The notes under the pieces were generated by a model. The model worked only from the letters and a program-made list of their open reading frames with translations, was not told the origin of the DNA and searched no databases. This document shows positions 1-64,000 of a stretch of 64,000 bases of DNA, piece after piece (position 1 is the first letter of the stretch; each line of letters opens with the position of its first letter). The translations under genes and the position numbers were made by a program. Origin of the DNA: Rhodospirillaceae bacterium (GTDB lineage Bacteria; Pseudomonadota; Alphaproteobacteria; Rhodospirillales; Casp-alpha2). Location of the stretch: NCBI GenBank assembly GCA_018665815.1, contig JABJBP010000137.1, positions 1-64,000 of the forward strand, given 5' to 3'.

Positions 1-264
1 ATCTATGACGGCAAGGTCGTTAAAATTGTCGACTTCGGCGCCTTCGTGAACTACATGGGCGCGAAAGACGGCCTGGTTCACATCTCCGAGCTTGCTGATC
101 ACCGGGTCGGCAAGGTCACGGACATCATCCAAGAGGGCGATATGGTGAAAGCCAAGCTCATCGGGATTGATGACCGCGGCAAGGTCAAGCTGTCCATGCG
201 CATGGTCGATCAAGAGACCGGTGCGGACATCTCCGATCAGATGAAGCCGAAGGAACGGGGCTAA
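1..264 (+). CDS. pnp: Polyribonucleotide nucleotidyltransferase, C-terminal fragment (S1 domain)
   Basis: Open from the first base of the window in frame 1, so only the last 87 residues are present. They form the RNA-binding S1 domain of PNPase: the opening [15 protein letters not shown], the central [10 protein letters not shown] and the closing [10 protein letters not shown] are hallmark S1/PNPase segments, and the tail DQETGADI is typical of alphaproteobacterial PNPase. The enzyme degrades mRNA 3' to 5' by phosphorolysis in the degradosome. The KH domain and the catalytic RNase PH domains lie upstream of the window. A strong terminator follows about 35 bases after the stop codon. Confidence 0.93.
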
Positions 265-300
265 AGCTAAGCCGCCCGCGGGCCTTTTCAGACAATTGAA

Positions 301-333
301 ACCGGCGGCCCCCACAGGCCGCCGGTTTTTTTT
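301..333 (+). terminator. Rho-independent terminator of pnp
   Basis: A perfect 10-bp stem (ACCGGCGGCC at 301-310 pairing with 317-326) closes a 6-base loop and runs directly into a T tract at 325-333. It separates pnp from the fab operon. Confidence 0.9.
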
Positions 334-451
334 AGAAAGTTATCTTCGTAATTCCCGGGCCATTGGGATATAAAATCGGGAGGCATCCGCGCCGCATGTT
401 GAAACCAACGCCAGCGCGGGTTCTAATGAAGTGCGAAGGAAGGCGGCGAAT

Positions 452-967
452 TTGACCCAGCAAAACAGCTTTAATTACGATGAACTCCTGGCCTGCGGGC
501 GCGGCGAGCTCTTTGGCGCCGGCAACGCGCAACTTCCATTGCCGCCGATGCTGATGTTCGACCGAATTACATCAATCACTGCCGATGGCGGCGCTTACGG
601 CAAAGGCCAGATCGTTGCCGAATTGGATGTCAAACCGGACCTCTGGTTCTTTCTTTGCCATTTTCAAGGTGATCCGGTGATGCCGGGGTGTCTTGGGCTT
701 GATGCTTTGTGGCAGATGGTTGGGTTTTTTTTGGGATGGACGGGCGCGCCGGGGCGTGGCCGTGCGCTCGGCGTCGGTCAGGTTAAATTCACTGAACAAG
801 TTCAGCCCTCGGCGTCATTGGTGTCTTTCGCCGTGGATATCAAGCGGGTCATGAGCCGAAAGATTACATTGGGCATCGCCGATGGTAAGATGATGGTGGA
901 CGGCACCGTGGCTTACGTGGCCGAAGGTTTGAAGGTGACATTATTTACCGACGACGCCGAAACTTGA
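452..967 (+). CDS. fabA: 3-hydroxyacyl-[acyl-carrier-protein] dehydratase/isomerase FabA
   Basis: FabA dehydrates 3-hydroxydecanoyl-ACP and isomerises trans-2- to cis-3-decenoyl-ACP, the branch point to unsaturated fatty acids in the cytoplasm. Visible family motifs are [12 protein letters not shown] near the N-terminus, the catalytic His in [11 protein letters not shown] and the catalytic Asp in [12 protein letters not shown] chose the TTG at 452 because GAAGGAAGG lies just upstream and it gives 171 residues, the usual FabA length; a GTG at 431 would add seven residues. A run of eight T residues near 724-731 does not break the frame. It is followed closely by fabB and fabI, the normal alphaproteobacterial order. 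FabZ is excluded by the length and the FabA-specific motifs. Confidence 0.95.
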
Positions 968-987
968 AGAGCGAGGAACGGGCTTTT

Positions 988-2208
988 ATGCGACGCGTAG
1001 TAGTAACCGGAATGGGGATCGTATCGTGCATCGGCAACAACAAGGATGAAGTGCTTGATTCCTTGAAGGCCGGTCGCTCGGGAATTTCCTTTAGTGAAGA
1101 ATATGCCGAACGCGGGTTCCGCTCTCATGTCCATGGGGCGCCGCAGATAGACATGGATAATTTTATTGATCGCAAGCTTCGGCGTTTCATGGGTGACGGC
1201 GCGGCTTACAATTATGTCGCGATGCGCGAAGCCATTGCCGATGCCGGACTGGAGCAGACGGATGTGTCAAATGAGCGCACTGGGCTTGTCATGGGGTCTG
1301 GTGGGCCGTCGACGTCGGCACTAGTGAACGCCGCCGATACGGCGCGTGAAAAAAGCGCCAAACGGGTCGGACCTTATGCAGTGCCGAAAGCCATGTGCTC
1401 GACGAATTCCGCCAATCTTTCGACAGCGTTCGGTATGCGCGGCCTCAGCTATTCCATATCGTCTGCCTGCGCGACCAGCGCGCATTGTGTCGGTAATGGC
1501 GCCGAATTGATCCAATGGGGAAAGCAGGATGTGGTCTTTGCCGGCGGCGGCGAGGAAGTGCATTGGACGCTGACCGTTCTCTTTGACGCCATGGGCGCGC
1601 TGTCATCCAAATTCAATGATGAGCCGACACGCGCGTCCAGACCCTTCGATGCTGGGCGCGATGGGTTTGTGATCGCCGGCGGGGCCGGCGTGGTGGTACT
1701 TGAAGAGCTGGAGCACGCGAAAGCCCGGGGTGCTAAAATTTATGGCGAAGTGGTCGGCTACGGCGCTACGTCGGACGGCGTCGATATGGTTGCGCCGTCG
1801 GGTGAAGGCGGTATGCGGTGCATGCAGATGGCGATTCAAGGCCTCGGCAACACGCCCGTCGATTATATTAATGCGCATGGGACATCGACACCGGTCGGCG
1901 ATACCATTGAGATCAAGGGAATCCGCGAAGTGTTTGGCTCCCACCGCCCGAAAATTACATCGACCAAATCGCTCACAGGCCATTCGCAAGGCGCCACGGG
2001 TGTACATGAAGTGATCTATTCGTTGATTATGCTAGATAACGATTTCATCGCGGCTTCAGCGAATGTCGAAACCCTAGATCCGGATGTCGGCGATGCAGAT
2101 ATTGTCACCGAACGGATTGATGACGCCGGACTGAAATGCGTGTTGTCCAATAGCTTCGGTTTTGGCGGGACTAACGCGACGCTCGCTTTCAACCGATTAG
2201 AACAATAG
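988..2208 (+). CDS. fabB: 3-oxoacyl-[acyl-carrier-protein] synthase I FabB
   Basis: Condensing enzyme that elongates cis-unsaturated acyl-ACPs with malonyl-ACP. About 406 residues from the ATG at 988 ([17 protein letters not shown], the conserved family N-terminus); an in-frame TTG at 964 overlapping the fabA stop is less likely. The thiolase-fold catalytic triad is visible: Cys in SSACATSAH, His in [11 protein letters not shown] and His in [10 protein letters not shown]; the Gly-rich NSFGFGGTN lies near the C-terminus. Position directly after fabA favours FabB over FabF. Confidence 0.95.
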
Positions 2209-2244
2209 AGATCGGCCCGCCGTCTGGCCTGTGGAAAAATAGTG

Positions 2245-3084
2245 ATGCCTGAATCAGTGAAATCCGATAATGACGCCTGGGCGAGCGCCGCGCCTGGCCC
2301 TTTGATGGCCGGCAAACGTGGCCTGATCATGGGCGTTGCCAACCACAATTCTATTGCATGGGGCATTGCCCGGATGCTGCATCATCATGGCGCGGAATTG
2401 GCATTCACCTTTCAAGGTGACGCATTGGAACGCCGGGTGCGGCCGTTGGCCGAACAGGTCGGATCGGACATGGTGCACCATTGCGATGTCGAGGACATGG
2501 GGACAGTCGATGGCGTCTTCGATGCCCTGGGCGGCAAATGGGACGGTTTGGATTTTGTTGTCCACGCCATTGCCTATTCCGACAAAGAAGAACTGAAGGG
2601 TCGGTATGTTGATACAACCCAAGAAAACTTCCGCCGCACACTGGATGTATCGTGTTTTTCCTTTACCGCCATTTCCCGCGCCGCCGCGGAAATGATGACC
2701 GACGGCGGCAGTCTTTTAACGCTAAGTTTTTACGGCGCTGAGAAGGTGATGCCCAACTACAATGTCATGGGCATCGCCAAAGCAGCGCTGGAGGCCAGCG
2801 TGCGTTATTTAGCTAATGATCTAGGTTCCCAAGATATTCGCGTCAACGCGATTTCCGCCGGCCCTATGCGGACGTTGGCCGGTAGTGCCATTGGCGGCGC
2901 GCGGGATATTCTTCGGCGCTCGCAGGAAATGGCGCCACTCAACCGGCCCTTGGTGCAAGAGGACCTTGGCGGCGCCGCGTTGTATTTGTTGTCTGATTTG
3001 TCGCGCAGCGTGACCGGTGAAATTCATCACGTCGACAGTGGCTACAACGCTATCGGAATGTCGAATGCCGACGGCGGCGAATGA
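2245..3084 (+). CDS. fabI: Enoyl-[acyl-carrier-protein] reductase (NADH) FabI
   Basis: Short-chain dehydrogenase-type enoyl-ACP reductase that completes each elongation cycle and is the usual triclosan target. FabI features: LIMGVANHNSIAWGIA nucleotide-binding segment, the YxMxxxK-type active site (YNVMGIAK), SAGPMRTLAGSAI after it, and GYNAIGM at the C-terminus. The N-terminus carries about 23 residues before the Rossmann strand, a little longer than Escherichia coli FabI. An ATG at 2245 is preceded by a GTG one codon earlier. Third gene of the fabA-fabB-fabI set, 36 bases after fabB. Confidence 0.94.
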   Translation: MPESVKSDNDAWASAAPGPLMAGKRGLIMGVANHNSIAWGIARMLHHHGAELAFTFQGDALERRVRPLAEQVGSDMVHHCDVEDMGTVDGVFDALGGKWDGLDFVVHAIAYSDKEELKGRYVDTTQENFRRTLDVSCFSFTAISRAAAEMMTDGGSLLTLSFYGAEKVMPNYNVMGIAKAALEASVRYLANDLGSQDIRVNAISAGPMRTLAGSAIGGARDILRRSQEMAPLNRPLVQEDLGGAALYLLSDLSRSVTGEIHHVDSGYNAIGMSNADGGE

Positions 3085-3145
3085 GCTTAGGGGATTTCGT
3101 CGACCGCCGGCTGTTCGTGCACATTAGAAAAGTTTCAGACAACTA

Positions 3146-3174
3146 TTGACGTATCCGGCGTTGGCACCTATTTT
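3146..3174 (+). promoter_or_regulatory. Sigma70-type promoter of irr
   Basis: TTGACG (3146-3151), a 17-base spacer, then TATTTT (3169-3174). The expected transcription start near 3181 is 35-60 bases before the candidate irr starts, so irr can be transcribed separately from the fab operon. Confidence 0.6.
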
Positions 3175-3241
3175 CCATAAAATAATTGTGGGTTTGTGAG
3201 CCCCTTTATTTGATGTGCAAACGATTTATATGGAAGCCGTC

Positions 3242-3652
3242 ATGGACGCCAGACCCTATAGCCACGTTATCGAAAAACTCCGCGACGCGGGGCTGCGGCC
3301 AACGCGCCAGAGGATTGCGCTGGCGAAGCTGTTGTTCGAAGGGGGGGACCGGCATGTGACCGCCGAGAGCCTGCATGCCGAGGCGCAGGATGCCGCCATT
3401 CGGGTTTCCCTCGCGACCGTCTACAATACGCTTCATCAGTTTACGGCGTCTGGTTTGCTGCGAGAGATCGTTGTCGATTCACAACGTTGCTATTTCGATA
3501 CCAACACATCTGATCACCATCATTTCTTCTTTGAAGGCTCGAACCGCCTGGAAGATATCCCCGGTGACGAGGTGGTATTGTCGCGCTTGCCCGAGCCACC
3601 GGTCGGAAAATCCGTCAAGCGCATCGATGTTTTCGTGCATCTTCAAGAATAA
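3242..3652 (+). CDS. irr: Iron response regulator Irr (Fur family)
   Basis: Fur-superfamily transcription factor. In alphaproteobacteria Irr senses haem/iron status, represses haem and iron-using genes when iron is low and activates iron uptake. The winged-helix half contains GLRPTRQRIALAKLLF and SLATVYNTLHQF; the dimer half carries the diagnostic HHH (SDHHHFFFEG, residues 92-94), the haem/metal site of Irr proteins. The N-terminal haem regulatory motif of the Bradyrhizobium protein is absent, as in most Irr proteins. I use the ATG at 3242 (136 residues) because GGAAG lies five bases upstream; ATG 3230 and GTG 3215 are alternatives. Linkage of irr with fabA/fabB is known in rhizobia. The adjacent rubrerythrin unit is a plausible target. 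Confidence 0.88.
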   Translation: MDARPYSHVIEKLRDAGLRPTRQRIALAKLLFEGGDRHVTAESLHAEAQDAAIRVSLATVYNTLHQFTASGLLREIVVDSQRCYFDTNTSDHHHFFFEGSNRLEDIPGDEVVLSRLPEPPVGKSVKRIDVFVHLQE

Positions 3653-3685
3653 ATTACATTAAATCAATTAGTTATAATCCTGTTT

Positions 3686-3704
3686 AGAAGAAATAAAATC
3701 TTCT
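3686..3704 (+). promoter_or_regulatory. Inverted repeat before rubrerythrin, candidate operator
   Basis: AGAAGA (3686-3691) and TCTTCT (3699-3704) form a perfect 6-bp dyad with a 7-base AT-only spacer. The left arm is part of TTTAGAA, which resembles one half of the iron-control element bound by Irr. A TTGACT (3704-3709) follows directly, so a protein bound here would touch a possible -35 region of the rubrerythrin promoter. The -10 assignment is not clear. Confidence 0.35.
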
Positions 3705-3811
3705 TGACTCTCTTTATGTGCTTTATCATATTGGGATGATAAGGTGGCATTGTTCGGTGCCGCCACCGAAGGTTTATCCATTTTTCACGATACCCAAGAG
3801 GGAGAGCAAAT

Positions 3812-4228
3812 ATGAGCCTGCAAGGGACCAAGACCGAAGAAAATCTGAAAGCCGCGTTCGCCGGTGAATCCCAAGCCAACCGTCGTTACCTCTATTTCGC
3901 CCAAAAGGCGGACATTGAAGGCTACAACGATGTTGCTGCCGTTTTCCGGTCAACCGCCGAGGGCGAAACCGGTCACGCGCATGGTCATCTGGAATTCCTC
4001 GAAGAAGTTGGCGATCCGGCCACCGGCCTCGCCATCGGCCCCACCGGCGATAATCTGAAAGCCGCCATTGCCGGCGAAACCCATGAATATACGGATATGT
4101 ATCCGGGCATGGCGAAATCGGCCCGTGATGAAGGTTTTGATGAAATTGCCGATTGGTTCGAAACGCTCGCAAAAGCCGAGAAATCGCACGCCGGGCGCTT
4201 TCAAAAGGCCCTCGACACGATGGATTGA
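3812..4228 (+). CDS. Rubrerythrin-type diiron protein without rubredoxin domain
   Basis: 138-residue ferritin-like four-helix protein. It has two duplicated halves, each with the rubrerythrin diiron ligands: E19 and E52xxH55, then E89/E92 and E123xxH126 (AEKSHAGRF). The C-terminal rubredoxin domain with its CxxCG pairs is absent, so it belongs with the erythrin/sulerythrin-like short forms. Known family role: reduction of hydrogen peroxide using electrons from a partner. A good SD (GAGGGAGAG) precedes the ATG. The downstream Fe-S protein and DUF3501 gene probably form one unit with it, and the Fe-S protein is a candidate electron partner (inference). Confidence 0.9.
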
Positions 4229-4270
4229 GGCTGATCGGGGGCAACTCCGATGCCGATATGATCGACGGAC

Positions 4271-4292
4271 GGGGGGCGTTTTGGCGACCCCC
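4271..4292 (+). other. GC-rich hairpin between rubrerythrin and the Fe-S gene
   Basis: GGGGG (4271-4275) pairs with CCCCC (4288-4292), with a G-A mismatch and two further pairs inside. No T tract follows, so this looks like an mRNA 3' stabiliser or processing element rather than a terminator. Confidence 0.35.
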
Positions 4293-4330
4293 GAACTGGT
4301 TCAGCACGATAGTTAATGGAGATTTGCGCC

Positions 4331-5665
4331 ATGAGCGAAGGCAGTCTCGAGGCGCCGGAACGGCACCCACTGGCGTGGACCGAAGCCAGTTTTTACGACG
4401 ATGCGGAAATCGATTCCGAACTGCGCCGGCAGTTCGACGTGTGCCATGGTTGCCGGCGGTGTTTCAATCTTTGTGACAGTTTTCCGAAATTATTCGATTT
4501 GATTGATGAATCGGATCCGGGTGAACTTGATACTGTCTCCAGCACTGATTTCAAACCTGTCATTGATGCCTGCACACTCTGTGACATGTGTTTCATGACC
4601 AAGTGCCCTTATGTGCCGCCGCATGAATTCGCCATTGATTTCCCACACCTGATGCTGCGCGCTCGGGCTGCCGAGATGAAGAAAACCGGCGTGCCCTTTG
4701 GCGAGAAACAATTGACCAAAACCGACCGCAACGGCCGATTGGCGGCGATGACACCGGGGCTGGCGAACTGGGCATCGAAATGCGGCAATCACCTGACCCG
4801 GCCGGTCATGGAAAGCGCTCTCGGTGTCCACCGGGACGCGGCGTTGCCGAAGTTTCATTCAGATACTTTCGAGAAACGCGCCAAGAAGGCACCTGAGGTT
4901 GCCACGGATGCCCCGGCGCATGGGCGCAAGGCCGTTCTGTATGCAACGTGCTTCGCCAATTTTAATAATCCCGATATCGGCTCGGCGGCGCGCCATATCC
5001 TAGCGCTGAATGGCGTTGAAACGGAAGTCGTCTACCCGCGTTGCTGCGGCATGCCACAACTTGAACAGGGTGATATCGCTGCTGTCGCTGATGCGGCCAA
5101 GGAAACGGCGGCGGCATTGTTGCCCTGGGTTGAAAAGGGCTATGACATCATTGCCCTGGTGCCGTCCTGTGCCCTGATGCTGAAGTTCGAGTGGCCATTG
5201 ATTTTGCCGGATGACGAAAACATAAAACGACTAAGCACGGCGACATCCGATATCACTGAATATGTCGCGGGCATCGCCAAGAACGAAGGCATGGCTGGCG
5301 GACTGAAACCGTTGGATGGCGGCGTCACGGTTCATATCGCGTGTCACGCCCGGGCTCAGAACATGGGCCAGAAGGGCGCCGAGATCCTGCGCCTGATCCC
5401 CGAGACAGAAATCAAGGTGATTGAGCGCTGCTCTGGTCATGGTGGCTCATGGGGGATTATGAAGGATAATTTTGAGACTGGTTTGAAGGTCGGCAAACCC
5501 GTCGCGCGCCAAGCCGCGAAAGCTGCGAGCGGACACGTGGTTTCTGAATGTCCGCTGGCCCGCGATCATATTTTGCAGGGTATCGAAAAACTTGGTGAAA
5601 AAACCGACCAGATCAGCACCGCCCAACATCCTATTGAGCTCCTCGCCAAAGCCTATGGCATATGA
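4331..5665 (+). CDS. Two-[4Fe-4S] CCG-domain oxidoreductase (GlpC/HdrB-like)
   Basis: About 444 residues. The N-terminal ferredoxin-like part has two cysteine groups, C38/C41/C44/C48 (CHGCRRCFNLC) and C81/C84/C87/C92 (CTLCDMCFMTKCP), expected to hold two [4Fe-4S] clusters. The C-terminal part has two CCG-type domains: YATCFANF with RCCGMPQLEQG, then IACHARAQN with RCSGHGG, where the second CCG reads CSG. This is the layout of GlpC, glycolate oxidase GlcF and heterodisulfide reductase subunits. ATG 4331 is preferred over 4316 because GGAG at 4318 would then be a correctly spaced SD. It overlaps the next gene by four bases if the upstream start of that gene is used. The gene set rubrerythrin, this protein and DUF3501 recurs in alphaproteobacteria; the substrate is unknown. 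Confidence 0.82.
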   Translation: MSEGSLEAPERHPLAWTEASFYDDAEIDSELRRQFDVCHGCRRCFNLCDSFPKLFDLIDESDPGELDTVSSTDFKPVIDACTLCDMCFMTKCPYVPPHEFAIDFPHLMLRARAAEMKKTGVPFGEKQLTKTDRNGRLAAMTPGLANWASKCGNHLTRPVMESALGVHRDAALPKFHSDTFEKRAKKAPEVATDAPAHGRKAVLYATCFANFNNPDIGSAARHILALNGVETEVVYPRCCGMPQLEQGDIAAVADAAKETAAALLPWVEKGYDIIALVPSCALMLKFEWPLILPDDENIKRLSTATSDITEYVAGIAKNEGMAGGLKPLDGGVTVHIACHARAQNMGQKGAEILRLIPETEIKVIERCSGHGGSWGIMKDNFETGLKVGKPVARQAAKAASGHVVSECPLARDHILQGIEKLGEKTDQISTAQHPIELLAKAYGI

Positions 5666-5688
5666 GCGAACCGAGTGGAGTTAGCGCC

Positions 5689-6282
5689 ATGAGCTCGAAT
5701 ACCGAGATGACCCGCGCCGATATTATGTCGATGGATGACTACGGCCCAGTCCGTGCCGAACGACGCAAGCGAATGTCAGAGATCAAGCGCCACCGGCGGC
5801 TTGCCGTCGGCCCGGACGCGACCTTCTATTTCGAGAGTTACGAGACCATGTGGCATCAGGTTCATGAAATGCTCTATATCGAGCGCGGTGGCGAGGAACA
5901 GATCGCCGATGAGCTGAACGCTTACAATCCATTGATCCCGAAGGGCCGTGAATTGGTCGCGACCTTGATGTTTGAAATTGACGACGAAGACCGCCGGGGC
6001 AAATTCCTTGCGGGCCTGGGCGGGGTTGAAGAAACGGTGACAATAACCCTCGGCGACGAAGTCATCCGTGGTGTGCCGGAAGAAGACGTCGACCGGACAA
6101 GCGCCGAGGGCAAGGCTTCATCGGTCCAATTTCTGCATTTTCCATTCACCGATGGGCAAGTCGCCTTATTCCGTGATCCTGGCATCAAAGCCGTTCTTGC
6201 CATCGAACATCCAAAATATGGGCACATGACTGTCATCGCCAAGCAAGCGCGCGACTCATTGTTAGCTGATTTTTCCACCTAG
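5689..6282 (+). CDS. DUF3501 family protein
   Basis: 197-residue soluble protein without signal peptide or membrane segment. Features that I recognise as DUF3501: TRADIMSMDDYGPVRAERRKRM at the start (its core RADI...DDY...RAERR), the FYFESYETMWHQVHEMLYIE segment, and NAYNPLIPKGRELVATLMFE. The family has no established biochemical function. I prefer ATG 5689, which has GGAG eight bases upstream and starts like its relatives; ATG 5662 overlaps the stop of the Fe-S gene (ATGA) and would add nine residues. Tight coupling to the Fe-S protein suggests a joint function, perhaps as accessory or substrate-binding partner (inference). Confidence 0.8.
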   Translation: MSSNTEMTRADIMSMDDYGPVRAERRKRMSEIKRHRRLAVGPDATFYFESYETMWHQVHEMLYIERGGEEQIADELNAYNPLIPKGRELVATLMFEIDDEDRRGKFLAGLGGVEETVTITLGDEVIRGVPEEDVDRTSAEGKASSVQFLHFPFTDGQVALFRDPGIKAVLAIEHPKYGHMTVIAKQARDSLLADFST

Positions 6283-6311
6283 TTTTTGAGGTTCAGGAGA
6301 TTAGTCAGCGC

Positions 6312-6827
6312 CTATTCGATGGTTTCGTGGCGGTAGACGCCCCAAAGCTCAACCCGTCGGAGCCATCCTTCACGGCCCTGAACCTCCACTTTGCACCATG
6401 GGGTGTCGATCGGACAACTCATCACCCGGCCAATCACGCCTGTTTCCAATCTGGCGACAGGGCTGCTTTGAGAATCCTGCTGTTGCCGTAAGGTCCGCGC
6501 CGTCTCAGTGACAATGAAGGTGCGCCGCCCCGCCAAAATGCTTTGATGGACCCAGCCCTGGGCGCCCTGCCAATCACGAACGCGCCGCCATGTACCGTAC
6601 TCGGCGATAATCTCAATCGGCAGATGCTGGCGCCGGTATACCCATTCGACCGGATATTGGACGCCCGGCCCGGTGCGCATGTTGACTTCCGTCGCGCGCA
6701 GACTGACGAACCGGGGAAGTGGCAGGCCAGAACCTCTGGTCTGTGCGGAAGAAGGTGTCGGGAGCGGCGCGATAACGCCGAGGGCTAGAACCGAAATAAG
6801 CGCGGCGCGAACCATGGACAAGTGCAT
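6312..6827 (-). CDS. Secreted protein with bacterial SH3 (SH3_4-type) domains
   Basis: About 171 residues from the ATG at 6827 (6815 is an alternative). A signal peptide is visible (hydrophobic AALISVLALGVIAPL, then PSSAQT as a likely cleavage region). Two SH3-like repeats follow. The first is LRATEVNMRTGPGVQYPVEW with RRVRDWQGAQGWVHQS; the second, more divergent, is VARLETGVIGRVMSC with CKVEVQGREGWLRR. Such periplasmic SH3 proteins bind peptidoglycan or protein ligands; none is assigned here. Two Cys (MSCPIDTPWCKV) might form a disulfide in the periplasm. It is divergent from the dehydrogenase at 6964, leaving a short shared promoter region. Confidence 0.78.
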   Translation of the reverse strand: MHLSMVRAALISVLALGVIAPLPTPSSAQTRGSGLPLPRFVSLRATEVNMRTGPGVQYPVEWVYRRQHLPIEIIAEYGTWRRVRDWQGAQGWVHQSILAGRRTFIVTETARTLRQQQDSQSSPVARLETGVIGRVMSCPIDTPWCKVEVQGREGWLRRVELWGVYRHETIE

Positions 6828-6963
6828 CTGCGGAAACCGTTCAGAATATGGAGCAACGAATCGCTTATTATAGGCCCCAAGTGCCGCTGCGCCAACGGAT
6901 GCTGGACAAGTGGTTGGCGGATTGCTATGGCCTGGGGGTACCCGCCAGCAGGGAGGCGACCTA

Positions 6964-7950
6964 ATGCCAATGAGCAAAACGCGCGTCGTGGTGACCCGGA
7001 AACTACCGGATGCTATCGAGACGCGGATGATGGAATTGTTCGACGTTCAGCTCAACCTGACCGACGATCCTATGCCGAAGGCCGACATCATTGAGGCGGT
7101 GAAAACCGCGGACGTGTTGGTGCCGACGGTGACAGATCGGATCGATGCTTCGGTGCTATCCCAAAGCGGTGAAAATCTCCGACTGGTTGCCAATTACGGC
7201 ACCGGCGTTGACCACATTGACCTGGCCACGGCGCGGCAGCGGAATATTACCGTCACCAACACCCCGGATGTGCTGACAGAAGATACCGCCGACATGACCA
7301 TGGGCTTGATTTTGGCCGTCTCGCGCCGCCTCACCGAAGGTGAACGACAGTTGCGCAGCGGCGACTGGGCAGGCTGGTCGCCGACCGGCATGCTGGGGCA
7401 CCGGATCTACGGCAAACGCTTGGGCATTGTCGGCATGGGCCGCATCGGCCAGGCACTGGCCCGCCGGGCACGCGGGTTTGGTCTGTCCATCCACTATCAC
7501 AATCGCCACCCTGTCCACGAAGAACTTGAGGGTGAATTAGAGGCAACCTACTGGGAAAGCCTCGATCAAATGCTGGCCCGCATGGATGTGATTTCCATCA
7601 ATTGCCCCCACACACCGGCGACGTATCATCTGTTGTCGGCGAGGCGTCTGAAGCTGCTGCAGCCGCAAGCCGTGATCGTCAACACGTCGCGCGGCGAAGT
7701 GATTGATGAAAACGCCCTGACGCGGATGCTGGTTGGCGGCGAGATTGGTGGTGCCGGGCTGGACGTATTTGAGCACGAGCCGGCCGTCAATCCGAAGCTT
7801 GTGGCCCTCGATAATGTCGTGTTGCTGCCGCACATGGGGTCGGCAACCCATGAGGGGCGCATCGACATGGGTGAAAAAGTGTTGATCAACATCAAGACGT
7901 TCATTGATGGGCACAATCCGCCGGATCGGGTGCTGGGCGAAGGTTTCTAA
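6964..7950 (+). CDS. D-isomer 2-hydroxyacid dehydrogenase (glyoxylate/hydroxypyruvate reductase-like)
   Basis: 328-residue NAD(P)-dependent D-2-hydroxyacid dehydrogenase. The catalytic domain begins TRVVVTRKLPD; the Rossmann motif is GIVGMGRIGQALARRA; the substrate Arg lies in NTSRGEVIDE, Glu in FEHEPAVN and the catalytic His in LLPHMGSAT. TGVDHIDLATA and TPDVLTEDTADM are typical of the GyaR/glyoxylate reductase group, so glyoxylate or hydroxypyruvate is the likeliest substrate, but the exact acid cannot be read from sequence. The start at 6964 follows GGAGG with ideal spacing; the open frame reaches back to 6910. Confidence 0.85.
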   Translation: MPMSKTRVVVTRKLPDAIETRMMELFDVQLNLTDDPMPKADIIEAVKTADVLVPTVTDRIDASVLSQSGENLRLVANYGTGVDHIDLATARQRNITVTNTPDVLTEDTADMTMGLILAVSRRLTEGERQLRSGDWAGWSPTGMLGHRIYGKRLGIVGMGRIGQALARRARGFGLSIHYHNRHPVHEELEGELEATYWESLDQMLARMDVISINCPHTPATYHLLSARRLKLLQPQAVIVNTSRGEVIDENALTRMLVGGEIGGAGLDVFEHEPAVNPKLVALDNVVLLPHMGSATHEGRIDMGEKVLINIKTFIDGHNPPDRVLGEGF

Positions 7951-7995
7951 AGGTTTGCGTGCACCCACAGGCTAAGCCCCAGAGGCAGTCTTCCC

Positions 7996-9369
7996 ATGGC
8001 GACTACGTCGCTCAGCCGCCCCATTCCCTACACGGACCCGATTGCCGTTTACACCGCTTTGGCCGGTGGGGGTGTCGCTGCGTTATTGGATAGCGCCGGC
8101 CAGATAGGCGACCGCGGCCGATACAGTTTTATTGCTTTCGATCCCTACCGGGTGTTGCGCGCCGATCCTGAAAGCCTTGATCTGTTTGAAAGTTTGGCAC
8201 GCGCTCTTGAATTCGCTCCCTTCGACGCCGATCCAGAATTACCACCGTTTCAAGGCGGCGCCGTGGGGTATTTGGGTTACGAAATGGGGCGCCACCTCGA
8301 ACGCTTGCCGCCGTCACGCGAAAAGGGCAGCGGCGCGCCGGACATGGTTGTCGGCTTATACGACACCGTCGTCAGCTTTGATCATGAGAAACAAAAGGCC
8401 TGGCTTGTCGCGGCAGACTTGGATGACGCAAGGCCCGCGGCGGAAACCCGACTGGAAACCGCCGAGGCGCAGCTTCGCGCCGCCCCGCCGCTGGCGGACA
8501 TCGATTGGTCGATGACCGCCGAATGGACACCGGAAGTCCCACCCGCCGAATATAAGGCCATGGTTCAGCGCGCCATCGATTACATCTATGCCGGCGATAT
8601 TTTCCAGGCCAATATCACCCAGAGGTTCCTGGCGACCAAGCCCACGGGCCTGCGCCCGTTTGAGCTGTTTCGCCGGCTGCGGACCCTTTCTGCCAATCCT
8701 TATGGCGCTTTTCTGGACTGCGGCGATGGTCTCGCGGTGGCTTCGGCATCGCCGGAAATGTTTCTACGCTTGGAGGCCGATGGGCGGATATCAACGCGAC
8801 CGATTAAGGGGACCCGGCCACGGGGCGATAATGCCGTTGCTGATCAGTCGCTTGCCGAGGCTTTGCAGGCAAGCCCTAAGGACCGGGCCGAGAATTTGAT
8901 GATTGTCGATTTGATGCGCAATGATATCGGCCGGGTTTGCCGCATCGGCAGCGTCGGTGTCCCTGAGCTCTGCGCCCTGGAGACATTTCCTTCCGTGCAC
9001 CACCTGGTGTCCGAGATCGATGGTGCCTTGATGCCGGGTATCGGCCCCCTTGACGTGTTGTGTGCAGCCTTTCCAGGCGGGTCCATCACCGGCGCCCCGA
9101 AAGTCAGGGCCATGGAAATAATCCATGAGTTGGAGCCCGCGCGGCGCGGGCCTTATTGCGGCACCATAGCGTGGATCGGCGCGGACGGCGCGATGGAATC
9201 AAGCATCGTCATCCGCACGCTGGTAATTGAAGGCAACCAGGTCATCGCCCAGGCCGGTGGCGGCATTGTGGCCGACTCCGTCCCCGCTGAGGAATACGCC
9301 GAAAGCCTGGATAAGGCCGGCGTGTTACTGTCGGCGCTCAACCCCGATTGGAGAGCCGAGGACGGATAG
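7996..9369 (+). CDS. pabB: Aminodeoxychorismate synthase component I PabB
   Basis: 457-residue chorismate-binding enzyme that makes 4-amino-4-deoxychorismate, the precursor of p-aminobenzoate for folate. Signatures: IFQANITQRF, SPEMFLRLE, TRPIKGTRPRG (the PIKGT lysine is the mark of PabB, whereas TrpE has PIAGT), DRAENLMIVDLMRND and GSITGAPKVRAM. It is followed one base later by pabC, supporting the assignment. The glutamine amidotransferase PabA is not nearby, so ammonia must come from a PabA/TrpG encoded elsewhere. Confidence 0.92.
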   Translation: MATTSLSRPIPYTDPIAVYTALAGGGVAALLDSAGQIGDRGRYSFIAFDPYRVLRADPESLDLFESLARALEFAPFDADPELPPFQGGAVGYLGYEMGRHLERLPPSREKGSGAPDMVVGLYDTVVSFDHEKQKAWLVAADLDDARPAAETRLETAEAQLRAAPPLADIDWSMTAEWTPEVPPAEYKAMVQRAIDYIYAGDIFQANITQRFLATKPTGLRPFELFRRLRTLSANPYGAFLDCGDGLAVASASPEMFLRLEADGRISTRPIKGTRPRGDNAVADQSLAEALQASPKDRAENLMIVDLMRNDIGRVCRIGSVGVPELCALETFPSVHHLVSEIDGALMPGIGPLDVLCAAFPGGSITGAPKVRAMEIIHELEPARRGPYCGTIAWIGADGAMESSIVIRTLVIEGNQVIAQAGGGIVADSVPAEEYAESLDKAGVLLSALNPDWRAEDG

Positions 9370-9370
9370 C

Positions 9371-10165
9371 ATGAAGATTTATGTCAATGGCGATTGGACC
9401 GATGCCGTTGAGGCCGCTGTCCCCGCGACGGACCGTGGCGTCGCGCTTGGCGACGGTTTGTTTGAAACCGTTGCGGTGCGCACCGGTGCATTGCGCCGCG
9501 TCAATGCGCACCTTGCCCGGCTTCGGAGCAGTGCTGCGGATCTTGGCTTGGAGCTTCCAGGTGACGATTTTGACGCCTTATTCCGTGAAGCTGTCCGGCT
9601 CAATGCAATCGACAACGGCATGGTGCGTTTAACGCTTACCCGTGGCGCCGCGCAAGCCGGATTGGCGGCAGCGGACAGCGGGCCGCCGACAGTCATCATT
9701 TCATCGGTTCGGCGCGATCCGCCAGAAGGGCTAGTGCGTGCAATCATCTGCGAGACGACCCGGCGCAACGAACACTCGCCGACATCGCGGCTGAAGACGA
9801 CGAACTACATGGACAATATTCTGGCGGCCCGCGAAGCGGCCCGCCTGGGCGCCGACGAAGCGCTGTTGCTGAATACTCAGGGTCGCCTGGCCGAAGCGAC
9901 GATTGCGAATGTGTTTTTGGTCACCGACGGCCAAATTGTGACGCCGCCGGTATCGGAAGGCGCGCTGCCGGGCATCATGCGCGCCGCCGTTATGGCCGCC
10001 GAGGATGTCGATGAGCGGCCGCTTGAATTGAAGGAACTGGATCGCGCTTCGGAAGCGTTGTTGACCAACAGCGGAGGTATCCGCGCGCTAGTCAGCGTTG
10101 ACGGCAAACCCGTCGGTGACGGTCAGGCCGGACCGGTTTATCATCGCCTGCAAGATATCGTTTGA
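9371..10165 (+). CDS. pabC: Aminodeoxychorismate lyase-type class IV PLP enzyme
   Basis: 264-residue fold-type IV PLP protein that starts at ATG 9371, one base after the pabB stop. It carries ATDRGVALGDGLFETV, the PLP lysine in SRLKTTNYMDNILAAREA, and EATIANVFLV with ALPGIMR. With pabB upstream, the expected reaction is elimination of pyruvate from aminodeoxychorismate to give p-aminobenzoate. The same fold covers branched-chain and D-amino acid aminotransferases, which sequence alone does not fully exclude; operon context favours PabC. The longer frame from 9227 is an out-of-frame shadow of pabB at its N-terminus. Confidence 0.85.
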   Translation: MKIYVNGDWTDAVEAAVPATDRGVALGDGLFETVAVRTGALRRVNAHLARLRSSAADLGLELPGDDFDALFREAVRLNAIDNGMVRLTLTRGAAQAGLAAADSGPPTVIISSVRRDPPEGLVRAIICETTRRNEHSPTSRLKTTNYMDNILAAREAARLGADEALLLNTQGRLAEATIANVFLVTDGQIVTPPVSEGALPGIMRAAVMAAEDVDERPLELKELDRASEALLTNSGGIRALVSVDGKPVGDGQAGPVYHRLQDIV

Positions 10166-10179
10166 ATAAGGAGCTTCCC

Positions 10180-11010
10180 ATGACCGACACCCCTGATTTT
10201 ATCGAGGACCGTTACGGCATCGATATCGCCGCCGATACGTCGGCCATGAACGCGACCATCGAAGGCTTGCTGCGCCGTCGGGTGTGCCGGAATTTTGCCG
10301 ACAAGGAAATCGACGACGGCCTGTTGAATTTGTTGTTGGCCTGCGCTCAATCGGCGCCGACGAAATCCAACCTGCAGCAATATTCCATCATCGCGGTGCG
10401 CGATCAGGATACCCGCCAAAAGATCGCGGATTTGGTGCCGTCCATGCCATGGATGGCCGATGCGCCTGTATTTTTAGTGTTTCTGGGTGATGTCCGACGT
10501 ATCCGGCGGCTGGCGGATTCCCATGACCACGATTACGCCAACAACAACGCCGATACGTTCATGAATGCCTGTGTCGATGCTGCGCTGGCTATGCAGATGT
10601 TCATTGTCGCGGCGGAAAGCGCCGGCCTGGGCTGTTGCCCGATCAGCTATGTGCGCAACCGCATCGATGATTTTGCCGAGTTATTGTCCTTGCCGGACGG
10701 TGTATTCCCCATTGCGGGCCTGCCTGTTGGCTGGCCGGCGGCACCGGGCTATGTCTCCATGCGGTTACCGCAAAATGTCGTGGTTCACCGCGAGCGCTAT
10801 GACGACGCCAATATGGTCTCGAACGTGACGGATTATGACGATCGCAACCATGACCGGTTTCCGTTGTCGGCAGGCAAGCAGCGCCATACGGACAAGTATG
10901 GAGTGTTGGAAAAATGCACCTGGTCGGAAAATGTGGCACGTCAATTGTCATTGCCGGAACGCCCAGGATTTGCAGTATTCCTGAAATCCAAGGGTATTAA
11001 TTTGGATTAA
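10180..11010 (+). CDS. Nitroreductase family oxidoreductase
   Basis: 276-residue FMN-dependent nitroreductase-like protein. The start at ATG 10180 has AAGGAG seven bases upstream; a TTG at 10162 is less likely. Family features are RRRVCRNFADKEIDD (the RRSxRxF-type FMN contact), SAPTKSNLQQYSIIAV, the central AALAMQMFIVAAESAGLGCCPIS and the GLPVGWPA segment. Members reduce nitro compounds, quinones or flavins; the natural substrate is not evident. It lies 14 bases after pabC and may be cotranscribed. A 14-bp palindrome spans its stop codon (11002-11015). Confidence 0.82.
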   Translation: MTDTPDFIEDRYGIDIAADTSAMNATIEGLLRRRVCRNFADKEIDDGLLNLLLACAQSAPTKSNLQQYSIIAVRDQDTRQKIADLVPSMPWMADAPVFLVFLGDVRRIRRLADSHDHDYANNNADTFMNACVDAALAMQMFIVAAESAGLGCCPISYVRNRIDDFAELLSLPDGVFPIAGLPVGWPAAPGYVSMRLPQNVVVHRERYDDANMVSNVTDYDDRNHDRFPLSAGKQRHTDKYGVLEKCTWSENVARQLSLPERPGFAVFLKSKGINLD

Positions 11011-11020
11011 TCCAATCGCG

Positions 11021-11452
11021 CTAGATAAATACCATAGCGCCGTCTCTAGATGCGTCGCTCAAGAAGGTGACGACGCCGCCTTCTTCAATGCTGAGGTCAT
11101 CGCGCAGCACCTCGCGGTTCATGTTCAGGGCCCTGAGCCCCATTTCGCATACCAGGAATTTCACGTTCATGGCGGCGCAGGCTTCAAGTAGTTCTTCAAA
11201 CGTCGCAACTTTCTTCGCGCCGTAGTCAGCATCACGCGCCGCACCATCTCCAAGACCGTCGCTCAATAGCATTGTCTTCCAGCCCGTTGGCGCCACAAGC
11301 GCCTGGCAAGCCTGCATGGTAAAGAACAAAGTTACGGGCGTGCCGATGGCGGCGGCGGCGGAAGCCATCACCAAGGCGTAGTGGACTTTATCGAAATGAC
11401 CGTCGTAAACGACGATAGAGAGTTTGTCGGGGCTGGGGTGGCCGTCACTCAT
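11021..11452 (-). CDS. DsrE/DsrF-like (DsrE2-type) family protein
   Basis: 143-residue Rossmann-like protein. KLSIVVYDGHFDKVHYALVMASAAAAIG with TLFFTMQACQAL and the late MNVKFLVCEMGLRAL follow the DsrE/DsrF/PF13686 plan, in which a Cys late in the fold carries sulfane sulfur; here Cys in FLVCEMG fits that position. The family moves sulfur between proteins such as TusBCD/DsrEFH. It overlaps moeB by eight bases and lies downstream of cysK, suggesting it acts as a sulfur donor or relay for a MoeB/ThiF-dependent carrier (inference). Confidence 0.75.
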   Translation of the reverse strand: MSDGHPSPDKLSIVVYDGHFDKVHYALVMASAAAAIGTPVTLFFTMQACQALVAPTGWKTMLLSDGLGDGAARDADYGAKKVATFEELLEACAAMNVKFLVCEMGLRALNMNREVLRDDLSIEEGGVVTFLSDASRDGAMVFI

Positions 11453-12248
11453 GGCAGCTTAGGTCCGTGATCGTCGGATTGTCGCCGCAGACCGGGCATC
11501 CCGTGTCCGGTTTGACGGTAATTTTCCGAGTTTCCGCGCCGAGCCCATCGATGATCACCAATGACCCCGCCAGGCTGGTGCCGATGCCGAGAATTTCCTT
11601 GATTACCTCGGTCGCCTGGAATGATCCGACCATGCCGCAAAGCGCACCCATTACGCCGGCTTCCGCGCACGTGGGGATTTGACCATCTGGCGGCGCTTCT
11701 CGGAAGATGCATCGGTAGCACGGCCCCGGTGCTTCGCCCTTCGGTCCCGAGAAGGGCCGGTAGGTCGCGACCTGTGCATCGAAGCGAAGGATCGCGGCCG
11801 ATACCAGCGGCGTCTTGGTGAAAACACACACATCATTGACCAAAAACCGGGTCGAAAAATTATCACAGCCATCGGCGACGACATCGTAGGCGCCGATCAG
11901 GTCCATGGCATTGGCGGCGGTAATTCGCTCGCGGTGCTGGACGACGGTTACGTCCGGGTTGATGGCGGCGACGGCCTCGGCGGCACTTTCGACCTTGGCG
12001 CGGCCGATATCAGCGGTGCCGTGCAGAACCTGGCGCTGCAGGTTTGAAAGATCCACCGTGTCGTCGTCAATCACGCCGATTGTACCGATGCCTGCGGCAG
12101 CCAGATACAAGATCGATGGCGAGCCCAATCCGCCGGCGCCGATGACCAGGACCTTGGCGTCTAGTAATTTCGCCTGACCTTCGCCGCCGACCTCGGGCAG
12201 CAGAATGTGGCGGGCGTATCGGTTGATCTGTTCTTCGCTAAAGTCCAC
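11445..12248 (-). CDS. moeB: MoeB/ThiF-type sulfur-carrier adenylyltransferase
   Basis: 267-residue E1-like enzyme. Start FSEEQINRYARHILLPEVGGEGQ is typical; the ATP loop is VLVIGAGGLGSP; DLSNLQRQVLH and the conserved DVVADGCDNFSTRFLVND follow; zinc Cys pairs CYRC and CPVC are present. It has no C-terminal rhodanese domain. It adenylates the C-terminal Gly-Gly of a ubiquitin-like sulfur carrier (MoaD or ThiS), which then receives sulfur. MoeB versus ThiF cannot be settled from sequence; moeB is the common name for this length. Lies between cysK and the DsrE-like gene. Confidence 0.85.
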   Translation of the reverse strand: MDFSEEQINRYARHILLPEVGGEGQAKLLDAKVLVIGAGGLGSPSILYLAAAGIGTIGVIDDDTVDLSNLQRQVLHGTADIGRAKVESAAEAVAAINPDVTVVQHRERITAANAMDLIGAYDVVADGCDNFSTRFLVNDVCVFTKTPLVSAAILRFDAQVATYRPFSGPKGEAPGPCYRCIFREAPPDGQIPTCAEAGVMGALCGMVGSFQATEVIKEILGIGTSLAGSLVIIDGLGAETRKITVKPDTGCPVCGDNPTITDLSCHE

Positions 12249-12269
12249 GTAGTGACCCCGGGCTTGGTG

Positions 12270-13235
12270 TTATTCGAGACCGTCGAACAAGGGCGTCGAC
12301 AGGTAGCGCTCGGCGAAACTCGGCAACACCGCGACAATGGTTTTGCCGGCCATGTCCGGGCGTTCGGCGACTTCCAGGGCAGCGGCGATGGCCGCGCCCG
12401 ATGAAATGCCGACGGCCAGGCCTTCCATTTTGGCGGCTTTGCGGGCCATGGCGAAAGCCGTTTCATTGCCAATTTTCAGAACCTCGTCGATCACGCCTTC
12501 GTTCAGGATATCGGGTACGAAGCCGGCGCCAATGCCTTGAATTTTGTGCGGCCCCGGTGTGCCGCCCGACAGAACCGGGCTGTCTTCGGGCTCGACGGCG
12601 ATCATTTTAAAATCCGGCTTGCGCGATTTGATCACTTCTGCGACCCCGGTAAGCGTACCGCCGGTGCCGACGCCGCTGATCACCACATCAACGCCGCCAT
12701 CCGTGTCGCGCCAGATTTCCTCGGCCGTAGTGCGGCGGTGAATTTCGGGATTGGCGGGATTCTCGAATTGTTGCGGCATCATGGCGCCGGGGGTCTCATT
12801 GATGATTTCATTGGCCCGGTCAATAGCGCCGCGCATGCCCTTAGCCGCCGGCGTCAGCTCAATCTCGGCACCCAGCAGCAGCAGCATCTTGCGACGCTCC
12901 AACGACATGCTTTCCGGCATCGTCAAAATCAGCCGGTATCCCTTGGCCGCACATACAAAAGCCAGAGCGATCCCGGTGTTGCCCGATGTGGGTTCGACCA
13001 GTGTGGCGCCAGGCTTGATCCGGCCGTCCATTTCTGCGGCTTCAACCATGGCCAAGCCTATGCGATCTTTGACCGATCCCAGCGGATTAAAAAACTCGCA
13101 TTTGCCCAGAACATCGGCGTTGACCCCGGCGTCGGCGGCCAACCGGCCCAGTCTAACCAAAGGCGTCGCGCCGACGGTATCGACAATGCTGTCGTATACG
13201 CGGCCTCGGAATTCAGGTGTTGGGTTGTTATTCAT
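12270..13235 (-). CDS. cysK: Cysteine synthase A (O-acetylserine sulfhydrylase)
   Basis: 321-residue PLP enzyme forming L-cysteine from O-acetylserine and sulfide. The PLP lysine is in [14 protein letters not shown]; the substrate loop is [12 protein letters not shown]; the phosphate loop is [24 protein letters not shown] closes the site. [24 protein letters not shown] is typical of CysK rather than CBS. The next gene upstream is an Rrf2 regulator, a pairing that recalls CymR-CysK control of sulfur genes in Firmicutes (comparison only). Confidence 0.93.
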
Positions 13236-13274
13236 GTTCTGCTTTCTGAGGATCCGATTGGCACGGGATGGGCA

Positions 13275-13730
13275 CTAAATGGTGAAATCGAGGGTTTGGC
13301 GGCCTTCACTGAGGATGCCGGCGTTGTCGGCCTCGCCACAAAGATCATCAATCGACGTTTCGTCAAGGCGCTGCATAATGGTTTCCTGCATCTCCAGCCA
13401 TAACGGCTGCACCACCTTGAGGCCAAGCTCCGAGCCTGCGATTTCCGGATCCTCGCCGTCGGGCCCATCGCTCGCATGGACGACACGCACGATGTCACCG
13501 ACGTTAATGCGACGGCGTTCGCGGGCTAGGCGGTAGCCGCCGCGCGGACCGCGGACCCCAACCAAGATACCGCTCCGTACCAATTGCTGCAGAGCTTGTT
13601 CCAGATAACGCCGGGGGATGCCTTGGCGGCGGGTGATTTCGCGGCTCTGCACCGGTTCGGCGCCGGCGTGATAGGCGATATCCAGCACCGCCTCGATGGC
13701 AAACAGGGCTTTTTTAGATAATCGGAACAT
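13275..13730 (-). CDS. Rrf2 family transcriptional regulator without Fe-S cysteines
   Basis: 151-residue winged-helix repressor. RLSKKALFAIEAVLDIAYH, the recognition region IPRRYLEQALQQLVRSGIL and the wing GVRGPRGGYRLARE are classic Rrf2 features. The three cysteines that hold [2Fe-2S] in IscR are missing; the only Cys is near the C-terminus (DLCGEA). It is therefore more like CymR than IscR in this respect. It sits 39 bases before cysK and shares one base with the dut stop, so it likely controls sulfur genes including its own operon (inference). Confidence 0.87.
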   Translation of the reverse strand: MFRLSKKALFAIEAVLDIAYHAGAEPVQSREITRRQGIPRRYLEQALQQLVRSGILVGVRGPRGGYRLARERRRINVGDIVRVVHASDGPDGEDPEIAGSELGLKVVQPLWLEMQETIMQRLDETSIDDLCGEADNAGILSEGRQTLDFTI

Positions 13731-14191
13731 TAGGGTGCGCGCCCCGTCCCGGTTGACCCGAAACCCCCGGCGCCCCGGGCCGTATCATCCAATTCGCCAA
13801 CCTCGCGCCAGGCGACCGTGGTCACCGGCGCGACCACCATCTGGGCGATGCGCATGCCGCGTTCAACGGTAAAGGGTTTGCTGCCGTGATTAATCAAAAT
13901 AACGCGGATTTCGCCCCGGTAGTCAGCATCGATGGTGCCGGGGCTGTTCAACACGGTGACGCCATGTTTGGCCGCCAGGCCGGACCGTGGCCGGATTTGC
14001 GCTTCAAATCCAGGCGGCAGTGCGATGGCCAAGCCCGTGGGCACCATCAACTGTTCGCCCGGTGCGATGGTTTCGGCCGCCTCGACGGCGGCCACCAAGT
14101 CGGCGCCGCCGCTTAATGCCGTGGCATAATGGGGCAATTCCAGGCCGTTCGCATGGGCCAGGCGCTGGACATCAACGTCGATGCTACTCAT
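13730..14191 (-). CDS. dut: Deoxyuridine 5'-triphosphate nucleotidohydrolase
   Basis: 153-residue trimeric dUTPase that hydrolyses dUTP to dUMP, keeping uracil out of DNA and feeding dTMP synthesis. The five family motifs are present: SGGADLVAA (motif 1), [13 protein letters not shown] (2), [11 protein letters not shown] (3, catalytic Asp), [12 protein letters not shown] (4) and the C-terminal GAGGFGSTG (5). In motif 1 the usual GAGxDL reads SGGADL. It overlaps coaBC by four bases (ATGA), a conserved neighbour pair in proteobacteria. Confidence 0.94.
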
Positions 14192-15408
14192 GAAGCATTT
14201 CCGGCCACCGCTTCCAAGGCATCGGCGATGCGAAGAGCCAACTCAGTACCGACGGCCTTTTTGGAAAGCCGTGGCCAATCCTCAACGCCGTCGTGGCTAA
14301 TTAGATGCACCGTATTGGCATCGCCGGCGAAGGTGCCGGTGTCCGGCGACACATCATTGGCGACGATCCAATCACAGCCTTTGCGGTCAAGCTTGGCTTG
14401 TGCATGAGCGACAACGTTTTCCGTTTCCGCCGCGAAACCCACGACCAAACCGGGGCGGCGGTTCCCGGGTTCGCTGAGGGCGCGCAGAATATCGGGGTTC
14501 TCCGTCATCACTAGCGCCGGTGGGCCAACGCCCGGCGATTTTTTTAGTTTTTCGGTGGCTTCTGCCTCAACCCGCCAGTCCGCCACGGCTGCGGCGCAAA
14601 CGGCGACATCGGCAGGCAGGGCGGCTTCGCATGCAGCCAGCATTTGCCGCGCCGTCTCAACGTGCACGACATTGACGCCCGGCGGATCTGGGAGCCGCGT
14701 CGGGCCGGTGACCAACGTTGTCTCCGTCCCCAGACCGTTCAGCGCTTCGGCGATGGCATGGCCTTGCTTTCCCGACGACCGGTTGGCGATGTAGCGGACC
14801 GGATCGATGGGCTCATAGGTCGGGCCGCTGGTGACGAGCGCACGTCTCCCCTGGAGACGGGATCGGTCACGAAAAAAAGAGGCGACCGCGTCGACAATAT
14901 CCAACGGCTCGGACATCCGGCCCATGCCGAACTCGCCGCAGGCCATGTCGCCTTCGTCTGGTCCGATAAATGTGATGCCGCGGGCTTTCAGGGTCTCGAC
15001 GTTGGCTTGCGTGGCGGCGTGCTCCCACATACGCACGTTCATAGCGGGGGCCACCAATACCGGCTTGTCGGTGGCCAGCAATACCGTCGTCGCCAGGTCA
15101 TCGGCTTCGCCGTGGCACATTTTAGCCATCATGTTGGCGGTCGCCGGTGCGACCAGCAGCGCGTCGGCCTGACGGCTCAGGTTGATATGACCCATCTCGT
15201 TTTCGTCGGTCAGCGAAAACAAATCCTGATAAACTTTATCCTCACTGACGGCGCCCAAGGCCAGCGGCGTGACAAACTCAGCGCCGCCACGCGTCAAAAC
15301 ACAGCGCACGGCGGCGCCGCGTTCGCGCAACCGGCGGACGAGGTCGGGGCATTTGTAGGCGGCAATACCGCCGGAAACGATCAGCAAGAGGCGTTTGCCA
15401 TCAAGCAT
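14188..15408 (-). CDS. coaBC: Bifunctional phosphopantothenoylcysteine decarboxylase/synthase
   Basis: About 406 residues. The N-terminal flavoprotein CoaC half ([17 protein letters not shown]; active-site [10 protein letters not shown]; substrate-clamp Cys in [13 protein letters not shown]) decarboxylates 4'-phosphopantothenoylcysteine. The C-terminal CoaB half ([31 protein letters not shown]) joins cysteine to phosphopantothenate using CTP. Two steps of coenzyme A synthesis. ATG 15408 gives the usual N-terminus [14 protein letters not shown] 15423 would add five residues. A 21-bp palindrome lies 30 bases upstream (15438-15458). Confidence 0.93.
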
Positions 15409-15437
15409 GTGAAAATATCTCATTTAACGAAAAATCA

Positions 15438-15458
15438 GTGTGATTAAATTAATCACAC
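15438..15458. promoter_or_regulatory. Near-perfect 21-bp palindrome upstream of coaBC
   Basis: Arms GTGTGATTAA (15438-15447) and TTAATCACAC (15449-15458) are exact reverse complements around a single A at 15448. It lies between ubiB and coaBC, 30 bases before the coaBC start at 15408. Half-site TGTGA recalls CRP/FNR-type sites but the half-site spacing is nine rather than six bases. No T tract follows on the minus strand, so a terminator is less likely than a protein-binding operator. Confidence 0.5.
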
Positions 15459-15529
15459 GCCTGGGACCGCGCAAGCATCATTATTGCCTAAGCCATTGAC
15501 AATACGCTATCCGAATAGTTTCCCGGCAC

Positions 15530-17074
15530 TCAGCTGAATTTGACGACGACAACGATGATCAGGAGCAAAATCGCGAAAAACCAAAGCGACTGTACAATGC
15601 CGCCGCCGCCCGCCGAATCACGCCGCAATTGGGCGATGGTTTCGGGATGCAGGCGGACCCGGCCGCCGGAAATCATGGCCGATGTTTCCTCAATGCCTTC
15701 GAGCATGCGTGGCAATTTATCAACCGCATCGGCGATGCCCTCTACGGCAACGCGAATGCGCGCCTCGGGCCCCAGCGTTTCTTCCATCCAAGCCTCGATC
15801 ATCGGCTTTGCCAGCATCCACATGTTGGTGTCCGGGCTCAGTGTCCGAGCTGTGCCCTCGGCGACCAGCATGGTTTTCTGTAATAATAGGAGTTGTGGCT
15901 GGGTTTCCATTTGGAAGGCCTCGGTGATTTGGAAAAGCTGCCCCAGAAGCCGGGCGATGGAAATCTCATTTTGCGGCTTGTCGAGGATCGGCTCGGCGAT
16001 GGACCGGCAGGCTTGGGTGAAAACATCGACCGATTGATCCGCCGGCACCCAGCCGGCTTCGAAATGGATTTCCGCGGCGCGCCGGTAGTCACGGGTCAGA
16101 AATGCCAACAGCATTTCGCCCAAAATTCGCCGTGTCCGGATATCGACACGCCCCATGATGCCGAAATCAACGGCGGCGATCTGCCCGGTCTCAATAACGA
16201 ACAGATTGCCCGGGTGCACATCGGCGTGAAAGAAACCGTCCCGAAAAATCTGTTTGAATGTGGCCCGGGCGGCTTTTGCGGTGATTTCGACCGGATCGTG
16301 GCCGGCGGCTTCAATAGCCGCACGGTCGTCTATGGAAATCCCGTGGATCCGTTCCGTGGTCAGGACGCGCTGGCCGGTGCGCCCCCAATCGATGGTGGGT
16401 ACGACGAAATCTTCGTCGCCTTCAAAATTTTCCGACAATTCCTCAGCCGCCGCGGCTTCGAAGCGGAGGTCCATTTCCAATTCCACCGTCGCCGACAGCG
16501 TTTCGACGATTGCGCGCGGCTTCAAGCGGCGAAATTCCGGTCGGGCGCGCTCAACCAGGTCGGCAATCCAATGCAACAGATCAAGATCGCGGGCGAAGGC
16601 TTCTTCGATGTCCGGGCGCAACACCTTAACCGCAACCTCGCGGTCATCCTTTGTTACCGCGAAATGCACCTGAGCAATGGACGCGGCGGCGACCGCAACG
16701 TCGTCGAAAGACTGAAACATTTCGTCGATGGTTTCATCAAATTCGGTTTCGATGGCGGCGCGGGCTTCGGCGCCGGGGAATGGAGGCAGGCGATCCTGTA
16801 AATCTGAAAGATCCTTGGCCAACTCCTCACCCAAAAGGTCTGATCGGGTCGCTAGAATTTGCCCCAGTTTGATGAAACTGGGGCCGGCTTCGTTAAGTGC
16901 GGTGGCAAGGCGTTGACCGGGCCGCCCCGGCACATCGCGTTTTGAGACCCGGCGCGCGATCGCGACGATCATCGGCGCGACGTTCAGATATTCCAGCGGG
17001 AACAACGCATCATGGCGTGCCATAAGCCGCGCAATATCCAACAGTCGTTTGGCGTTTCTAAACGAACGGAACAC
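15530..17074 (-). CDS. ubiB: Ubiquinone biosynthesis kinase-like protein UbiB
   Basis: 514-residue ABC1/ADCK/UbiB atypical kinase-like protein needed for ubiquinone synthesis, thought to act by its ATPase activity on membrane lipid intermediates. The family KxGQ motif is FIKLGQILATRSDL; the Ala-rich loop is AAASIAQVHFA; the lysine is in VAVKVLRPDIE; catalytic-loop FFHADVHPGNLF and metal-binding AVDFGIMG are present. A hydrophobic C-terminus (SLWFFAILLLIIVVVV) anchors it to the membrane. It follows ubiE by 12 bases. Confidence 0.93.
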   Translation of the reverse strand: MFRSFRNAKRLLDIARLMARHDALFPLEYLNVAPMIVAIARRVSKRDVPGRPGQRLATALNEAGPSFIKLGQILATRSDLLGEELAKDLSDLQDRLPPFPGAEARAAIETEFDETIDEMFQSFDDVAVAAASIAQVHFAVTKDDREVAVKVLRPDIEEAFARDLDLLHWIADLVERARPEFRRLKPRAIVETLSATVELEMDLRFEAAAAEELSENFEGDEDFVVPTIDWGRTGQRVLTTERIHGISIDDRAAIEAAGHDPVEITAKAARATFKQIFRDGFFHADVHPGNLFVIETGQIAAVDFGIMGRVDIRTRRILGEMLLAFLTRDYRRAAEIHFEAGWVPADQSVDVFTQACRSIAEPILDKPQNEISIARLLGQLFQITEAFQMETQPQLLLLQKTMLVAEGTARTLSPDTNMWMLAKPMIEAWMEETLGPEARIRVAVEGIADAVDKLPRMLEGIEETSAMISGGRVRLHPETIAQLRRDSAGGGGIVQSLWFFAILLLIIVVVVKFS

Positions 17075-17086
17075 TTGGGCCGGCCC

Positions 17087-17857
17087 CTATATCCGCCATG
17101 CGGAATGCAGCGCGGCGATGCCGCCGGACAAGTTCCGCACTTTGACTTGGGCCAAGCCCGCAGCCTCGATCATGGTGCCAAAGCTGGCTTGATTAGGAAA
17201 CTTACGAATGCTTTCTGCCAAATAAGTATAGGCATCACGGTCGCCGGCAACGGCTTCGCCAAGATTTGGCAGCACTGAAAACGAATACGCGTCATAGAGT
17301 TTTTTTAGGGTCGGCAGCGTGACGTGGGAAAATTCAAGGCAGATGAACCGCCCGCCCGGTTTCAAAACCCGCCGCGCTTCTGACAATGCCTTTTCCAGAT
17401 GGGTTACGTTGCGCAGGCAAAAGGCGCTGGTGTAGGCATCGACGCTGCTGTCGTCTAGGGGCAAGGTTTCTGCGTTGCCATGCGTCCAAGTGATGCCGTC
17501 CAGAATGCCCCGGTCGAGGGACCGGTCGCGGCCATGGGCCAGCATTTCTTCGTTGATGTCGACAACCTGGACGGCGCTGCCGCCGCGTTTCAGGAATTTG
17601 AAGGCAATGTCGCCGGTGCCGCCACCGACGTCGACAAGCGTCATGCCCGGGCGGGGCGCCAGCCAATCGATCAGCGCATCTTTCCAAAGCCGGTGAACAC
17701 CGAAACTCATGAGATCGTTCATCAGATCGTAACGCGGTGCCACATTGTCAAAAACTTCGCGCACCAAGGACGCCTTCTCAGCCGCCGGCACCTCACGGTA
17801 GCCGAAATGGGTGGTCGCTTCGTCGCTTGCGCGGTTTTTTGTGCCCTCTGCCGACAT
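17087..17857 (-). CDS. ubiE: Ubiquinone/menaquinone C-methyltransferase UbiE
   Basis: 256-residue class I SAM methyltransferase that C-methylates 2-polyprenyl-6-methoxy-1,4-benzoquinol. Typical UbiE elements: VFDNVAPRYDLMNDLMSFGVHRLWK, the SAM loop LVDVGGGTGDIAFKF, GNAETLPLDDSSVDAYTSAFCLRNV and GGRFICLEFSHV; C-terminal NLSGGIAALHSAWRI is diagnostic. First gene of the minus-strand run to the DsrE-like gene and divergent from mutM, with a 131-bp shared upstream region. Confidence 0.95.
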   Translation of the reverse strand: MSAEGTKNRASDEATTHFGYREVPAAEKASLVREVFDNVAPRYDLMNDLMSFGVHRLWKDALIDWLAPRPGMTLVDVGGGTGDIAFKFLKRGGSAVQVVDINEEMLAHGRDRSLDRGILDGITWTHGNAETLPLDDSSVDAYTSAFCLRNVTHLEKALSEARRVLKPGGRFICLEFSHVTLPTLKKLYDAYSFSVLPNLGEAVAGDRDAYTYLAESIRKFPNQASFGTMIEAAGLAQVKVRNLSGGIAALHSAWRI

Positions 17858-17988
17858 GGCCGGACATTAGCTCATGGACCGGCCGGATGCCAGCGCGACG
17901 CAGGTTTGGTTAGGCACCATCGGATATGGACAGACACCGCCGATGGCGTCATATCTGAGCGCTCAATATTGACGGAGCGTACTGAGCC

Positions 17989-18819
17989 ATGCCCGAACTG
18001 CCCGAAGTTGAAACCGTCCGCCGTGGCTTGGCTCCGGTCCTGGAAGGCCAGCGCCTAGCGCGGGTGATCATACGCCGCCGCGACCTCAGATGGCCCTTGC
18101 CTGATGATTTCGGCCAGCGCCTGACCGGCAAGCAGGTGCTCGACGTCGGCCGGCGCGCCAAGTTTTTGATGATCTCATTGGAAGACGAAACAGTTTGGAT
18201 CGCGCACCTGGGCATGTCCGGGCGGTTTCGGGTCTTCGCGCCACCGGTGCCGCCGGAAGAGGCCCACGATCACGTGATCATTGAGACGGACGCCGGCGCC
18301 GTCATCCGGTTCAATGATCCCCGCCGTTTCGGATTTATGGATTTAACGACGCGGGCGGATTGTGCCACGCATCCGATGCTTGCCAATTTAGGGCCGGAAC
18401 CCATCGATGGTGATTTTGATGCGGCTGTCCTGGCGTCGCGGTTGAAGGGCCGCGCCGCGCCGATCAAGGCGGCCTTGCTGGATCAGAAAACGGTCGCAGG
18501 CCTGGGCAACATATACGTATGTGAGGCCCTGTTTCAGGCCGGCATATCGCCACGCCGCAAGGCCCGGACAGTGCAGGGCGGGCGGGCCGAGAAGTTGGCC
18601 AATGCCGTGGTTGATGTCCTAACCCGTGCCATAGCGGCCGGCGGCTCGTCGCTCAAGGATCATCGCCAGACGGACGGTGAACTGGGGTACTTCCAGCATG
18701 ACTTTCATGTCTACGGCCGGGCTGGTGAACCCTGCCGCCGATGCGGCCCCAACCACCCCGTCCGTCATCTTGTACAGTCAGGGCGTTCGACATTCTATTG
18801 CTCCCAATGCCAGCGATAG
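17989..18819 (+). CDS. mutM: Formamidopyrimidine-DNA glycosylase MutM (Fpg)
   Basis: 276-residue bifunctional DNA glycosylase/AP lyase that removes 8-oxoguanine and formamidopyrimidines. The catalytic N-terminal PELPEVE is at residues 2-8; the lesion-side K is in RRAKFLMI; H2TH region VAGLGNIYVCEALFQAGISP; zinc finger C-RR-C ... FYCSQCQR at the C-terminus. The loop between the two Cys pairs is two residues longer than in the E. coli enzyme (GRST...FYC preserved). Divergent from ubiE. Confidence 0.95.
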   Translation: MPELPEVETVRRGLAPVLEGQRLARVIIRRRDLRWPLPDDFGQRLTGKQVLDVGRRAKFLMISLEDETVWIAHLGMSGRFRVFAPPVPPEEAHDHVIIETDAGAVIRFNDPRRFGFMDLTTRADCATHPMLANLGPEPIDGDFDAAVLASRLKGRAAPIKAALLDQKTVAGLGNIYVCEALFQAGISPRRKARTVQGGRAEKLANAVVDVLTRAIAAGGSSLKDHRQTDGELGYFQHDFHVYGRAGEPCRRCGPNHPVRHLVQSGRSTFYCSQCQR

Positions 18820-18834
18820 TGTTATAAGGCGGGT

Positions 18835-19233
18835 ATGAGTATCGGTTCTTCGTTTCGCATAATCTTGCTGGCATGGGCCCTGGCGTTCACCGCTGCGGCG
18901 GTCACGACGCCGTCGGCCATGGCGCAGACCGCCCGGTTTCTGAGCGTTATTGACGATCTGCCGTTGATGGAGGGCCTGAACGAAGACGCGGACGCGGCGA
19001 TTTCTTTCGACAGCCCGACGGGGCGCATTGTTGAAGCCTTTGCCAGCGGTCCGGTGGCGGCCGACGTGATCGCGGCGTTTTATGCGGAGACCCTGCCGCA
19101 ATTGGGTTGGCGGCGAACGTCGGACCAATTATTTAGCCGCGATGACGAAGTTCTCAAGGTTGAGATCGGCGCCACCAAGGATGGTGTGACGGGAACCGGT
19201 GTCCGCTTTACGCTGCGTCCCGCCGGGTCTTGA
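18835..19233 (+). CDS. Small secreted protein of unknown function
   Basis: 132 residues starting 15 bases after the mutM stop. A signal peptide is clear (RIILLAWALAFTAAAV, then PSAMAQ as the likely cleavage site). The mature part, about 100 residues, has VIDDLPLMEGLNEDADAAISFDSPTGRIVEAFASG and a C-terminal segment with FYAETLPQLGWRR. This looks like the short conserved exported proteins that follow mutM in alphaproteobacteria. I can assign no function; it is soluble, acidic and without Cys. Confidence 0.75.
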   Translation: MSIGSSFRIILLAWALAFTAAAVTTPSAMAQTARFLSVIDDLPLMEGLNEDADAAISFDSPTGRIVEAFASGPVAADVIAAFYAETLPQLGWRRTSDQLFSRDDEVLKVEIGATKDGVTGTGVRFTLRPAGS

Positions 19234-19266
19234 TTTACAGGACGCCGACAGACCCCATTACAGGGC

Positions 19267-19295
19267 TTGACCTGACCTTCCGGCACTTATATACA
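19267..19295 (+). promoter_or_regulatory. Promoter of rpsT
   Basis: TTGACC (19267-19272), 17-base spacer, TATACA (19290-19295), placed about 50 bases before the rpsT start. Confidence 0.6.
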
Positions 19296-19341
19296 CCTGC
19301 CTTCCGACGCATCTGTTAACGAAATAAAGGCGTGTGAGCCC

Positions 19342-19608
19342 ATGGCCCACTCTCTGCAAGCAAAGAAACGCATTCGCCAAACGGCTCGGCGTACCGACGT
19401 CAACCGAGGCCGCCGCGGGATGATCCGCACGCAGCTTCGCAATGTCGAAGAAGCCATCGTCAGTGGCGATCAGGAAGCCGCCATGAAGGCTTTCCGTGAA
19501 ATGCAGCCGACCCTCATGTCAGGCGTCAACAAAGGTCTCATGGAAAAGAATACGGTGTCGCGTAAATTGTCCCGCTTGTCGAAGCGGATCAAGGGCATGG
19601 CCGCCTGA
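19342..19608 (+). CDS. rpsT: 30S ribosomal protein S20
   Basis: 88-residue, highly basic protein binding the 5' domain and helix 44 of 16S rRNA. MAHSLQAKKRIRQTARRTDVNR and the alternating charged helices down to VSRKLSRLSKRIKGMAA match S20 along its whole length. Monocistronic: own promoter upstream and a strong terminator downstream. The rpsT-dnaA neighbourhood is common in alphaproteobacteria. Confidence 0.97.
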   Translation: MAHSLQAKKRIRQTARRTDVNRGRRGMIRTQLRNVEEAIVSGDQEAAMKAFREMQPTLMSGVNKGLMEKNTVSRKLSRLSKRIKGMAA

Positions 19609-19636
19609 CCGGCAACCGCCAAACGATACATCGCCG

Positions 19637-19667
19637 CGCCGCGTTCTGATTGAACGCGGCGTTTTTT
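19637..19667 (+). terminator. Rho-independent terminator of rpsT
   Basis: CGCCGCGTTC (19637-19646) pairs perfectly with GAACGCGGCG (19652-19661) around a 5-base loop and is followed by six T residues. Confidence 0.93.
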
Positions 19668-20416
19668 GTGGCCAAGTGGCGCACTCATATCGTTGTATGT
19701 GCGCCGACCATCGAAAATTTACGGCGGACTCGGCACCGGGAAAATTGTCAAGAAGATTATTTTAGACGTTCCCCTTTCGATCATGTTGAAAGCGCTCTCG
19801 GGTATCCGTAATATTCAGCCCTCGGGACTTGCCCATTCAGGGTCGTTCTAAATAAACGGAATAAGTAAATTGTCTATTTATCCTGTTAATAATTTGCACC
19901 TTTACTTGGGTGCGCCGCAGAAGTTCATGATAAATGGGCAAGGCTTCCAACAATACATGAAGTAATCGTTTGTCACAGGGAAACCTTCGCCTTGGCGAGT
20001 CCTGGACGCCGAATAGGTTTGGTTGGAAGATGATTTTAAATACCTCTTCGATGATTTGAAGAGTTAAGAATTTTAACCAGAGGGGGGTAGTCCGAAACCA
20101 AAATTAAGTGTCAACAAGCCCGCTGCTTAAATCTCTGAGGTCATAAACTAAATTGTGTCACGATTGATCACTGATCCACGATCTGTCTGCGAAAGTTATC
20201 TTTAATGGAAAATAAAACGTACCTCCGATGCTGATTTGAGTGATCTGGATGGATAATCCCGGGTGTGGCTTGATTAGAGCGCATAAAAAAATTTGCTGGT
20301 TTCGAAATTGACTGCCTATCGACATCATGGCCATCGCCGTTACTGGGGGCGGTGGCTGCATAAAAACAGGTTCGCACGGGACAGCGGGCCGGCATGGATG
20401 GGGTGTTGTTACGGCG
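19668..20416. other. AT-rich rpsT-dnaA intergenic region, possible origin/dnaA control region
   Basis: The only interval longer than 300 bases without a recognisable gene. It is clearly richer in A and T than its surroundings and holds no convincing coding frame. Near-matches to the DnaA box: TTATCCTGT (19878-19886, plus), TGATCCACG (20172-20180, plus), and TTATCCATC on the minus strand (20248-20256). None is a perfect consensus. Two GANTC sites (19727-19731 and 19997-20001) could be methylated by CcrM, which affects dnaA transcription in Caulobacter. GTTAA/TTAAC form a small dyad near 20062-20076. No tRNA-like element found. Whether this is the replication origin or only a long dnaA leader is not decided by the sequence. 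Confidence 0.4.
19786..19814 (+). promoter_or_regulatory. Strong candidate promoter far upstream of dnaA
   Basis: TTGAAA (19786-19791), 17-base spacer, TAATAT (19809-19814), facing dnaA but about 600 bases before its start. It would give either a very long dnaA leader or a separate non-coding transcript. Confidence 0.5.
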
Positions 20417-21811
20417 ATGGGTTCTAAGATAGAGAAAGCCAGTAGCCAGAGTGTCAGCGAGGAGCTTCTTAGCGGCTGGGACTCGGTGGTAAATCGTTTG
20501 CGGGTTGAGGTTGGCGAGGCGGCTTTTCAGAGCTGGCTCAAGCCGATGCGGATTCGTAATTTCAGTGATGGCAGTGTTGAGATTTCAGTGCCAACACGGT
20601 TCATGCGTGATTGGGCCGCTGCGCACTACCGCGACCGATTGATCGAGTTGTGGCAAACAGAGAATTCCGAGGTCAACGCGGTTGAGATTGTCGTCCAGGC
20701 GGATATTGAGGCCGCCAAAGAAACTGAATCTCCAAAAGAAACAGTGGGATCGGCCGAGGGCGCGGCGATCAAACCGCGTCGCGACGAATTGTGTGCGCCA
20801 TTGGATAAGCGCTTCACCTTTGACCAGTTTGTTGTCGGTAAGCCCAATGAATTCGCCTACGCGGCGGCGCGTCGGATTGGCGAAGCGTCAAGCGTGCCGT
20901 TCAATCCGTTGTTCCTTTATGGCGGTGTAGGCCTTGGCAAAACCCACTTGATGCATGCCATCGCCTGGCACGTGCGCACGGCCCAGCCCGATCGCGCGGT
21001 GTTATATCTTTCGGCGGAAAAGTTCATGTACCGGTTTATCCGTGCGCTGCGCGAACAAAACATTGTTAACTTCAAGGAACAGTTTCGTTCCGTCGATGTC
21101 TTGATGATCGATGATGTTCAGTTTATCGCCGGCAAGGAATCAACCCAGGAAGAATTTTTCCACACCTTCAATGCCCTGGTTGACCAGGGCCGTCAGATTG
21201 TCATTTCATCGGATAAATCACCGTCCGATCTTGAAGGCATGGAAGAGCGCCTTGTGTCACGGCTGAACTGTGGGCTGGTTGCCGATATTCATGCCACCAC
21301 TTATGAACTTCGCCTCGGCATTCTGCAGTCGAAGGCGCAGAAGCTCGGCGTGTCTATCCCGACCAAGGTCCTGGAATTCCTGGCTCATAAGATCACGTCG
21401 AACGTCCGTGAATTGGAAGGCGCGTTGAATCGCGTGGTTGCTCATTCGCAGTTGGTCGGTCGTGACATTTCATTGGAGACGACCCAAGAAGTGCTTCACG
21501 ATCTGCTGCGCGCCAATGATCGGCGGGTCACGATTGAAGAAATTCAAAAGCAGGTCGCATCGCATTTCAACATTCGAATTTCCGATATGCATTCAGCCCG
21601 CCGGGCCCGTTCGGTAGCGCGGCCACGTCAGGTCGCCATGTATCTGGCAAAGCAGCTGACTTCGCGGTCGTTGCCGGAAATCGGGCGTAAATTTGGTGGC
21701 CGTGATCACACCACGGTGATGCACGCCGTGCGCAAGGTGGACGAGCTTCGCGAGCACGATTCCGGCTTCAACGAAGACGTTGAATTGCTGCGTCGGATGC
21801 TCGAAGGCTGA
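20417..21811 (+). CDS. dnaA: Chromosomal replication initiator protein DnaA
   Basis: 464 residues from ATG 20417 (the open frame reaches back to 20327). Domain I around residues 15-85 (WDSVVNRLRVEVGEAAFQSWLKPM), a short linker of about 40 residues rich in Glu/Lys, then AAA+ domain III with Walker A YGGVGLGKTH near residue 170, Walker B VLMIDDVQF near 232 and arginine-finger region. Domain IV has the DNA-binding signature GGRDHTTVMHAVRKV. DnaA-ATP opens the origin and controls transcription. No good SD precedes the start. Followed by dnaN, recF and gyrB. Confidence 0.95.
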   Translation: MGSKIEKASSQSVSEELLSGWDSVVNRLRVEVGEAAFQSWLKPMRIRNFSDGSVEISVPTRFMRDWAAAHYRDRLIELWQTENSEVNAVEIVVQADIEAAKETESPKETVGSAEGAAIKPRRDELCAPLDKRFTFDQFVVGKPNEFAYAAARRIGEASSVPFNPLFLYGGVGLGKTHLMHAIAWHVRTAQPDRAVLYLSAEKFMYRFIRALREQNIVNFKEQFRSVDVLMIDDVQFIAGKESTQEEFFHTFNALVDQGRQIVISSDKSPSDLEGMEERLVSRLNCGLVADIHATTYELRLGILQSKAQKLGVSIPTKVLEFLAHKITSNVRELEGALNRVVAHSQLVGRDISLETTQEVLHDLLRANDRRVTIEEIQKQVASHFNIRISDMHSARRARSVARPRQVAMYLAKQLTSRSLPEIGRKFGGRDHTTVMHAVRKVDELREHDSGFNEDVELLRRMLEG

Positions 21812-21858
21812 GCCCGGCCGCCACGCCTTCCGAAAGCTCACCTAAGCGTCGAAAGCGC

Positions 21859-21886
21859 TTTGGAATCCAAGGGTTTTTGCTATAAT
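21859..21886 (+). promoter_or_regulatory. Extended -10 promoter of dnaN
   Basis: A consensus TATAAT (21881-21886) preceded by TGC gives an extended -10; a weak -35 (TTTGGA, 21859-21864) is 16 bases upstream. A GAATC site overlaps the -35 area (21863-21867), a possible CcrM methylation point. The expected leader of about 105 bases contains GC-rich self-complementary sequence. Confidence 0.7.
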
Positions 21887-21997
21887 ACACGCCTTATGCG
21901 GCGGCCTTTGCGGGTCTTCTTCGGTGCCCAGTCCGAGGCCTAATGTCCGCCGTTCATTGATAGGCTATTTTTTCTCTTAAAGGCTTGAAATATAACG

Positions 21998-23113
21998 ATG
22001 AAACTAACTATTGAACGGGCTGCTCTGCTGAAATCCCTCGGACACGTGCAGAGCGTCGTGGAACGCCGCAACACCATTCCGATTCTCTCAAACGTAAAGA
22101 TTGATGCCGGCGACGCCTCGGTCCGGCTAAATGCCACGGATATGGATTTGGATATTGTCGAGGCGGCGACCGCTGATGTATCGACGCCGGGCTCAACGAC
22201 GGTGTCGGCGCATACGCTCTATGACATCGTCCGCAAGCTCCCCGATGGTGCTCAGATCGACATCGATGCCGCTGGTGATGGCCAGGTGGTGCTGAGCGCT
22301 GGCCGCTCGCGGTTTACCTTGGCCAGCCTGCCGACCGATGAATTTCCGGTCCTTTCAGGCGGCGAACTGCCGCACCAATTCACCCTTTCAGCGGCTGAGT
22401 TGCGGGGCCTGATTGACCGCACCCGGTTTGCCATTTCGACCGAGGAAACCCGGTATTACTTGAACGGTATTTATTTGCACAAAGCCGAGAGCGACGGCAC
22501 AGCGCTGCTGCGCGCCGTCGCCACGGATGGCCATCGCCTGGCCAGCGTCGAAGTGCCGCTGCCGGCTGGCGCCGAAGAGGTGCCTGGGGTGATCGTGCCG
22601 CGCAAAGCGGTGGCGGAGTTGCGCAAGTTGATTGACGAGTCCGGTGACGAGGTTGCCGTTTCCATGTCGGAATCGAAAATACGCTTCGCCTTCGATGACG
22701 CGGTGCTGACCTCAAAGCTGATTGACGGCACGTTCCCCGATTATCAACGGGTTATTCCGGCTGGCAACGACAAGGTCATGGAGGTCGAATGCAAAAGCTT
22801 CGCCGATGCCGTAGACCGCGTTTCCGCCATATCCAGCGAGAAATCGCGGGCCATTAAGCTGGCGCTCAGCGGCGGCACGCTGGTGCTGTCGGCTTCAAGT
22901 CCGGAACACGGCAGCGCCACCGAGGAAATTGAAGTGGCCTTCGACGGCGATGAATTGGAGATTGGCTTCAATTCCGCTTATTTGCTCGACGTGACCCGCC
23001 AGATCGAAGGTGAAATGGCGCGGTTCACCATGGCCGATGCCGCGTCGCCCACGGTGATGCAGGAAACCGACGATACCAGCGCTCTTTATGTTCTGATGCC
23101 GATGCGCGTCTAG
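21998..23113 (+). CDS. dnaN: DNA polymerase III subunit beta (sliding clamp)
   Basis: 371-residue ring-forming processivity clamp with three repeated domains. MKLTIERAALLKSLGHVQSVVERRNTIPILSNV (first ~20 residues diagnostic), FAISTEETRYYLNGIYLH in the middle, VATDGHRLASV, PDYQRVIP and the C-terminal ALYVLMPMRV are all typical. Length is normal for the family. It has its own promoter in addition to any read-through from dnaA. Confidence 0.97.
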   Translation: MKLTIERAALLKSLGHVQSVVERRNTIPILSNVKIDAGDASVRLNATDMDLDIVEAATADVSTPGSTTVSAHTLYDIVRKLPDGAQIDIDAAGDGQVVLSAGRSRFTLASLPTDEFPVLSGGELPHQFTLSAAELRGLIDRTRFAISTEETRYYLNGIYLHKAESDGTALLRAVATDGHRLASVEVPLPAGAEEVPGVIVPRKAVAELRKLIDESGDEVAVSMSESKIRFAFDDAVLTSKLIDGTFPDYQRVIPAGNDKVMEVECKSFADAVDRVSAISSEKSRAIKLALSGGTLVLSASSPEHGSATEEIEVAFDGDELEIGFNSAYLLDVTRQIEGEMARFTMADAASPTVMQETDDTSALYVLMPMRV

Positions 23114-23205
23114 GCGCGCAGCCACAGGCAAGGGGACGGAAACTGTACGGATTACAAGGACTGGCCAAAGCCGGCGGGGAAGGCCTTCATGAAGGGTCCG
23201 AACAC

Positions 23206-24402
23206 GTGAGTGGGTACGTGCCTGCTGCGCGATATTGTGTGCGCCAACTGACCTTGACCGATTTTCGATGTTACGGTCATTTGCGCCTGAATCTGGCCGG
23301 CGGACCGGTCGTCCTAGGCGGGCCCAACGGGGCCGGGAAAACGAATATCTTGGAAGCCTTGTCATTGTTGGTGCCAGGCCGTGGCTTACGCCGCGCCCGA
23401 TTGAGCGAAATCGGCCGCCAGATTGCCGGCGCGGCGACGGATGAAGCGGTGGCCAGCGTTGCCGTGCCGTGGGGGGTTGCCGCCCGGGTTGAAACGCCTG
23501 ACGGTGCGGCTGATTTGGGGACCGGTTTCACGGTCGCCACAGACGGCGGCTCAGAGCGCCGCGCGGTTCGCATTGACGGTGAAAATGAACGCAATCAGGC
23601 TGTCCTGGCGCGCCATATGAGCGTCCATTGGCTGACGCCCCAGATGGATCGACTATTTCAAGATGGGGCCTCAGCCCGCCGACGTTTCCTTGATCGCTTG
23701 GTATTCGGTTGGGATCCGGCTCATGCCGGGCGGGTGTCGTCGTACGAACAGGCGATGCGCCAACGATTGAAACTCCTTCGCGGCGACCGCCCCGCTGATC
23801 CCGCGTGGCTGCGAGCCCAGGAACAAACCATGGCGGCGCGGGGGATCGCGGTTGCCGCGGCACGCGCTGATGTGGTGGCCCGCTTGGCCGGTGTCGCGGC
23901 CGAAAACTGGGGTCCATTTCCGGGCGCTGCCATTGCCATCGATGGCGAAGTCGATGCCTGGCTTTTCGATAGCCCGGCCTTGGAAGCCGAGGACCGCTTT
24001 CGCGCCCGCCTGTCCGAAGATCGTGACCGCGACGGACGCCTGGGGCGAACCCATACGGGGCCTCATTTAAGCGATCTTCTGGTCCGTCATCAGCCGAAGA
24101 ATGAAGCGGCGGCGCGATGTTCCACAGGTGAACAGAAAGCACTATTGATTGCGCTTGTACTAGCTAATGCCAGAGTCCGCGCCGCTGAGGATGGCGGCGT
24201 CCCATTATTGTTATTGGACGAGGTCGCCGCGCACTTGGATGCGAAACGCCGCGATGCGTTGTTCGACGGACTTTTGGGCCTTGGCGCCCAGGCCTGGTTC
24301 GCCGGCACCGACGTGGAAACCTTTGCTGGCTTGGCCGGCGCCGCACAGTTTTACAATGTTGAAGATGCCCAACTTATCGAAACGCCGACCGCCGGCACCT
24401 GA
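23206..24402 (+). CDS. recF: DNA replication and repair protein RecF
   Basis: 398-residue SMC-like ATPase that helps load RecA at gaps. N-terminal LTDFRCYGHLRL and Walker A LGGPNGAGKTN (near residue 40), signature STGEQKALLIALVLA, and Walker B PLLLLDEVAAHLDAKRRDALF. GTG start at 23206; no better in-frame start follows before the conserved N-terminus. Position between dnaN and gyrB is canonical. Confidence 0.94.
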   Translation: MSGYVPAARYCVRQLTLTDFRCYGHLRLNLAGGPVVLGGPNGAGKTNILEALSLLVPGRGLRRARLSEIGRQIAGAATDEAVASVAVPWGVAARVETPDGAADLGTGFTVATDGGSERRAVRIDGENERNQAVLARHMSVHWLTPQMDRLFQDGASARRRFLDRLVFGWDPAHAGRVSSYEQAMRQRLKLLRGDRPADPAWLRAQEQTMAARGIAVAAARADVVARLAGVAAENWGPFPGAAIAIDGEVDAWLFDSPALEAEDRFRARLSEDRDRDGRLGRTHTGPHLSDLLVRHQPKNEAAARCSTGEQKALLIALVLANARVRAAEDGGVPLLLLDEVAAHLDAKRRDALFDGLLGLGAQAWFAGTDVETFAGLAGAAQFYNVEDAQLIETPTAGT

Positions 24403-24416
24403 CGACCTACCTTTGA

Positions 24417-26921
<2,505 letters not shown>

Positions 26922-26978
26922 GCAATGGTTGTCCGTAGCATTAACCCGATGCTAACGCCACTAGCGCCATAAGGGCGG

Positions 26979-28901
26979 ATGGCGAAAAAAGATGACAGCG
27001 GTTCGCACTGGTTCTGGACGCTTTTTAAATGGGCGGCCACGGCGGGTGTTTGGTCGGTCATCGCGGTCACTGGCATTTGCGCTTGGTACGCCACCGACCT
27101 TCCCGATATCGATGATGCTTTGAACGCGACCCGGCGTCCGACGGTGACGTTGTTGGCTGCTGACGGGACATTGTTGGCAACGCGTGGTGATCTTTATGGC
27201 GTGCCGTTGCGGGTCGATGATTTGCCCAAGGCTCTGCCACAAGCCGTTCTGGCCACCGAGGACCGGCGTTTCTATGACCACTTCGGCCTCGACCTCATTG
27301 GTATAGCCCGGGCTGCCTATAGAAATGCCAAGGCGGGACGGATTGTCCAGGGTGGCTCGACGATCACCCAGCAGGCGGCGAAAAACCTATTTCTGACGCC
27401 AGAACGGTCCTTGAAACGCAAAGTTCAGGAATTATTGTTGGCGCTTTGGATCGAACATAAGTTTTCGAAAGATGAAATCCTGACGATCTATCTGAACCGG
27501 GTTTATCTGGGAGCCGGGACATACGGCGTCGATGCGGCGGCCTGGAAATATTTTTCCAAGCCGGCAAAACAAGTGAACACCTACGAAGCGGCGTTAATTG
27601 CCGGATTGTTGAAAGCCCCCAGCCGGTACAATCCGCGCGCCAACCCGAAGCTCGCCCATAAACGCACCACGCAAGTTCTCATGAACATGGTTGCCGCCGG
27701 ATACCTCAGCGCGGCCCAGGCGAAAGCGGCGGCCAAGGGGAAAAGCCGGCAACGCACGGGTACCAGCGCCCGAGGACAATACTTCATCGACTGGGTGCTC
27801 GATCAGGTCGCCGATTACCTGGCGCCCGGTGACCGTGATATCACGGTCAGGACGACGCTTAATCCAGCCCTTCAACGTGCCGCCGAGCTGCGATTGGTGC
27901 GTGCGCTGAATACACACGGGAAAAAAGCCGGCGCCAGGCAAGGCGCGATTGTTGCCCTGGCCACCGACGGCGCTGTCCGAGCCTTGGTTGGTGGACGCAA
28001 TCACGGCGTCAGCCCTTTCAATCGCGCGACCCAGGCGTTGCGCCAACCTGGTTCGGCGTTCAAGCCGATTGTCTTTCTGGCGGCTCTGGAAGCCGGCCTC
28101 GACGCTGGTGATATGGTCGAGGATGCACCCATCAAAATTGGCGATTGGGCGCCCAGGAATTTCAATGGCAAACACCTGGGCCGGATCACCTTGGCGAAAG
28201 CGTTGGCTGGATCGATCAATACGGCGGCCGTTCGTGTTGCCCAGAAAGCACACTTGCCCCGCGTTGCGGAAGTTGCGGGAAGGTTGGGAATCCCCGGCGA
28301 TATTCAAGCGACGCCCAGCCTAGCGCTGGGTACCCACGATGTCCGGTTGATCGATCTGACGGCGGCCTACGTGCCGTTTGCCAACGGCGGCATGGCGGCA
28401 TGGCCATTTGGAATTGCCAAAATCAGCGATGGTGATGGCAGTGTCCTCTATGAACGCACAGGATCGGGCCCTGGACGGGTTATTGAGGCGCGCCATGCGG
28501 CGGCCATGAACCGGATGCTGGCTGGTGTGATTTCCAACGGCACGGGCCGAGCGGCACGCCTCAAGCGTCCAGCCGCCGGCAAGACCGGGACCAGCCAAAA
28601 CCACCGCGACGCATGGTTTATCGGCTATACGGCGGACCTGGTCACGGGCGTCTGGATTGGCAATGACAACGCCCAACCGATGAAGGGTGTTACCGGTGGC
28701 GGGCTGCCGGCCCGCATCTGGAAACAATTCATGACCGACGCTCACCGAGGGCGCGGTGCGCGCGGCTTGCCCGGTGTCGACGGGACCTCGATATCTTCTG
28801 GCGGGCGCAAAACCGTAGCCAAGAAATCGCCGGCGAAACCGAAATCAACAGAACCGAGCTTGTGGGACCGGATCATCTCGGTGGTGAGTGGTGATAACTA
28901 G
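26979..28901 (+). CDS. Class A penicillin-binding protein (PBP1A family)
   Basis: 640-residue bifunctional peptidoglycan synthase. One N-terminal membrane helix (about residues 20-42), then glycosyltransferase GT51 with catalytic Glu in ATEDRRFYDHFGLDL, QGGSTITQQAAKNLFL and LNRVYLGAGTYGVDAAAWKYF. The transpeptidase has SAFK (nucleophile Ser, in RQPGSAFKPIV), SIN (AGSINTAAV) and KTGTSQNHRDAWFIGYT. It is shorter than E. coli PBP1a and lacks the OB insertion. A Lys/Pro/Ser-rich tail ends the protein. Starts 57 bases after gyrB. Confidence 0.9.
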   Translation: MAKKDDSGSHWFWTLFKWAATAGVWSVIAVTGICAWYATDLPDIDDALNATRRPTVTLLAADGTLLATRGDLYGVPLRVDDLPKALPQAVLATEDRRFYDHFGLDLIGIARAAYRNAKAGRIVQGGSTITQQAAKNLFLTPERSLKRKVQELLLALWIEHKFSKDEILTIYLNRVYLGAGTYGVDAAAWKYFSKPAKQVNTYEAALIAGLLKAPSRYNPRANPKLAHKRTTQVLMNMVAAGYLSAAQAKAAAKGKSRQRTGTSARGQYFIDWVLDQVADYLAPGDRDITVRTTLNPALQRAAELRLVRALNTHGKKAGARQGAIVALATDGAVRALVGGRNHGVSPFNRATQALRQPGSAFKPIVFLAALEAGLDAGDMVEDAPIKIGDWAPRNFNGKHLGRITLAKALAGSINTAAVRVAQKAHLPRVAEVAGRLGIPGDIQATPSLALGTHDVRLIDLTAAYVPFANGGMAAWPFGIAKISDGDGSVLYERTGSGPGRVIEARHAAAMNRMLAGVISNGTGRAARLKRPAAGKTGTSQNHRDAWFIGYTADLVTGVWIGNDNAQPMKGVTGGGLPARIWKQFMTDAHRGRGARGLPGVDGTSISSGGRKTVAKKSPAKPKSTEPSLWDRIISVVSGDN

Positions 28902-28974
28902 GCACCAAATTTATGCCGCTGACATCGCCAGCCTAACGCCACCCGATCCTTGCGCCACTGGCCCGTCACGAAAT

Positions 28975-29610
28975 TTATTTGATGACTTTGCCACGGTAGG
29001 GGAAAAACGCCGGGACACGTTTGCGGTAGGTGCGGTAAGCGTCACCATGGAGACGTTGAAGCCGCCTTTCTTCAAAGCGGCTACCGATGACCAGATACCC
29101 TGACCCCCATACCGCCGTGGCCAATCCGAAATCATTCCAAGCCGCACCCCAAAGAACCAGGAATACCGCACCGTATAGCGGGTGGCGCACATAGGCGTGG
29201 AACCCGTTTGTCTTCAGGGCTTCATCATCGACAACCATCGCCGCGCCGGTTTGCGCGGCGCGAATTTGTGCTAGACCGGAAAACTTACCCAAATCGTAGG
29301 TCCGCAGCACCAAAAACACCAACGCCCAACCGCTGACGGCCATGACGGTCATGAACGTCCAATCCCAGCCCTGCAGGCGGAACCGAGGCAAGCCGGCGAA
29401 TGCCCAAGCTCCGAAACCGAAGACGGCGAACAAATGAACGGCGGCGATGATATTGTATGCAAGGCGTCGGGCCGGGCCAAAGACGGTCGCCATGCGCCGG
29501 CGCATGGAAACACCAGCCAACCAACTATGGCTGAGCGCAAAACTCAGCCAAGCCAGCATATAGCCCGCGTGGGCGATATCTTTTGAGACGTGGATGGGTT
29601 CGTAATTCAC
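28975..29610 (-). CDS. Integral membrane methyltransferase-like protein (ICMT/PEMT fold)
   Basis: 211 residues with four or more hydrophobic segments. The C-terminal half has the isoprenylcysteine/phospholipid methyltransferase signature: YVRHPLYGAVFLVLWG, then a conserved Glu pair in GSRFEERRLQRLHGDAYRTYRKRVPAFFPY. Such proteins methylate small hydrophobic substrates or prenyl-cysteine, or belong to the NnrU-like group. The true substrate is not evident. It lies 15 bases downstream of hldE on the same strand. Confidence 0.75.
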   Translation of the reverse strand: MNYEPIHVSKDIAHAGYMLAWLSFALSHSWLAGVSMRRRMATVFGPARRLAYNIIAAVHLFAVFGFGAWAFAGLPRFRLQGWDWTFMTVMAVSGWALVFLVLRTYDLGKFSGLAQIRAAQTGAAMVVDDEALKTNGFHAYVRHPLYGAVFLVLWGAAWNDFGLATAVWGSGYLVIGSRFEERRLQRLHGDAYRTYRKRVPAFFPYRGKVIK

Positions 29611-29624
29611 GCTGGGCCCGCGCT

Positions 29625-31094
29625 TCAGGCCGGGTCCGCATTCATCCGCGCAATTGTCGCGGTGGTCGAAAATCCGTCTTCAAGGTCAGCCAACACAACC
29701 TCGCCGCCCCAGCTTTTGACCTCGCTCGCGCCGACCACGTCGGCGACCGCGTAATCGGCGCCTTTGATCAATACATCGGGCTTTAAAGTTTTAATCAGCG
29801 CCATCGGCGTGTCGTCGTCAAAAATCACGCAAAGATCAACGGAGCTTAATGACGCCAGCACCGTCGCGCGGGCGGCCTCGTTTTGGACAGGCCTTTCCGG
29901 GCCCTTCAAGCGCGCCACCGAGCCATCCGAATTCAAACCGACAATCAACCGGTCACAAGCTCGCCGGGCCTGACTTAGCAATGAGATGTGGCCGGGATGC
30001 AACAGATCGAAACATCCGTTGGTGAACCCTACCTTTAATCCTTGGCGGCGCAATACCTCGACCCGGTCGCGGGCTTGCTCGACGGCCAGTAGCTTTGCCT
30101 CGGCGCGTGAAATATCCTGATGATGCAAGGTCGCGATGACGTCGGTCAAATAGGCCGCTGCCGTGCCGACCTTGCCGACAACAATACCGGCGCAGATATT
30201 TCCCAGCCGCGCCGCGTCTATAAGATCAGCTTCTGCCGCCAGGGCGCCTGCCAAGGTCGCGACCACGGTATCGCCGGCACCTGAAACATCAAAGACCTCG
30301 CGGGTTTCCGCGGCCAAGTGTGTGGTGCTTTGGTCGCTGACCAGCACCATTCCATCCTGACTTAATGTGACCAGTACGGCATCGAGGTCATGCGCGCTGC
30401 GGAGATCACCGGCGGCCGAGGCGGCCGCGTCCGCATCATCAACGTTGCCGCCGCTTGCCTCCCTGAGTTCTTTTCGGTTTGGGGTAATTAGGCTAGCACC
30501 CCGGTAGATGGCGTAATCGATGCCTTTGGGATCGACGATCACGGGTTTGCCTTGGGCGCGCGCTAGGTCGATCAATTCAGCCGCGCGGCCGTTGGCGAAG
30601 ACGCCTTTGCCGTAATCGGAAAGCACCACGATTTGATGTTCCGCCAGTGCCTCTTCGACGATTCGCATCAGCGTGTCACCGGAATCCGGATCGAGCGGCT
30701 CGGATGTTTCGGCGTCAGCGCGCAGCATTTGCTGGGTGCCGGCGAGGAACCTCGTTTTGATCGCCGTCGGCCGGCTGGGATCAATGACCAACCGGGCCGT
30801 AGCGCGGCCGAGTCCGCGAAGCTCGGCCTCGATTTGTTGGCCGGCGGCATCTTCGCCGACCACTGCCGCCAAGGTCACTTGTCCGCCAAGGGCAACAATA
30901 TTGCGGGCCACGTTGCCGGCGCCGCCAAGCATCGCCTTTTCGTCCGAAATTCGAAGCACCGGCACCGGGGCTTCCGGAGAGATGCGTTCAACCTCGCCGC
31001 TGATGAACCGATCCAGCATGACATCGCCGACGCAAAGCACCCGCGCGCCGGATATGCGCGATACCAATGCAATCAAATCGGCGGTACCGGTCAT
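29625..31094 (-). CDS. hldE: Bifunctional D-glycero-beta-D-manno-heptose kinase/adenylyltransferase HldE
   Basis: 489 residues. The N-terminal PfkB/ribokinase domain (VLCVGDVMLDRFISGEVERISPEAPVPV, core VGDVMLDRF; anion-hole DVSGAGDTVVA) phosphorylates heptose 7-phosphate at C1. The C-terminal nucleotidyltransferase domain (VGFTNGCFDLLHPGHISLL, later VGLNSDGSV) makes ADP-heptose. Together with gmhA just upstream it supplies heptose for the LPS inner core. Gap to gmhA is 13 bases. Confidence 0.94.
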   Translation of the reverse strand: MTGTADLIALVSRISGARVLCVGDVMLDRFISGEVERISPEAPVPVLRISDEKAMLGGAGNVARNIVALGGQVTLAAVVGEDAAGQQIEAELRGLGRATARLVIDPSRPTAIKTRFLAGTQQMLRADAETSEPLDPDSGDTLMRIVEEALAEHQIVVLSDYGKGVFANGRAAELIDLARAQGKPVIVDPKGIDYAIYRGASLITPNRKELREASGGNVDDADAAASAAGDLRSAHDLDAVLVTLSQDGMVLVSDQSTTHLAAETREVFDVSGAGDTVVATLAGALAAEADLIDAARLGNICAGIVVGKVGTAAAYLTDVIATLHHQDISRAEAKLLAVEQARDRVEVLRRQGLKVGFTNGCFDLLHPGHISLLSQARRACDRLIVGLNSDGSVARLKGPERPVQNEAARATVLASLSSVDLCVIFDDDTPMALIKTLKPDVLIKGADYAVADVVGASEVKSWGGEVVLADLEDGFSTTATIARMNADPA

Positions 31095-31107
31095 GATGAA
31101 CTCACCT

Positions 31108-31686
31108 TCATACCAATCCTAATTCCAATTCCAGCGCGCCGCAGAGCATTTGGCCGAGCGTAATGTGCATTTCTTGGATGCGCGCCGTGGTATCGGATGG
31201 CACGACAAGAAATGGATCAGCGAATTCGTGCATGCGCCCGCCATCCTTGCCGCCGAACCCGGCGGCAACAGCCCCCATTTCGCGGGCTTTTTTCAGGCCA
31301 CGGATGATGTTTTCACTTTGTCCGGATGTGGAAATACCGATGGCCAGATCACCAGGTTTGGCTAGAGCTTCGACCTGGCGGGCGAAAAGCTCCTCGAACC
31401 CCAGATCGTTGCCGCAGGCGGTCAGTGCCGAGGTATCCGTCGTCAGCGCAATGGCGGCGATGGCGGCGCGGTCGGTTTTATACCGGATGGTCAATTCCGT
31501 CGCCAGGTGTTGACAATCAGCGGCGCTGCCGCCGTTGCCGAACAGCAAAATTTTGCCGCCACTGCGAATGCTGTCGGCGGCAATATCAAGCAAACGTCCA
31601 AAGGGCTCCATGAGGGCAGCGCGCGTCGCATCGACGACGGCTGTATGTTCATCGAACTCGCTTTCGAAAAAGGCGTTTGTGTCCAT
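31108..31686 (-). CDS. gmhA: Phosphoheptose isomerase GmhA
   Basis: 192-residue SIS-domain protein converting sedoheptulose 7-phosphate to D-glycero-D-manno-heptose 7-phosphate, the first step toward ADP-heptose. ILLFGNGGSAADCQHLATELTIRY, GISTSGQSENIIRGLKKARE and the C-terminal MHITLGQMLCGALE with the metal His/Glu are characteristic. It lies between the fusion dehydrogenase and hldE on the same strand, 30 bases after the former. Confidence 0.93.
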   Translation of the reverse strand: MDTNAFFESEFDEHTAVVDATRAALMEPFGRLLDIAADSIRSGGKILLFGNGGSAADCQHLATELTIRYKTDRAAIAAIALTTDTSALTACGNDLGFEELFARQVEALAKPGDLAIGISTSGQSENIIRGLKKAREMGAVAAGFGGKDGGRMHEFADPFLVVPSDTTARIQEMHITLGQMLCGALELELGLV

Positions 31687-31716
31687 GGCTTCAATGGCTC
31701 CAATAGGGTTTTGAAT

Positions 31717-33873
31717 TTATAAATCCACTCGCGTGCCGCTACGCAGGCTTTCCAAAACGGCGATCGTTGCGGCGCTGGTTTCGATCAGTTCGGCTTCGTC
31801 TATGGGCGCCGGGCCGCCACCGGCCACGGCAGCTGCAAAGGCCTTTAGCGCGCCATCGAAGCCTTTATCCTGGGCGCCCTTCCAAGGCGCTGTGTTTGAA
31901 CCGCCGGCGATTTCCAAGCTACGGAAATCATCGATTACATACGACCCGCTGTCGGCGAAGGCCTCAATGCGTTCCTTGCCGGCGCTACCGTCGCCGCGCG
32001 CGGTATAAACTATATTTGCCAGACTGCCGTCAGCGCAGCGCAGCGCAATGGCGACATCGTCGCAGGCGCCGTCGGTCAGTTGCGCAGCGTTGGCCTGAAC
32101 CGAAACAATGGGTGCGCCGATTAGAAACCGCGCCAGATCAATGAAATGACAGGCTTCGCCTAGGATGCGACCGCCGCCATCGTCGGTGTGCACCCAATGG
32201 TCTCCGTCCAGGGCGCCGGCATTGATCCGGAGGGCCAGCACCTTCGGGCCCGCCGCCGCAGCCAAGGCGTCCCGCAAGCGGAGCGCCGCCGGCGCAAAGC
32301 GGCGATTGAAACCGACCTGGAAGAAACGGCTGCCGTCGTTGGCCGCATTTCGCGCTTCGACGACATTGTTCAATTCATCCATGCTCAACGCCAAGGGCTT
32401 TTCCACCCATACGGATTTTCCCGCTGCCAACGCTTTAACAGTTAGTTCAGCGTGACTGTCATGACGGGTTGCAATCAACACGGCGTTGATCTCGGTGTTT
32501 GAGAACACCGTATCGGGGTCCGTCGCCGATTGGGCAAACTCAAAATTACCCTGGCCGTGTTCAGCGGTCGCCCCGCGCCCCGTCACCAAGGTATGGAAGG
32601 ACACGCCGCTTAGCTTGCTCAATGCCGGCAGCAGAACGGACTTGGCGAAATTTCCGGCGCCAATGACGCCTAGGACACAACCGCTGCCAGCGACGCCTTT
32701 AACCGCATTGAAATTCGGCCGAACAACGCTTTCGTCCGCCTCGGGATAGGACAGGACGACGCCCAAATGTGCCTCGTCACTGCCGGTGACGAGATCATAT
32801 GCCGCTTCCGCACCGCTGATGGTAAACCGATGACTGATCAAGGCCTGCACATCGAGGTGCCGTACCAAGCGCGGCGACATCAAGCGAAGCGTTTCCGCCA
32901 AATTCTCGGTTTCCGTCCAGCGCACCCAGCCTTCCGGGTACTTGACGCCGCGGGTCTCGAAATCGTCATCATAGCGCCCTGGTCCGTAGGACCGGGAAAC
33001 AATCACATTGAGTTCTTTCTTCATGAATTCGGCGTAGGGAAACGACGTACCGGTCAGGCCAACCATGACGACGCGGGCGCGGTCACGGGCGATCGCGGCA
33101 GCGGTCTCGAAGGGCTCGCTGGACTGTGTCGCAGCGGCAATGATGATCCCATCGCAACCGCGCCCATTGGTCATTTCACGAACCACGGAATTGATATTAT
33201 CCGCGCCCAGGTCGCAGGCCGCTTCGGTGCCCAGGGATTTTGCAAGGCTCAGCCGATCTGTATCGTAATCCAGGGCGATGACACGGGCGCCGCTTAGACT
33301 CAGGAACTGCGAAGCCAGCTGCCCGACCAGACCGCAGCCCACGACGGCGACAACATCGCCCAGTCCGGCGCCAAGATTTCTGACCGCATGCATGGCGATG
33401 GCGCCCAACGTGCCGAAGCACGCCTCTTCATCGGTGACGTCAGCTGGTATCGCAGCGGCCAAGTTTTCCGGCACTGCGTTAACACCCGCATGGTTGGCGA
33501 CGCCGGCGCCGGCCATGGCGACGCGTTCGCCAACCCGGAATCTACCTTCCAGTCCGGCGCCTACGGCGATCACTTCGCCGGCCGCCGAATAACCCAGCGG
33601 TAGCGGCTTATCAAGGCGCGCCATGACAGTTTGAAAGGTCGCCTTCAGCCCGTCGCGTTTGGCCTTGTCGACAACCTTTTTGACCAGATCGGGTCGCGCC
33701 CGAGCCTTGCTGGCCAGTGACTTCTTGGCAAACTCGACGACCATCCGTTCGGTGCCCGCGGATATCAGCGATGCGCGGGTGCGGACCAGTACATGTCCGG
33801 GCTTAACCTGCGGCGCCGGAACATTCTTGAGCGCCAAGCGGCCGGTGCGGCGGCTTTGGATAACCTGCTTCAT
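31717..33873 (-). CDS. Fusion of zinc-type alcohol dehydrogenase and Gfo/Idh/MocA oxidoreductase
   Basis: 718 residues from ATG 33873, which has AGGGAG upstream; the open frame runs on to 34095 but would enter asnB. The N-terminal half is an MDR/zinc-alcohol-dehydrogenase fold (SAGTERMVVEFAKKSL, LGYSAAGEVIAVG, VAVVGCGLVGQLASQF). The C-terminal half, from about residue 390, is a Gfo/Idh/MocA Rossmann domain (VLGVIGAGNFAKSVLLPAL) with the EKP motif (VWVEKPLALSMDE) and GEACHFIDLARFL. Such two-domain proteins occur in surface-polysaccharide clusters, where they probably oxidise or epimerise a nucleotide sugar or lipid-linked sugar. Neighbours hldE, gmhA, asnB and UDP-xylose synthase fit. Substrate unknown. 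Confidence 0.85.
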   Translation of the reverse strand: MKQVIQSRRTGRLALKNVPAPQVKPGHVLVRTRASLISAGTERMVVEFAKKSLASKARARPDLVKKVVDKAKRDGLKATFQTVMARLDKPLPLGYSAAGEVIAVGAGLEGRFRVGERVAMAGAGVANHAGVNAVPENLAAAIPADVTDEEACFGTLGAIAMHAVRNLGAGLGDVVAVVGCGLVGQLASQFLSLSGARVIALDYDTDRLSLAKSLGTEAACDLGADNINSVVREMTNGRGCDGIIIAAATQSSEPFETAAAIARDRARVVMVGLTGTSFPYAEFMKKELNVIVSRSYGPGRYDDDFETRGVKYPEGWVRWTETENLAETLRLMSPRLVRHLDVQALISHRFTISGAEAAYDLVTGSDEAHLGVVLSYPEADESVVRPNFNAVKGVAGSGCVLGVIGAGNFAKSVLLPALSKLSGVSFHTLVTGRGATAEHGQGNFEFAQSATDPDTVFSNTEINAVLIATRHDSHAELTVKALAAGKSVWVEKPLALSMDELNNVVEARNAANDGSRFFQVGFNRRFAPAALRLRDALAAAAGPKVLALRINAGALDGDHWVHTDDGGGRILGEACHFIDLARFLIGAPIVSVQANAAQLTDGACDDVAIALRCADGSLANIVYTARGDGSAGKERIEAFADSGSYVIDDFRSLEIAGGSNTAPWKGAQDKGFDGALKAFAAAVAGGGPAPIDEAELIETSAATIAVLESLRSGTRVDL

Positions 33874-33978
33874 GCGCTCTTTTACTCCCTTTTCGCCTGA
33901 TGATGCAAAGACCTGATTCCATTGGAGAAATGATCGAAATGACTTTGTTCCTCGGCGCCACCGCGCTATGAAGCTTGG

Positions 33979-35796
33979 ATGTGCGGAATAGTTGCCCTTT
34001 TCGCCTATCATCCTGATGCTCCGCCCATTGCCTTGGGGGAGCTTCTGGAGGTCAACAAGGCGATGATGCGCCGTGGCCCCGACGGCGGCGGTCACTGGAT
34101 TTCAGACGACAGCCGTGTCGGTCTGGCACACCGCCGGCTGGCCATCATCGATCCTGACCCACGTGCCAATCAGCCGATGGCGGCGGATTCGCGTGGCGGT
34201 ACCCGGGGGCGGTTTCGGATTACCTATAATGGCGAGATTTATAATTTCCGCCGGCTGCGTGAAGCGCTTGTTGATGAAGGCGTAAATTTTGTCACCCAAT
34301 CCGATACGGAAGTGCTGCTCAGACTTTATGAGCGCGACGGCGCGGCAATGGTCAAAAAATTGCGCGGCATGTTCGCCCTGGCGATCTGGGACGAAGCCGA
34401 GCGCCAATTGTTTCTGGCCCGCGATCCTTTTGGCATCAAGCCACTTTACTATGCCGATGACGGCCGCACCTTGCGTTTGGCGTCGCAAGTCAAGGCACTG
34501 CTAGCCGGCGGTCACGCTGGCAACTCGGGGCCAGATGCCGCAGGGCATGCCGGTTTCTTTTTGTTCGGCAGCGTTCCTGATCCGCATACGCTTTACGCTG
34601 ACATCCACGCCCTGCCGGCGGGCCACACGTTGACCATTCAGGCCGATGGCAGTCGCCATGAGCAGCGGTACTTCAATCCCGTCCAGATTCTGAAGGACGC
34701 GGAAGCAGCCAAACCCGTTAGCGATGAATTGCCGCTGCGCGAGATGCTTCTCGACAGCGTTCGCCATCATTTCGTCGCCGATGTGCCGGTCGGCGTGTTT
34801 CTTTCCGCCGGCCTCGATTCGACCACCATCACCGCGCTGGCCTCGGAAAGCCAACAAGGCGAGATCAGAACCTTTACGCTGGGGTTTGACGAGTATGCGG
34901 ACACCGAACGTGACGAGGTGCCCTTGGCCGAGGACGTGGCCAAGCGTTATGACACGAGCCAATCGACGGAGCGCCTGGCGCGGCTGCATTTTGATGGCGC
35001 GTTGCCGGATCTTTTGAAATCCATGGACCAGCCCAGCATCGATGGCGTGAATACCTATTTCGTCGCCCGGGTGGCAGCCCATGGCGGCCTCAAGGTCGCC
35101 TTGTCAGGCCTCGGCGGAGATGAATTATTCGCCGGCTACGACACCTTCACCCAAGTGCCGAAACTGGTCCGGGGATTGGGATGGATGCCCGGTATTGGTA
35201 GTTTCGGGCGCGGGTTCCGGGCGGTGGCGGGATCGTTGATGGGGCCTATGCTGGCACCTAAATACGCCGGGTTGTTTGAGTTCGGCGGCACCTATCCTGG
35301 TGCTTATCTTTTGCGGCGCGGCCTCTATATGCCTTGGGAATTACCAGGCGTCATGGACCCGGATCTAGCGGCCGAGGGATGGCGTCAGTTGGCGCCGCTG
35401 GTGCGCCTGGCCGACGATATTGACGGTCTGGCCCGCCCCGCCAATAGAATTCGGGTGCTGGAGACATGCTGGTATATGAAAAACCAATTGTTGCGCGACG
35501 CCGATTGGGCGGGGATGGCGCATTCGCTGGAAATTCGCGTACCTTTTGTTGATGCAGATTTGTTTCGTGCCGCCGCGCCGGCCTTCGGCGCGGGCGCAGG
35601 TCCGAGCAAATTGGATATGGCCGCGACCCCAATCCCGGCCTTGCCCCCCACTGTTTTGAACAAACCGAAGACCGGTTTTTTCGTGCCCGTGGACAAGTGG
35701 CTGCGCCGCGCAGGAACCAATGGGGCGGGCCTGCGCGGTTGGGCGCGGAAGGTCCATGGCGCGCAAAGCGGCAAGACTTTGGGCATGGCGCCGTAA
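33979..35796 (+). CDS. asnB: Asparagine synthase (glutamine-hydrolysing), polysaccharide-cluster type
   Basis: 605-residue class II glutamine amidotransferase plus synthetase. Cys2 nucleophile in MCGIVALF; TYNGEIYNFRRLR and RDPFGIKPLYY in the glutaminase domain; ATP loop FLSAGLDSTTITAL and SGLGGDELFAGYDTF in the synthetase. The protein can amidate aspartate, but homologues in polysaccharide clusters may amidate sugar carboxylates. It is divergent from the fusion dehydrogenase with a 105-bp intergenic region. Confidence 0.88.
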   Translation: MCGIVALFAYHPDAPPIALGELLEVNKAMMRRGPDGGGHWISDDSRVGLAHRRLAIIDPDPRANQPMAADSRGGTRGRFRITYNGEIYNFRRLREALVDEGVNFVTQSDTEVLLRLYERDGAAMVKKLRGMFALAIWDEAERQLFLARDPFGIKPLYYADDGRTLRLASQVKALLAGGHAGNSGPDAAGHAGFFLFGSVPDPHTLYADIHALPAGHTLTIQADGSRHEQRYFNPVQILKDAEAAKPVSDELPLREMLLDSVRHHFVADVPVGVFLSAGLDSTTITALASESQQGEIRTFTLGFDEYADTERDEVPLAEDVAKRYDTSQSTERLARLHFDGALPDLLKSMDQPSIDGVNTYFVARVAAHGGLKVALSGLGGDELFAGYDTFTQVPKLVRGLGWMPGIGSFGRGFRAVAGSLMGPMLAPKYAGLFEFGGTYPGAYLLRRGLYMPWELPGVMDPDLAAEGWRQLAPLVRLADDIDGLARPANRIRVLETCWYMKNQLLRDADWAGMAHSLEIRVPFVDADLFRAAAPAFGAGAGPSKLDMAATPIPALPPTVLNKPKTGFFVPVDKWLRRAGTNGAGLRGWARKVHGAQSGKTLGMAP

Positions 35797-35803
35797 ACAC
35801 TAA

Positions 35804-35842
35804 CTGGTTTGCCCAAGTCTGGTTTGCCCAATCTGGTTTGCC
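35804..35842 (+). repeat. Three short direct repeats before the flavoprotein gene
   Basis: CTGGTTTGCC occurs three times in register: 35804-35818 (15-base unit), 35819-35832 (14-base unit) and 35833-35842 (10 bases), ending immediately before an ATG at 35843. The array is in the 97 bases between asnB and the probable flavoprotein start. Confidence 0.85.
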
Positions 35843-35893
35843 ATGGCTTCGGCTTCGGCTAATGTTTACGGATTGGCGGGACGGGAGGTTCGG

Positions 35894-37516
35894 TTGGATC
35901 GGCAATCGACATTCGATGTCATCGTAGTCGGTAGCGGTGCGGCCGGCTTAAGCGCTGCCTTGGCGGCCGCCGTCGATGGTGCCCGCGTCCTAGTGATTGA
36001 AAAGGCTTCAGTTATCGGCGGCACCACGGCCATGTCGGGGGGGTGTATCTGGATACCCGGCCATCATCACATGGCGCGCCTTGGTGTTTCGGATACACGC
36101 GCTGCGGCGCTGACTTACATTCGCGCGGTGTCGCCGGAAGGCTGGCACAATACGGATGAGCCATTGTGGTCGGCGTTTGTGGATCGGGCGCCTGAGATGT
36201 TGAAGTTCGTCGAAGACCACAGCCCGACCCGCTTCACGCCGAACCGCGACCCCGACCCTTATGCCGAGGCGCCGGGCGGCATGGCGTTCGGCCGCAACGT
36301 GTCGGCGGCGCCGATCCGGGCCGCCGCCGCTGGTCCCTGGCGCCGCCGCATCCGCTCACCGTCGGTGGCAATCCGGCTGAATTACGAAGAACTGGTTGAT
36401 ACCTTTTTTTACGCCAACCCGAAAAAATGGGCGCTGAAGTTCGCGCCGCGCCTGATTTGGCGCCAGCTGCGCGACCTTCGAACCCGAGGCAATGCACTAA
36501 CCATCGGTCTATTGCGGGGGTGTTTGGACAACGGCGTTACCATCTGGGCGGACGCCACGGCGAATCGTTTGACCATGATGGAAGGCCGGGTTATTGGCCT
36601 GGAAATGACGCACGTCGGTGAGCCTCTCCAGGTTCATGCGGGGCGTGGGGTCGTCCTGGCCAGTGGCGGGTTCGAATGGAATGCGGAGATGATGGCCGAA
36701 CATTTTCCGGGCCCTATCGAATGGACGGCCAGTCCATCCACCAATACCGGGGACGGCCAGCGCATGGCCGCCGAAGCCGGCGCCGAACTGGCGCGGATGG
36801 ATCAAAGCCTGATCATGGGAACAACGCCGGTAACTTATGAGGGGCGCCTGCAGGGATTACCGGCGGCCGATTACTTCCTGCCTCATTCGATGATCGTCAA
36901 TGCCCTCGGCCGGCGTTTCGTCAACGAAAAGCAAATGAATGTCGGCCTGGCCTTCGCTGAAATTGAACCCGCCACAGGAACGCCAAAGCATCTACCCGCA
37001 TGGCGTATTTACGATGGTCAGTTTGCGGCCAAGTATCCGCATGCGTTGCCGAAGAAATCGGTACCGGGCAATCATTTTCAGGCGAGTTCATTGGAGGAGT
37101 TGGCCAAACAAATTGATGTCGATGCGGCGGGATTAGTCGCGACGGCGCAGCGGTTCAGTGAATTCGCCCGAGTTGGAGTCGACGATGATTTTGGACGAGG
37201 AGCCACGCTGTGGGACAAAAACCGCGGCGGCGACCCGGCCCATCAACCGAACCCGACACTCGGCACTATCGAACAATCGCCGTTTTATGCCATGCCCTTT
37301 AAGGCAAGTTTCCTGGGCACCAAAGGTGGTGCCAGGACCAACGTGCATGCCCAGGCCCTGCGTTCCGACGGCATTGCCATTCCAGGCCTCTATGCGGCGG
37401 GTAATGTCATGGCGAACAGCTTTGGTTCTAAAGGCGTGGGGGCCGGGACGACGTTGGGCCCTTGCCTTACCTGGGGATATATCGCCGGGCGGCATGCGGC
37501 GGGGGCAGGTGCGTAA
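35894..37516 (+). CDS. FAD-dependent dehydrogenase (3-ketosteroid dehydrogenase/fumarate reductase flavoprotein type)
   Basis: About 540 residues. FAD site FDVIVVGSGAAGLSAALAA and VIEKASVIGGTTAMSGGCIWIPG place it with flavoproteins such as 3-ketosteroid delta1-dehydrogenase and fumarate reductase. A later segment GVGAGTTLGPCLTWGYIAGRHAAG contacts FAD. I prefer the TTG at 35894 because GGGAGG at 35883-35888 is spaced five bases from it and it gives the typical N-terminus MDRQSTFDV; the ATG at 35843 lies in a repeat-derived segment. Substrate is unknown; a steroid-like or hydrophobic molecule is a guess only. Confidence 0.8.
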   Translation: MDRQSTFDVIVVGSGAAGLSAALAAAVDGARVLVIEKASVIGGTTAMSGGCIWIPGHHHMARLGVSDTRAAALTYIRAVSPEGWHNTDEPLWSAFVDRAPEMLKFVEDHSPTRFTPNRDPDPYAEAPGGMAFGRNVSAAPIRAAAAGPWRRRIRSPSVAIRLNYEELVDTFFYANPKKWALKFAPRLIWRQLRDLRTRGNALTIGLLRGCLDNGVTIWADATANRLTMMEGRVIGLEMTHVGEPLQVHAGRGVVLASGGFEWNAEMMAEHFPGPIEWTASPSTNTGDGQRMAAEAGAELARMDQSLIMGTTPVTYEGRLQGLPAADYFLPHSMIVNALGRRFVNEKQMNVGLAFAEIEPATGTPKHLPAWRIYDGQFAAKYPHALPKKSVPGNHFQASSLEELAKQIDVDAAGLVATAQRFSEFARVGVDDDFGRGATLWDKNRGGDPAHQPNPTLGTIEQSPFYAMPFKASFLGTKGGARTNVHAQALRSDGIAIPGLYAAGNVMANSFGSKGVGAGTTLGPCLTWGYIAGRHAAGAGA

Positions 37517-38355
37517 TGGCTGAAAACGCATGGTATCTGATACAGTCCGGTGCCGACGAACAACACGGCCCTGTTTCCGATGCCGACCTATTGGTCTGGA
37601 TGGAAGGCGGCCATGTGCAGCCTGACTATCTTTTGTGGCGCGACGGGATGTCGGGATGGGAGCCGGCCGCCGTCTTTCTTGATCTTTTCGCCGAAACAAC
37701 TTCCGATCGCGATGGGCCGGAAAACCCGATGGCTCCAGAAGCCTCCGCCGAACCCGCGCCGGCCGATCCGCAAATCAGCGATGATGGCGCGCATGCATTG
37801 GGGAAACTCGCAGCCGAAACTGAAGCGCCGTCCTTCGGGCCGTTCTTGGGGCGCAAACTCAACATTTCCGAACCCGACCTTGCCGACTTCACGGGGACCA
37901 ATCCGGAACCATTTCTGGCTTACCGTCAAAAATTGATCAACAACGCCGGCGGTTTCGCCGTTTCGTTCACCTGGCCGGCGTTATTCATTCCTGCGGCTTG
38001 GCTTGCTTATCGCCGGCTATATGGATGGGCAGCGATATATTTTGTCTGGATGATCGCCCAAGCCGTCCAATTGGAAGTAGCCTCGCCATTCACCTGGCAT
38101 CTCATGGGCGTGACGGCGCTGTTTCATCTGGCGCTTTGTATATTTGGAAAGGGGCTGATCATCCTGTCCGCCGATAAGGCTGCGGAATTAGCAAACGGTG
38201 CGAAACTTCATGCCGTCGACCGGCAGACATATCTGCAGGCCAATGGCGGGGTCTCGAAGCTCAGTTTATGGATTGTGGTTGTGGCTTACATCGTGATGGC
38301 GTTGGTTCAATTCGCCATTGCCTACCCGCCGGCCCGTAACTTCTTGCAGTTTTAG
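37516..38355 (+). CDS. GYF_2-domain membrane protein with DUF2628-like region
   Basis: 279 residues starting at ATG 37516, overlapping the flavoprotein stop by one base (TAATG). The N-terminal 60 residues form a GYF_2/DUF4339 domain ([45 protein letters not shown]; core GPVSDADLL and [10 protein letters not shown]). An acidic Pro/Ala linker follows, then a membrane region with about four helices and the aromatic-rich [15 protein letters not shown], resembling DUF2628. No function is established; GYF_2 domains usually bind Pro-rich peptides. Confidence 0.72.
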
Positions 38356-39299
38356 CCGTCAATCGCGTCGCGGAAATAGGCAACAGTTTTGGTTAAACCT
38401 TCGGCCAAAGCGATGCCTGGTTGCCAATCAAGTTTGTCCTTGGCCAGCGTAATATCAGGGCAGCGCTGCATGGGATCGTCTTCGGGCAGCCGCTTGAAGG
38501 TGAGTTCCGATTTCGAGCCGGTTTCCGCGATGACCTTTTCGGCCAACTCTTTAATTGTAAATTCTCCGGGGTTGCCTAAGTTCATGGGTCCGGTAACGCC
38601 GTCGGGCGAATTCATCAATCTGATCAGGCCGTCGACCAAATCATCGACATAACAGAACGACCGCGTTTGTAGCCCGTCGCCATAAACGGTGATCGGCTGG
38701 CCGTTGAGCGCTTGGACGATAAAGTTGGAAACGACCCGGCCGTCATTGGGATGCATATTCGGGCCGTAGGTATTGAAGATCCGCGCAACTTTTATATCCA
38801 GGCCGTGCTGGCGCTTGTAATCAAAGAACAAGGTCTCGGCACAGCGCTTGCCCTCGTCGTAGCATGACCGAGGACCGATGGGATTGACGTTGCCCGTATA
38901 GGTTTCGGGCTGGGGGTGGACATGTGGGTCACCGTAAACCTCACTGGTTGAGGCCTGCAGGATGCGCGCTTCGGTCCGCTTCGCCAGGCCCAACATGTTG
39001 ATGGCGCCGTGCACACTGGTCTTCGTCGTTTGCACTGGATCGTATTGATAGTGAACCGGTGAAGCCGGGCAGGCGAGGTTGTAGATTTGGTCGACCTCGA
39101 CATAAAGCGGGAAGGTCACATCGTGGCGCATCATCTCAAATCGGGGCTCGCGCAGAAGATGGGCGATGTTGTCCTTGGTGCCGGTGAAGAAATTATCGAC
39201 ACAGAGCACATCGTTGCCTTCGGCGACGAGACGGGTGCAAAGATGGGTGCCGATGAAGCCGGCACCGCCGGTGATCAGGATGCGTTTGCGGTCTGGCAT
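38352..39299 (-). CDS. UDP-glucuronate decarboxylase (UDP-xylose synthase)
   Basis: 315-residue extended SDR enzyme. NAD loop [15 protein letters not shown], catalytic Ser/Tyr/Lys in [10 protein letters not shown] and SCYDEGKR, and [20 protein letters not shown]. The [18 protein letters not shown] segment matches UXS-type enzymes, which convert UDP-glucuronate to UDP-xylose through a 4-keto intermediate. A bifunctional ArnA or UDP-apiose synthase is less likely at this length. Converges on the GYF_2 gene with a four-base tail overlap. Confidence 0.88.
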
Positions 39300-39384
39300 G
39301 ACGATATGGAAGCTCCCGGAAAATGCGGCCAGAAACTAACATTCCGGCTGTGGTGGAGCAATCGGGAAACGCGTGTCTGTTTAA

Positions 39385-40146
39385 TCAGGTTTGCAGGAAC
39401 CGGCGTTCGTCGCCTTCCAGGACGATGCAGGTCAGACAACCGCTTCGATAAGCAAACGTGTCGAGACAAATGCGGTTGGTGCGGATAACCGGCTCGAAAT
39501 CCGGAGTGTGGCCGTGGATCACAAATTTTCCAAAATCATCATTGGCGTGCAGAAAGGGGCCACGAATCCATATCAGATCTTCGTCATCCTGTTGGTCATA
39601 GGGGATGCCGGGCCTGACTCCGGCATGAACGAACATGTAGTCGCCTTCAACGTGGCTCAGCTTCAGGCCTTGAAAAAAATTCAAATGTGACGACGGTAGA
39701 ATTTCGATCAGCGAAGTGCGAATTTCCGCAAGATTGCCGGCGGTCCCGAATTCTCCCGTGCTTTCGATGCCGTAGCTGGCGAGAGTGGCCATACCGCCAT
39801 TGAACACCCAGTTGTCACCCGACCCCCCGGTTTCGACAAATTTTAGCAGAAAATCTTCGTGATTACCTTTCAGGTGGGTGATTTCAAAACCATCCAAGGG
39901 TGCATCAATCAACGTCTCGACGACTTCGAAGGATTGCCGACCGCGATCAATGTAGTCGCCCATGTAGACCAATACATGGCGTTCCGTCGGCCGCGCCGCC
40001 GCGTCATGGGCGATTTGATCATGCAGCATTTTCAGCAGGTCATAGCGACCGTGAATATCGCCAATAGCATAGACGCGCGTTCCCGTCGGCACGGCCGGTG
40101 GGAAAGGCGGTGGATCGATGGCGATAGCATGTGCGGATGTGTTCAT
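39385..40146 (-). CDS. Metallophosphoesterase (serine/threonine phosphatase or diadenosine tetraphosphatase-like)
   Basis: 253-residue calcineurin-like phosphatase. Motifs in order: YAIGDIHGRYDLL (GDxHG), VYMGDYIDRGRQS (GDxxDRG), HLKGNHEDFLL (GNHE), and late VHAGVRPG and IHGHTPDFEP (HGH). These supply the dinuclear metal site. Close relatives are the PPP-type bacterial phosphatases and ApaH/PrpE. The protein or nucleotide substrate cannot be read off. No signal peptide; a Pro-rich N-terminus precedes the fold. Confidence 0.85.
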   Translation of the reverse strand: MNTSAHAIAIDPPPFPPAVPTGTRVYAIGDIHGRYDLLKMLHDQIAHDAAARPTERHVLVYMGDYIDRGRQSFEVVETLIDAPLDGFEITHLKGNHEDFLLKFVETGGSGDNWVFNGGMATLASYGIESTGEFGTAGNLAEIRTSLIEILPSSHLNFFQGLKLSHVEGDYMFVHAGVRPGIPYDQQDDEDLIWIRGPFLHANDDFGKFVIHGHTPDFEPVIRTNRICLDTFAYRSGCLTCIVLEGDERRFLQT

Positions 40147-40228
40147 GAAGCCATTATGCCCGAAAAGCTTACAGGTTTATGATGGAATTCGATAAGATGA
40201 TGTATGGAGAGCACCGTGGCGCGGGTAA

Positions 40229-40256
40229 TTGGATTTTAATGGTTCTCACCTAGTAT
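40229..40256 (+). promoter_or_regulatory. Candidate promoter of the degenerate EAL pair
   Basis: TTGGAT (40229-40234), 16-base spacer, TAGTAT (40251-40256); the first gene starts at 40307. Confidence 0.4.
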
Positions 40257-40306
40257 TCGTGACACGCTGAGAAAACTGCGAAAAACCTGGAAAAGCGGAT
40301 AATTTA

Positions 40307-41596
40307 ATGGCGGATTGGGGCGCGGCCGCTGGTGGTGCGGGAGACCTCAACAATACTGAGGAATCGCTGCTTCTCGACCGTTTGAATCGGATCGAGCTGA
40401 ACTCGGCTGGATATTTTGTCGTCCACATGAACCTGTCCGGACTTCGGCCCAACAATAAACATAGCCATTTTGTCGAAATCGCCGCTCGGACCTTCGATAT
40501 CATTGTCGACAACAATGATGCGACGTTGTTTTCCATGGCCAACAAGGACTTGGCGTTGCTGTGCCGCAACCTGGATGTCGACGACGTCGACAATGCGGTT
40601 GAAAAAGTCCGCGCCCTATTCAGCGAAGATCCGTTGACCGAATTAGACGACAGCGGTTTCGAGGATAATTTTTCGACCTGGTATGATTTGTCGAACCCCG
40701 AAGATTTCGCCGCTTTTTTTGCCGTGGTCACGGACCTAGCGGTGGAGGCCGAGCACCGGCTTGCGGAAGAGGCCGACCGCCAGGACAAGGAGCAGCAAAA
40801 AGGCCAACCGTTAGAGCCGGAGAACCTTTCCGAGATCAATAAGAAGATTCAAAGCATGCGGGTTGCCGACATGATCAAGCGTCAGGCGTGCTTGCAGGTG
40901 AGCCCGGGCGGCGGCGGTGAATTGGTGTTTTTCGAGTTATTTATTGGAATGACCGAGATCAAGGAGCGTGTCGCGCCGGACATCAATCTGTTCGCCAGCC
41001 CGTGGCTGTTCCAGTATTTGACCGAAACACTCGACAGACGCCTATTGGCGGTTCTCGTCGAGGAGGATTTTGACGAGGTTACCGAACCGTTGAGTATCAA
41101 CCTGAACATATCAACGGTATTATCGCGGGAGTTTCAGAACCTCCACCGCGCCGTCAACGGCAACATGTCGAAGGTTGTCGTTGAGTTCCAGATTATCGAC
41201 ATTTTCGCCGATATGAAGAGTTACACCTATGCCCGTGATTCCTTGCAAGAGCGCGGATACCGGGTGGTTGTAGATGGGCTTAACCCCTTGTCTCTTCAGT
41301 ATTTTGAACCCGCTGATTTGAAGTCTGATTTCATCAAGATTTCCTGGGGGCCGGAGTTTACCGGTGACGAGGAAGAAAGCCGCCTTGCGGAAATTAAGGA
41401 GGTTGTCGACAAAGCTGGTAAGGAAACGATGATTTTGGCCCGGGTCGATTCGGAAAAAGCGGTAAAATGGGGCCTGAATATTGGAATTAGCCGGTTCCAA
41501 GGTTTCTTCATCGACAAATTGGTGCAGGTGATTGGCTGCGGTCGCGGCACGGCCAAACCTAAGCCGGCGGCCGCCAAAGCTGCAGGCGGAGCATAG
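40307..41596 (+). CDS. Degenerate GGDEF/EAL-like protein, copy 1
   Basis: 429 residues, no membrane segment or signal peptide. The N-terminal half (residues about 20-150) looks like an eroded GGDEF fold (FVVHMNLSGLRPNN, RTFDIIVD, LFSMANKDLALLCRNLD). The C-terminal half, from about residue 225, looks like an eroded EAL phosphodiesterase: INLNIS, VVEFQ, RGYRVVVDGLNPL in place of DDFGxG, FIKISW for the KxD position, and SRFQGFFIDKL in place of QGY. The EAL tripeptide, DD and second catalytic Glu are missing, so c-di-GMP hydrolysis is unlikely. The two halves are joined by a charged, Glu/Gln-rich helical linker (residues about 145-185). A paralogue follows three bases later. Confidence 0.7.
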   Translation: MADWGAAAGGAGDLNNTEESLLLDRLNRIELNSAGYFVVHMNLSGLRPNNKHSHFVEIAARTFDIIVDNNDATLFSMANKDLALLCRNLDVDDVDNAVEKVRALFSEDPLTELDDSGFEDNFSTWYDLSNPEDFAAFFAVVTDLAVEAEHRLAEEADRQDKEQQKGQPLEPENLSEINKKIQSMRVADMIKRQACLQVSPGGGGELVFFELFIGMTEIKERVAPDINLFASPWLFQYLTETLDRRLLAVLVEEDFDEVTEPLSINLNISTVLSREFQNLHRAVNGNMSKVVVEFQIIDIFADMKSYTYARDSLQERGYRVVVDGLNPLSLQYFEPADLKSDFIKISWGPEFTGDEEESRLAEIKEVVDKAGKETMILARVDSEKAVKWGLNIGISRFQGFFIDKLVQVIGCGRGTAKPKPAAAKAAGGA

Positions 41597-41599
41597 GTC

Positions 41600-42874
41600 A
41601 TGGCGGATTCCGGCGACGGTCAGAAACGCCTTCCTAGCCAGGAAAACTTGCTGCTCGATTACGTCCGGCGGCTGGAAAAACACAAAGCCGGCCGGAAAGT
41701 CGTGATCCTGCATCTCTCGGCACTGCGCCCGTTCAATCGCCGTGATCAACATATCCGCGCGGCCGCCAGTAATTTCGATCAATTGATATCGGATATGACC
41801 GGCCAGTTATTCACTCTGAAGAACGCCGACATTTATTTCATCTTCAAATCGGAAGCGTTGCCGCAGGTTGAAACCCTAGTCCAGAAAATTAAGTTTCTGT
41901 TCGACGATGACCCTCTGGTCGCCGAGGAAGACAAGCAAACACAATCCTTCGCCTCATGGTATGACGCCGACGACGATTTTCCGGCCATCCTCAATCTTGT
42001 GCAAAGCGTCGCCCAATCGGAACAGGAACGCCAAACGGCGGTCCGAGCCCGCATGGATGCACGGGCTGCACTAAAGGCCAAGCAGCAGCAGGGCGAGCCG
42101 CTGACACCGGAAGTGTTGGCCCGCGTTGAGACGGCATTGGTGCGGGCAGATCTTTCGAACTTGGTGCGCCGTCAATTTGTTTGCGAGGTCGATTCGAAGC
42201 TTGTGCCGACCCAAAGCTTCAGCAAATTGTTCGTTTCAATTCAAGACTTGCGCGAGACCTTGCAGCTGGGCGTCAATTTGGTGGCCAACCGTTGGCTGTT
42301 TCAACACCTAACCGAAACGCTTGACCGGCGGATGCTGTCGATGCTGACGAAAACCGACGGCATATCGATTTCCGGCGAAATCAGTTTCAACATCAATGTG
42401 GCGACGATCCTGTCGAAGGAATTCCAGATTTTTGATGACAATATTGCGGCGTCCCGGCGCGGACAAATGATCATCGAATTGCAGAAAGAAGATATTTTCT
42501 CGAACCTTTCGTCTTTTATTTTTGCCCGCGAGTTTGTCCAAGACAAAGGCTATCGTGTCTGTCTCGACGGCATGACGTTGGATACGGTGACGATGATTAA
42601 ACGCGATCGTCTGGGTGTCGATATGACCAAGCTGGTGTGGAGTCCTGACCTGGTTGACGGCGGCGAGGAGGTACACAAACTGCTTAAATCTATGGTCAAA
42701 CACGAAGGCGAGGAAAAATTCATCCTGATCCGTTGCGACAACCGCGAGGCGATTGATTTCGGAAAATCCGTCGGCATCAACCGGTTCCAAGGCCGTTTTG
42801 TTGAAAACCTCATCGCCGAGGATGGACGGCGGCGCGGATTACTTCGCCTGAAACGCCGGATTGAGCGGAACTAA
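41600..42874 (+). CDS. Degenerate GGDEF/EAL-like protein, copy 2
   Basis: 424 residues, start ATG 41600 just after copy 1, so the two are surely cotranscribed. It has the same plan: KVVILHLSALRPFNRRDQH and SNFDQLISD in the eroded GGDEF half; a Gln/Ala-rich linker; ISFNINVATILSKEFQ, MIIELQKEDIF, KGYRVCLDGMTLD, MTKLVWSPDL, NRFQGRFVENL in the eroded EAL half. Side by side, copy 1 and copy 2 share motif order and spacing (WLFQYLTETLDRRLLAVL versus WLFQHLTETLDRRMLSML) but little identity elsewhere, indicating an old duplication. Catalytic residues are absent here too. The pair could act as a heterodimeric sensor or scaffold (inference). Confidence 0.7.
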   Translation: MADSGDGQKRLPSQENLLLDYVRRLEKHKAGRKVVILHLSALRPFNRRDQHIRAAASNFDQLISDMTGQLFTLKNADIYFIFKSEALPQVETLVQKIKFLFDDDPLVAEEDKQTQSFASWYDADDDFPAILNLVQSVAQSEQERQTAVRARMDARAALKAKQQQGEPLTPEVLARVETALVRADLSNLVRRQFVCEVDSKLVPTQSFSKLFVSIQDLRETLQLGVNLVANRWLFQHLTETLDRRMLSMLTKTDGISISGEISFNINVATILSKEFQIFDDNIAASRRGQMIIELQKEDIFSNLSSFIFAREFVQDKGYRVCLDGMTLDTVTMIKRDRLGVDMTKLVWSPDLVDGGEEVHKLLKSMVKHEGEEKFILIRCDNREAIDFGKSVGINRFQGRFVENLIAEDGRRRGLLRLKRRIERN

Positions 42875-42886
42875 GCTCTTTTTCCC

Positions 42887-43924
42887 TTAGTGGGTGGCGG
42901 CGTCTTTGTCGCTAACGCCGGCCTCATCGAAAGTCGCCATGCCGCTATGACAGGCGGCGGCGGACTTGAGCAGACTGACGGCAAGCACCGCGCCGGATGC
43001 TTCACCGAGGCGCATGTTCATATCCAATAGCGGCGGCATGCCCAGCAAATCAAGAAGCCGGACATGCCCTGGTTCGGCTGATACGTGTGCCGCCATGCAG
43101 TGATCCAGGGCGCTCGGATTGGCTGCCGCCAAGGACGCCGCCGCCGCGCCGACGACGTAGCCGTCCAGAAGCACCGGTACCCGGTGCATGCGCGCCGCGA
43201 CAATGGCGCCCGCCATGGCCGCCAGTTCCCGACCGCCGAGATGCCTTAGTGCTTGTAATCCATCCGCCAAATGCACCGCATGTTGGCGAACCGCATCGCC
43301 GACGGCATCCATCTTCATACTGAAGGCGTCGCCGGCGACACCGGTGCCCGGACCGGTCCAATCCTTCGCGTCGCCGCCATAAAGCCCCATGGCCAGCGCC
43401 GCGGCGCTGGTTGTGTTGCCAATGCCCATTTCACCGACACACAGCAGATCAGCGCTTTCAGGGACCGCCTCCATGCCGCGCCGAACAGCGGCCATGAAAT
43501 CGGCCTCGCTCATCGCAGGGCTTTCAGTGAAATCCGCCGTCGGCGAATCCAGATCAATGGCAATGACCTGCAAGTCCGCGCCCACGGCCTTGCAGAGCTG
43601 GTTCACCGCAGCGCCACCTGCCTCGAAATTGGCGACCATTTGCGCCGTCACTTCCGGTGGGTAGGCGGAAACCCCTTTGGCGACGACGCCATGGTTGCCG
43701 GCGAATACCCTGACCGCGATGTTCTCGACCTCAGGCGGATGCTGCCCCTGCCAGGCTGCCAGCCAGTGGGCAATGACCTCAAGACGGCCAAGTGAGCCCG
43801 GCGGTTTGGTCAATTGCGGCTCGCGCGCTTCGGCCGCGCCAAAGGCGTCCGCGTCGGGCCCCGGCAGCTTGCCCAGCAACTGATGAAAGGTTTTGATGTT
43901 TTTCGGAGTCTTGAATCCACTCAT
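42887..43924 (-). CDS. cobT: Nicotinate-nucleotide-dimethylbenzimidazole phosphoribosyltransferase CobT
   Basis: About 345 residues. The enzyme transfers ribose phosphate from nicotinate mononucleotide to dimethylbenzimidazole, making alpha-ribazole phosphate for the lower loop of cobalamin. Conserved KPPGSLGRLE, FAGNHGVVAKGVSAYPPEVTAQM, CVGEMGIGNTTSAAALA, GGRELAAMAGAI, and late LDLLGMPPLLDMNMRLGEASGAVLA (catalytic Glu near its end). ATG 43924 gives MSGFKTPKNIKTF, a normal N-terminus; the frame runs on to 43996. Divergent from cobS. Confidence 0.93.
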   Translation of the reverse strand: MSGFKTPKNIKTFHQLLGKLPGPDADAFGAAEAREPQLTKPPGSLGRLEVIAHWLAAWQGQHPPEVENIAVRVFAGNHGVVAKGVSAYPPEVTAQMVANFEAGGAAVNQLCKAVGADLQVIAIDLDSPTADFTESPAMSEADFMAAVRRGMEAVPESADLLCVGEMGIGNTTSAAALAMGLYGGDAKDWTGPGTGVAGDAFSMKMDAVGDAVRQHAVHLADGLQALRHLGGRELAAMAGAIVAARMHRVPVLLDGYVVGAAAASLAAANPSALDHCMAAHVSAEPGHVRLLDLLGMPPLLDMNMRLGEASGAVLAVSLLKSAAACHSGMATFDEAGVSDKDAATH

Positions 43925-44093
43925 ACAGAGAATTTCGCAGCCCCTGGCGATCTTGTCCATGGGCTCGTTCAAAGCCGTGCTCAAAGCTGGGCTCATGGAC
44001 CCATTCGTGGCGCCAGTGACGGTGTCAGCGACTTTTCTTTACCGTGCAATCGATTAACCTGTCGGCTTTCCGCAGATCAATGGTTTCGGAGAG

Positions 44094-44891
44094 ATGTCCG
44101 TGGACGACCAAGACCGCCAGAAATTACTCGATCGATTGTTCTACGGCTGGGGCCGTGATGTCGCAGTCGCCGGCGCCTTTTTGACGCGCTTGCCGTTTCG
44201 GCCAGGCGGGGATGTTGCTATGTCGGACCTGGGACCGGCCAGTCGGGCGTTTCCGCTGATAGGTTTGTTAGTCGGCGTTTTCGCCGGCGGTGCGCTGTGG
44301 CTTGGTGCCAAGGCCGACCTGCATCCGTTGGCTTGCGGTTTTATCGGCCTTACCGTCAGCGCCTGGATTACCGGTGCGCTGCACGAGGACGGATTGGCTG
44401 ATTTTGTTGATGGTATTGGCGCCCGGACACGAGAGCGGCGCCTTGAAATCATGCGCGATTCCCACATCGGGACGTTCGGCGTGCTGGCGCTGGTTTTCAG
44501 TGTCGGCGCCAAAGCGGCGCTGTTGGCGGGCTTCTTGGGCCCCGGATTGGCGGCGACGGCATTGATTGCCGCCGTTACCATTTCCCGGGCACCCATCGCG
44601 GTAATTATGTGGCGTCAGGCGCCGGCCCGAAAAGACGGTCTGGGCCGTGATGCCGGGCAGCCGACGAGTGCCGATGCCACCATTGCGATGGCATTGGCCG
44701 CGCTTTGTGCCGTTTCGTTGTTGGGTTGGGCGGTCGGCGGTCTTGCTGTGATGATGGCATTATGTGCCGCTGGCATGGTTGCGTGGCTTGCCCGCAAGCG
44801 CCTCGGCGGCTATACGGGCGACGTTCTTGGCGCCGCGCAGCAGGCTGCTGAGATCGCCGTTCTCTTGGCCGCCGGAGCTTACGCCATATGA
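44094..44891 (+). CDS. cobS: Adenosylcobinamide-GDP ribazoletransferase (cobalamin synthase)
   Basis: 265-residue membrane enzyme joining alpha-ribazole (phosphate) to adenosylcobinamide-GDP. Family signatures: FLTRLPF near the N-terminus, FPLIGLLVG, the acidic ALHEDGLADFVDGIG, and MRDSHIGTFGVLAL; several hydrophobic helices and C-terminal GYTGDVLGA. GTG start at 44094 (a later start would lose the conserved N-terminus). Its stop overlaps the next start by four bases. Confidence 0.94.
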   Translation: MSVDDQDRQKLLDRLFYGWGRDVAVAGAFLTRLPFRPGGDVAMSDLGPASRAFPLIGLLVGVFAGGALWLGAKADLHPLACGFIGLTVSAWITGALHEDGLADFVDGIGARTRERRLEIMRDSHIGTFGVLALVFSVGAKAALLAGFLGPGLAATALIAAVTISRAPIAVIMWRQAPARKDGLGRDAGQPTSADATIAMALAALCAVSLLGWAVGGLAVMMALCAAGMVAWLARKRLGGYTGDVLGAAQQAAEIAVLLAAGAYAI

Positions 44892-45541
44892 CTACTGTCA
44901 CCAGTTGGTGGTTCGTCCGTCACGCTCCCGTCATTGGGGTCGAAGGCAAGATTTATGGCTCCGACGATGTCGAATGCGATGTTTCCGACACCGCGTCATT
45001 TAAAGTCCTGGCCGGCAAACTGCCGTCTGAAAGTGTCTGGATGACGTCGCATCTGACGCGCGCAAAATTGACTGCACGTTCCATCGCCGAGGCCGGCCTG
45101 AAAACACCTGACCCCGTCATTGAAGCCGATTTGGGCGAACAGGACTTCGGTCGATGGCAGGGGTCAAGTTGGCAGGAGATGGAGGACGGTGATCCGGAAG
45201 GTTATGCCAAGTTCTGGGAAACACCGGCCTCCAGTGCGCCGCCCGGCGGCGAAAGTTTCGCCGACTTGATCGCGCGCACCGGCGCCGTCATGGACCGGTA
45301 TACGGAAAGTCATGCGGGCCGCGATATCGTTGCCGTTTGCCATGGCGGCACCATTCGCGCGGCCATTGCTCACGCGCTGCGCTTGAGCCCGGAAATGGGC
45401 ATGTCGTTTAGTGTCGGCACCCTGTCCATGACCCGCCTCGAACACGTCGAGGGCGGACTGCTCAGAGGCCAGGGCGGCGTTTGGCGCATCGTGGGTATCA
45501 ATCAGCCGTCCAGCCCGCACGAAGACGGAGTGATTAGATGA
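44888..45541 (+). CDS. Histidine phosphatase family protein, probable alpha-ribazole phosphatase
   Basis: 217-residue phosphoglycerate-mutase-type phosphatase. Catalytic RH is in WFVRHAPVIG; second His in VCHGGTIRAAIAHAL; EQDFGRWQGSSWQEM supplies the acid. Between cobS and cobU with four-base overlaps on both sides, so its likely job is to dephosphorylate alpha-ribazole 5'-phosphate or the final cobalamin phosphate (CobC-like). I leave the symbol blank because cobC is used for two different genes. Confidence 0.8.
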   Translation: MTTVTSWWFVRHAPVIGVEGKIYGSDDVECDVSDTASFKVLAGKLPSESVWMTSHLTRAKLTARSIAEAGLKTPDPVIEADLGEQDFGRWQGSSWQEMEDGDPEGYAKFWETPASSAPPGGESFADLIARTGAVMDRYTESHAGRDIVAVCHGGTIRAAIAHALRLSPEMGMSFSVGTLSMTRLEHVEGGLLRGQGGVWRIVGINQPSSPHEDGVIR

Positions 45542-46071
45542 CCGCCGCTTTGCCCTTGGTCACCTTGGTGCTGGGCGGCGCGCGGTCCGGCAAAAGCCGT
45601 TTTGCCGAGGAAATGGTCGAGGCCCAAGGAAACGGCCTCTATCTGGCGACCGCCCAGGCTTTCGATGAAGAAATGACAGAGCGTATCGCCAAGCATCGCA
45701 ATCGGCGTGGTGACAACTGGGAAACCATCGAGGAAATCCGCGAGATCGTGGCTGTGCTGGAACGCGAGGCGCGTCCGGACCGGCCGATCCTGGTTGACTG
45801 CCTCACGCTGTGGCTATCGAATTTATTGTTCAACGACTTGCACGCCGGCGAGGAAATTCAAAAGCTCGCTGATCTATTGCAATCGGGCACTTTACGGGGC
45901 CCGGTGGTTTTCGTATCAAACGAAACGGGGCTTGGCGTGGTGCCTGACAACCGCCTATCCCGAGTATTCGTAGACGCCCAGGGCGACCTCAATCAACTGG
46001 TCGCCCGACTCGCCAATCGCGTCGTCATGGTGACGGCCGGCTTGCCCAATGTATTAAAGGACCAGACATGA
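45538..46071 (+). CDS. cobU: Adenosylcobinamide kinase/guanylyltransferase CobU (CobP)
   Basis: 177-residue RecA-fold enzyme that phosphorylates adenosylcobinamide and attaches GMP. P-loop LVLGGARSGKSRFAEEM; LYLATAQAFDEEMTERIAKHRNRRGDNWET with the catalytic His; ILVDCLTLWLSNLL; VFVSNETGLGVVPDNRLSRVFVD. All match CobU/CobP. Overlaps its upstream and downstream neighbours by four bases each. Confidence 0.94.
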   Translation: MTAALPLVTLVLGGARSGKSRFAEEMVEAQGNGLYLATAQAFDEEMTERIAKHRNRRGDNWETIEEIREIVAVLEREARPDRPILVDCLTLWLSNLLFNDLHAGEEIQKLADLLQSGTLRGPVVFVSNETGLGVVPDNRLSRVFVDAQGDLNQLVARLANRVVMVTAGLPNVLKDQT

Positions 46072-47096
46072 AAATTCCCGCAACCGTCATTACCGGCTTT
46101 CTCGGCGCCGGCAAGACCACGCTGATCCGCCATATCATGGCCAACAATGCTGGCAAGCGGATTGCTTTGGTGATTAATGAATTTGGCGATCTTGGGATCG
46201 ATCGTGAACTGGTCACCGGTTGCGGCATTGAGGGTTGCGAGGACGAGAACGTCGTGGAGTTGGCGAACGGTTGCATCTGCTGCACCGTCGCCGATGATTT
46301 CCTGCCGACCATCGAAGCGCTTTTGAACCGGCCCGAGCCGCCCGATCATATTGTTATTGAAACGTCAGGCCTGGCCCTGCCGAAACCCCTGGTGAAAGCG
46401 TTCAATTGGCCGGAAGTCCGATCAAGGGTCACCGTCGATGGGGTCGTCACCGTGGTTGATGCACCGGCGGTCGCCGCCGGCCAGTTTGCCGATGATCCGA
46501 TTGCTGTCCAGGCGCAACGCGAAGCCGACGAAATGCTCGACCATGACAATCCCTTGGAAGAAGTGTTCGAAGACCAATTGCTGTGCGCGGATATGGTGCT
46601 GTTGAACAAGACTGATCTGTTGGATGCGGCCGCCCTGGATGCGGTCCGTGCCGAGGTCAAAGGTGGTGTCGACGTGCAAGTCAAACTGGTTGATACGGTG
46701 CAGGGCGTCATCGATACACGGGTGTTGTTGGGCATCGGTGCCGGGGTTGAGGATGTCATTGAAGGCCGTTGGTCGCATCACGACGCGGAAGACGACCACG
46801 ACCACGATGACTTCGAAAGCTTCACGGTTAGTCTCGGTGATATCGATGATCCGGCCGAATTGGAAGCGCGTATTCAGACCGCGGCGGTCGATCATGACAT
46901 TTTGCGCGTCAAAGGTTTCATTCATGTGCCCGGTAAGGACATGCGCCACGTCGTCCAGGCCGTCGGCGCCCGCGTGCAGCGTTATTACGACCGCCCCTGG
47001 GCGGATGGCGAGGCGCGGACGACGGAACTGGTCGTCATCGGTCAGACCGGCCTCGACCACGCAGCCATTACCAGCGCACTTGGCGCCGAAGGCTAA
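46068..47096 (+). CDS. cobW: CobW GTPase, metal-insertion partner
   Basis: 342-residue G3E-family GTPase. Walker A TGFLGAGKTTLIRH; CxCC metal site in NGCICCTV; VIETSGLALP and LLNKTDLLD for switch and guanine binding. A His/Asp-rich stretch near residues 238-248 (HHDAEDDHDHDD) may bind cobalt or zinc. CobW is thought to deliver cobalt to the chelatase; cobN begins one base after the stop, which fits. It has the normal CobW length. Confidence 0.92.
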   Translation: MKIPATVITGFLGAGKTTLIRHIMANNAGKRIALVINEFGDLGIDRELVTGCGIEGCEDENVVELANGCICCTVADDFLPTIEALLNRPEPPDHIVIETSGLALPKPLVKAFNWPEVRSRVTVDGVVTVVDAPAVAAGQFADDPIAVQAQREADEMLDHDNPLEEVFEDQLLCADMVLLNKTDLLDAAALDAVRAEVKGGVDVQVKLVDTVQGVIDTRVLLGIGAGVEDVIEGRWSHHDAEDDHDHDDFESFTVSLGDIDDPAELEARIQTAAVDHDILRVKGFIHVPGKDMRHVVQAVGARVQRYYDRPWADGEARTTELVVIGQTGLDHAAITSALGAEG

Positions 47097-50000
47097 ATGC
47101 ACCTGCTTGCCGCCCAGCCTGGCGGGGTGTCCGATGGCTCGGAAGCCGTCGATCTTGGCCAGACGCCGGGTGACATTGTCGTCATCTCGGCGGCGGATAC
47201 GGAATTGTCTCTGATTGCGCAAGCGCGGGCGGAACATCCGGCAGACGGTTTCCCCAGCCTGCGTCTGGCCAATCTCATGCATCTTGGCCACAACATGTCT
47301 GTCGATCTGTATGTTGAGAATGTCATTGCCGATGCCAAGCTGGTGGTCTTGCGGCTATTGGGCGGGCAGGGGTATTGGCCCTACGGGTGTGACCAGGTTG
47401 CCCAGGTCTGCGCCGCCAACAAAATTCCTGTCGCTTTCCTGCCGGGCGATGACCAACCGGACGCAGAACTTGCCGATCTTTCGACCTTGGATGCCGACGC
47501 CCAACACCGGCTCTGGCAGTACCTTGTCCATGGCGGGCCGGAAAACGCCCTCGATTTCGTCAATTACGCTGCCGATCTGATCGGTTATGACTGTGAATGG
47601 CAAGAACCTCGGCCGCTGGTCCGCGCCGGACTGCATTGGCCGGGCGCGGCGAACACGGACTTGGCCCGGGTGCAATCGAATTGGGTCGAGGGGCGACCCG
47701 TCGCGGCCCTGGTCTTCTACCGGGCACTGGTTCAATCGGGGAATCTTTGGGCCGTGGAAGCGGTCATCGAAGGATTGGCGACGGCAGGCCTCAACCCATT
47801 GCCAGTATTTGTCGCCAGTCTCAAGGACCCGATCGCCGCGGCGACGCTGGAAACCCTACTGGCAGACGCACCGCCTGCGGTGATCATCAACGCCACCGGC
47901 TTTGCCGTATCGGCGCCCGGCCAAGATCGAACACGAGGCCCCTTCGATTGCGGCGGCGATGATGGCGGCCCGGTCGTTCTGCAAATGGTGTTTTCAGGGG
48001 GCAACGAAGAGGATTGGCGCACCGGCACGCGCGGCCTCGGCGCGCGTGATATATCCATGAACGTGGCGCTGCCGGAAGTCGATGGCCGGGTGATGAGCCG
48101 CGCGGTCTCATTTAAAGGCAGCGTGCGCCGTGACCCGCTGACGGAAACCGACATTGTCCGCTATGAGCCCGTGCCCGACCGCATTGCCTTTGTCTGCCAA
48201 TTGGCCCGCGCCTGGGCGGAGTTGCGCCGGACGCCGGCCCAGGACCGCCGCGTCGCTCTGGTGTTGGCCAATTATCCGAACCGCGACGGAAGGCTGGGGA
48301 ATGGCGTCGGCTTGGACACGCCGGCGGGTGCTATTGAATTACTGAATGCCATGGCCACCGCCGGCTACCAGGTCAACGACATACCGGCTGACGGCGACGC
48401 CCTGATCAATCACCTGATGGCTGGCCCGACCAACGATTTTGCCGTCCTGGACCGCCGCGAGATCCGCGAAACGCTGTCCATGGCGGACTATCAGATTTTC
48501 TTCGGCGGTCTGCCAACATCGGTTCAGGACGCAGTCCGTGAACGCTGGGGCGCGCCGGAGACCGACCCGTTTTATCGTCCAGGTGAGGTCGATTGTGGGC
48601 ATTTCGCGATCTCGGCGTTCCGGTTGGGTAATGTCGCGGTCTGCCTGCAGCCGGCGCGCGGCTACAACATTGATCCGAAAGAAACCTATCACGACCCGGA
48701 TTTGGTGCCGCCGCACAACTACTTGGCGGTTCATGCCTGGATGCGGGGCGAGTTCCGCGCCCATGCCGCCATTCATTTTGGCAAACACGGAAATTTGGAA
48801 TGGTTGCCCGGCAAGGCGCTGGCGTTGTCCGAAGAATGTTTCCCGGAAGCCGCCCTTGGGCCCTTGCCGAATATTTATCCGTTTATTGTCAACGATCCCG
48901 GCGAAGGCACACAGGCGAAGCGCCGGACCAGCGCCGTCATCGTTGATCACCTGACGCCGCCGCTGACCCGCGCCGAAAGCTATGGGCCGCTGAAGGATCT
49001 GGAGCAGCTGGTCGATGAGTATTACGAGGCCTCGGGCGTTGACCCCCGGCGTCTCAAGGTTCTCACGCGCGACATTTTGGAGCTCTGCCACACCACCGGG
49101 TTGGATGCCGATTGCGGTGTTGCCGAGAACGATGATGACGATGCTGCACTCGGCAAGCTCGACAATTATTTATGCGAACTGAAGGAAATGCAGATCCGGG
49201 ACGGTTTGCATATATTCGGCAAAACCCCTGATGGTCGCTTGTTGACGGATTTGCTGGTGGCGTTGGTCCGCGTGCCGAGAGGCTCGGGCGAAGCCGGCGA
49301 CGCGTCGCTGCACCGGGCGATGGCCGATGATCTGGGCCTTGAGTTTGATCCGCTTGATTGCGATATGGGGGCGGCGTGGACCGGCGCCAAGCCCGATGTG
49401 TTGGCAACCTTCGGCGAAGGTCCTTGGCGCAGTGTCGGCGATGCCGTCGAGCGGTTGGAGGAACTCGCCTCGGCAACCGTCTCCGGTGATATGGCATTGG
49501 CCGATGCGTTACCTGGTGCGCGGTCAGCCAGCGCCGCCGTTCTTGATCAGTTGCAGAACCAGATTGGACCGGCAGTGGAATCTTCCGGCGCCGCCGAGAT
49601 CAGTGGCGCATTGACCGCCTTGTCCGGCAGTTTCTTGGAGCCCGGCACATCGGGCGCGCCGACACGCGGCCGGCCGGATGTCTTGCCGACGGGGCGGAAT
49701 TTTTATTCCGTTGATACCCGTACCGTACCGACACCGGCGGCCTGGCAACTGGGTTGGAAGTCGGCGACCTTATTGGTCGAGCGCCACATGCAAGATCACG
49801 GTGCTTGGCCGACAACCTTGGCCCTTAGCGCCTGGGGCACATCGAATATGCGGACCGGCGGCGATGACATCGCCCAGGCGCTCGCCTTGATGGGTGTGCA
49901 ACCGACCTGGGATACGGCCAGCCGCCGGGTCAATGGGTTCGAGGTCATGCCGGCCAGCGTGCTCGGGCGGCCCCGGGTTGATGTGACCTTGCGGATTTCG

Positions 50001-50888
50001 GGGTTCTTCCGCGACGCGTTTCCGGCGCTAATTGATCTGTTTGATTCCGCCGCGCGCGCCGTCCAGGCCCTGGATGAACCTGATGAAACTAATCCCACCG
50101 CGGCGCGTGTGCGCGATGAAACAGCAGTTTTGGTGGCTGGCGGCTTGGATAAGACCGAAGCTGCAAAGCGCGCCGGGTTCCGGGTGTTCGGATCCATGCC
50201 CGGCGCCTATGGCGCCGGCCTGCAGGCGTTGATTGATGAACGCGGCTGGGAAACAGATGCGGACCTGGCTCGCGCCTATGTCGCGTGGGGAGGCTATGCT
50301 TATGGTTTGGGCGCCGAGGGCGCGGCTGAGCACGGGCTGTTTGAAACGCGGCTGAAGTCCGTCGAAGCGGTGGTCCACAACCAGGACAATCGCGAACATG
50401 ACCTTTTGGATTCTGACGATTACTACCAGTTCGAGGGCGGCATGACCGCCGCAGTCCGCCATCTTTCCGGCACACAACCCGAGGTCTATCACATGGATCA
50501 CGCCCGCCCGGAAACGCCGCGCGCGCGGACCTTGGCGGAAGAAGTCGCCCGCGTAGTGCGGGCTCGCGTCGTCAATCCGAAATGGATCGAAGGCGTGATG
50601 CGCCACGGCTACAAGGGTGCCTTTGAAATGGCGGCGACAGTGGATTACCTGTTTGCCTTCCAGGCCACGGCACGCTGCGTCGCCGATCATCATTTCGATG
50701 CTGTCTTTGAGGCTTATTTGGACGACGACAAGGTCCGCGAATTTCTGACTGATCACAATCCGGCGGCGCTCAAGGAAATGACGGAACGCTTGTTGGAAGC
50801 GCAGGACCGTGGCCTGTGGTCCCCCCGGCGCAACGATACGCGGGCCGCTCTTGAGGCCTTGGCGGACCCGGGCCGGGCTGCTTCGTGA
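47097..50888 (+). CDS. cobN: Cobaltochelatase subunit CobN
   Basis: 1263-residue large subunit of the ATP-dependent cobalt chelatase, which inserts cobalt into hydrogenobyrinic acid a,c-diamide. Recognisable CobN/BchH elements: LGGQGYWPYGCDQVAQVC early; LANYPNRDGRLGNGVGLDTP; AVHAWMRGEFRAHAAIHFGKHGNLEWLPGKALALSEECFPE; NDPGEGTQAKRRTSAVIVDHLTPP; and DDYYQFEGGMTAAVRHLSG near the C-terminus. Partner ATPase subunits (the Pseudomonas-style cobS/cobT chelatase genes) are not in the window. The next gene overlaps by four bases. Confidence 0.95.
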   Translation: MHLLAAQPGGVSDGSEAVDLGQTPGDIVVISAADTELSLIAQARAEHPADGFPSLRLANLMHLGHNMSVDLYVENVIADAKLVVLRLLGGQGYWPYGCDQVAQVCAANKIPVAFLPGDDQPDAELADLSTLDADAQHRLWQYLVHGGPENALDFVNYAADLIGYDCEWQEPRPLVRAGLHWPGAANTDLARVQSNWVEGRPVAALVFYRALVQSGNLWAVEAVIEGLATAGLNPLPVFVASLKDPIAAATLETLLADAPPAVIINATGFAVSAPGQDRTRGPFDCGGDDGGPVVLQMVFSGGNEEDWRTGTRGLGARDISMNVALPEVDGRVMSRAVSFKGSVRRDPLTETDIVRYEPVPDRIAFVCQLARAWAELRRTPAQDRRVALVLANYPNRDGRLGNGVGLDTPAGAIELLNAMATAGYQVNDIPADGDALINHLMAGPTNDFAVLDRREIRETLSMADYQIFFGGLPTSVQDAVRERWGAPETDPFYRPGEVDCGHFAISAFRLGNVAVCLQPARGYNIDPKETYHDPDLVPPHNYLAVHAWMRGEFRAHAAIHFGKHGNLEWLPGKALALSEECFPEAALGPLPNIYPFIVNDPGEGTQAKRRTSAVIVDHLTPPLTRAESYGPLKDLEQLVDEYYEASGVDPRRLKVLTRDILELCHTTGLDADCGVAENDDDDAALGKLDNYLCELKEMQIRDGLHIFGKTPDGRLLTDLLVALVRVPRGSGEAGDASLHRAMADDLGLEFDPLDCDMGAAWTGAKPDVLATFGEGPWRSVGDAVERLEELASATVSGDMALADALPGARSASAAVLDQLQNQIGPAVESSGAAEISGALTALSGSFLEPGTSGAPTRGRPDVLPTGRNFYSVDTRTVPTPAAWQLGWKSATLLVERHMQDHGAWPTTLALSAWGTSNMRTGGDDIAQALALMGVQPTWDTASRRVNGFEVMPASVLGRPRVDVTLRISGFFRDAFPALIDLFDSAARAVQALDEPDETNPTAARVRDETAVLVAGGLDKTEAAKRAGFRVFGSMPGAYGAGLQALIDERGWETDADLARAYVAWGGYAYGLGAEGAAEHGLFETRLKSVEAVVHNQDNREHDLLDSDDYYQFEGGMTAAVRHLSGTQPEVYHMDHARPETPRARTLAEEVARVVRARVVNPKWIEGVMRHGYKGAFEMAATVDYLFAFQATARCVADHHFDAVFEAYLDDDKVREFLTDHNPAALKEMTERLLEAQDRGLWSPRRNDTRAALEALADPGRAAS

Positions 50889-51748
50889 ACACCTTGTCGC
50901 CGACGCTGCGGTCGGGACTTTGGATGATGGGTACGATGGTGTCCTTTGCGGCCATGGCCGTCGGCGGACGCGAACTGGCTGATGATCTAAGCACATTTCA
51001 GATTCTGTTTTGGCGCAGTCTCATTGGGCTGGTGATCATCACGCTGCTGCTGACGCGCTTTGGTTGGGCTCAGATAAAATCTAAAAATCTCAAGGTTCAC
51101 GCGTTCCGCAGTGTCGTTCATTTCGGCTCACAGTATTGCTGGTTCCTAGCGATCTCATTGATCACCCTGGCTGAGGTCGTGGCGTTGGAATTCACGACAT
51201 CGATCTGGACGGCGCTCTTGGCGATGCTGTTCTTAGGCGAAGGCATGAGCCGCATGGGGGTCGCCGCCATCACCAGCGGGTTTGTCGGCATGCTAGTGAT
51301 CGTGCGCCCGGGCGCCATCGAGGTAGGCGTTGGTGCGCTGGCCGGCCTGGGGGCTGGGTTCGGCTATGCCGTAGCGCTGACTGCCATCCGGTTTTTGGCG
51401 CAACGCGACACGCCGCTTTGCATCTTGTTTTATATGATGGCCTTGCAATTGCCGATGGGGTTGGTGCCGGCGCTGGACGGTTGGATTTGGCCCGCCCGCG
51501 ATATTTGGCCCTGGGTCGCCCTGGTCGGCGTCACCGGTTTGAGCGCGCATTACTGCATCGCTCGGGCGATGACCTTGGCCGACGCGGCGACGGTGACGAC
51601 CTGGGGCTTCCTGCGTCTACCCTTTGTTGCCGCCATCGCCTTCGTGCTTTACGGGGAGTTGCCCGAGCTCTGGGTTGCCTTGGGCGCAACCCTGATATGC
51701 GCGGGTATTTACCTGATCGTGCGTGACGCGGACGCCAAAAAGGCCTAG
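50885..51748 (+). CDS. EamA/DMT-family membrane transporter
   Basis: 287-residue integral membrane protein with about ten helices in two EamA repeats (residues about 10-140 and 150-280): GLWMMGTMVSFAAMAVGGRE, ALEFTTSIWTALLAMLFLGE, and the second-half LSAHYCIARAMTLADAATVTTWGFLRLPFVAAIAF. GTG start overlaps the cobN stop (GTGA). Such drug/metabolite transporters are hard to assign by sequence; its coupling to cobN hints at export or import of a corrinoid or precursor (inference only). Confidence 0.8.
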   Translation: MNTLSPTLRSGLWMMGTMVSFAAMAVGGRELADDLSTFQILFWRSLIGLVIITLLLTRFGWAQIKSKNLKVHAFRSVVHFGSQYCWFLAISLITLAEVVALEFTTSIWTALLAMLFLGEGMSRMGVAAITSGFVGMLVIVRPGAIEVGVGALAGLGAGFGYAVALTAIRFLAQRDTPLCILFYMMALQLPMGLVPALDGWIWPARDIWPWVALVGVTGLSAHYCIARAMTLADAATVTTWGFLRLPFVAAIAFVLYGELPELWVALGATLICAGIYLIVRDADAKKA

Positions 51749-51757
51749 ATATGCGCC

Positions 51758-52159
51758 ATGACTGATGACCAACACACACCGGTGATTTCGAAGTCCACGG
51801 CACTGATCCGGGGGTTTTTCAAGCGCTGCCCAAATTGCGGCGATGGCTCTGTGTTCAGGGCTTTTCTGAAGCCTGTTGATGCCTGCAGTGTCTGTGCCGA
51901 ACCCTACAGCCATATCCGCGCTGATGATTTTCCACCCTACCTGACCATCGTTCTGGTCGGCCATATCATCGTGCCGTTGGTGCTGATCGCCGAAAAAATG
52001 TTCGTCCCGCCGATCTGGGTGCATATGGTTTTGTGGCTACCGCTGACCATCGGCTTGATGCTGTGGTCCCTGCCGCGCCTCAAGGGTATGGTGCTGGCCT
52101 GGATGTGGATGCTGGGCCTCACTGGCACTGAACACCAAGGTGTCGAGCCCGGCGCGTAG
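51758..52159 (+). CDS. DUF983 family membrane protein
   Basis: 133 residues. Two zinc-like Cys pairs early (CPNCGDGSVF and CSVCAEPY) followed by two hydrophobic helices (LTIVLVGHIIVPLVLIAE and WVHMVLWLPLTIGLMLWSLPRL). That layout with FFKRCPNCG and ADDFPPYLTI is the DUF983 signature. Function unknown. Ten bases after the EamA gene. Confidence 0.8.
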   Translation: MTDDQHTPVISKSTALIRGFFKRCPNCGDGSVFRAFLKPVDACSVCAEPYSHIRADDFPPYLTIVLVGHIIVPLVLIAEKMFVPPIWVHMVLWLPLTIGLMLWSLPRLKGMVLAWMWMLGLTGTEHQGVEPGA

Positions 52160-52194
52160 ATACCACCCTCGAATTCCTGTCTGCCCTCACAAGA

Positions 52195-53238
52195 TTAATC
52201 TTCTTTCTTCGGCTCTGGCATATGCAGTGTGCCATTCGCAACAAATGCCTTGAAGGCAAAAGCGAAGGTGACGTCGTGGACGGCGTCTTCCCATTCGTCG
52301 GTTTCCGCATCCAGGCGTTTGACGATAACGTTGCCGACGTCGCGCCCGTAGGCGATGAACTTGGTATCGTGGACCGAGTTTTGCCCGGCGATCCAACTGA
52401 GTACCAGATCATCACGTTCGATGATGCCTTTTTCGCGTAGCAATTTTAACGTCCAGGCTTCATTGCCGACGACGACGACCCGATCAAAGGCTGCCACGCC
52501 TTTCGGCAGCCCATAGATTTCTAGGCCCTGGCCCGGACTGGTATCCATCCGCACATAAGGCGTGGTGCCGTAGGGCCGGGCTTTCGGGCGGTTCGGGACC
52601 AGCACACGGCCATCGGGATGGGTTTCAACAAACCGGCCGAAGGCTTCGACGCGCGACGCCAACGGTTTCAGTTTGGCGCCGGTCAACTCACCGATGATCG
52701 CCTCGCCAGTGAACTGCTGCCACCACGATCCCGTCATGTGATCGTACATGACCATGTCGAAATGGCGCAGCCGACCGGTATTGCCAAAGACAAGGTTTTG
52801 GCGGCCGTCGTCGGATTCGACGACGCGTTCAAAAACCACGCCGGAATTGCACAGCGGGCAATAGCTGACCAACAGCGGTGTGTCGCCGACCCGGTCGTTG
52901 ACGATTTCATGCCACAACATAATGCGCAGCGGATAAGCCCGGGCATCGGAACCCACGACGACGCTCAATACCGGTTCCAGTGGACCCAGGCCACGCACTT
53001 TCCTGGCCGGAATAAATGTTGGTTGCGTGATCGTTGGAATCGAATCTTTGGTTGCGCCATCTGATCGGATTTCCGAAAATTCAATCGAATGCTTGGTGAA
53101 ATCCGTGTTGGGAAACTCGTTCGACCAATACTGAACGCCGTCGGCGGCAATCGTGATGTCCGCCGACAGCAGCATTGCGATAGCTGCCAGCATGGGGCCA
53201 GAACGGCGGAACGGACGGCGGAGTCTTGCGCTGATCAT
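52195..53238 (-). CDS. Secreted DUF3179 domain protein
   Basis: About 347 residues from ATG 53238; the frame continues to 53325. A signal peptide is likely (MLAAIAMLLSADITIAADG region; MISARLRRPFRRS precedes it). DUF3179 features: AYPLRIMLWHEIVND, PLLVSYCPLCNSGVVFER with a conserved CPLC, and FGNTGRLRHFDMVMYDHMTGSWWQQFTGEAI. The family has no known activity. The CPLC cysteines could bind metal or form a disulfide. Divergent from cobO. Confidence 0.82.
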   Translation of the reverse strand: MISARLRRPFRRSGPMLAAIAMLLSADITIAADGVQYWSNEFPNTDFTKHSIEFSEIRSDGATKDSIPTITQPTFIPARKVRGLGPLEPVLSVVVGSDARAYPLRIMLWHEIVNDRVGDTPLLVSYCPLCNSGVVFERVVESDDGRQNLVFGNTGRLRHFDMVMYDHMTGSWWQQFTGEAIIGELTGAKLKPLASRVEAFGRFVETHPDGRVLVPNRPKARPYGTTPYVRMDTSPGQGLEIYGLPKGVAAFDRVVVVGNEAWTLKLLREKGIIERDDLVLSWIAGQNSVHDTKFIAYGRDVGNVIVKRLDAETDEWEDAVHDVTFAFAFKAFVANGTLHMPEPKKED

Positions 53239-53290
53239 GACCAGGATGCTACCCAACGGACACCGCCCGCACAAATGAGAGTAACGTGAT

Positions 53291-53923
53291 ATGAGCGCCA
53301 AGAAGAAAGACGACATGACCGACACCGAGCTTGATCAGCGCCACGCCGAAAAAATGGCGAAGAAAAAAGCCGCTCGCGATAAGATTATCGCCGGCAAAAC
53401 CATCGAGAAAGGCTTGTTGATCGTCCATACCGGGAAGGGCAAGGGCAAGTCGACAGCTGCTATGGGCTTAGCCGTGCGTGCCATCGGTAACGGCATGAAG
53501 GTCGGTATCGTGCAATTTGTTAAAGGCGTGTGGGAAACCGGCGAGCGCGTCGTTTTGGATAAGTTTCCCGAGCTTTGTGAGATCCGCGCCATGGGCGAGG
53601 GCTTCAGCTGGGAAACCCAGGATCGTCAGCGCGATATCGCGGCGGCTGAAAATGCCTGGCAGATGTCGAAGGATATGATTTTCGACGAAAGCTTCGACAT
53701 GGTGATCCTCGACGAGCTCAACATTCCGCTGCGCTACGACAATCTGGACATCAACGACGTGGTCAAGACGCTCAGCGAAAAACCCGAAATGACCCACGTC
53801 GTCGTCACCGGCCGGAACGCCAAGGAAGAGCTGTTGGAGGCCGCCGATCTGGTCACCGAGATGACCATGGTCAAACACCCGTTCCGGGCTGGCGTGAAGG
53901 CGCAAGTCGGCGTCGAGTTCTAG
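53291..53923 (+). CDS. cobO: Cob(I)yrinic acid a,c-diamide adenosyltransferase CobO
   Basis: 210-residue CobA/CobO-type ATP:corrinoid adenosyltransferase. Walker A VHTGKGKGKSTAAMGLAVRAIGNG (core GKGKGKST), VGIVQFVKGVWETGER, GEGFSWETQDR, VILDELNIPLRYD and VVVTGRNAKEELLEAADLVTEM. Lys-rich N-terminus precedes the P-loop. It adds the upper 5'-deoxyadenosyl ligand. cobQ starts seven bases after the stop. Confidence 0.95.
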   Translation: MSAKKKDDMTDTELDQRHAEKMAKKKAARDKIIAGKTIEKGLLIVHTGKGKGKSTAAMGLAVRAIGNGMKVGIVQFVKGVWETGERVVLDKFPELCEIRAMGEGFSWETQDRQRDIAAAENAWQMSKDMIFDESFDMVILDELNIPLRYDNLDINDVVKTLSEKPEMTHVVVTGRNAKEELLEAADLVTEMTMVKHPFRAGVKAQVGVEF

Positions 53924-53929
53924 AGTATC

Positions 53930-55408
53930 GTGGCGACCGAGCGAACCTTTCGCGCCTTAATGGTTCAGGGGACCGGCTCGGATGTCGGTAAGTCGATGCT
54001 CGTCGCCGGGCTGTGCCGAGCTTACGTCAAACGCGGCCTGAAGGTCGCGCCGTTCAAACCGCAGAACATGTCGAACAACGCCGCCGTCACGCCAGATGGT
54101 GGCGAGATCGGTCGCGCCCAGGCCCTTCAAGCACGTGCCGCCGGGGTGCCATTGTCAGTACATATGAACCCCGTTTTGCTGAAGCCGCAGTCCGAAATCG
54201 GCGCCCAGGTCGTCGTCCAGGGCCGCGTCGAAGGCAATGCTCTGGCGCGAGATTATCACGAACTTAAACCGAAGTTGTTGCCTCGGGTGCTGGAAAGTTT
54301 TGCGATCACCGGCGCGGATGCTGATCTGGTGATTGTCGAAGGAGCCGGCAGCCCGGCCGAGGTAAATTTACGCGAAGGTGACATTGCCAACATGGGCTTT
54401 GCCGAAGCCGCGAACGTGCCTGTCGTGCTGGTCGGCGATATCGACCGCGGTGGGGTCATCGCTTCAATCCTCGGCACATTCGAATTGCTCACCGACAATG
54501 AGGCGGCGTTGACGAAGGGCTTCGTCATCAACAAATTTCGCGGCGACGTCAGTTTGTTCGATGAAGGCGTCACCATTTTGGAAGACCGCACGGCGCGATC
54601 ATGCTTCGGCGTCGTGCCGTATTTCACCGAGGCCCGCAAACTCCCCCAGGAAGACGCCATGGCCTTGGATTACCGGGCGCGTGGCGAAGCGAATGCGGGA
54701 CGCATTAAAATCGCCGTGCCGCGCCTCGCCCGCATCGCCAATTTCGATGACCTCGATCCGCTGGCCGCCGAGCCCGACGTGGCGTTGGAGATTATTGATC
54801 CCGGCACGCCGCTGCCCCTGGACGCCGATATGGTCTTAATTCCAGGCTCCAAGGCGACGCTCGCCGATCTCGGCCAAATCCGCGACGAAGGCTGGGATAT
54901 CGATATCTTGGCCCTGCATCGGCGTGGCGCGACCATCGTCGGACTTTGCGCCGGCTATCAAATCCTCGGCCACACCGTCGCTGACCCCGACGGTACCGAA
55001 GGCCCGCCGGGCGAAGCGCCGGGACTTGGTTTATTGGACATCACCACGGTGCTCGGCGGCGATAAGGCGTTGGTTGAGCGTGCCGGGCGCGAGCTTGCCA
55101 GCGGCGAGGCGATCACCGGCTACGAGATGCATATCGGTGAAACCACCGGCGCCGGTACTGCGAATCCTTGGTTGGGGCTCGACGACGGTCGCCCGGAAGG
55201 TGCGCGGTCCGCCGACGGCCGAGTCATGGCGTGCTATCTGCACGGCCTGTTCGCCGCCGACGGCTTCCGCCGCGCCTTCCTCAGCAATCTCGGCGGCGAG
55301 AGTTCAGGCGTCGCCTACGAAGCCGAGGTCGATCGCGTGCTGGATGAACTTGCTGACCATTTATCGGCTCATTTGGATTTGGATGGTATACTGGCGGTGG
55401 CAGAATAA
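53930..55408 (+). CDS. cobQ: Cobyric acid synthase CobQ
   Basis: 492-residue glutamine-dependent enzyme that amidates four side chains of adenosylcobyrinic acid a,c-diamide. N-terminal ATP domain: [56 protein letters not shown]-terminal class I amidotransferase domain with Cys in [11 protein letters not shown] and [12 protein letters not shown] start at 53930. Standard length. Confidence 0.95.
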
Positions 55409-55419
55409 GAGGATGTTGC

Positions 55420-55656
55420 ATGACCAGATCGCCAACGCGGGTGTTCAAGAATTGGAAAACTGCACTTTTAGGCTTGGTTCTCATCGAGGGATTGGTGCTG
55501 GGCATTCTTTGGGCGAGATATGATTTCGACGTACCGACCTTACTCATGATCGGCGGCATGCTGTTTATCTTTTGGGGATATGTAGCCTGGGTTTCCGACG
55601 CAGAGGGCAGCAAGGGGGAACTCGGCGGCCATGACGGATCTGGCGGTCTCTCTTAA
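55420..55656 (+). CDS. Small two-helix membrane protein of unknown function
   Basis: 78 residues between cobQ and cobD, starting 12 bases after cobQ. A basic N-terminus (RVFKNWKTA) and two hydrophobic segments (ALLGLVLIEGLVLGILWA and LLMIGGMLFIFWGYVAWV), then a short Gly/Asp/Ser-rich tail. No recognisable motif. Its 3' end overlaps the convergent cobD by four bases. Codon use resembles its neighbours. Confidence 0.6.
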   Translation: MTRSPTRVFKNWKTALLGLVLIEGLVLGILWARYDFDVPTLLMIGGMLFIFWGYVAWVSDAEGSKGELGGHDGSGGLS

Positions 55657-56645
55657 CTCGGCATGCCGATCCGCACCAGTGTCAGACATGCCACAAACGC
55701 GGCATTGACCAGATTGGCGGCGACGTAGAGATAGAGCGCGAGGTGGATGTCTTTAGGCGTCACACGGGCTTTGCCGTCTCCCATCCAGGCGCCATCGATG
55801 ACCTTGTCGGCGTATTTTCGGGGCCCCGCCAGGGCGAGATCCAGCGCACCGGCGAGCGGTGCTTCGGTCCAACCCGCCGTCATCGAGCCGTGTTTCGGCG
55901 CGTCGCGGAGCATGGCTTTTAGGGCCCGGCCGGGGTTCGCGGTAGGCACGAAGACGGCGGCGAAGACGATGAACAAACCGGCTAATCTGGACGGGATGAT
56001 GTTCAACACATCGTCCAGGCGGGCCGCCGCCATGCCGAAGGCTTTGTAGCGCTTGTTCTTGTAGCCGATCATCGAATCCATCGTATTGACGGCTTTGTAT
56101 ATGCATAGCCCCGGAAGGCCGAACAGCACATACCAGAACACCGGGGCGATCACGCCGTCGTTGAAGTTCTCCGCCGCCGATTCGATCGCCGCGCGCGCGA
56201 CCCCGTGTTCGTCCAGCTCCGACGGGTCGCGCCCGACGATGTGGCGGACGGCGCTGCGCCCGGCCTCAATGTTGTCTTCGAGCCCCGTCGCCACCGCTTT
56301 GACGTGATCGTAAAGCCCGCGTCCGGCCAGCAAGGCCATGATGATGAACAGCTCAAACGGCCAGCCCCAGGGATGGGTCAGGCTGACCCAGGCAATGCCG
56401 TACCCAATGCCGCCGGCAACGGTGATGACGAAAACCGTGACCAGGGCGCCGCGAATCGTCCGATCCAGCTGGGAGCGTTTTTCCCGGTTCAGCTTGGTAT
56501 CGAGAAAGCCGATGAGGTTGCCGATCCATGCGACTGGATGACCGGTGAACCGGAACAGAAATTGCGCATCACCCAGATAGGCATCCAGCAGCAAAGCCAG
56601 CAAAAGCAGGACCATCGGGTCCATGCCGGTCACACTTTCCGCCAT
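55653..56645 (-). CDS. cobD: Adenosylcobinamide-phosphate synthase CobD (CbiB)
   Basis: 330-residue membrane enzyme that attaches aminopropanol (phosphate) to adenosylcobyric acid. ALLLDAYLGDAQFLFRFTGHPVAWIGNLIGFLD (core HPVAWIGN), ESAAENFNDGVIAPVFWYVLFGLPG, NTMDSMIGYKNKRYKAFG and LARDAPKHGSMTAGWTEAPLAGAL with GPRKYADKVID are CbiB signatures. I use ATG 56645; the frame stays open to 57137 but that part is a shadow of the TPR gene. The threonine-phosphate decarboxylase that often sits beside it is not in the window. Confidence 0.92.
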   Translation of the reverse strand: MAESVTGMDPMVLLLLALLLDAYLGDAQFLFRFTGHPVAWIGNLIGFLDTKLNREKRSQLDRTIRGALVTVFVITVAGGIGYGIAWVSLTHPWGWPFELFIIMALLAGRGLYDHVKAVATGLEDNIEAGRSAVRHIVGRDPSELDEHGVARAAIESAAENFNDGVIAPVFWYVLFGLPGLCIYKAVNTMDSMIGYKNKRYKAFGMAAARLDDVLNIIPSRLAGLFIVFAAVFVPTANPGRALKAMLRDAPKHGSMTAGWTEAPLAGALDLALAGPRKYADKVIDGAWMGDGKARVTPKDIHLALYLYVAANLVNAAFVACLTLVRIGMPS

Positions 56646-56741
56646 GCCAAAGCTGAACATTCGCCGAGAATGCCGATGCGAGGCCCGCGCCGTCAACAAA
56701 AGAGTCCGTATTTTCAAAGGGTTTTTCCGTATTAATTCGGT

Positions 56742-58085
56742 ATGGCTGACGCTGAACAGGACCTGAAAATCCCGGATGAGAATGCGCTCGCCGACGATGC
56801 GCAAAATTTGCTCGGCGATGAGACGGATAAACTCGGCGAAGGCGTGGCCGATGCGCCGGCGCCAGACATCGTGAGCGATGCACCAGACGCCGTCAGCGAC
56901 GCGCCAGAGAAACTGGTCGAGGCGGCGCCGAAGATGGCAGCGGCGGATGGCGATGCGGCCACTCAAACCCCCGCCGTTGGCGAGGCCTTCGAACAATTGG
57001 CCGAGGCTTTCATGCAAGTCGTGCACGCGGTGCCCATTTGGATGAGCGTCTTGCTGGTCGTTGTCTTCGCCATCGGTATCGGGGTGCTTTTCGGCATGAT
57101 GATCAGCCGGCGCGGCGGCGCGGCACCCAAAACCCATGCCCCGCTACCGACGCCTCGTCCGGCCCCGCCGGCGCCGGAAAACCCGGCGATGACGGCGTAC
57201 CGGGAATTTCTGGAAGCCAAGGACGTCAGCGCCAGCGATCAGGATTCTAGGCTTCGCGATTTCGCCCAGGCCTTCAAGGACATGCGCCAGGGTCTTCGTG
57301 ATCTGACGCCGGGCAACACCGGCCTCGAAGCCCGCGCCGAAGACGCGCGCGTGGCGCTGGAAGCCGGCCAGTTCACCGAAACCCTGAATATTCGCCATGC
57401 CATCGGTGACGCCGAGCATGCGGATGGCGTCGAGGCCAGGGCGGCCGCATTGAAGTCGCTGATTGCCGCGGCGACGGCGAAAACGGTGGCCGGCGATCTG
57501 CACATGGCGCATATGGATTACACCGCCGCCACCGAACAGTTCGAACAGGCCGCCGACACCTTGCCGCCCGGCAACGATGAAGCGTTGGCCGAAGTCCTCA
57601 ACAAGCATGGCACCGCCGCCTATCAGGCCGGTGAGCACGTCTTGGCCATCGCGTCCTTCGAGCAATCCCTCGATCTGCTGCAGCGTCATTTGGGCAAAAA
57701 CCACCCGGACGTCGCCGCGGCGCTGAACAATCTGGCGCTGCTGCATTATTCACGCGGCCAATACGAAGCCGCCGAACCGCTTTATCAGCGCTCCCTAGCC
57801 ATCGATGAACAGACGCTCGGCAGTGACCATCCGGGCGTCGCCACCGATCTCAACAATCTAGCACTTCTGTATAAGAAGACCGGCAACCTGGAAGCCGCCG
57901 AGCCACTGCTCAAGCGATCCTTGGAGATCAAGGAAAAGAACTACGACCCCGGCCATCCCAGTCTGGTCACGGGCCTCAAAAATTACGCGTCCGTGCTACG
58001 CGCCCTCGGCCGTGATGACGAAGCCGCGCCTTATGAAAGCCGGGCGACGACGCTGCCCCCCGCAAGGAACCGCGCGGCTGAATAG
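56742..58085 (+). CDS. Membrane-anchored TPR protein (kinesin-light-chain-type repeats)
   Basis: 447 residues. Acidic Asp/Ala-rich N-terminus with DAPDAVSDAP repeats (residues 1-80), one transmembrane helix (about 97-120), a Pro-rich stalk, a charged helical region, then about four 42-residue TPR units (residues about 285-430) of the kinesin-light-chain type: AEPLYQRSLAIDEQTLGSDHPGVATDLNNLALLY and its neighbour with LEAAEPLLKRSLEIKEK. It has no enzyme domain. It starts 97 bases from the divergent cobD start. Likely a protein-interaction scaffold; partner unknown. Confidence 0.8.
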   Translation: MADAEQDLKIPDENALADDAQNLLGDETDKLGEGVADAPAPDIVSDAPDAVSDAPEKLVEAAPKMAAADGDAATQTPAVGEAFEQLAEAFMQVVHAVPIWMSVLLVVVFAIGIGVLFGMMISRRGGAAPKTHAPLPTPRPAPPAPENPAMTAYREFLEAKDVSASDQDSRLRDFAQAFKDMRQGLRDLTPGNTGLEARAEDARVALEAGQFTETLNIRHAIGDAEHADGVEARAAALKSLIAAATAKTVAGDLHMAHMDYTAATEQFEQAADTLPPGNDEALAEVLNKHGTAAYQAGEHVLAIASFEQSLDLLQRHLGKNHPDVAAALNNLALLHYSRGQYEAAEPLYQRSLAIDEQTLGSDHPGVATDLNNLALLYKKTGNLEAAEPLLKRSLEIKEKNYDPGHPSLVTGLKNYASVLRALGRDDEAAPYESRATTLPPARNRAAE

Positions 58086-58154
58086 CCCCATGCGCTGGAT
58101 CATGGGCGCACCGCACTTTTCTCGCCTCGTCAAATCTGTATAGTCGGCCCGTCG

Positions 58155-58283
58155 GATGGGGCCGGAGGCCATGACCAGTCCTCACCGGCAGGGGTGTTGG
58201 ACCATCCGCATCCCCATCGGAACGCTCGAAGGCAAGGACCAGGCGAGATGACGAAAATCACTGCCCCCGCCCCCGTCAGGGGG
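58155..58283 (+). promoter_or_regulatory. Structured leader of cobH with SD-sequestering hairpin
   Basis: GATGGGG (58155-58161) can pair with CCCCATC (58212-58218). Inside lies GCCGG-AGG pairing with CCT-CA-CCGGC (58161-58189). At the end, CCCCC (58270-58274) and GGGGG (58279-58283) form a hairpin with a GTCA loop; the right arm is the probable Shine-Dalgarno sequence for ATG 58291. Sequence that hides an SD is typical of translational control by a riboswitch or leader peptide. I do not find the conserved cobalamin-riboswitch boxes. Confidence 0.45.
58171..58251 (+). CDS. Possible leader ORF 1 (26 codons) before cobH
   Basis: ATG at 58171 reads MTSPHRQGCW... to a TGA at 58249. A GGAGG lies two bases upstream, closer than usual, and GGGG lies nine bases upstream. 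Its stop overlaps the start of the second mini-ORF (ATGA). Translation is unproven. Confidence 0.25.
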   Translation: MTSPHRQGCWTIRIPIGTLEGKDQAR

Positions 58284-58298
58284 ACGCGTGATGTTTGA
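58248..58298 (+). CDS. Possible leader ORF 2 (16 codons) overlapping the cobH start
   Basis: ATG 58248 (preceded by AGGCGAG) reads MTKITAPAPVRGTRDV and stops at TGA 58296-58298, eight bases into cobH but in another frame. A ribosome on it would traverse the CCCCC/GGGGG hairpin and expose the cobH SD, a plausible coupling device. Confidence 0.3.
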   Translation: MTKITAPAPVRGTRDV

Positions 58299-58917
58299 TT
58301 ACATCAAGGACCCGAAAGAAATTTATCGGCGCTCGTTTGAGACGGTGCGCGCCGAAGCCGACTTGTCTGGACTTCCAGAGACCTTACACACGATTACCAC
58401 GCGCCTGATCCATTCTTGCGGCATGCCTGACATCATTGGCGATCTGGCCTGGGGCGGTGATCCGGCGGGGGCGGCGAAGGCGGCCATTGCGGCCGGCAAG
58501 AAGATTCTGACGGACGCCGAAATGGTGCGGTCCGGGATCATCCAGAAACGCCTGCCTGCCGACATCACAATGATCTGCACCACCCATTCACCGGTTGCCA
58601 TGGAAGTCGCCTTTGATAAGGCGACGACGCGTTCTGCCGCCGCCGTCGAACAGTGGGCGCCTTATTTGGACGGCGCCGTGGTGGTCATCGGTAACGCACC
58701 GACGGCGTTGTTCCGATTGCTGGAAATGTTGGCCGAGGGGGCCCCGAAGCCAGCCGCCATTTTCGGCTTTCCGGTCGGCTTTATCGGTGCCGCTGAATCG
58801 AAGGAAGCGCTGATCGAGCATGCCGGCGATGTGCCGTACCTGACGCTGCGTGGCCGCCGCGGCGGTAGCGCCATCGCGTCAGCGGCAATTAACGCGCTCG
58901 GCAGTGATCCATCGTGA
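58291..58917 (+). CDS. cobH: Precorrin-8X methylmutase CobH
   Basis: About 208 residues. CobH moves a methyl group from C11 to C12 to make hydrogenobyrinic acid. Signatures: IYRRSFETVRAEADLSGLP, the catalytic His in RLIHSCGMPDIIGDLAW, AAIAAGKKILTDAEMVRSGI, and late GNAPTALFRLLEML with GFPVGFIGAAESKEAL. The start is ATG 58291 (GTG 58288 would add one residue). It opens a run with cobL, cobI, the cbiG-cobJ fusion and cobM. Confidence 0.95.
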   Translation: MFDYIKDPKEIYRRSFETVRAEADLSGLPETLHTITTRLIHSCGMPDIIGDLAWGGDPAGAAKAAIAAGKKILTDAEMVRSGIIQKRLPADITMICTTHSPVAMEVAFDKATTRSAAAVEQWAPYLDGAVVVIGNAPTALFRLLEMLAEGAPKPAAIFGFPVGFIGAAESKEALIEHAGDVPYLTLRGRRGGSAIASAAINALGSDPS

Positions 58918-58927
58918 GGCTGCCAAA

Positions 58928-60133
58928 ATGAGTTCCTGGATTACCATTATTGGCATCGGTGAAGACGGCCTTGATGGCCTCAGTCCCCGCGCGCGGGAGA
59001 TCATCAACGCAGCCGAAGTTTTGGTCGGTGGTGATCGCCATCTTAGCATGATGCCGGCGACAGACGCCGAAAGTGTCAGTTGGGGTAAGGATTTCGATCA
59101 CGGCGTCAAGGCGATCCGCGCCCATGAGGGCCGCCGGGTTGTGGTGTTGGCATCCGGAGATCCCATGCATTTTGGTGTCGGCGCGACGCTCTCGAAGCGC
59201 TTTGGTCTGGATGCGTTGGAAATTATCCCGGTCCCCGGTGCGTTTAGTTTGGCGGCGGCGCGCATGGGATGGTCGTTGCCGGACGTGACGTGCTTGACCG
59301 TTCATGGCCGCGCACTGGCCAGCGTCAATCTTCACCTGAGGCCGGGCGGGCGGCTGTTGATATTGAGTTGGGACGGCACGACACCGGCGAAACTCGCCGC
59401 GTTGCTGAACGACAAGGGTTTCGGTGATAGCGTGCTGAGTGTGCTTGAGCACATGGGCGGCGCCGACGAGAACACGATCTCATCGACCGCGTCGGACTGG
59501 TCCCTTGAGACCACGGCTGACCTCAACACCATCGCTGTCGAATTGGTTGCCGGGCCGGACGCCGTCTATTGGCCGCGCGCCTCCGGCCTTCCCGAGGAAG
59601 CCTTCCGCCACGACAACATGATCACCAAGCGCGAGGTTCGCGCCGTCACGTTGGCCCAATTGGCGCCGATGCCGGGTGAAACCTTGTGGGACGTTGGCGC
59701 CGGCAGCGGCACGGTCTCGGTCGAATGGCTGCGCCTTGAGCCCACGGCCCGCGCCATCGCCATTGAGCGCAATACCGGGCGCGCCGCCAACGCGCGCCAC
59801 AACGCCAATGAGTTGGGCGTGCCGCGCCTGGACGTGATTGAAGCCGATGCGCCGGCGGCGTTCGATCAAATTGAAGGCACCCCCGATGCAATCTTTGTCG
59901 GCGGCGGCCTGTCGGCTGAATTATTAGAGGTTTGCTGGGCACGGTTGCGCTCGGGCGGGCGCATGGTCGCCAACGCGGTCACCCTCGAGGGCCACGCCGC
60001 GGTAATGGCGCAGCGCGACGCGCACGGCGGACGGTTGAGCGAAATTTCCATCAGCCGAGAAGACGCCGTCGGCCCGCGCCACGGCCTCAGGCCGATGATG
60101 ACTGTCATGCAACTGATTTCGGAGAAGACATGA
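58928..60133 (+). CDS. cobL: Precorrin-6Y C5,15-methyltransferase (decarboxylating) CobL
   Basis: 401 residues from ATG 58928; the open frame reaches 58850. The N-terminal CbiE half is a precorrin-methyltransferase fold (ITIIGIGEDGLDGLSPRARE, VVVLASGDPMHFGVGATL). The C-terminal CbiT half is a SAM Rossmann domain (LWDVGAGSGTVSVEWLRL). It performs two methylations (C5 and C15) and decarboxylates the acetate at C12. The natural fusion of CbiE and CbiT is standard for the aerobic-type pathway. Stop overlaps cobI start (ATGA). Confidence 0.94.
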   Translation: MSSWITIIGIGEDGLDGLSPRAREIINAAEVLVGGDRHLSMMPATDAESVSWGKDFDHGVKAIRAHEGRRVVVLASGDPMHFGVGATLSKRFGLDALEIIPVPGAFSLAAARMGWSLPDVTCLTVHGRALASVNLHLRPGGRLLILSWDGTTPAKLAALLNDKGFGDSVLSVLEHMGGADENTISSTASDWSLETTADLNTIAVELVAGPDAVYWPRASGLPEEAFRHDNMITKREVRAVTLAQLAPMPGETLWDVGAGSGTVSVEWLRLEPTARAIAIERNTGRAANARHNANELGVPRLDVIEADAPAAFDQIEGTPDAIFVGGGLSAELLEVCWARLRSGGRMVANAVTLEGHAAVMAQRDAHGGRLSEISISREDAVGPRHGLRPMMTVMQLISEKT

Positions 60134-60837
60134 GCGGCACACTCTACGGTTTAGGCGTCGGCCCCGGCGACCCGGATTTGATTACCCTGAAGGCCTTGCG
60201 CGTCCTGGAACGCGTTCCGGTCATCGCTTATCCAGCACCGGAAACCGGCGACAGCCTGGCCCGGACTATCGCTGCGCCGCACATCCCGGAAGGCCGTGAC
60301 GAAATCGTTATTCGCACGCCGATGGTGCCGGGCAAATTCCCGGCCCACGATGTCTACGACCGCTACGCCGAAGAAATCAGCGGCCATCTGGCGGCGGGCC
60401 GTGATGTGGCGGTGCTGTGTGAGGGTGATCCGTTCTTGTATGGCTCGTTCATGTATCTGTTTTCCCGTCTTGCCGATGACCACGCCATGCAGGTGGTGCC
60501 GGGCGTGTCGTCGTTGGGTGCCTGCGCGGCGGCGGCCGGGGTGCCACTGGTGTCGCGCAATCAAGTTTTAACTGTCGTGCCCGGTCCCTTGGACGAAGTC
60601 GAGCTGGAGGCCCGCATCAAGGCCTCGCCGGCGGTGGCGATCATGAAGGTCGGACGGCACCTTGATAAAATCCGCCGCGTCCTCGGCCGGCTGAACCTGA
60701 TGAACAACGCCCACTATGTCGAACGTGCGACCATGGACGAGCAACGGGTCATGCCGTTGGCCGAATTGAACGGCAAGGGGGCCCCATATTTCTCCATGGT
60801 TTTGGTGCGCCACGGCGAAGACGAGGCAGGAATTTAA
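60130..60837 (+). CDS. cobI: Precorrin-2 C20-methyltransferase CobI
   Basis: 235-residue SAM-dependent methyltransferase of the TP methylase superfamily. GTLYGLGVGPGDPDLITLKALRVL at the N-terminus, VAVLCEGDPFLYGSFMYLFSRL and VVPGVSSLGACAAAAGVPL in the middle. ATG 60130 is favoured; the frame runs back to 59932 inside cobL. Ends one base into the next gene. Confidence 0.94.
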   Translation: MSGTLYGLGVGPGDPDLITLKALRVLERVPVIAYPAPETGDSLARTIAAPHIPEGRDEIVIRTPMVPGKFPAHDVYDRYAEEISGHLAAGRDVAVLCEGDPFLYGSFMYLFSRLADDHAMQVVPGVSSLGACAAAAGVPLVSRNQVLTVVPGPLDEVELEARIKASPAVAIMKVGRHLDKIRRVLGRLNLMNNAHYVERATMDEQRVMPLAELNGKGAPYFSMVLVRHGEDEAGI

Positions 60838-62696
60838 TGTCAGGACAATCTACAGATTTTTCGGGTTTGGCCTTTGTCGCGTTGACCCGTGACGGTGGTG
60901 AATTGGCCGGACGTTTGGCAGCATCGATACCCGGCGCTGAGGTGCATGGCCTGCAAGGCCGCGTTGATGGCGTCGATGTCAGCTTCACAGAAACCATTAC
61001 CCATATGCAGGCATTGTTCACCGCTGGGCGGCCCATTGTCGGCGTTTGCGCGGCGGGCATCGTGATCCGTGCGCTGGCGCCGGTGCTCGGTGATAAACAT
61101 ACAGAGCCCGCCGTTGTGGCCATGTCGCAGGACGGCAACAGCGTCGTGCCTTTGCTCGGCGGCCATCATGGTGCCAACCGATTGGCGCGCGCATTGGCGG
61201 ACGCCGCGGGTGGCCACGCGGCGGTGACAACGGCCGGCGATATCGGCCTGGGGATTGCTCTGGATGATCCCCCCGCCGATTGGACCGTCGCCAATCCGAG
61301 CGGTGCCAAACCGGTGGCCGCGGCCTTGCTGGCGGGTGAGCCGGTGCGTTTGAGTGTTGAAGCCGGCGATGCGGCGTGGCTCAGCGATGCGGGGCTGACG
61401 TTCGCCGAGAGCGGCGATCAGAAAATTCGCGTCACGGACCAGGCCGTGGATGACAGTGCCGACGCACTGGTTTTGCATCCTCCGGTGTTGGCGCTCGGCA
61501 TCGGTTGCGAGCGTGGGGCGGCGGCCGAAGAGGTCATAACGCTGGCTGAGGAAACATTGAACTCAGCGGGCCTCGCCAAAGGGGCAGTGGCTTGCGTCGT
61601 GTCGCTGAACTTGAAAGCCGATGAGGCCGCGGTGCACGCGACGGCGGCGCATTTCGGTGTGCCGGCAAGATTTTTTGATGCCGAAACGCTGGAAACTCAA
61701 ACCTCACGATTGGCCAATCCTTCCGATGTGGTTTTTGCTGAGGTCGGCTGCCATGGAGTTTCCGAAGGTGCTGCGTTGGCCGCGGTCGGCGCTGATGGCG
61801 AACTGGTGCAGCCGAAAATGAAATCCGCGCGCGCGACCTGCGCAGTGGCGCGGGCTCCGGTCAATATTGACGCGCAGGCCGTCGGCAATGCGCGCGGCCG
61901 TCTCAGTGTTGTCGGTATTGGCCCCGGCGCGGAGGGATGGCGGACCCCGGCGGTAACCCGCGCCTTGCGCGAATGCGATGAAGCGGTCGGGTATGGATTG
62001 TATCTGGATTTGGTCGCCGAGCTTATCGCCGGCAAACCGCGCCACGATTCGAAGCTCTCGGAAGAAGAAGCCCGGGTACGTATCGCTTTGGAGCTGGCGG
62101 CGGAGGGCAAGCAGGTCGCGTTAGTGTGTTCCGGCGATGCCGGTATCTATGCGCTGGCGACATTGGTATTTGAGCTGTTGGACCGTGAGGACCGGGGCGA
62201 TTGGAACCGGCTTGATATTCGCGTTGAGCCTGGGGTGTCGGCCATTCAGGCCGCCGCGTCACGCATTGGTGCGCCCATCGGCCATGACTTTTGCACGATT
62301 TCCCTCTCTGACCTGCTGACGCCATGGACGGAAATTCAGCGCCGCCTCCGAGCCGCCGCATTGGGTGACTTCGTCGTTGCCTTTTATAACCCCGTCTCAC
62401 AACGCCGCCGCACGCAATTGGCCGAAGCCCAGGAAATCCTTGCGGCTAAACGCCCGGGCGACACGCCGGTCGTGCTGGCCCGCAAATTGGGGCGTGACGG
62501 TGAGGACATTCAAGTCATCCGCCTCGATGAGCTTACCCCTGATCACGCCGACATGCTGACGCTGGTGCTGGTCGGCAATTCGCAATCGCGCCATATCGGG
62601 CGCGGCGAAGGCAACTGGGTCTACACGCCGCGCGGATATGCAGCTAAGATGGCGGCCACCGACGCACCGAAGGGGGAAGACATATGCGCATCGTGA
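60837..62696 (+). CDS. cobJ: Fusion of CbiG-like domain and precorrin-3B C17-methyltransferase CobJ
   Basis: 619 residues. Residues 1 to about 345 are a CbiG-type domain (FVALTRDGGELAGRLAASIPGAEV, VGVCAAGIVIRALAPVL, GHHGANRLARALA, then LALGIGCERGAAAEEVITLAEE as the CobE-like C-terminal part). From about 350, LSVVGIGPGAEGWRTPAVTRALRECD and VALVCSGDAGIYALATLVFELL followed by PGVSAIQAAASRIGAPIGHDFCTISLSDLLTPW are CobJ. CobJ methylates C17 with ring contraction; CbiG opens the lactone in the anaerobic route. The fusion is known from some alphaproteobacteria. The gene overlaps cobI by one base and its successor by 13. Confidence 0.93.
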   Translation: MSGQSTDFSGLAFVALTRDGGELAGRLAASIPGAEVHGLQGRVDGVDVSFTETITHMQALFTAGRPIVGVCAAGIVIRALAPVLGDKHTEPAVVAMSQDGNSVVPLLGGHHGANRLARALADAAGGHAAVTTAGDIGLGIALDDPPADWTVANPSGAKPVAAALLAGEPVRLSVEAGDAAWLSDAGLTFAESGDQKIRVTDQAVDDSADALVLHPPVLALGIGCERGAAAEEVITLAEETLNSAGLAKGAVACVVSLNLKADEAAVHATAAHFGVPARFFDAETLETQTSRLANPSDVVFAEVGCHGVSEGAALAAVGADGELVQPKMKSARATCAVARAPVNIDAQAVGNARGRLSVVGIGPGAEGWRTPAVTRALRECDEAVGYGLYLDLVAELIAGKPRHDSKLSEEEARVRIALELAAEGKQVALVCSGDAGIYALATLVFELLDREDRGDWNRLDIRVEPGVSAIQAAASRIGAPIGHDFCTISLSDLLTPWTEIQRRLRAAALGDFVVAFYNPVSQRRRTQLAEAQEILAAKRPGDTPVVLARKLGRDGEDIQVIRLDELTPDHADMLTLVLVGNSQSRHIGRGEGNWVYTPRGYAAKMAATDAPKGEDICAS

Positions 62697-63310
62697 TTGC
62701 GGCTTTAACGGCCTGTCTGCTTGCCGGGGGGGCGAACGCTCAACAGACACCACCGCCACCGCCTTACGCTTCATCGTCATCGAGCGGGGTATTACAAAAA
62801 ATCGGTGAAGCCGTTTTTTCGGCCGTCGAGAAAAAAGCCATCGAGGAATTTTTCGGCCATTCGGCGACGCCGACAGAGCGGGTGGTCATAGACACCGCGC
62901 GGACTGTTATCCGCAGTGCGACCGGCCAGCCGTCGCCGCAATCGGCGGGCCAAACCAGCCAGGTCGAAAAAGACGATGACGACGACAGTTCGTGGAAAAA
63001 GAAAAAACACAAACACAAGAACAAGGGCCGGGGGAAAAGCAAGGGGCGCGGCAAACAGAAAGGCCTGCCGCCGGGTTTGGCGAGGCGCGGCGAATTGCCG
63101 CCGGGCCTGCAAAAACGTGCCGCCAAGTATGGTTCCCTACCACCGGGTTTGGCGAAGCGCGAATTGCCCACCGATCTGGCCGCCAAGCTGCCGCCGCCTA
63201 CGCCGGGCACGGAACGCATGGTTGCGGGCAGTGATGTTGTGCTGATTGATCGGGCAACGAACGTCGTTTTGGATGTGCTTTATGATGTCGTCGCCGGCGC
63301 GACGCGGTAG
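62684..63310 (+). CDS. Secreted charged protein resembling CigR/RcnB family
   Basis: 208 residues. Signal peptide (IVIAALTACLLAGGANA|QQ), a Pro/Ser stretch, a helix, then an Asp run followed by a Lys/His-rich block (residues about 95-125, KKKKHKHKNKGRGK). After that come three LPPGLxxR repeats (GLPPGLARR, LPPGLQKR, LPPGLAKR) and a C-terminal VAGSDVVLIDRATNVVLDVLYDVV. The LPPGL repeats plus VLID ending recall CigR and the RcnB nickel/cobalt homeostasis family. It overlaps the upstream cobJ fusion by 13 bases. The cluster of His and Asp could bind cobalt in the periplasm; this is inference. Confidence 0.68.
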   Translation: MRIVIAALTACLLAGGANAQQTPPPPPYASSSSSGVLQKIGEAVFSAVEKKAIEEFFGHSATPTERVVIDTARTVIRSATGQPSPQSAGQTSQVEKDDDDDSSWKKKKHKHKNKGRGKSKGRGKQKGLPPGLARRGELPPGLQKRAAKYGSLPPGLAKRELPTDLAAKLPPPTPGTERMVAGSDVVLIDRATNVVLDVLYDVVAGATR

Positions 63311-63337
63311 GAAATTTCAAGCGACGAGGGAGTTCGA

Positions 63338-64000
63338 ATGACTGTCCATTTTATTGGCGCCGGGCCGGGTGCTGCCGACCTGATCACGGTGCGTGGCCTG
63401 AAGCTCATACAGACATGCCGAGTGGTGCTGTATGCGGGCTCCTTGGTGCCCGAGGCCATCGTTGCCGAAGCGGCAAATGATGCCCATGTGCTTGACACAG
63501 CGCCGATGAATCTTGATGAAATCATTGCCGAGATTGAGACCGCCCATGCTGCTGGCCATGATATCGCTCGGGTGCATTCCGGTGATCCGTCAATCTATGG
63601 CGCCATCGGCGAACAGATGCGCAGATTGGATCAGCTCGATATTCCCTGTGATGTAACGCCGGGCGTCTCGGCATATGCCGCCGCCGCCGCCGCCATGAAA
63701 CGCGAGTTGACACTGGCCGGTGTCAGCCAAACCGTCATCCTGACCCGCACCGCGGTGCGGTCTTCCGAGATGCCGGAGGGTGAAGACCTGGAGACGTTGG
63801 GCAAAAGCGGTGCGACATTGGCGATCCATCTGTCGGTCAACAATTTGGTCAAGGTTGTCCGCGAATTGACACTCCATTATGGCGCTGATTGCCCGGTCGC
63901 GGTTTGCTACCGGGTCGGCTGGCCGGACCAGGAAATCATCGAAGGTCGCCTCGATGATATCCGTGACAAGGTGAAAGCGGCAGGCTTTACCCGCACGGCC
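63338..64000 (+). CDS. cobM: Precorrin-4 C11-methyltransferase CobM (3' end outside window)
   Basis: 221 residues present, running open to the window end; the family is about 250-260 long, so roughly 30-40 residues are missing. MTVHFIGAGPGAADLITVRGLKLI, LYAGSLVPEAIVAEA, VARVHSGDPSIYG-type motif (ARVHSGDPSIYGAIGEQM) and CDVTPGVSAYAAAAAAMKRELTLAGVSQTVILTRT (core TPGVSAYAAAAA) are CobM features. It methylates C11 of precorrin-4. ATG 63338 follows AGGGAG. The CigR-like gene sits between it and cobJ. Confidence 0.93.
   Translation, partial: MTVHFIGAGPGAADLITVRGLKLIQTCRVVLYAGSLVPEAIVAEAANDAHVLDTAPMNLDEIIAEIETAHAAGHDIARVHSGDPSIYGAIGEQMRRLDQLDIPCDVTPGVSAYAAAAAAMKRELTLAGVSQTVILTRTAVRSSEMPEGEDLETLGKSGATLAIHLSVNNLVKVVRELTLHYGADCPVAVCYRVGWPDQEIIEGRLDDIRDKVKAAGFTRTA

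Follow-up and report, generated by a model that had tools for sequence, protein, structure and literature searches.

A co-inherited tandem pair of GGDEF-EAL-like proteins in Alphaproteobacteria with a putative one-metal EAL pocket

What could two adjacent GGDEF-EAL-like proteins do for a cell once the residues for catalysis are gone from both? The question is raised by a locus in the window, as we call the whole stretch of 64,000 nucleotides of Rhodospirillaceae bacterium DNA that was analyzed, where a first-pass annotation had pointed out two degenerate paralogues of 429 and 424 residues lying three bases apart. The ORF coordinates proved exact (Table 1). The two genes, here designated A and B, lie on the same strand, and 3 bp separate the stop of A from the start of B. 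Their products are paralogues, since they share 33% identity over 401 aa with an E-value of 4e-79 in BLASTP. The same genome also encodes two ordinary, intact EAL proteins.

Table 1. Features of the A-B locus, residues of protein A assigned to the EAL pocket, and same-genus loci lacking the pair (pLDDT, mean of the AlphaFold2 model)
Feature	Position	Strand	Description	Evidence
NAD-dependent epimerase/dehydratase (SDR)	38352..39299	-	conserved flanking gene	Pfam, synteny
Calcineurin-like phosphoesterase	39385..40146	-	253 aa; divergent from pair	Pfam, synteny
Protein A gene	40307..41596	+	429 aa	ORF call; AF2 pLDDT 89; Foldseek; A clade SH-aLRT 99
A E210	40934..40936	+	EAL-motif Glu counterpart, first metal site	second barrel strand; conservation
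A N265	41099..41101	+	NxS Asn counterpart, first metal site	100% in all groups; aligned with EAL structures
A E293	41183..41185	+	first metal site, third ligand	100% in all groups; aligned with EAL structures
A D323-G324	41273..41278	+	first DDFG Asp retained, second replaced by Gly	
A K344	41336..41338	+	catalytic-site Lys; W347 at K+3	K 100% in all groups
A A378-R379-V380-D381	41438..41449	+	family RxD motif replacing AExVE	
Protein B gene	41600..42874	+	424 aa	ORF call; AF2 pLDDT 86; Foldseek; B clade SH-aLRT 94
CobT-type phosphoribosyltransferase	42887..43996	-	conserved flank; marks empty site in pair-less genomes	
Pair-less same-genus locus L191	7784-9339			
Pair-less same-genus locus L192	10084-11711			
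Pair-less same-genus locus L193	8229-9429			

Protein A consists of a GGDEF-like domain (residues ~18 to 128), a long linker helix (131 to 164), and an EAL-like domain (~190 to 410), and B has the same architecture plus a C-terminal helix at residues 399 to 423. In Pfam, the EAL family (PF00563) was found in both C-terminal halves at 27.0 bits for A and 20.3 bits for B, and both E-values are significant although the scores fall below the curated cut-off of 31.3. GGDEF (PF00990) had no match in either protein at an E-value of ≤10. Among the homologues, 22 of 23 B-type or single-copy proteins and 25 of 26 A-type proteins matched EAL, and nothing else was matched consistently. No model describing the family was found when Pfam and NCBIfam were searched with A and B; the faint NCBIfam matches of B include CsrD.

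AlphaFold2 models were built from 60 A and 65 B homologues and reached mean pLDDT values of 89 and 86, respectively. When these were compared with the PDB by Foldseek, the top matches of both proteins were full-length and were all GGDEF-EAL tandem structures (E-values of 1e-13 to 1e-14), including MorA (4rnf; 3.9e-13 for A and 7.2e-14 for B), PA0861 (5xgb), LapD (6pwj and 6pwk), and PA0575. The alignments, 420 to 450 columns long, span both domains of these structures. Over the whole protein, TM-scores reach only about 0.4, as the two domains are placed differently relative to each other; against single EAL domains, many targets gave a Foldseek probability of 1.00, with TM-scores of 0.54 to 0.68 by target length. 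Searching PDB sequences with A itself or with an A profile returned no useful match; independently of the models, a profile built from B and its single-copy relatives found the EAL domains of RbdA/PA0861 (8pps and 5xgb; E-values of 0.001 to 0.004). The landmarks of the family also agree with those of the genome's two intact EAL proteins in a profile alignment, in which the profiles are too shallow to yield a score. The full-length structural matches and the profile match therefore support a GGDEF-EAL fold, with an EAL barrel in both proteins and a GGDEF-like N-terminal half, as had been suspected. In the N-terminal halves of the A-B family the GG[DE]EF motif is absent, and its position holds an N-x-D-[LIV] remnant in which only the Asp is invariant in A, B, and the single-copy homologues.

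We then turned to the EAL pocket, using an alignment that comprised 88 A, 92 B, 25 single-copy proteins (termed S), and 9 proteins of a third paralogue (termed C), 214 distinct homologues in all, and the genome's two intact EAL proteins. In known EAL enzymes, four residues form the first metal site, namely the Glu of EAL, the Asn of NxS, an acidic residue, and the first DDFG Asp; the second comprises the second DDFG Asp, the Asp two residues past the Lys, and a Glu; and catalysis as it is known involves two or more metals (PMC5301497). All four ligands of the first site are present in the family. The EAL Glu, reported as lost in the first-pass annotation, is in fact found in 100% of A, S, and C proteins and in 99% of B proteins; it lies in an F-x-E-x-F context in A and was assigned by its strand (A residues 204 to 213) and its conservation, because the MAFFT alignment with the intact EAL proteins is gapped there. 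The first DDFG Asp is likewise kept in 99 to 100% of homologues and is D323 in both A and B, and so, of the DDFG pair described as missing, only the second Asp has gone, giving way to Gly in most A (93%), B (96%), and S (84%) proteins and mostly to Ala in C. While A of the window carries all four ligands, its B is the exception for the EAL Glu: codon 209 reads AAA and encodes a Lys (K209, positions 42224-42226), and B of this species thus appears to lack one first-metal ligand as well. The Trp at K+3 is present in 100% of A, B, and C and in 88% of S, and the final Gln in 100% of the homologues.

The other half of the pocket is different. None of the second-metal-site ligands of active EAL phosphodiesterases is retained in A and B: the Asp at K+2 gives way to variable residues in the family (S346 in A and V346 in B), and the catalytic Glu, correctly noted as missing, is replaced by Ala, Cys, Ser, or Gly across the family, the window proteins having A378 and I377. 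The Arg of EALxR is Ser, Ala, or Gly throughout; in other EAL proteins this Arg is used in c-di-GMP binding, and it is kept in FimX (PMC3527489). Hence, the proposed order of EAL landmarks was mostly right and residues for catalysis have indeed been lost, but the EAL half shows no broad erosion, half of its pocket being invariant and the other half uniformly replaced. Judging from these residues, catalysis by the known EAL mechanism is very unlikely for A and B.

Both genes are under strong purifying selection. Compared with one same-genus homologue, dN was 0.14 for A and 0.12 for B at a dS of 1.8, close to saturation, in both cases, which gives a dN/dS of about 0.07 for either gene, and the frames are intact in dozens of genera; retention had been taken as a sign of function, and these values agree. 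Given the fixed replacements and the low dN/dS, we regard the pocket as a selected one-metal pocket, with the second half exchanged for fixed alternatives rather than decayed. In a maximum-likelihood tree of 69 proteins, A and B each formed one clade (SH-aLRT of 99 and 94) with corresponding internal branching, and A evolved faster than B. The separate clades with matching order indicate a single old duplication, after which the copies were inherited together.

The arrangement of the genes is equally stable, and the two-gene pair that the first-pass annotation proposed to look for in Rhodospirillales genomes is readily found. Neither of the outcomes named there as refuting, an unrelated predicted fold or the lack of a conserved pair in related genomes, came about. 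A match was present in 36 of the 41 nearest genomes, and A and B were adjacent in 33 of these 36 by a hand count from the table. Among 80 named loci of GTDB genomes, covering Magnetovibrio, Magnetospira, Terasakiella, and many Rhodospirillales, A lay immediately 5′ of B in all 75 whose contig reaches upstream, and in 82 of 82 distinct pairs A was directly 5′ of B on one strand, at a spacing, taken from the alignment, with a median of 11 bp and a maximum of 64 bp. Within the order, A or B almost never occurs alone where contigs permit judging; A-like and B-like genes were unlinked, on different contigs, in one genus only (G264, with L059 and L060; also G598 and G601). Beyond the order, three GTDB families (f55, f58, and f77) have the pair as well. 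A member of the family was present in 83 of 289 alphaproteobacterial genomes of a class sample, mostly as a single homologue outside the order, and all 15 matches in a phylum sample of 349 genomes fell within the same class. The pair is therefore ancient and has been co-inherited as a putative two-gene operon.

Several observations concern other members of the family. Deep-branching A homologues (L057, L058, and L061-L065) share a conserved four-Cys tail in the C-terminal 75 residues, with a zinc-knuckle-like spacing of about C-x5-C-x4-C-x14-C, which is missing from the A proteins of the window's clade. The third paralogue, family C, retains the same one-metal residue set. In the genome studied here, its gene (L169, 6001-7230, contig C51) runs out of frame past about residue 327, reflecting a frameshift in the gene or else an error in the assembly, and genome G020 carries three family-C paralogues in tandem (L170, 4754-8517). 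Inspection of the neighborhood of the third paralogue gave no hint of function.

The genes around the pair were then considered. The divergent phosphoesterase gene adjoins the pair in many but not all relatives and is absent together with A and B in four. Past the pair, the window has a cobalamin run (42887-50888: CobT, CobS, CobC-like phosphatase, CobU, CobW, and CobN) that is kept alongside in many genomes. Two relatives (G002 and G003) have two ABC-transporter genes between SDR and CobT in place of the phosphoesterase-A-B block, and in a third (G011) SDR and CobT are 228 bp apart with no gene between them. These sites, occupied or empty, indicate real absence of the pair rather than missing contigs in the three genomes. 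The pair can thus go as one unit while the cobalamin genes remain. We rejected a functional link between the pair and the cobalamin genes on this ground, as the latter stay in pair-less genomes, and flanking conservation in part reflects a stable chromosomal neighborhood. A fixed functional link to the phosphoesterase was considered as well, but the gene is absent beside the pair at several loci; we left it out of the definition of the system for that reason and because one deletion can take neighbors together.

In the class sample, FlhA was encoded by 77 of 83 family-positive versus 101 of 206 family-negative genomes, and PilZ by 60 of 83 versus 64 of 206. When each GTDB family was represented by a single genome, the odds ratios were 7.3 for FlhA and 5.5 for PilZ (p ~5e-5 each), statistics that are confounded by ancestry and genome size, which were not fully controlled. 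The five genomes among the nearest relatives that lack a match (G001, G002, G003, G011, and G013) have 0 PilZ and 1 to 2 GGDEF proteins, and four of the five keep FlhA, which indicates that the pair is dispensable for flagella. Most simply read, these data place the family in the c-di-GMP network that controls a motile or surface-bound way of life rather than in the flagellar machinery proper.

How do A and B compare with known systems? LapD sits in the membrane, has periplasmic and HAMP parts, and has lost the EAL Glu. A and B match the fold of this GGDEF-EAL receptor of Pseudomonas and Vibrio (6pwj, 6pwk, and 3pjw) over their full length and resemble it in having both domains in tandem and catalytically dead; unlike LapD, they look soluble, are paired, and have a whole first metal site, B of the window excepted. 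The periplasmic and HAMP domains of LapD had no Pfam match in A and B, whose 429 and 424 residues are filled by two folded domains, leaving no room for periplasmic, transmembrane, or HAMP parts. TipF is encoded by a single gene and has a different N-terminal part. By description, this alphaproteobacterial protein of Caulobacter, in which a degenerate EAL domain is tied to flagella and flagellar assembly (PMC10212136), resembles A and B in class, degeneracy, and flagellar link. FimX (REC-PAS-GGDEF-EAL; 3hv8, 4afy, and 7lkq), whose EAL domain is matched by those of A and B, is degenerate and binds nucleotide with the EAL Glu and Lys retained (PMC3527489); the Arg that follows EAL is present in FimX but missing from A and B, whereas DDFG, absent from FimX, persists in A and B as its first Asp. 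The REC and PAS domains of FimX had no Pfam match in A and B. The active enzymes MorA and PA0861/RbdA (4rnf, 5xgb, and 8pps), which gave the best full-length structural matches, are equipped with two metal sites and the catalytic Glu, unlike A and B. A and B fall outside PF00563 by the Pfam rule and lack the defining features of active EAL and GGDEF enzymes, of LapD, and of FimX. In their putative mode of working, we infer by analogy that they are most like degenerate GGDEF-EAL receptors.

Because half of the cutting machinery has been lost, half is unchanged, and the two proteins are inherited as a pair, their role is probably nucleotide sensing and not cleavage. Our tentative proposal, which may quite possibly hold, is that A and B serve the c-di-GMP/motility network as a pair of noncatalytic nucleotide receptors. 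The pocket would hold a metal and a phosphodiester nucleotide without hydrolysis, c-di-GMP and pGpG being the first candidates, and the GGDEF-like half and linker helix would pass its occupancy to a partner. A and B would act together, in the simplest form as a heterodimer made from one transcript, and their output would be a c-di-GMP-controlled motility or surface program, as for FimX, LapD, and TipF. The main doubt about this receptor proposal is the missing EALxR Arg: since this residue, a c-di-GMP contact in FimX and in active EAL domains, is replaced family-wide, the ligand may not be c-di-GMP.

Alternatively, A and B could form separate homodimers with divided roles, their adjacency serving co-expression, an account that concerns assembly and overlaps the other readings. 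The single homologues of other orders, the faster evolution of A, and the unlinked genes in one genus fit such an arrangement, but the tight A-B spacing and the near absence of one gene without the other within the order, where contigs allow judging, render it rather unlikely. It is also unlikely, somewhat more so, that the proteins are protein-binding adaptors without a nucleotide ligand, like YdiV or CsrD, with the pocket residues serving folding or a structural metal. This would suit the absent Arg, the faint CsrD match of B, and a GGDEF half that is short and lacks GGDEF; yet four metal ligands, the Lys, and the Gln are kept at nearly 100% in subfamilies that are otherwise dissimilar (33% identity between A and B), which exceeds what the fold needs.

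The same invariance, extending over Q, E, N, E, D, K, R-D, Q, and W in four subfamilies as in a working active site, would be expected of active enzymes with a different chemistry, namely a one-metal phosphodiesterase or phosphatase that uses the first metal site, the Lys, and RxD on another nucleotide such as pGpG or a linear dinucleotide, and the phosphoesterase gene is a divergent neighbor at many loci. We consider such enzymes improbable, since the second-metal ligands and the catalytic Glu are all lost, B of the window lacks even the EAL Glu, and known EAL catalysis needs two or more metals (PMC5301497). There is a similarly slim chance that the family is a one-metal EAL lineage with a pocket of its own (Q, E, N, E, D, K, W, RxD, and Q), in which an obligate A-B heterodimer would recognize or slowly turn over a nucleotide other than c-di-GMP and control motility in alphaproteobacteria. 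Decay of functionless duplicates, to which sub-cut-off Pfam scores, missing catalytic residues, and the dispensability of the pair in a few relatives might point, is refuted by the dN/dS of about 0.07 for both genes, the invariant pocket, and the intact frames in dozens of genera.

Degenerate GGDEF-EAL proteins are usually viewed as enzymes losing residues piecemeal, and to our knowledge they are known singly. We found no description of the A-B family in a literature search, and alphaproteobacterial c-di-GMP surveys based on Pfam (e.g., PMC9756655) can miss its members because many score near or below the cut-off. The family is new and unnamed, real, and widespread, and its function we infer. 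It constitutes a class-wide subfamily in which the pocket is split uniformly and completely, the first metal site being retained and the second gone, and in one large order this split pocket is fixed as a tandem pair. A and B thus offer a clean system for asking what a one-metal EAL pocket binds and whether pseudoenzyme heterodimers signal the c-di-GMP state to the flagellum.
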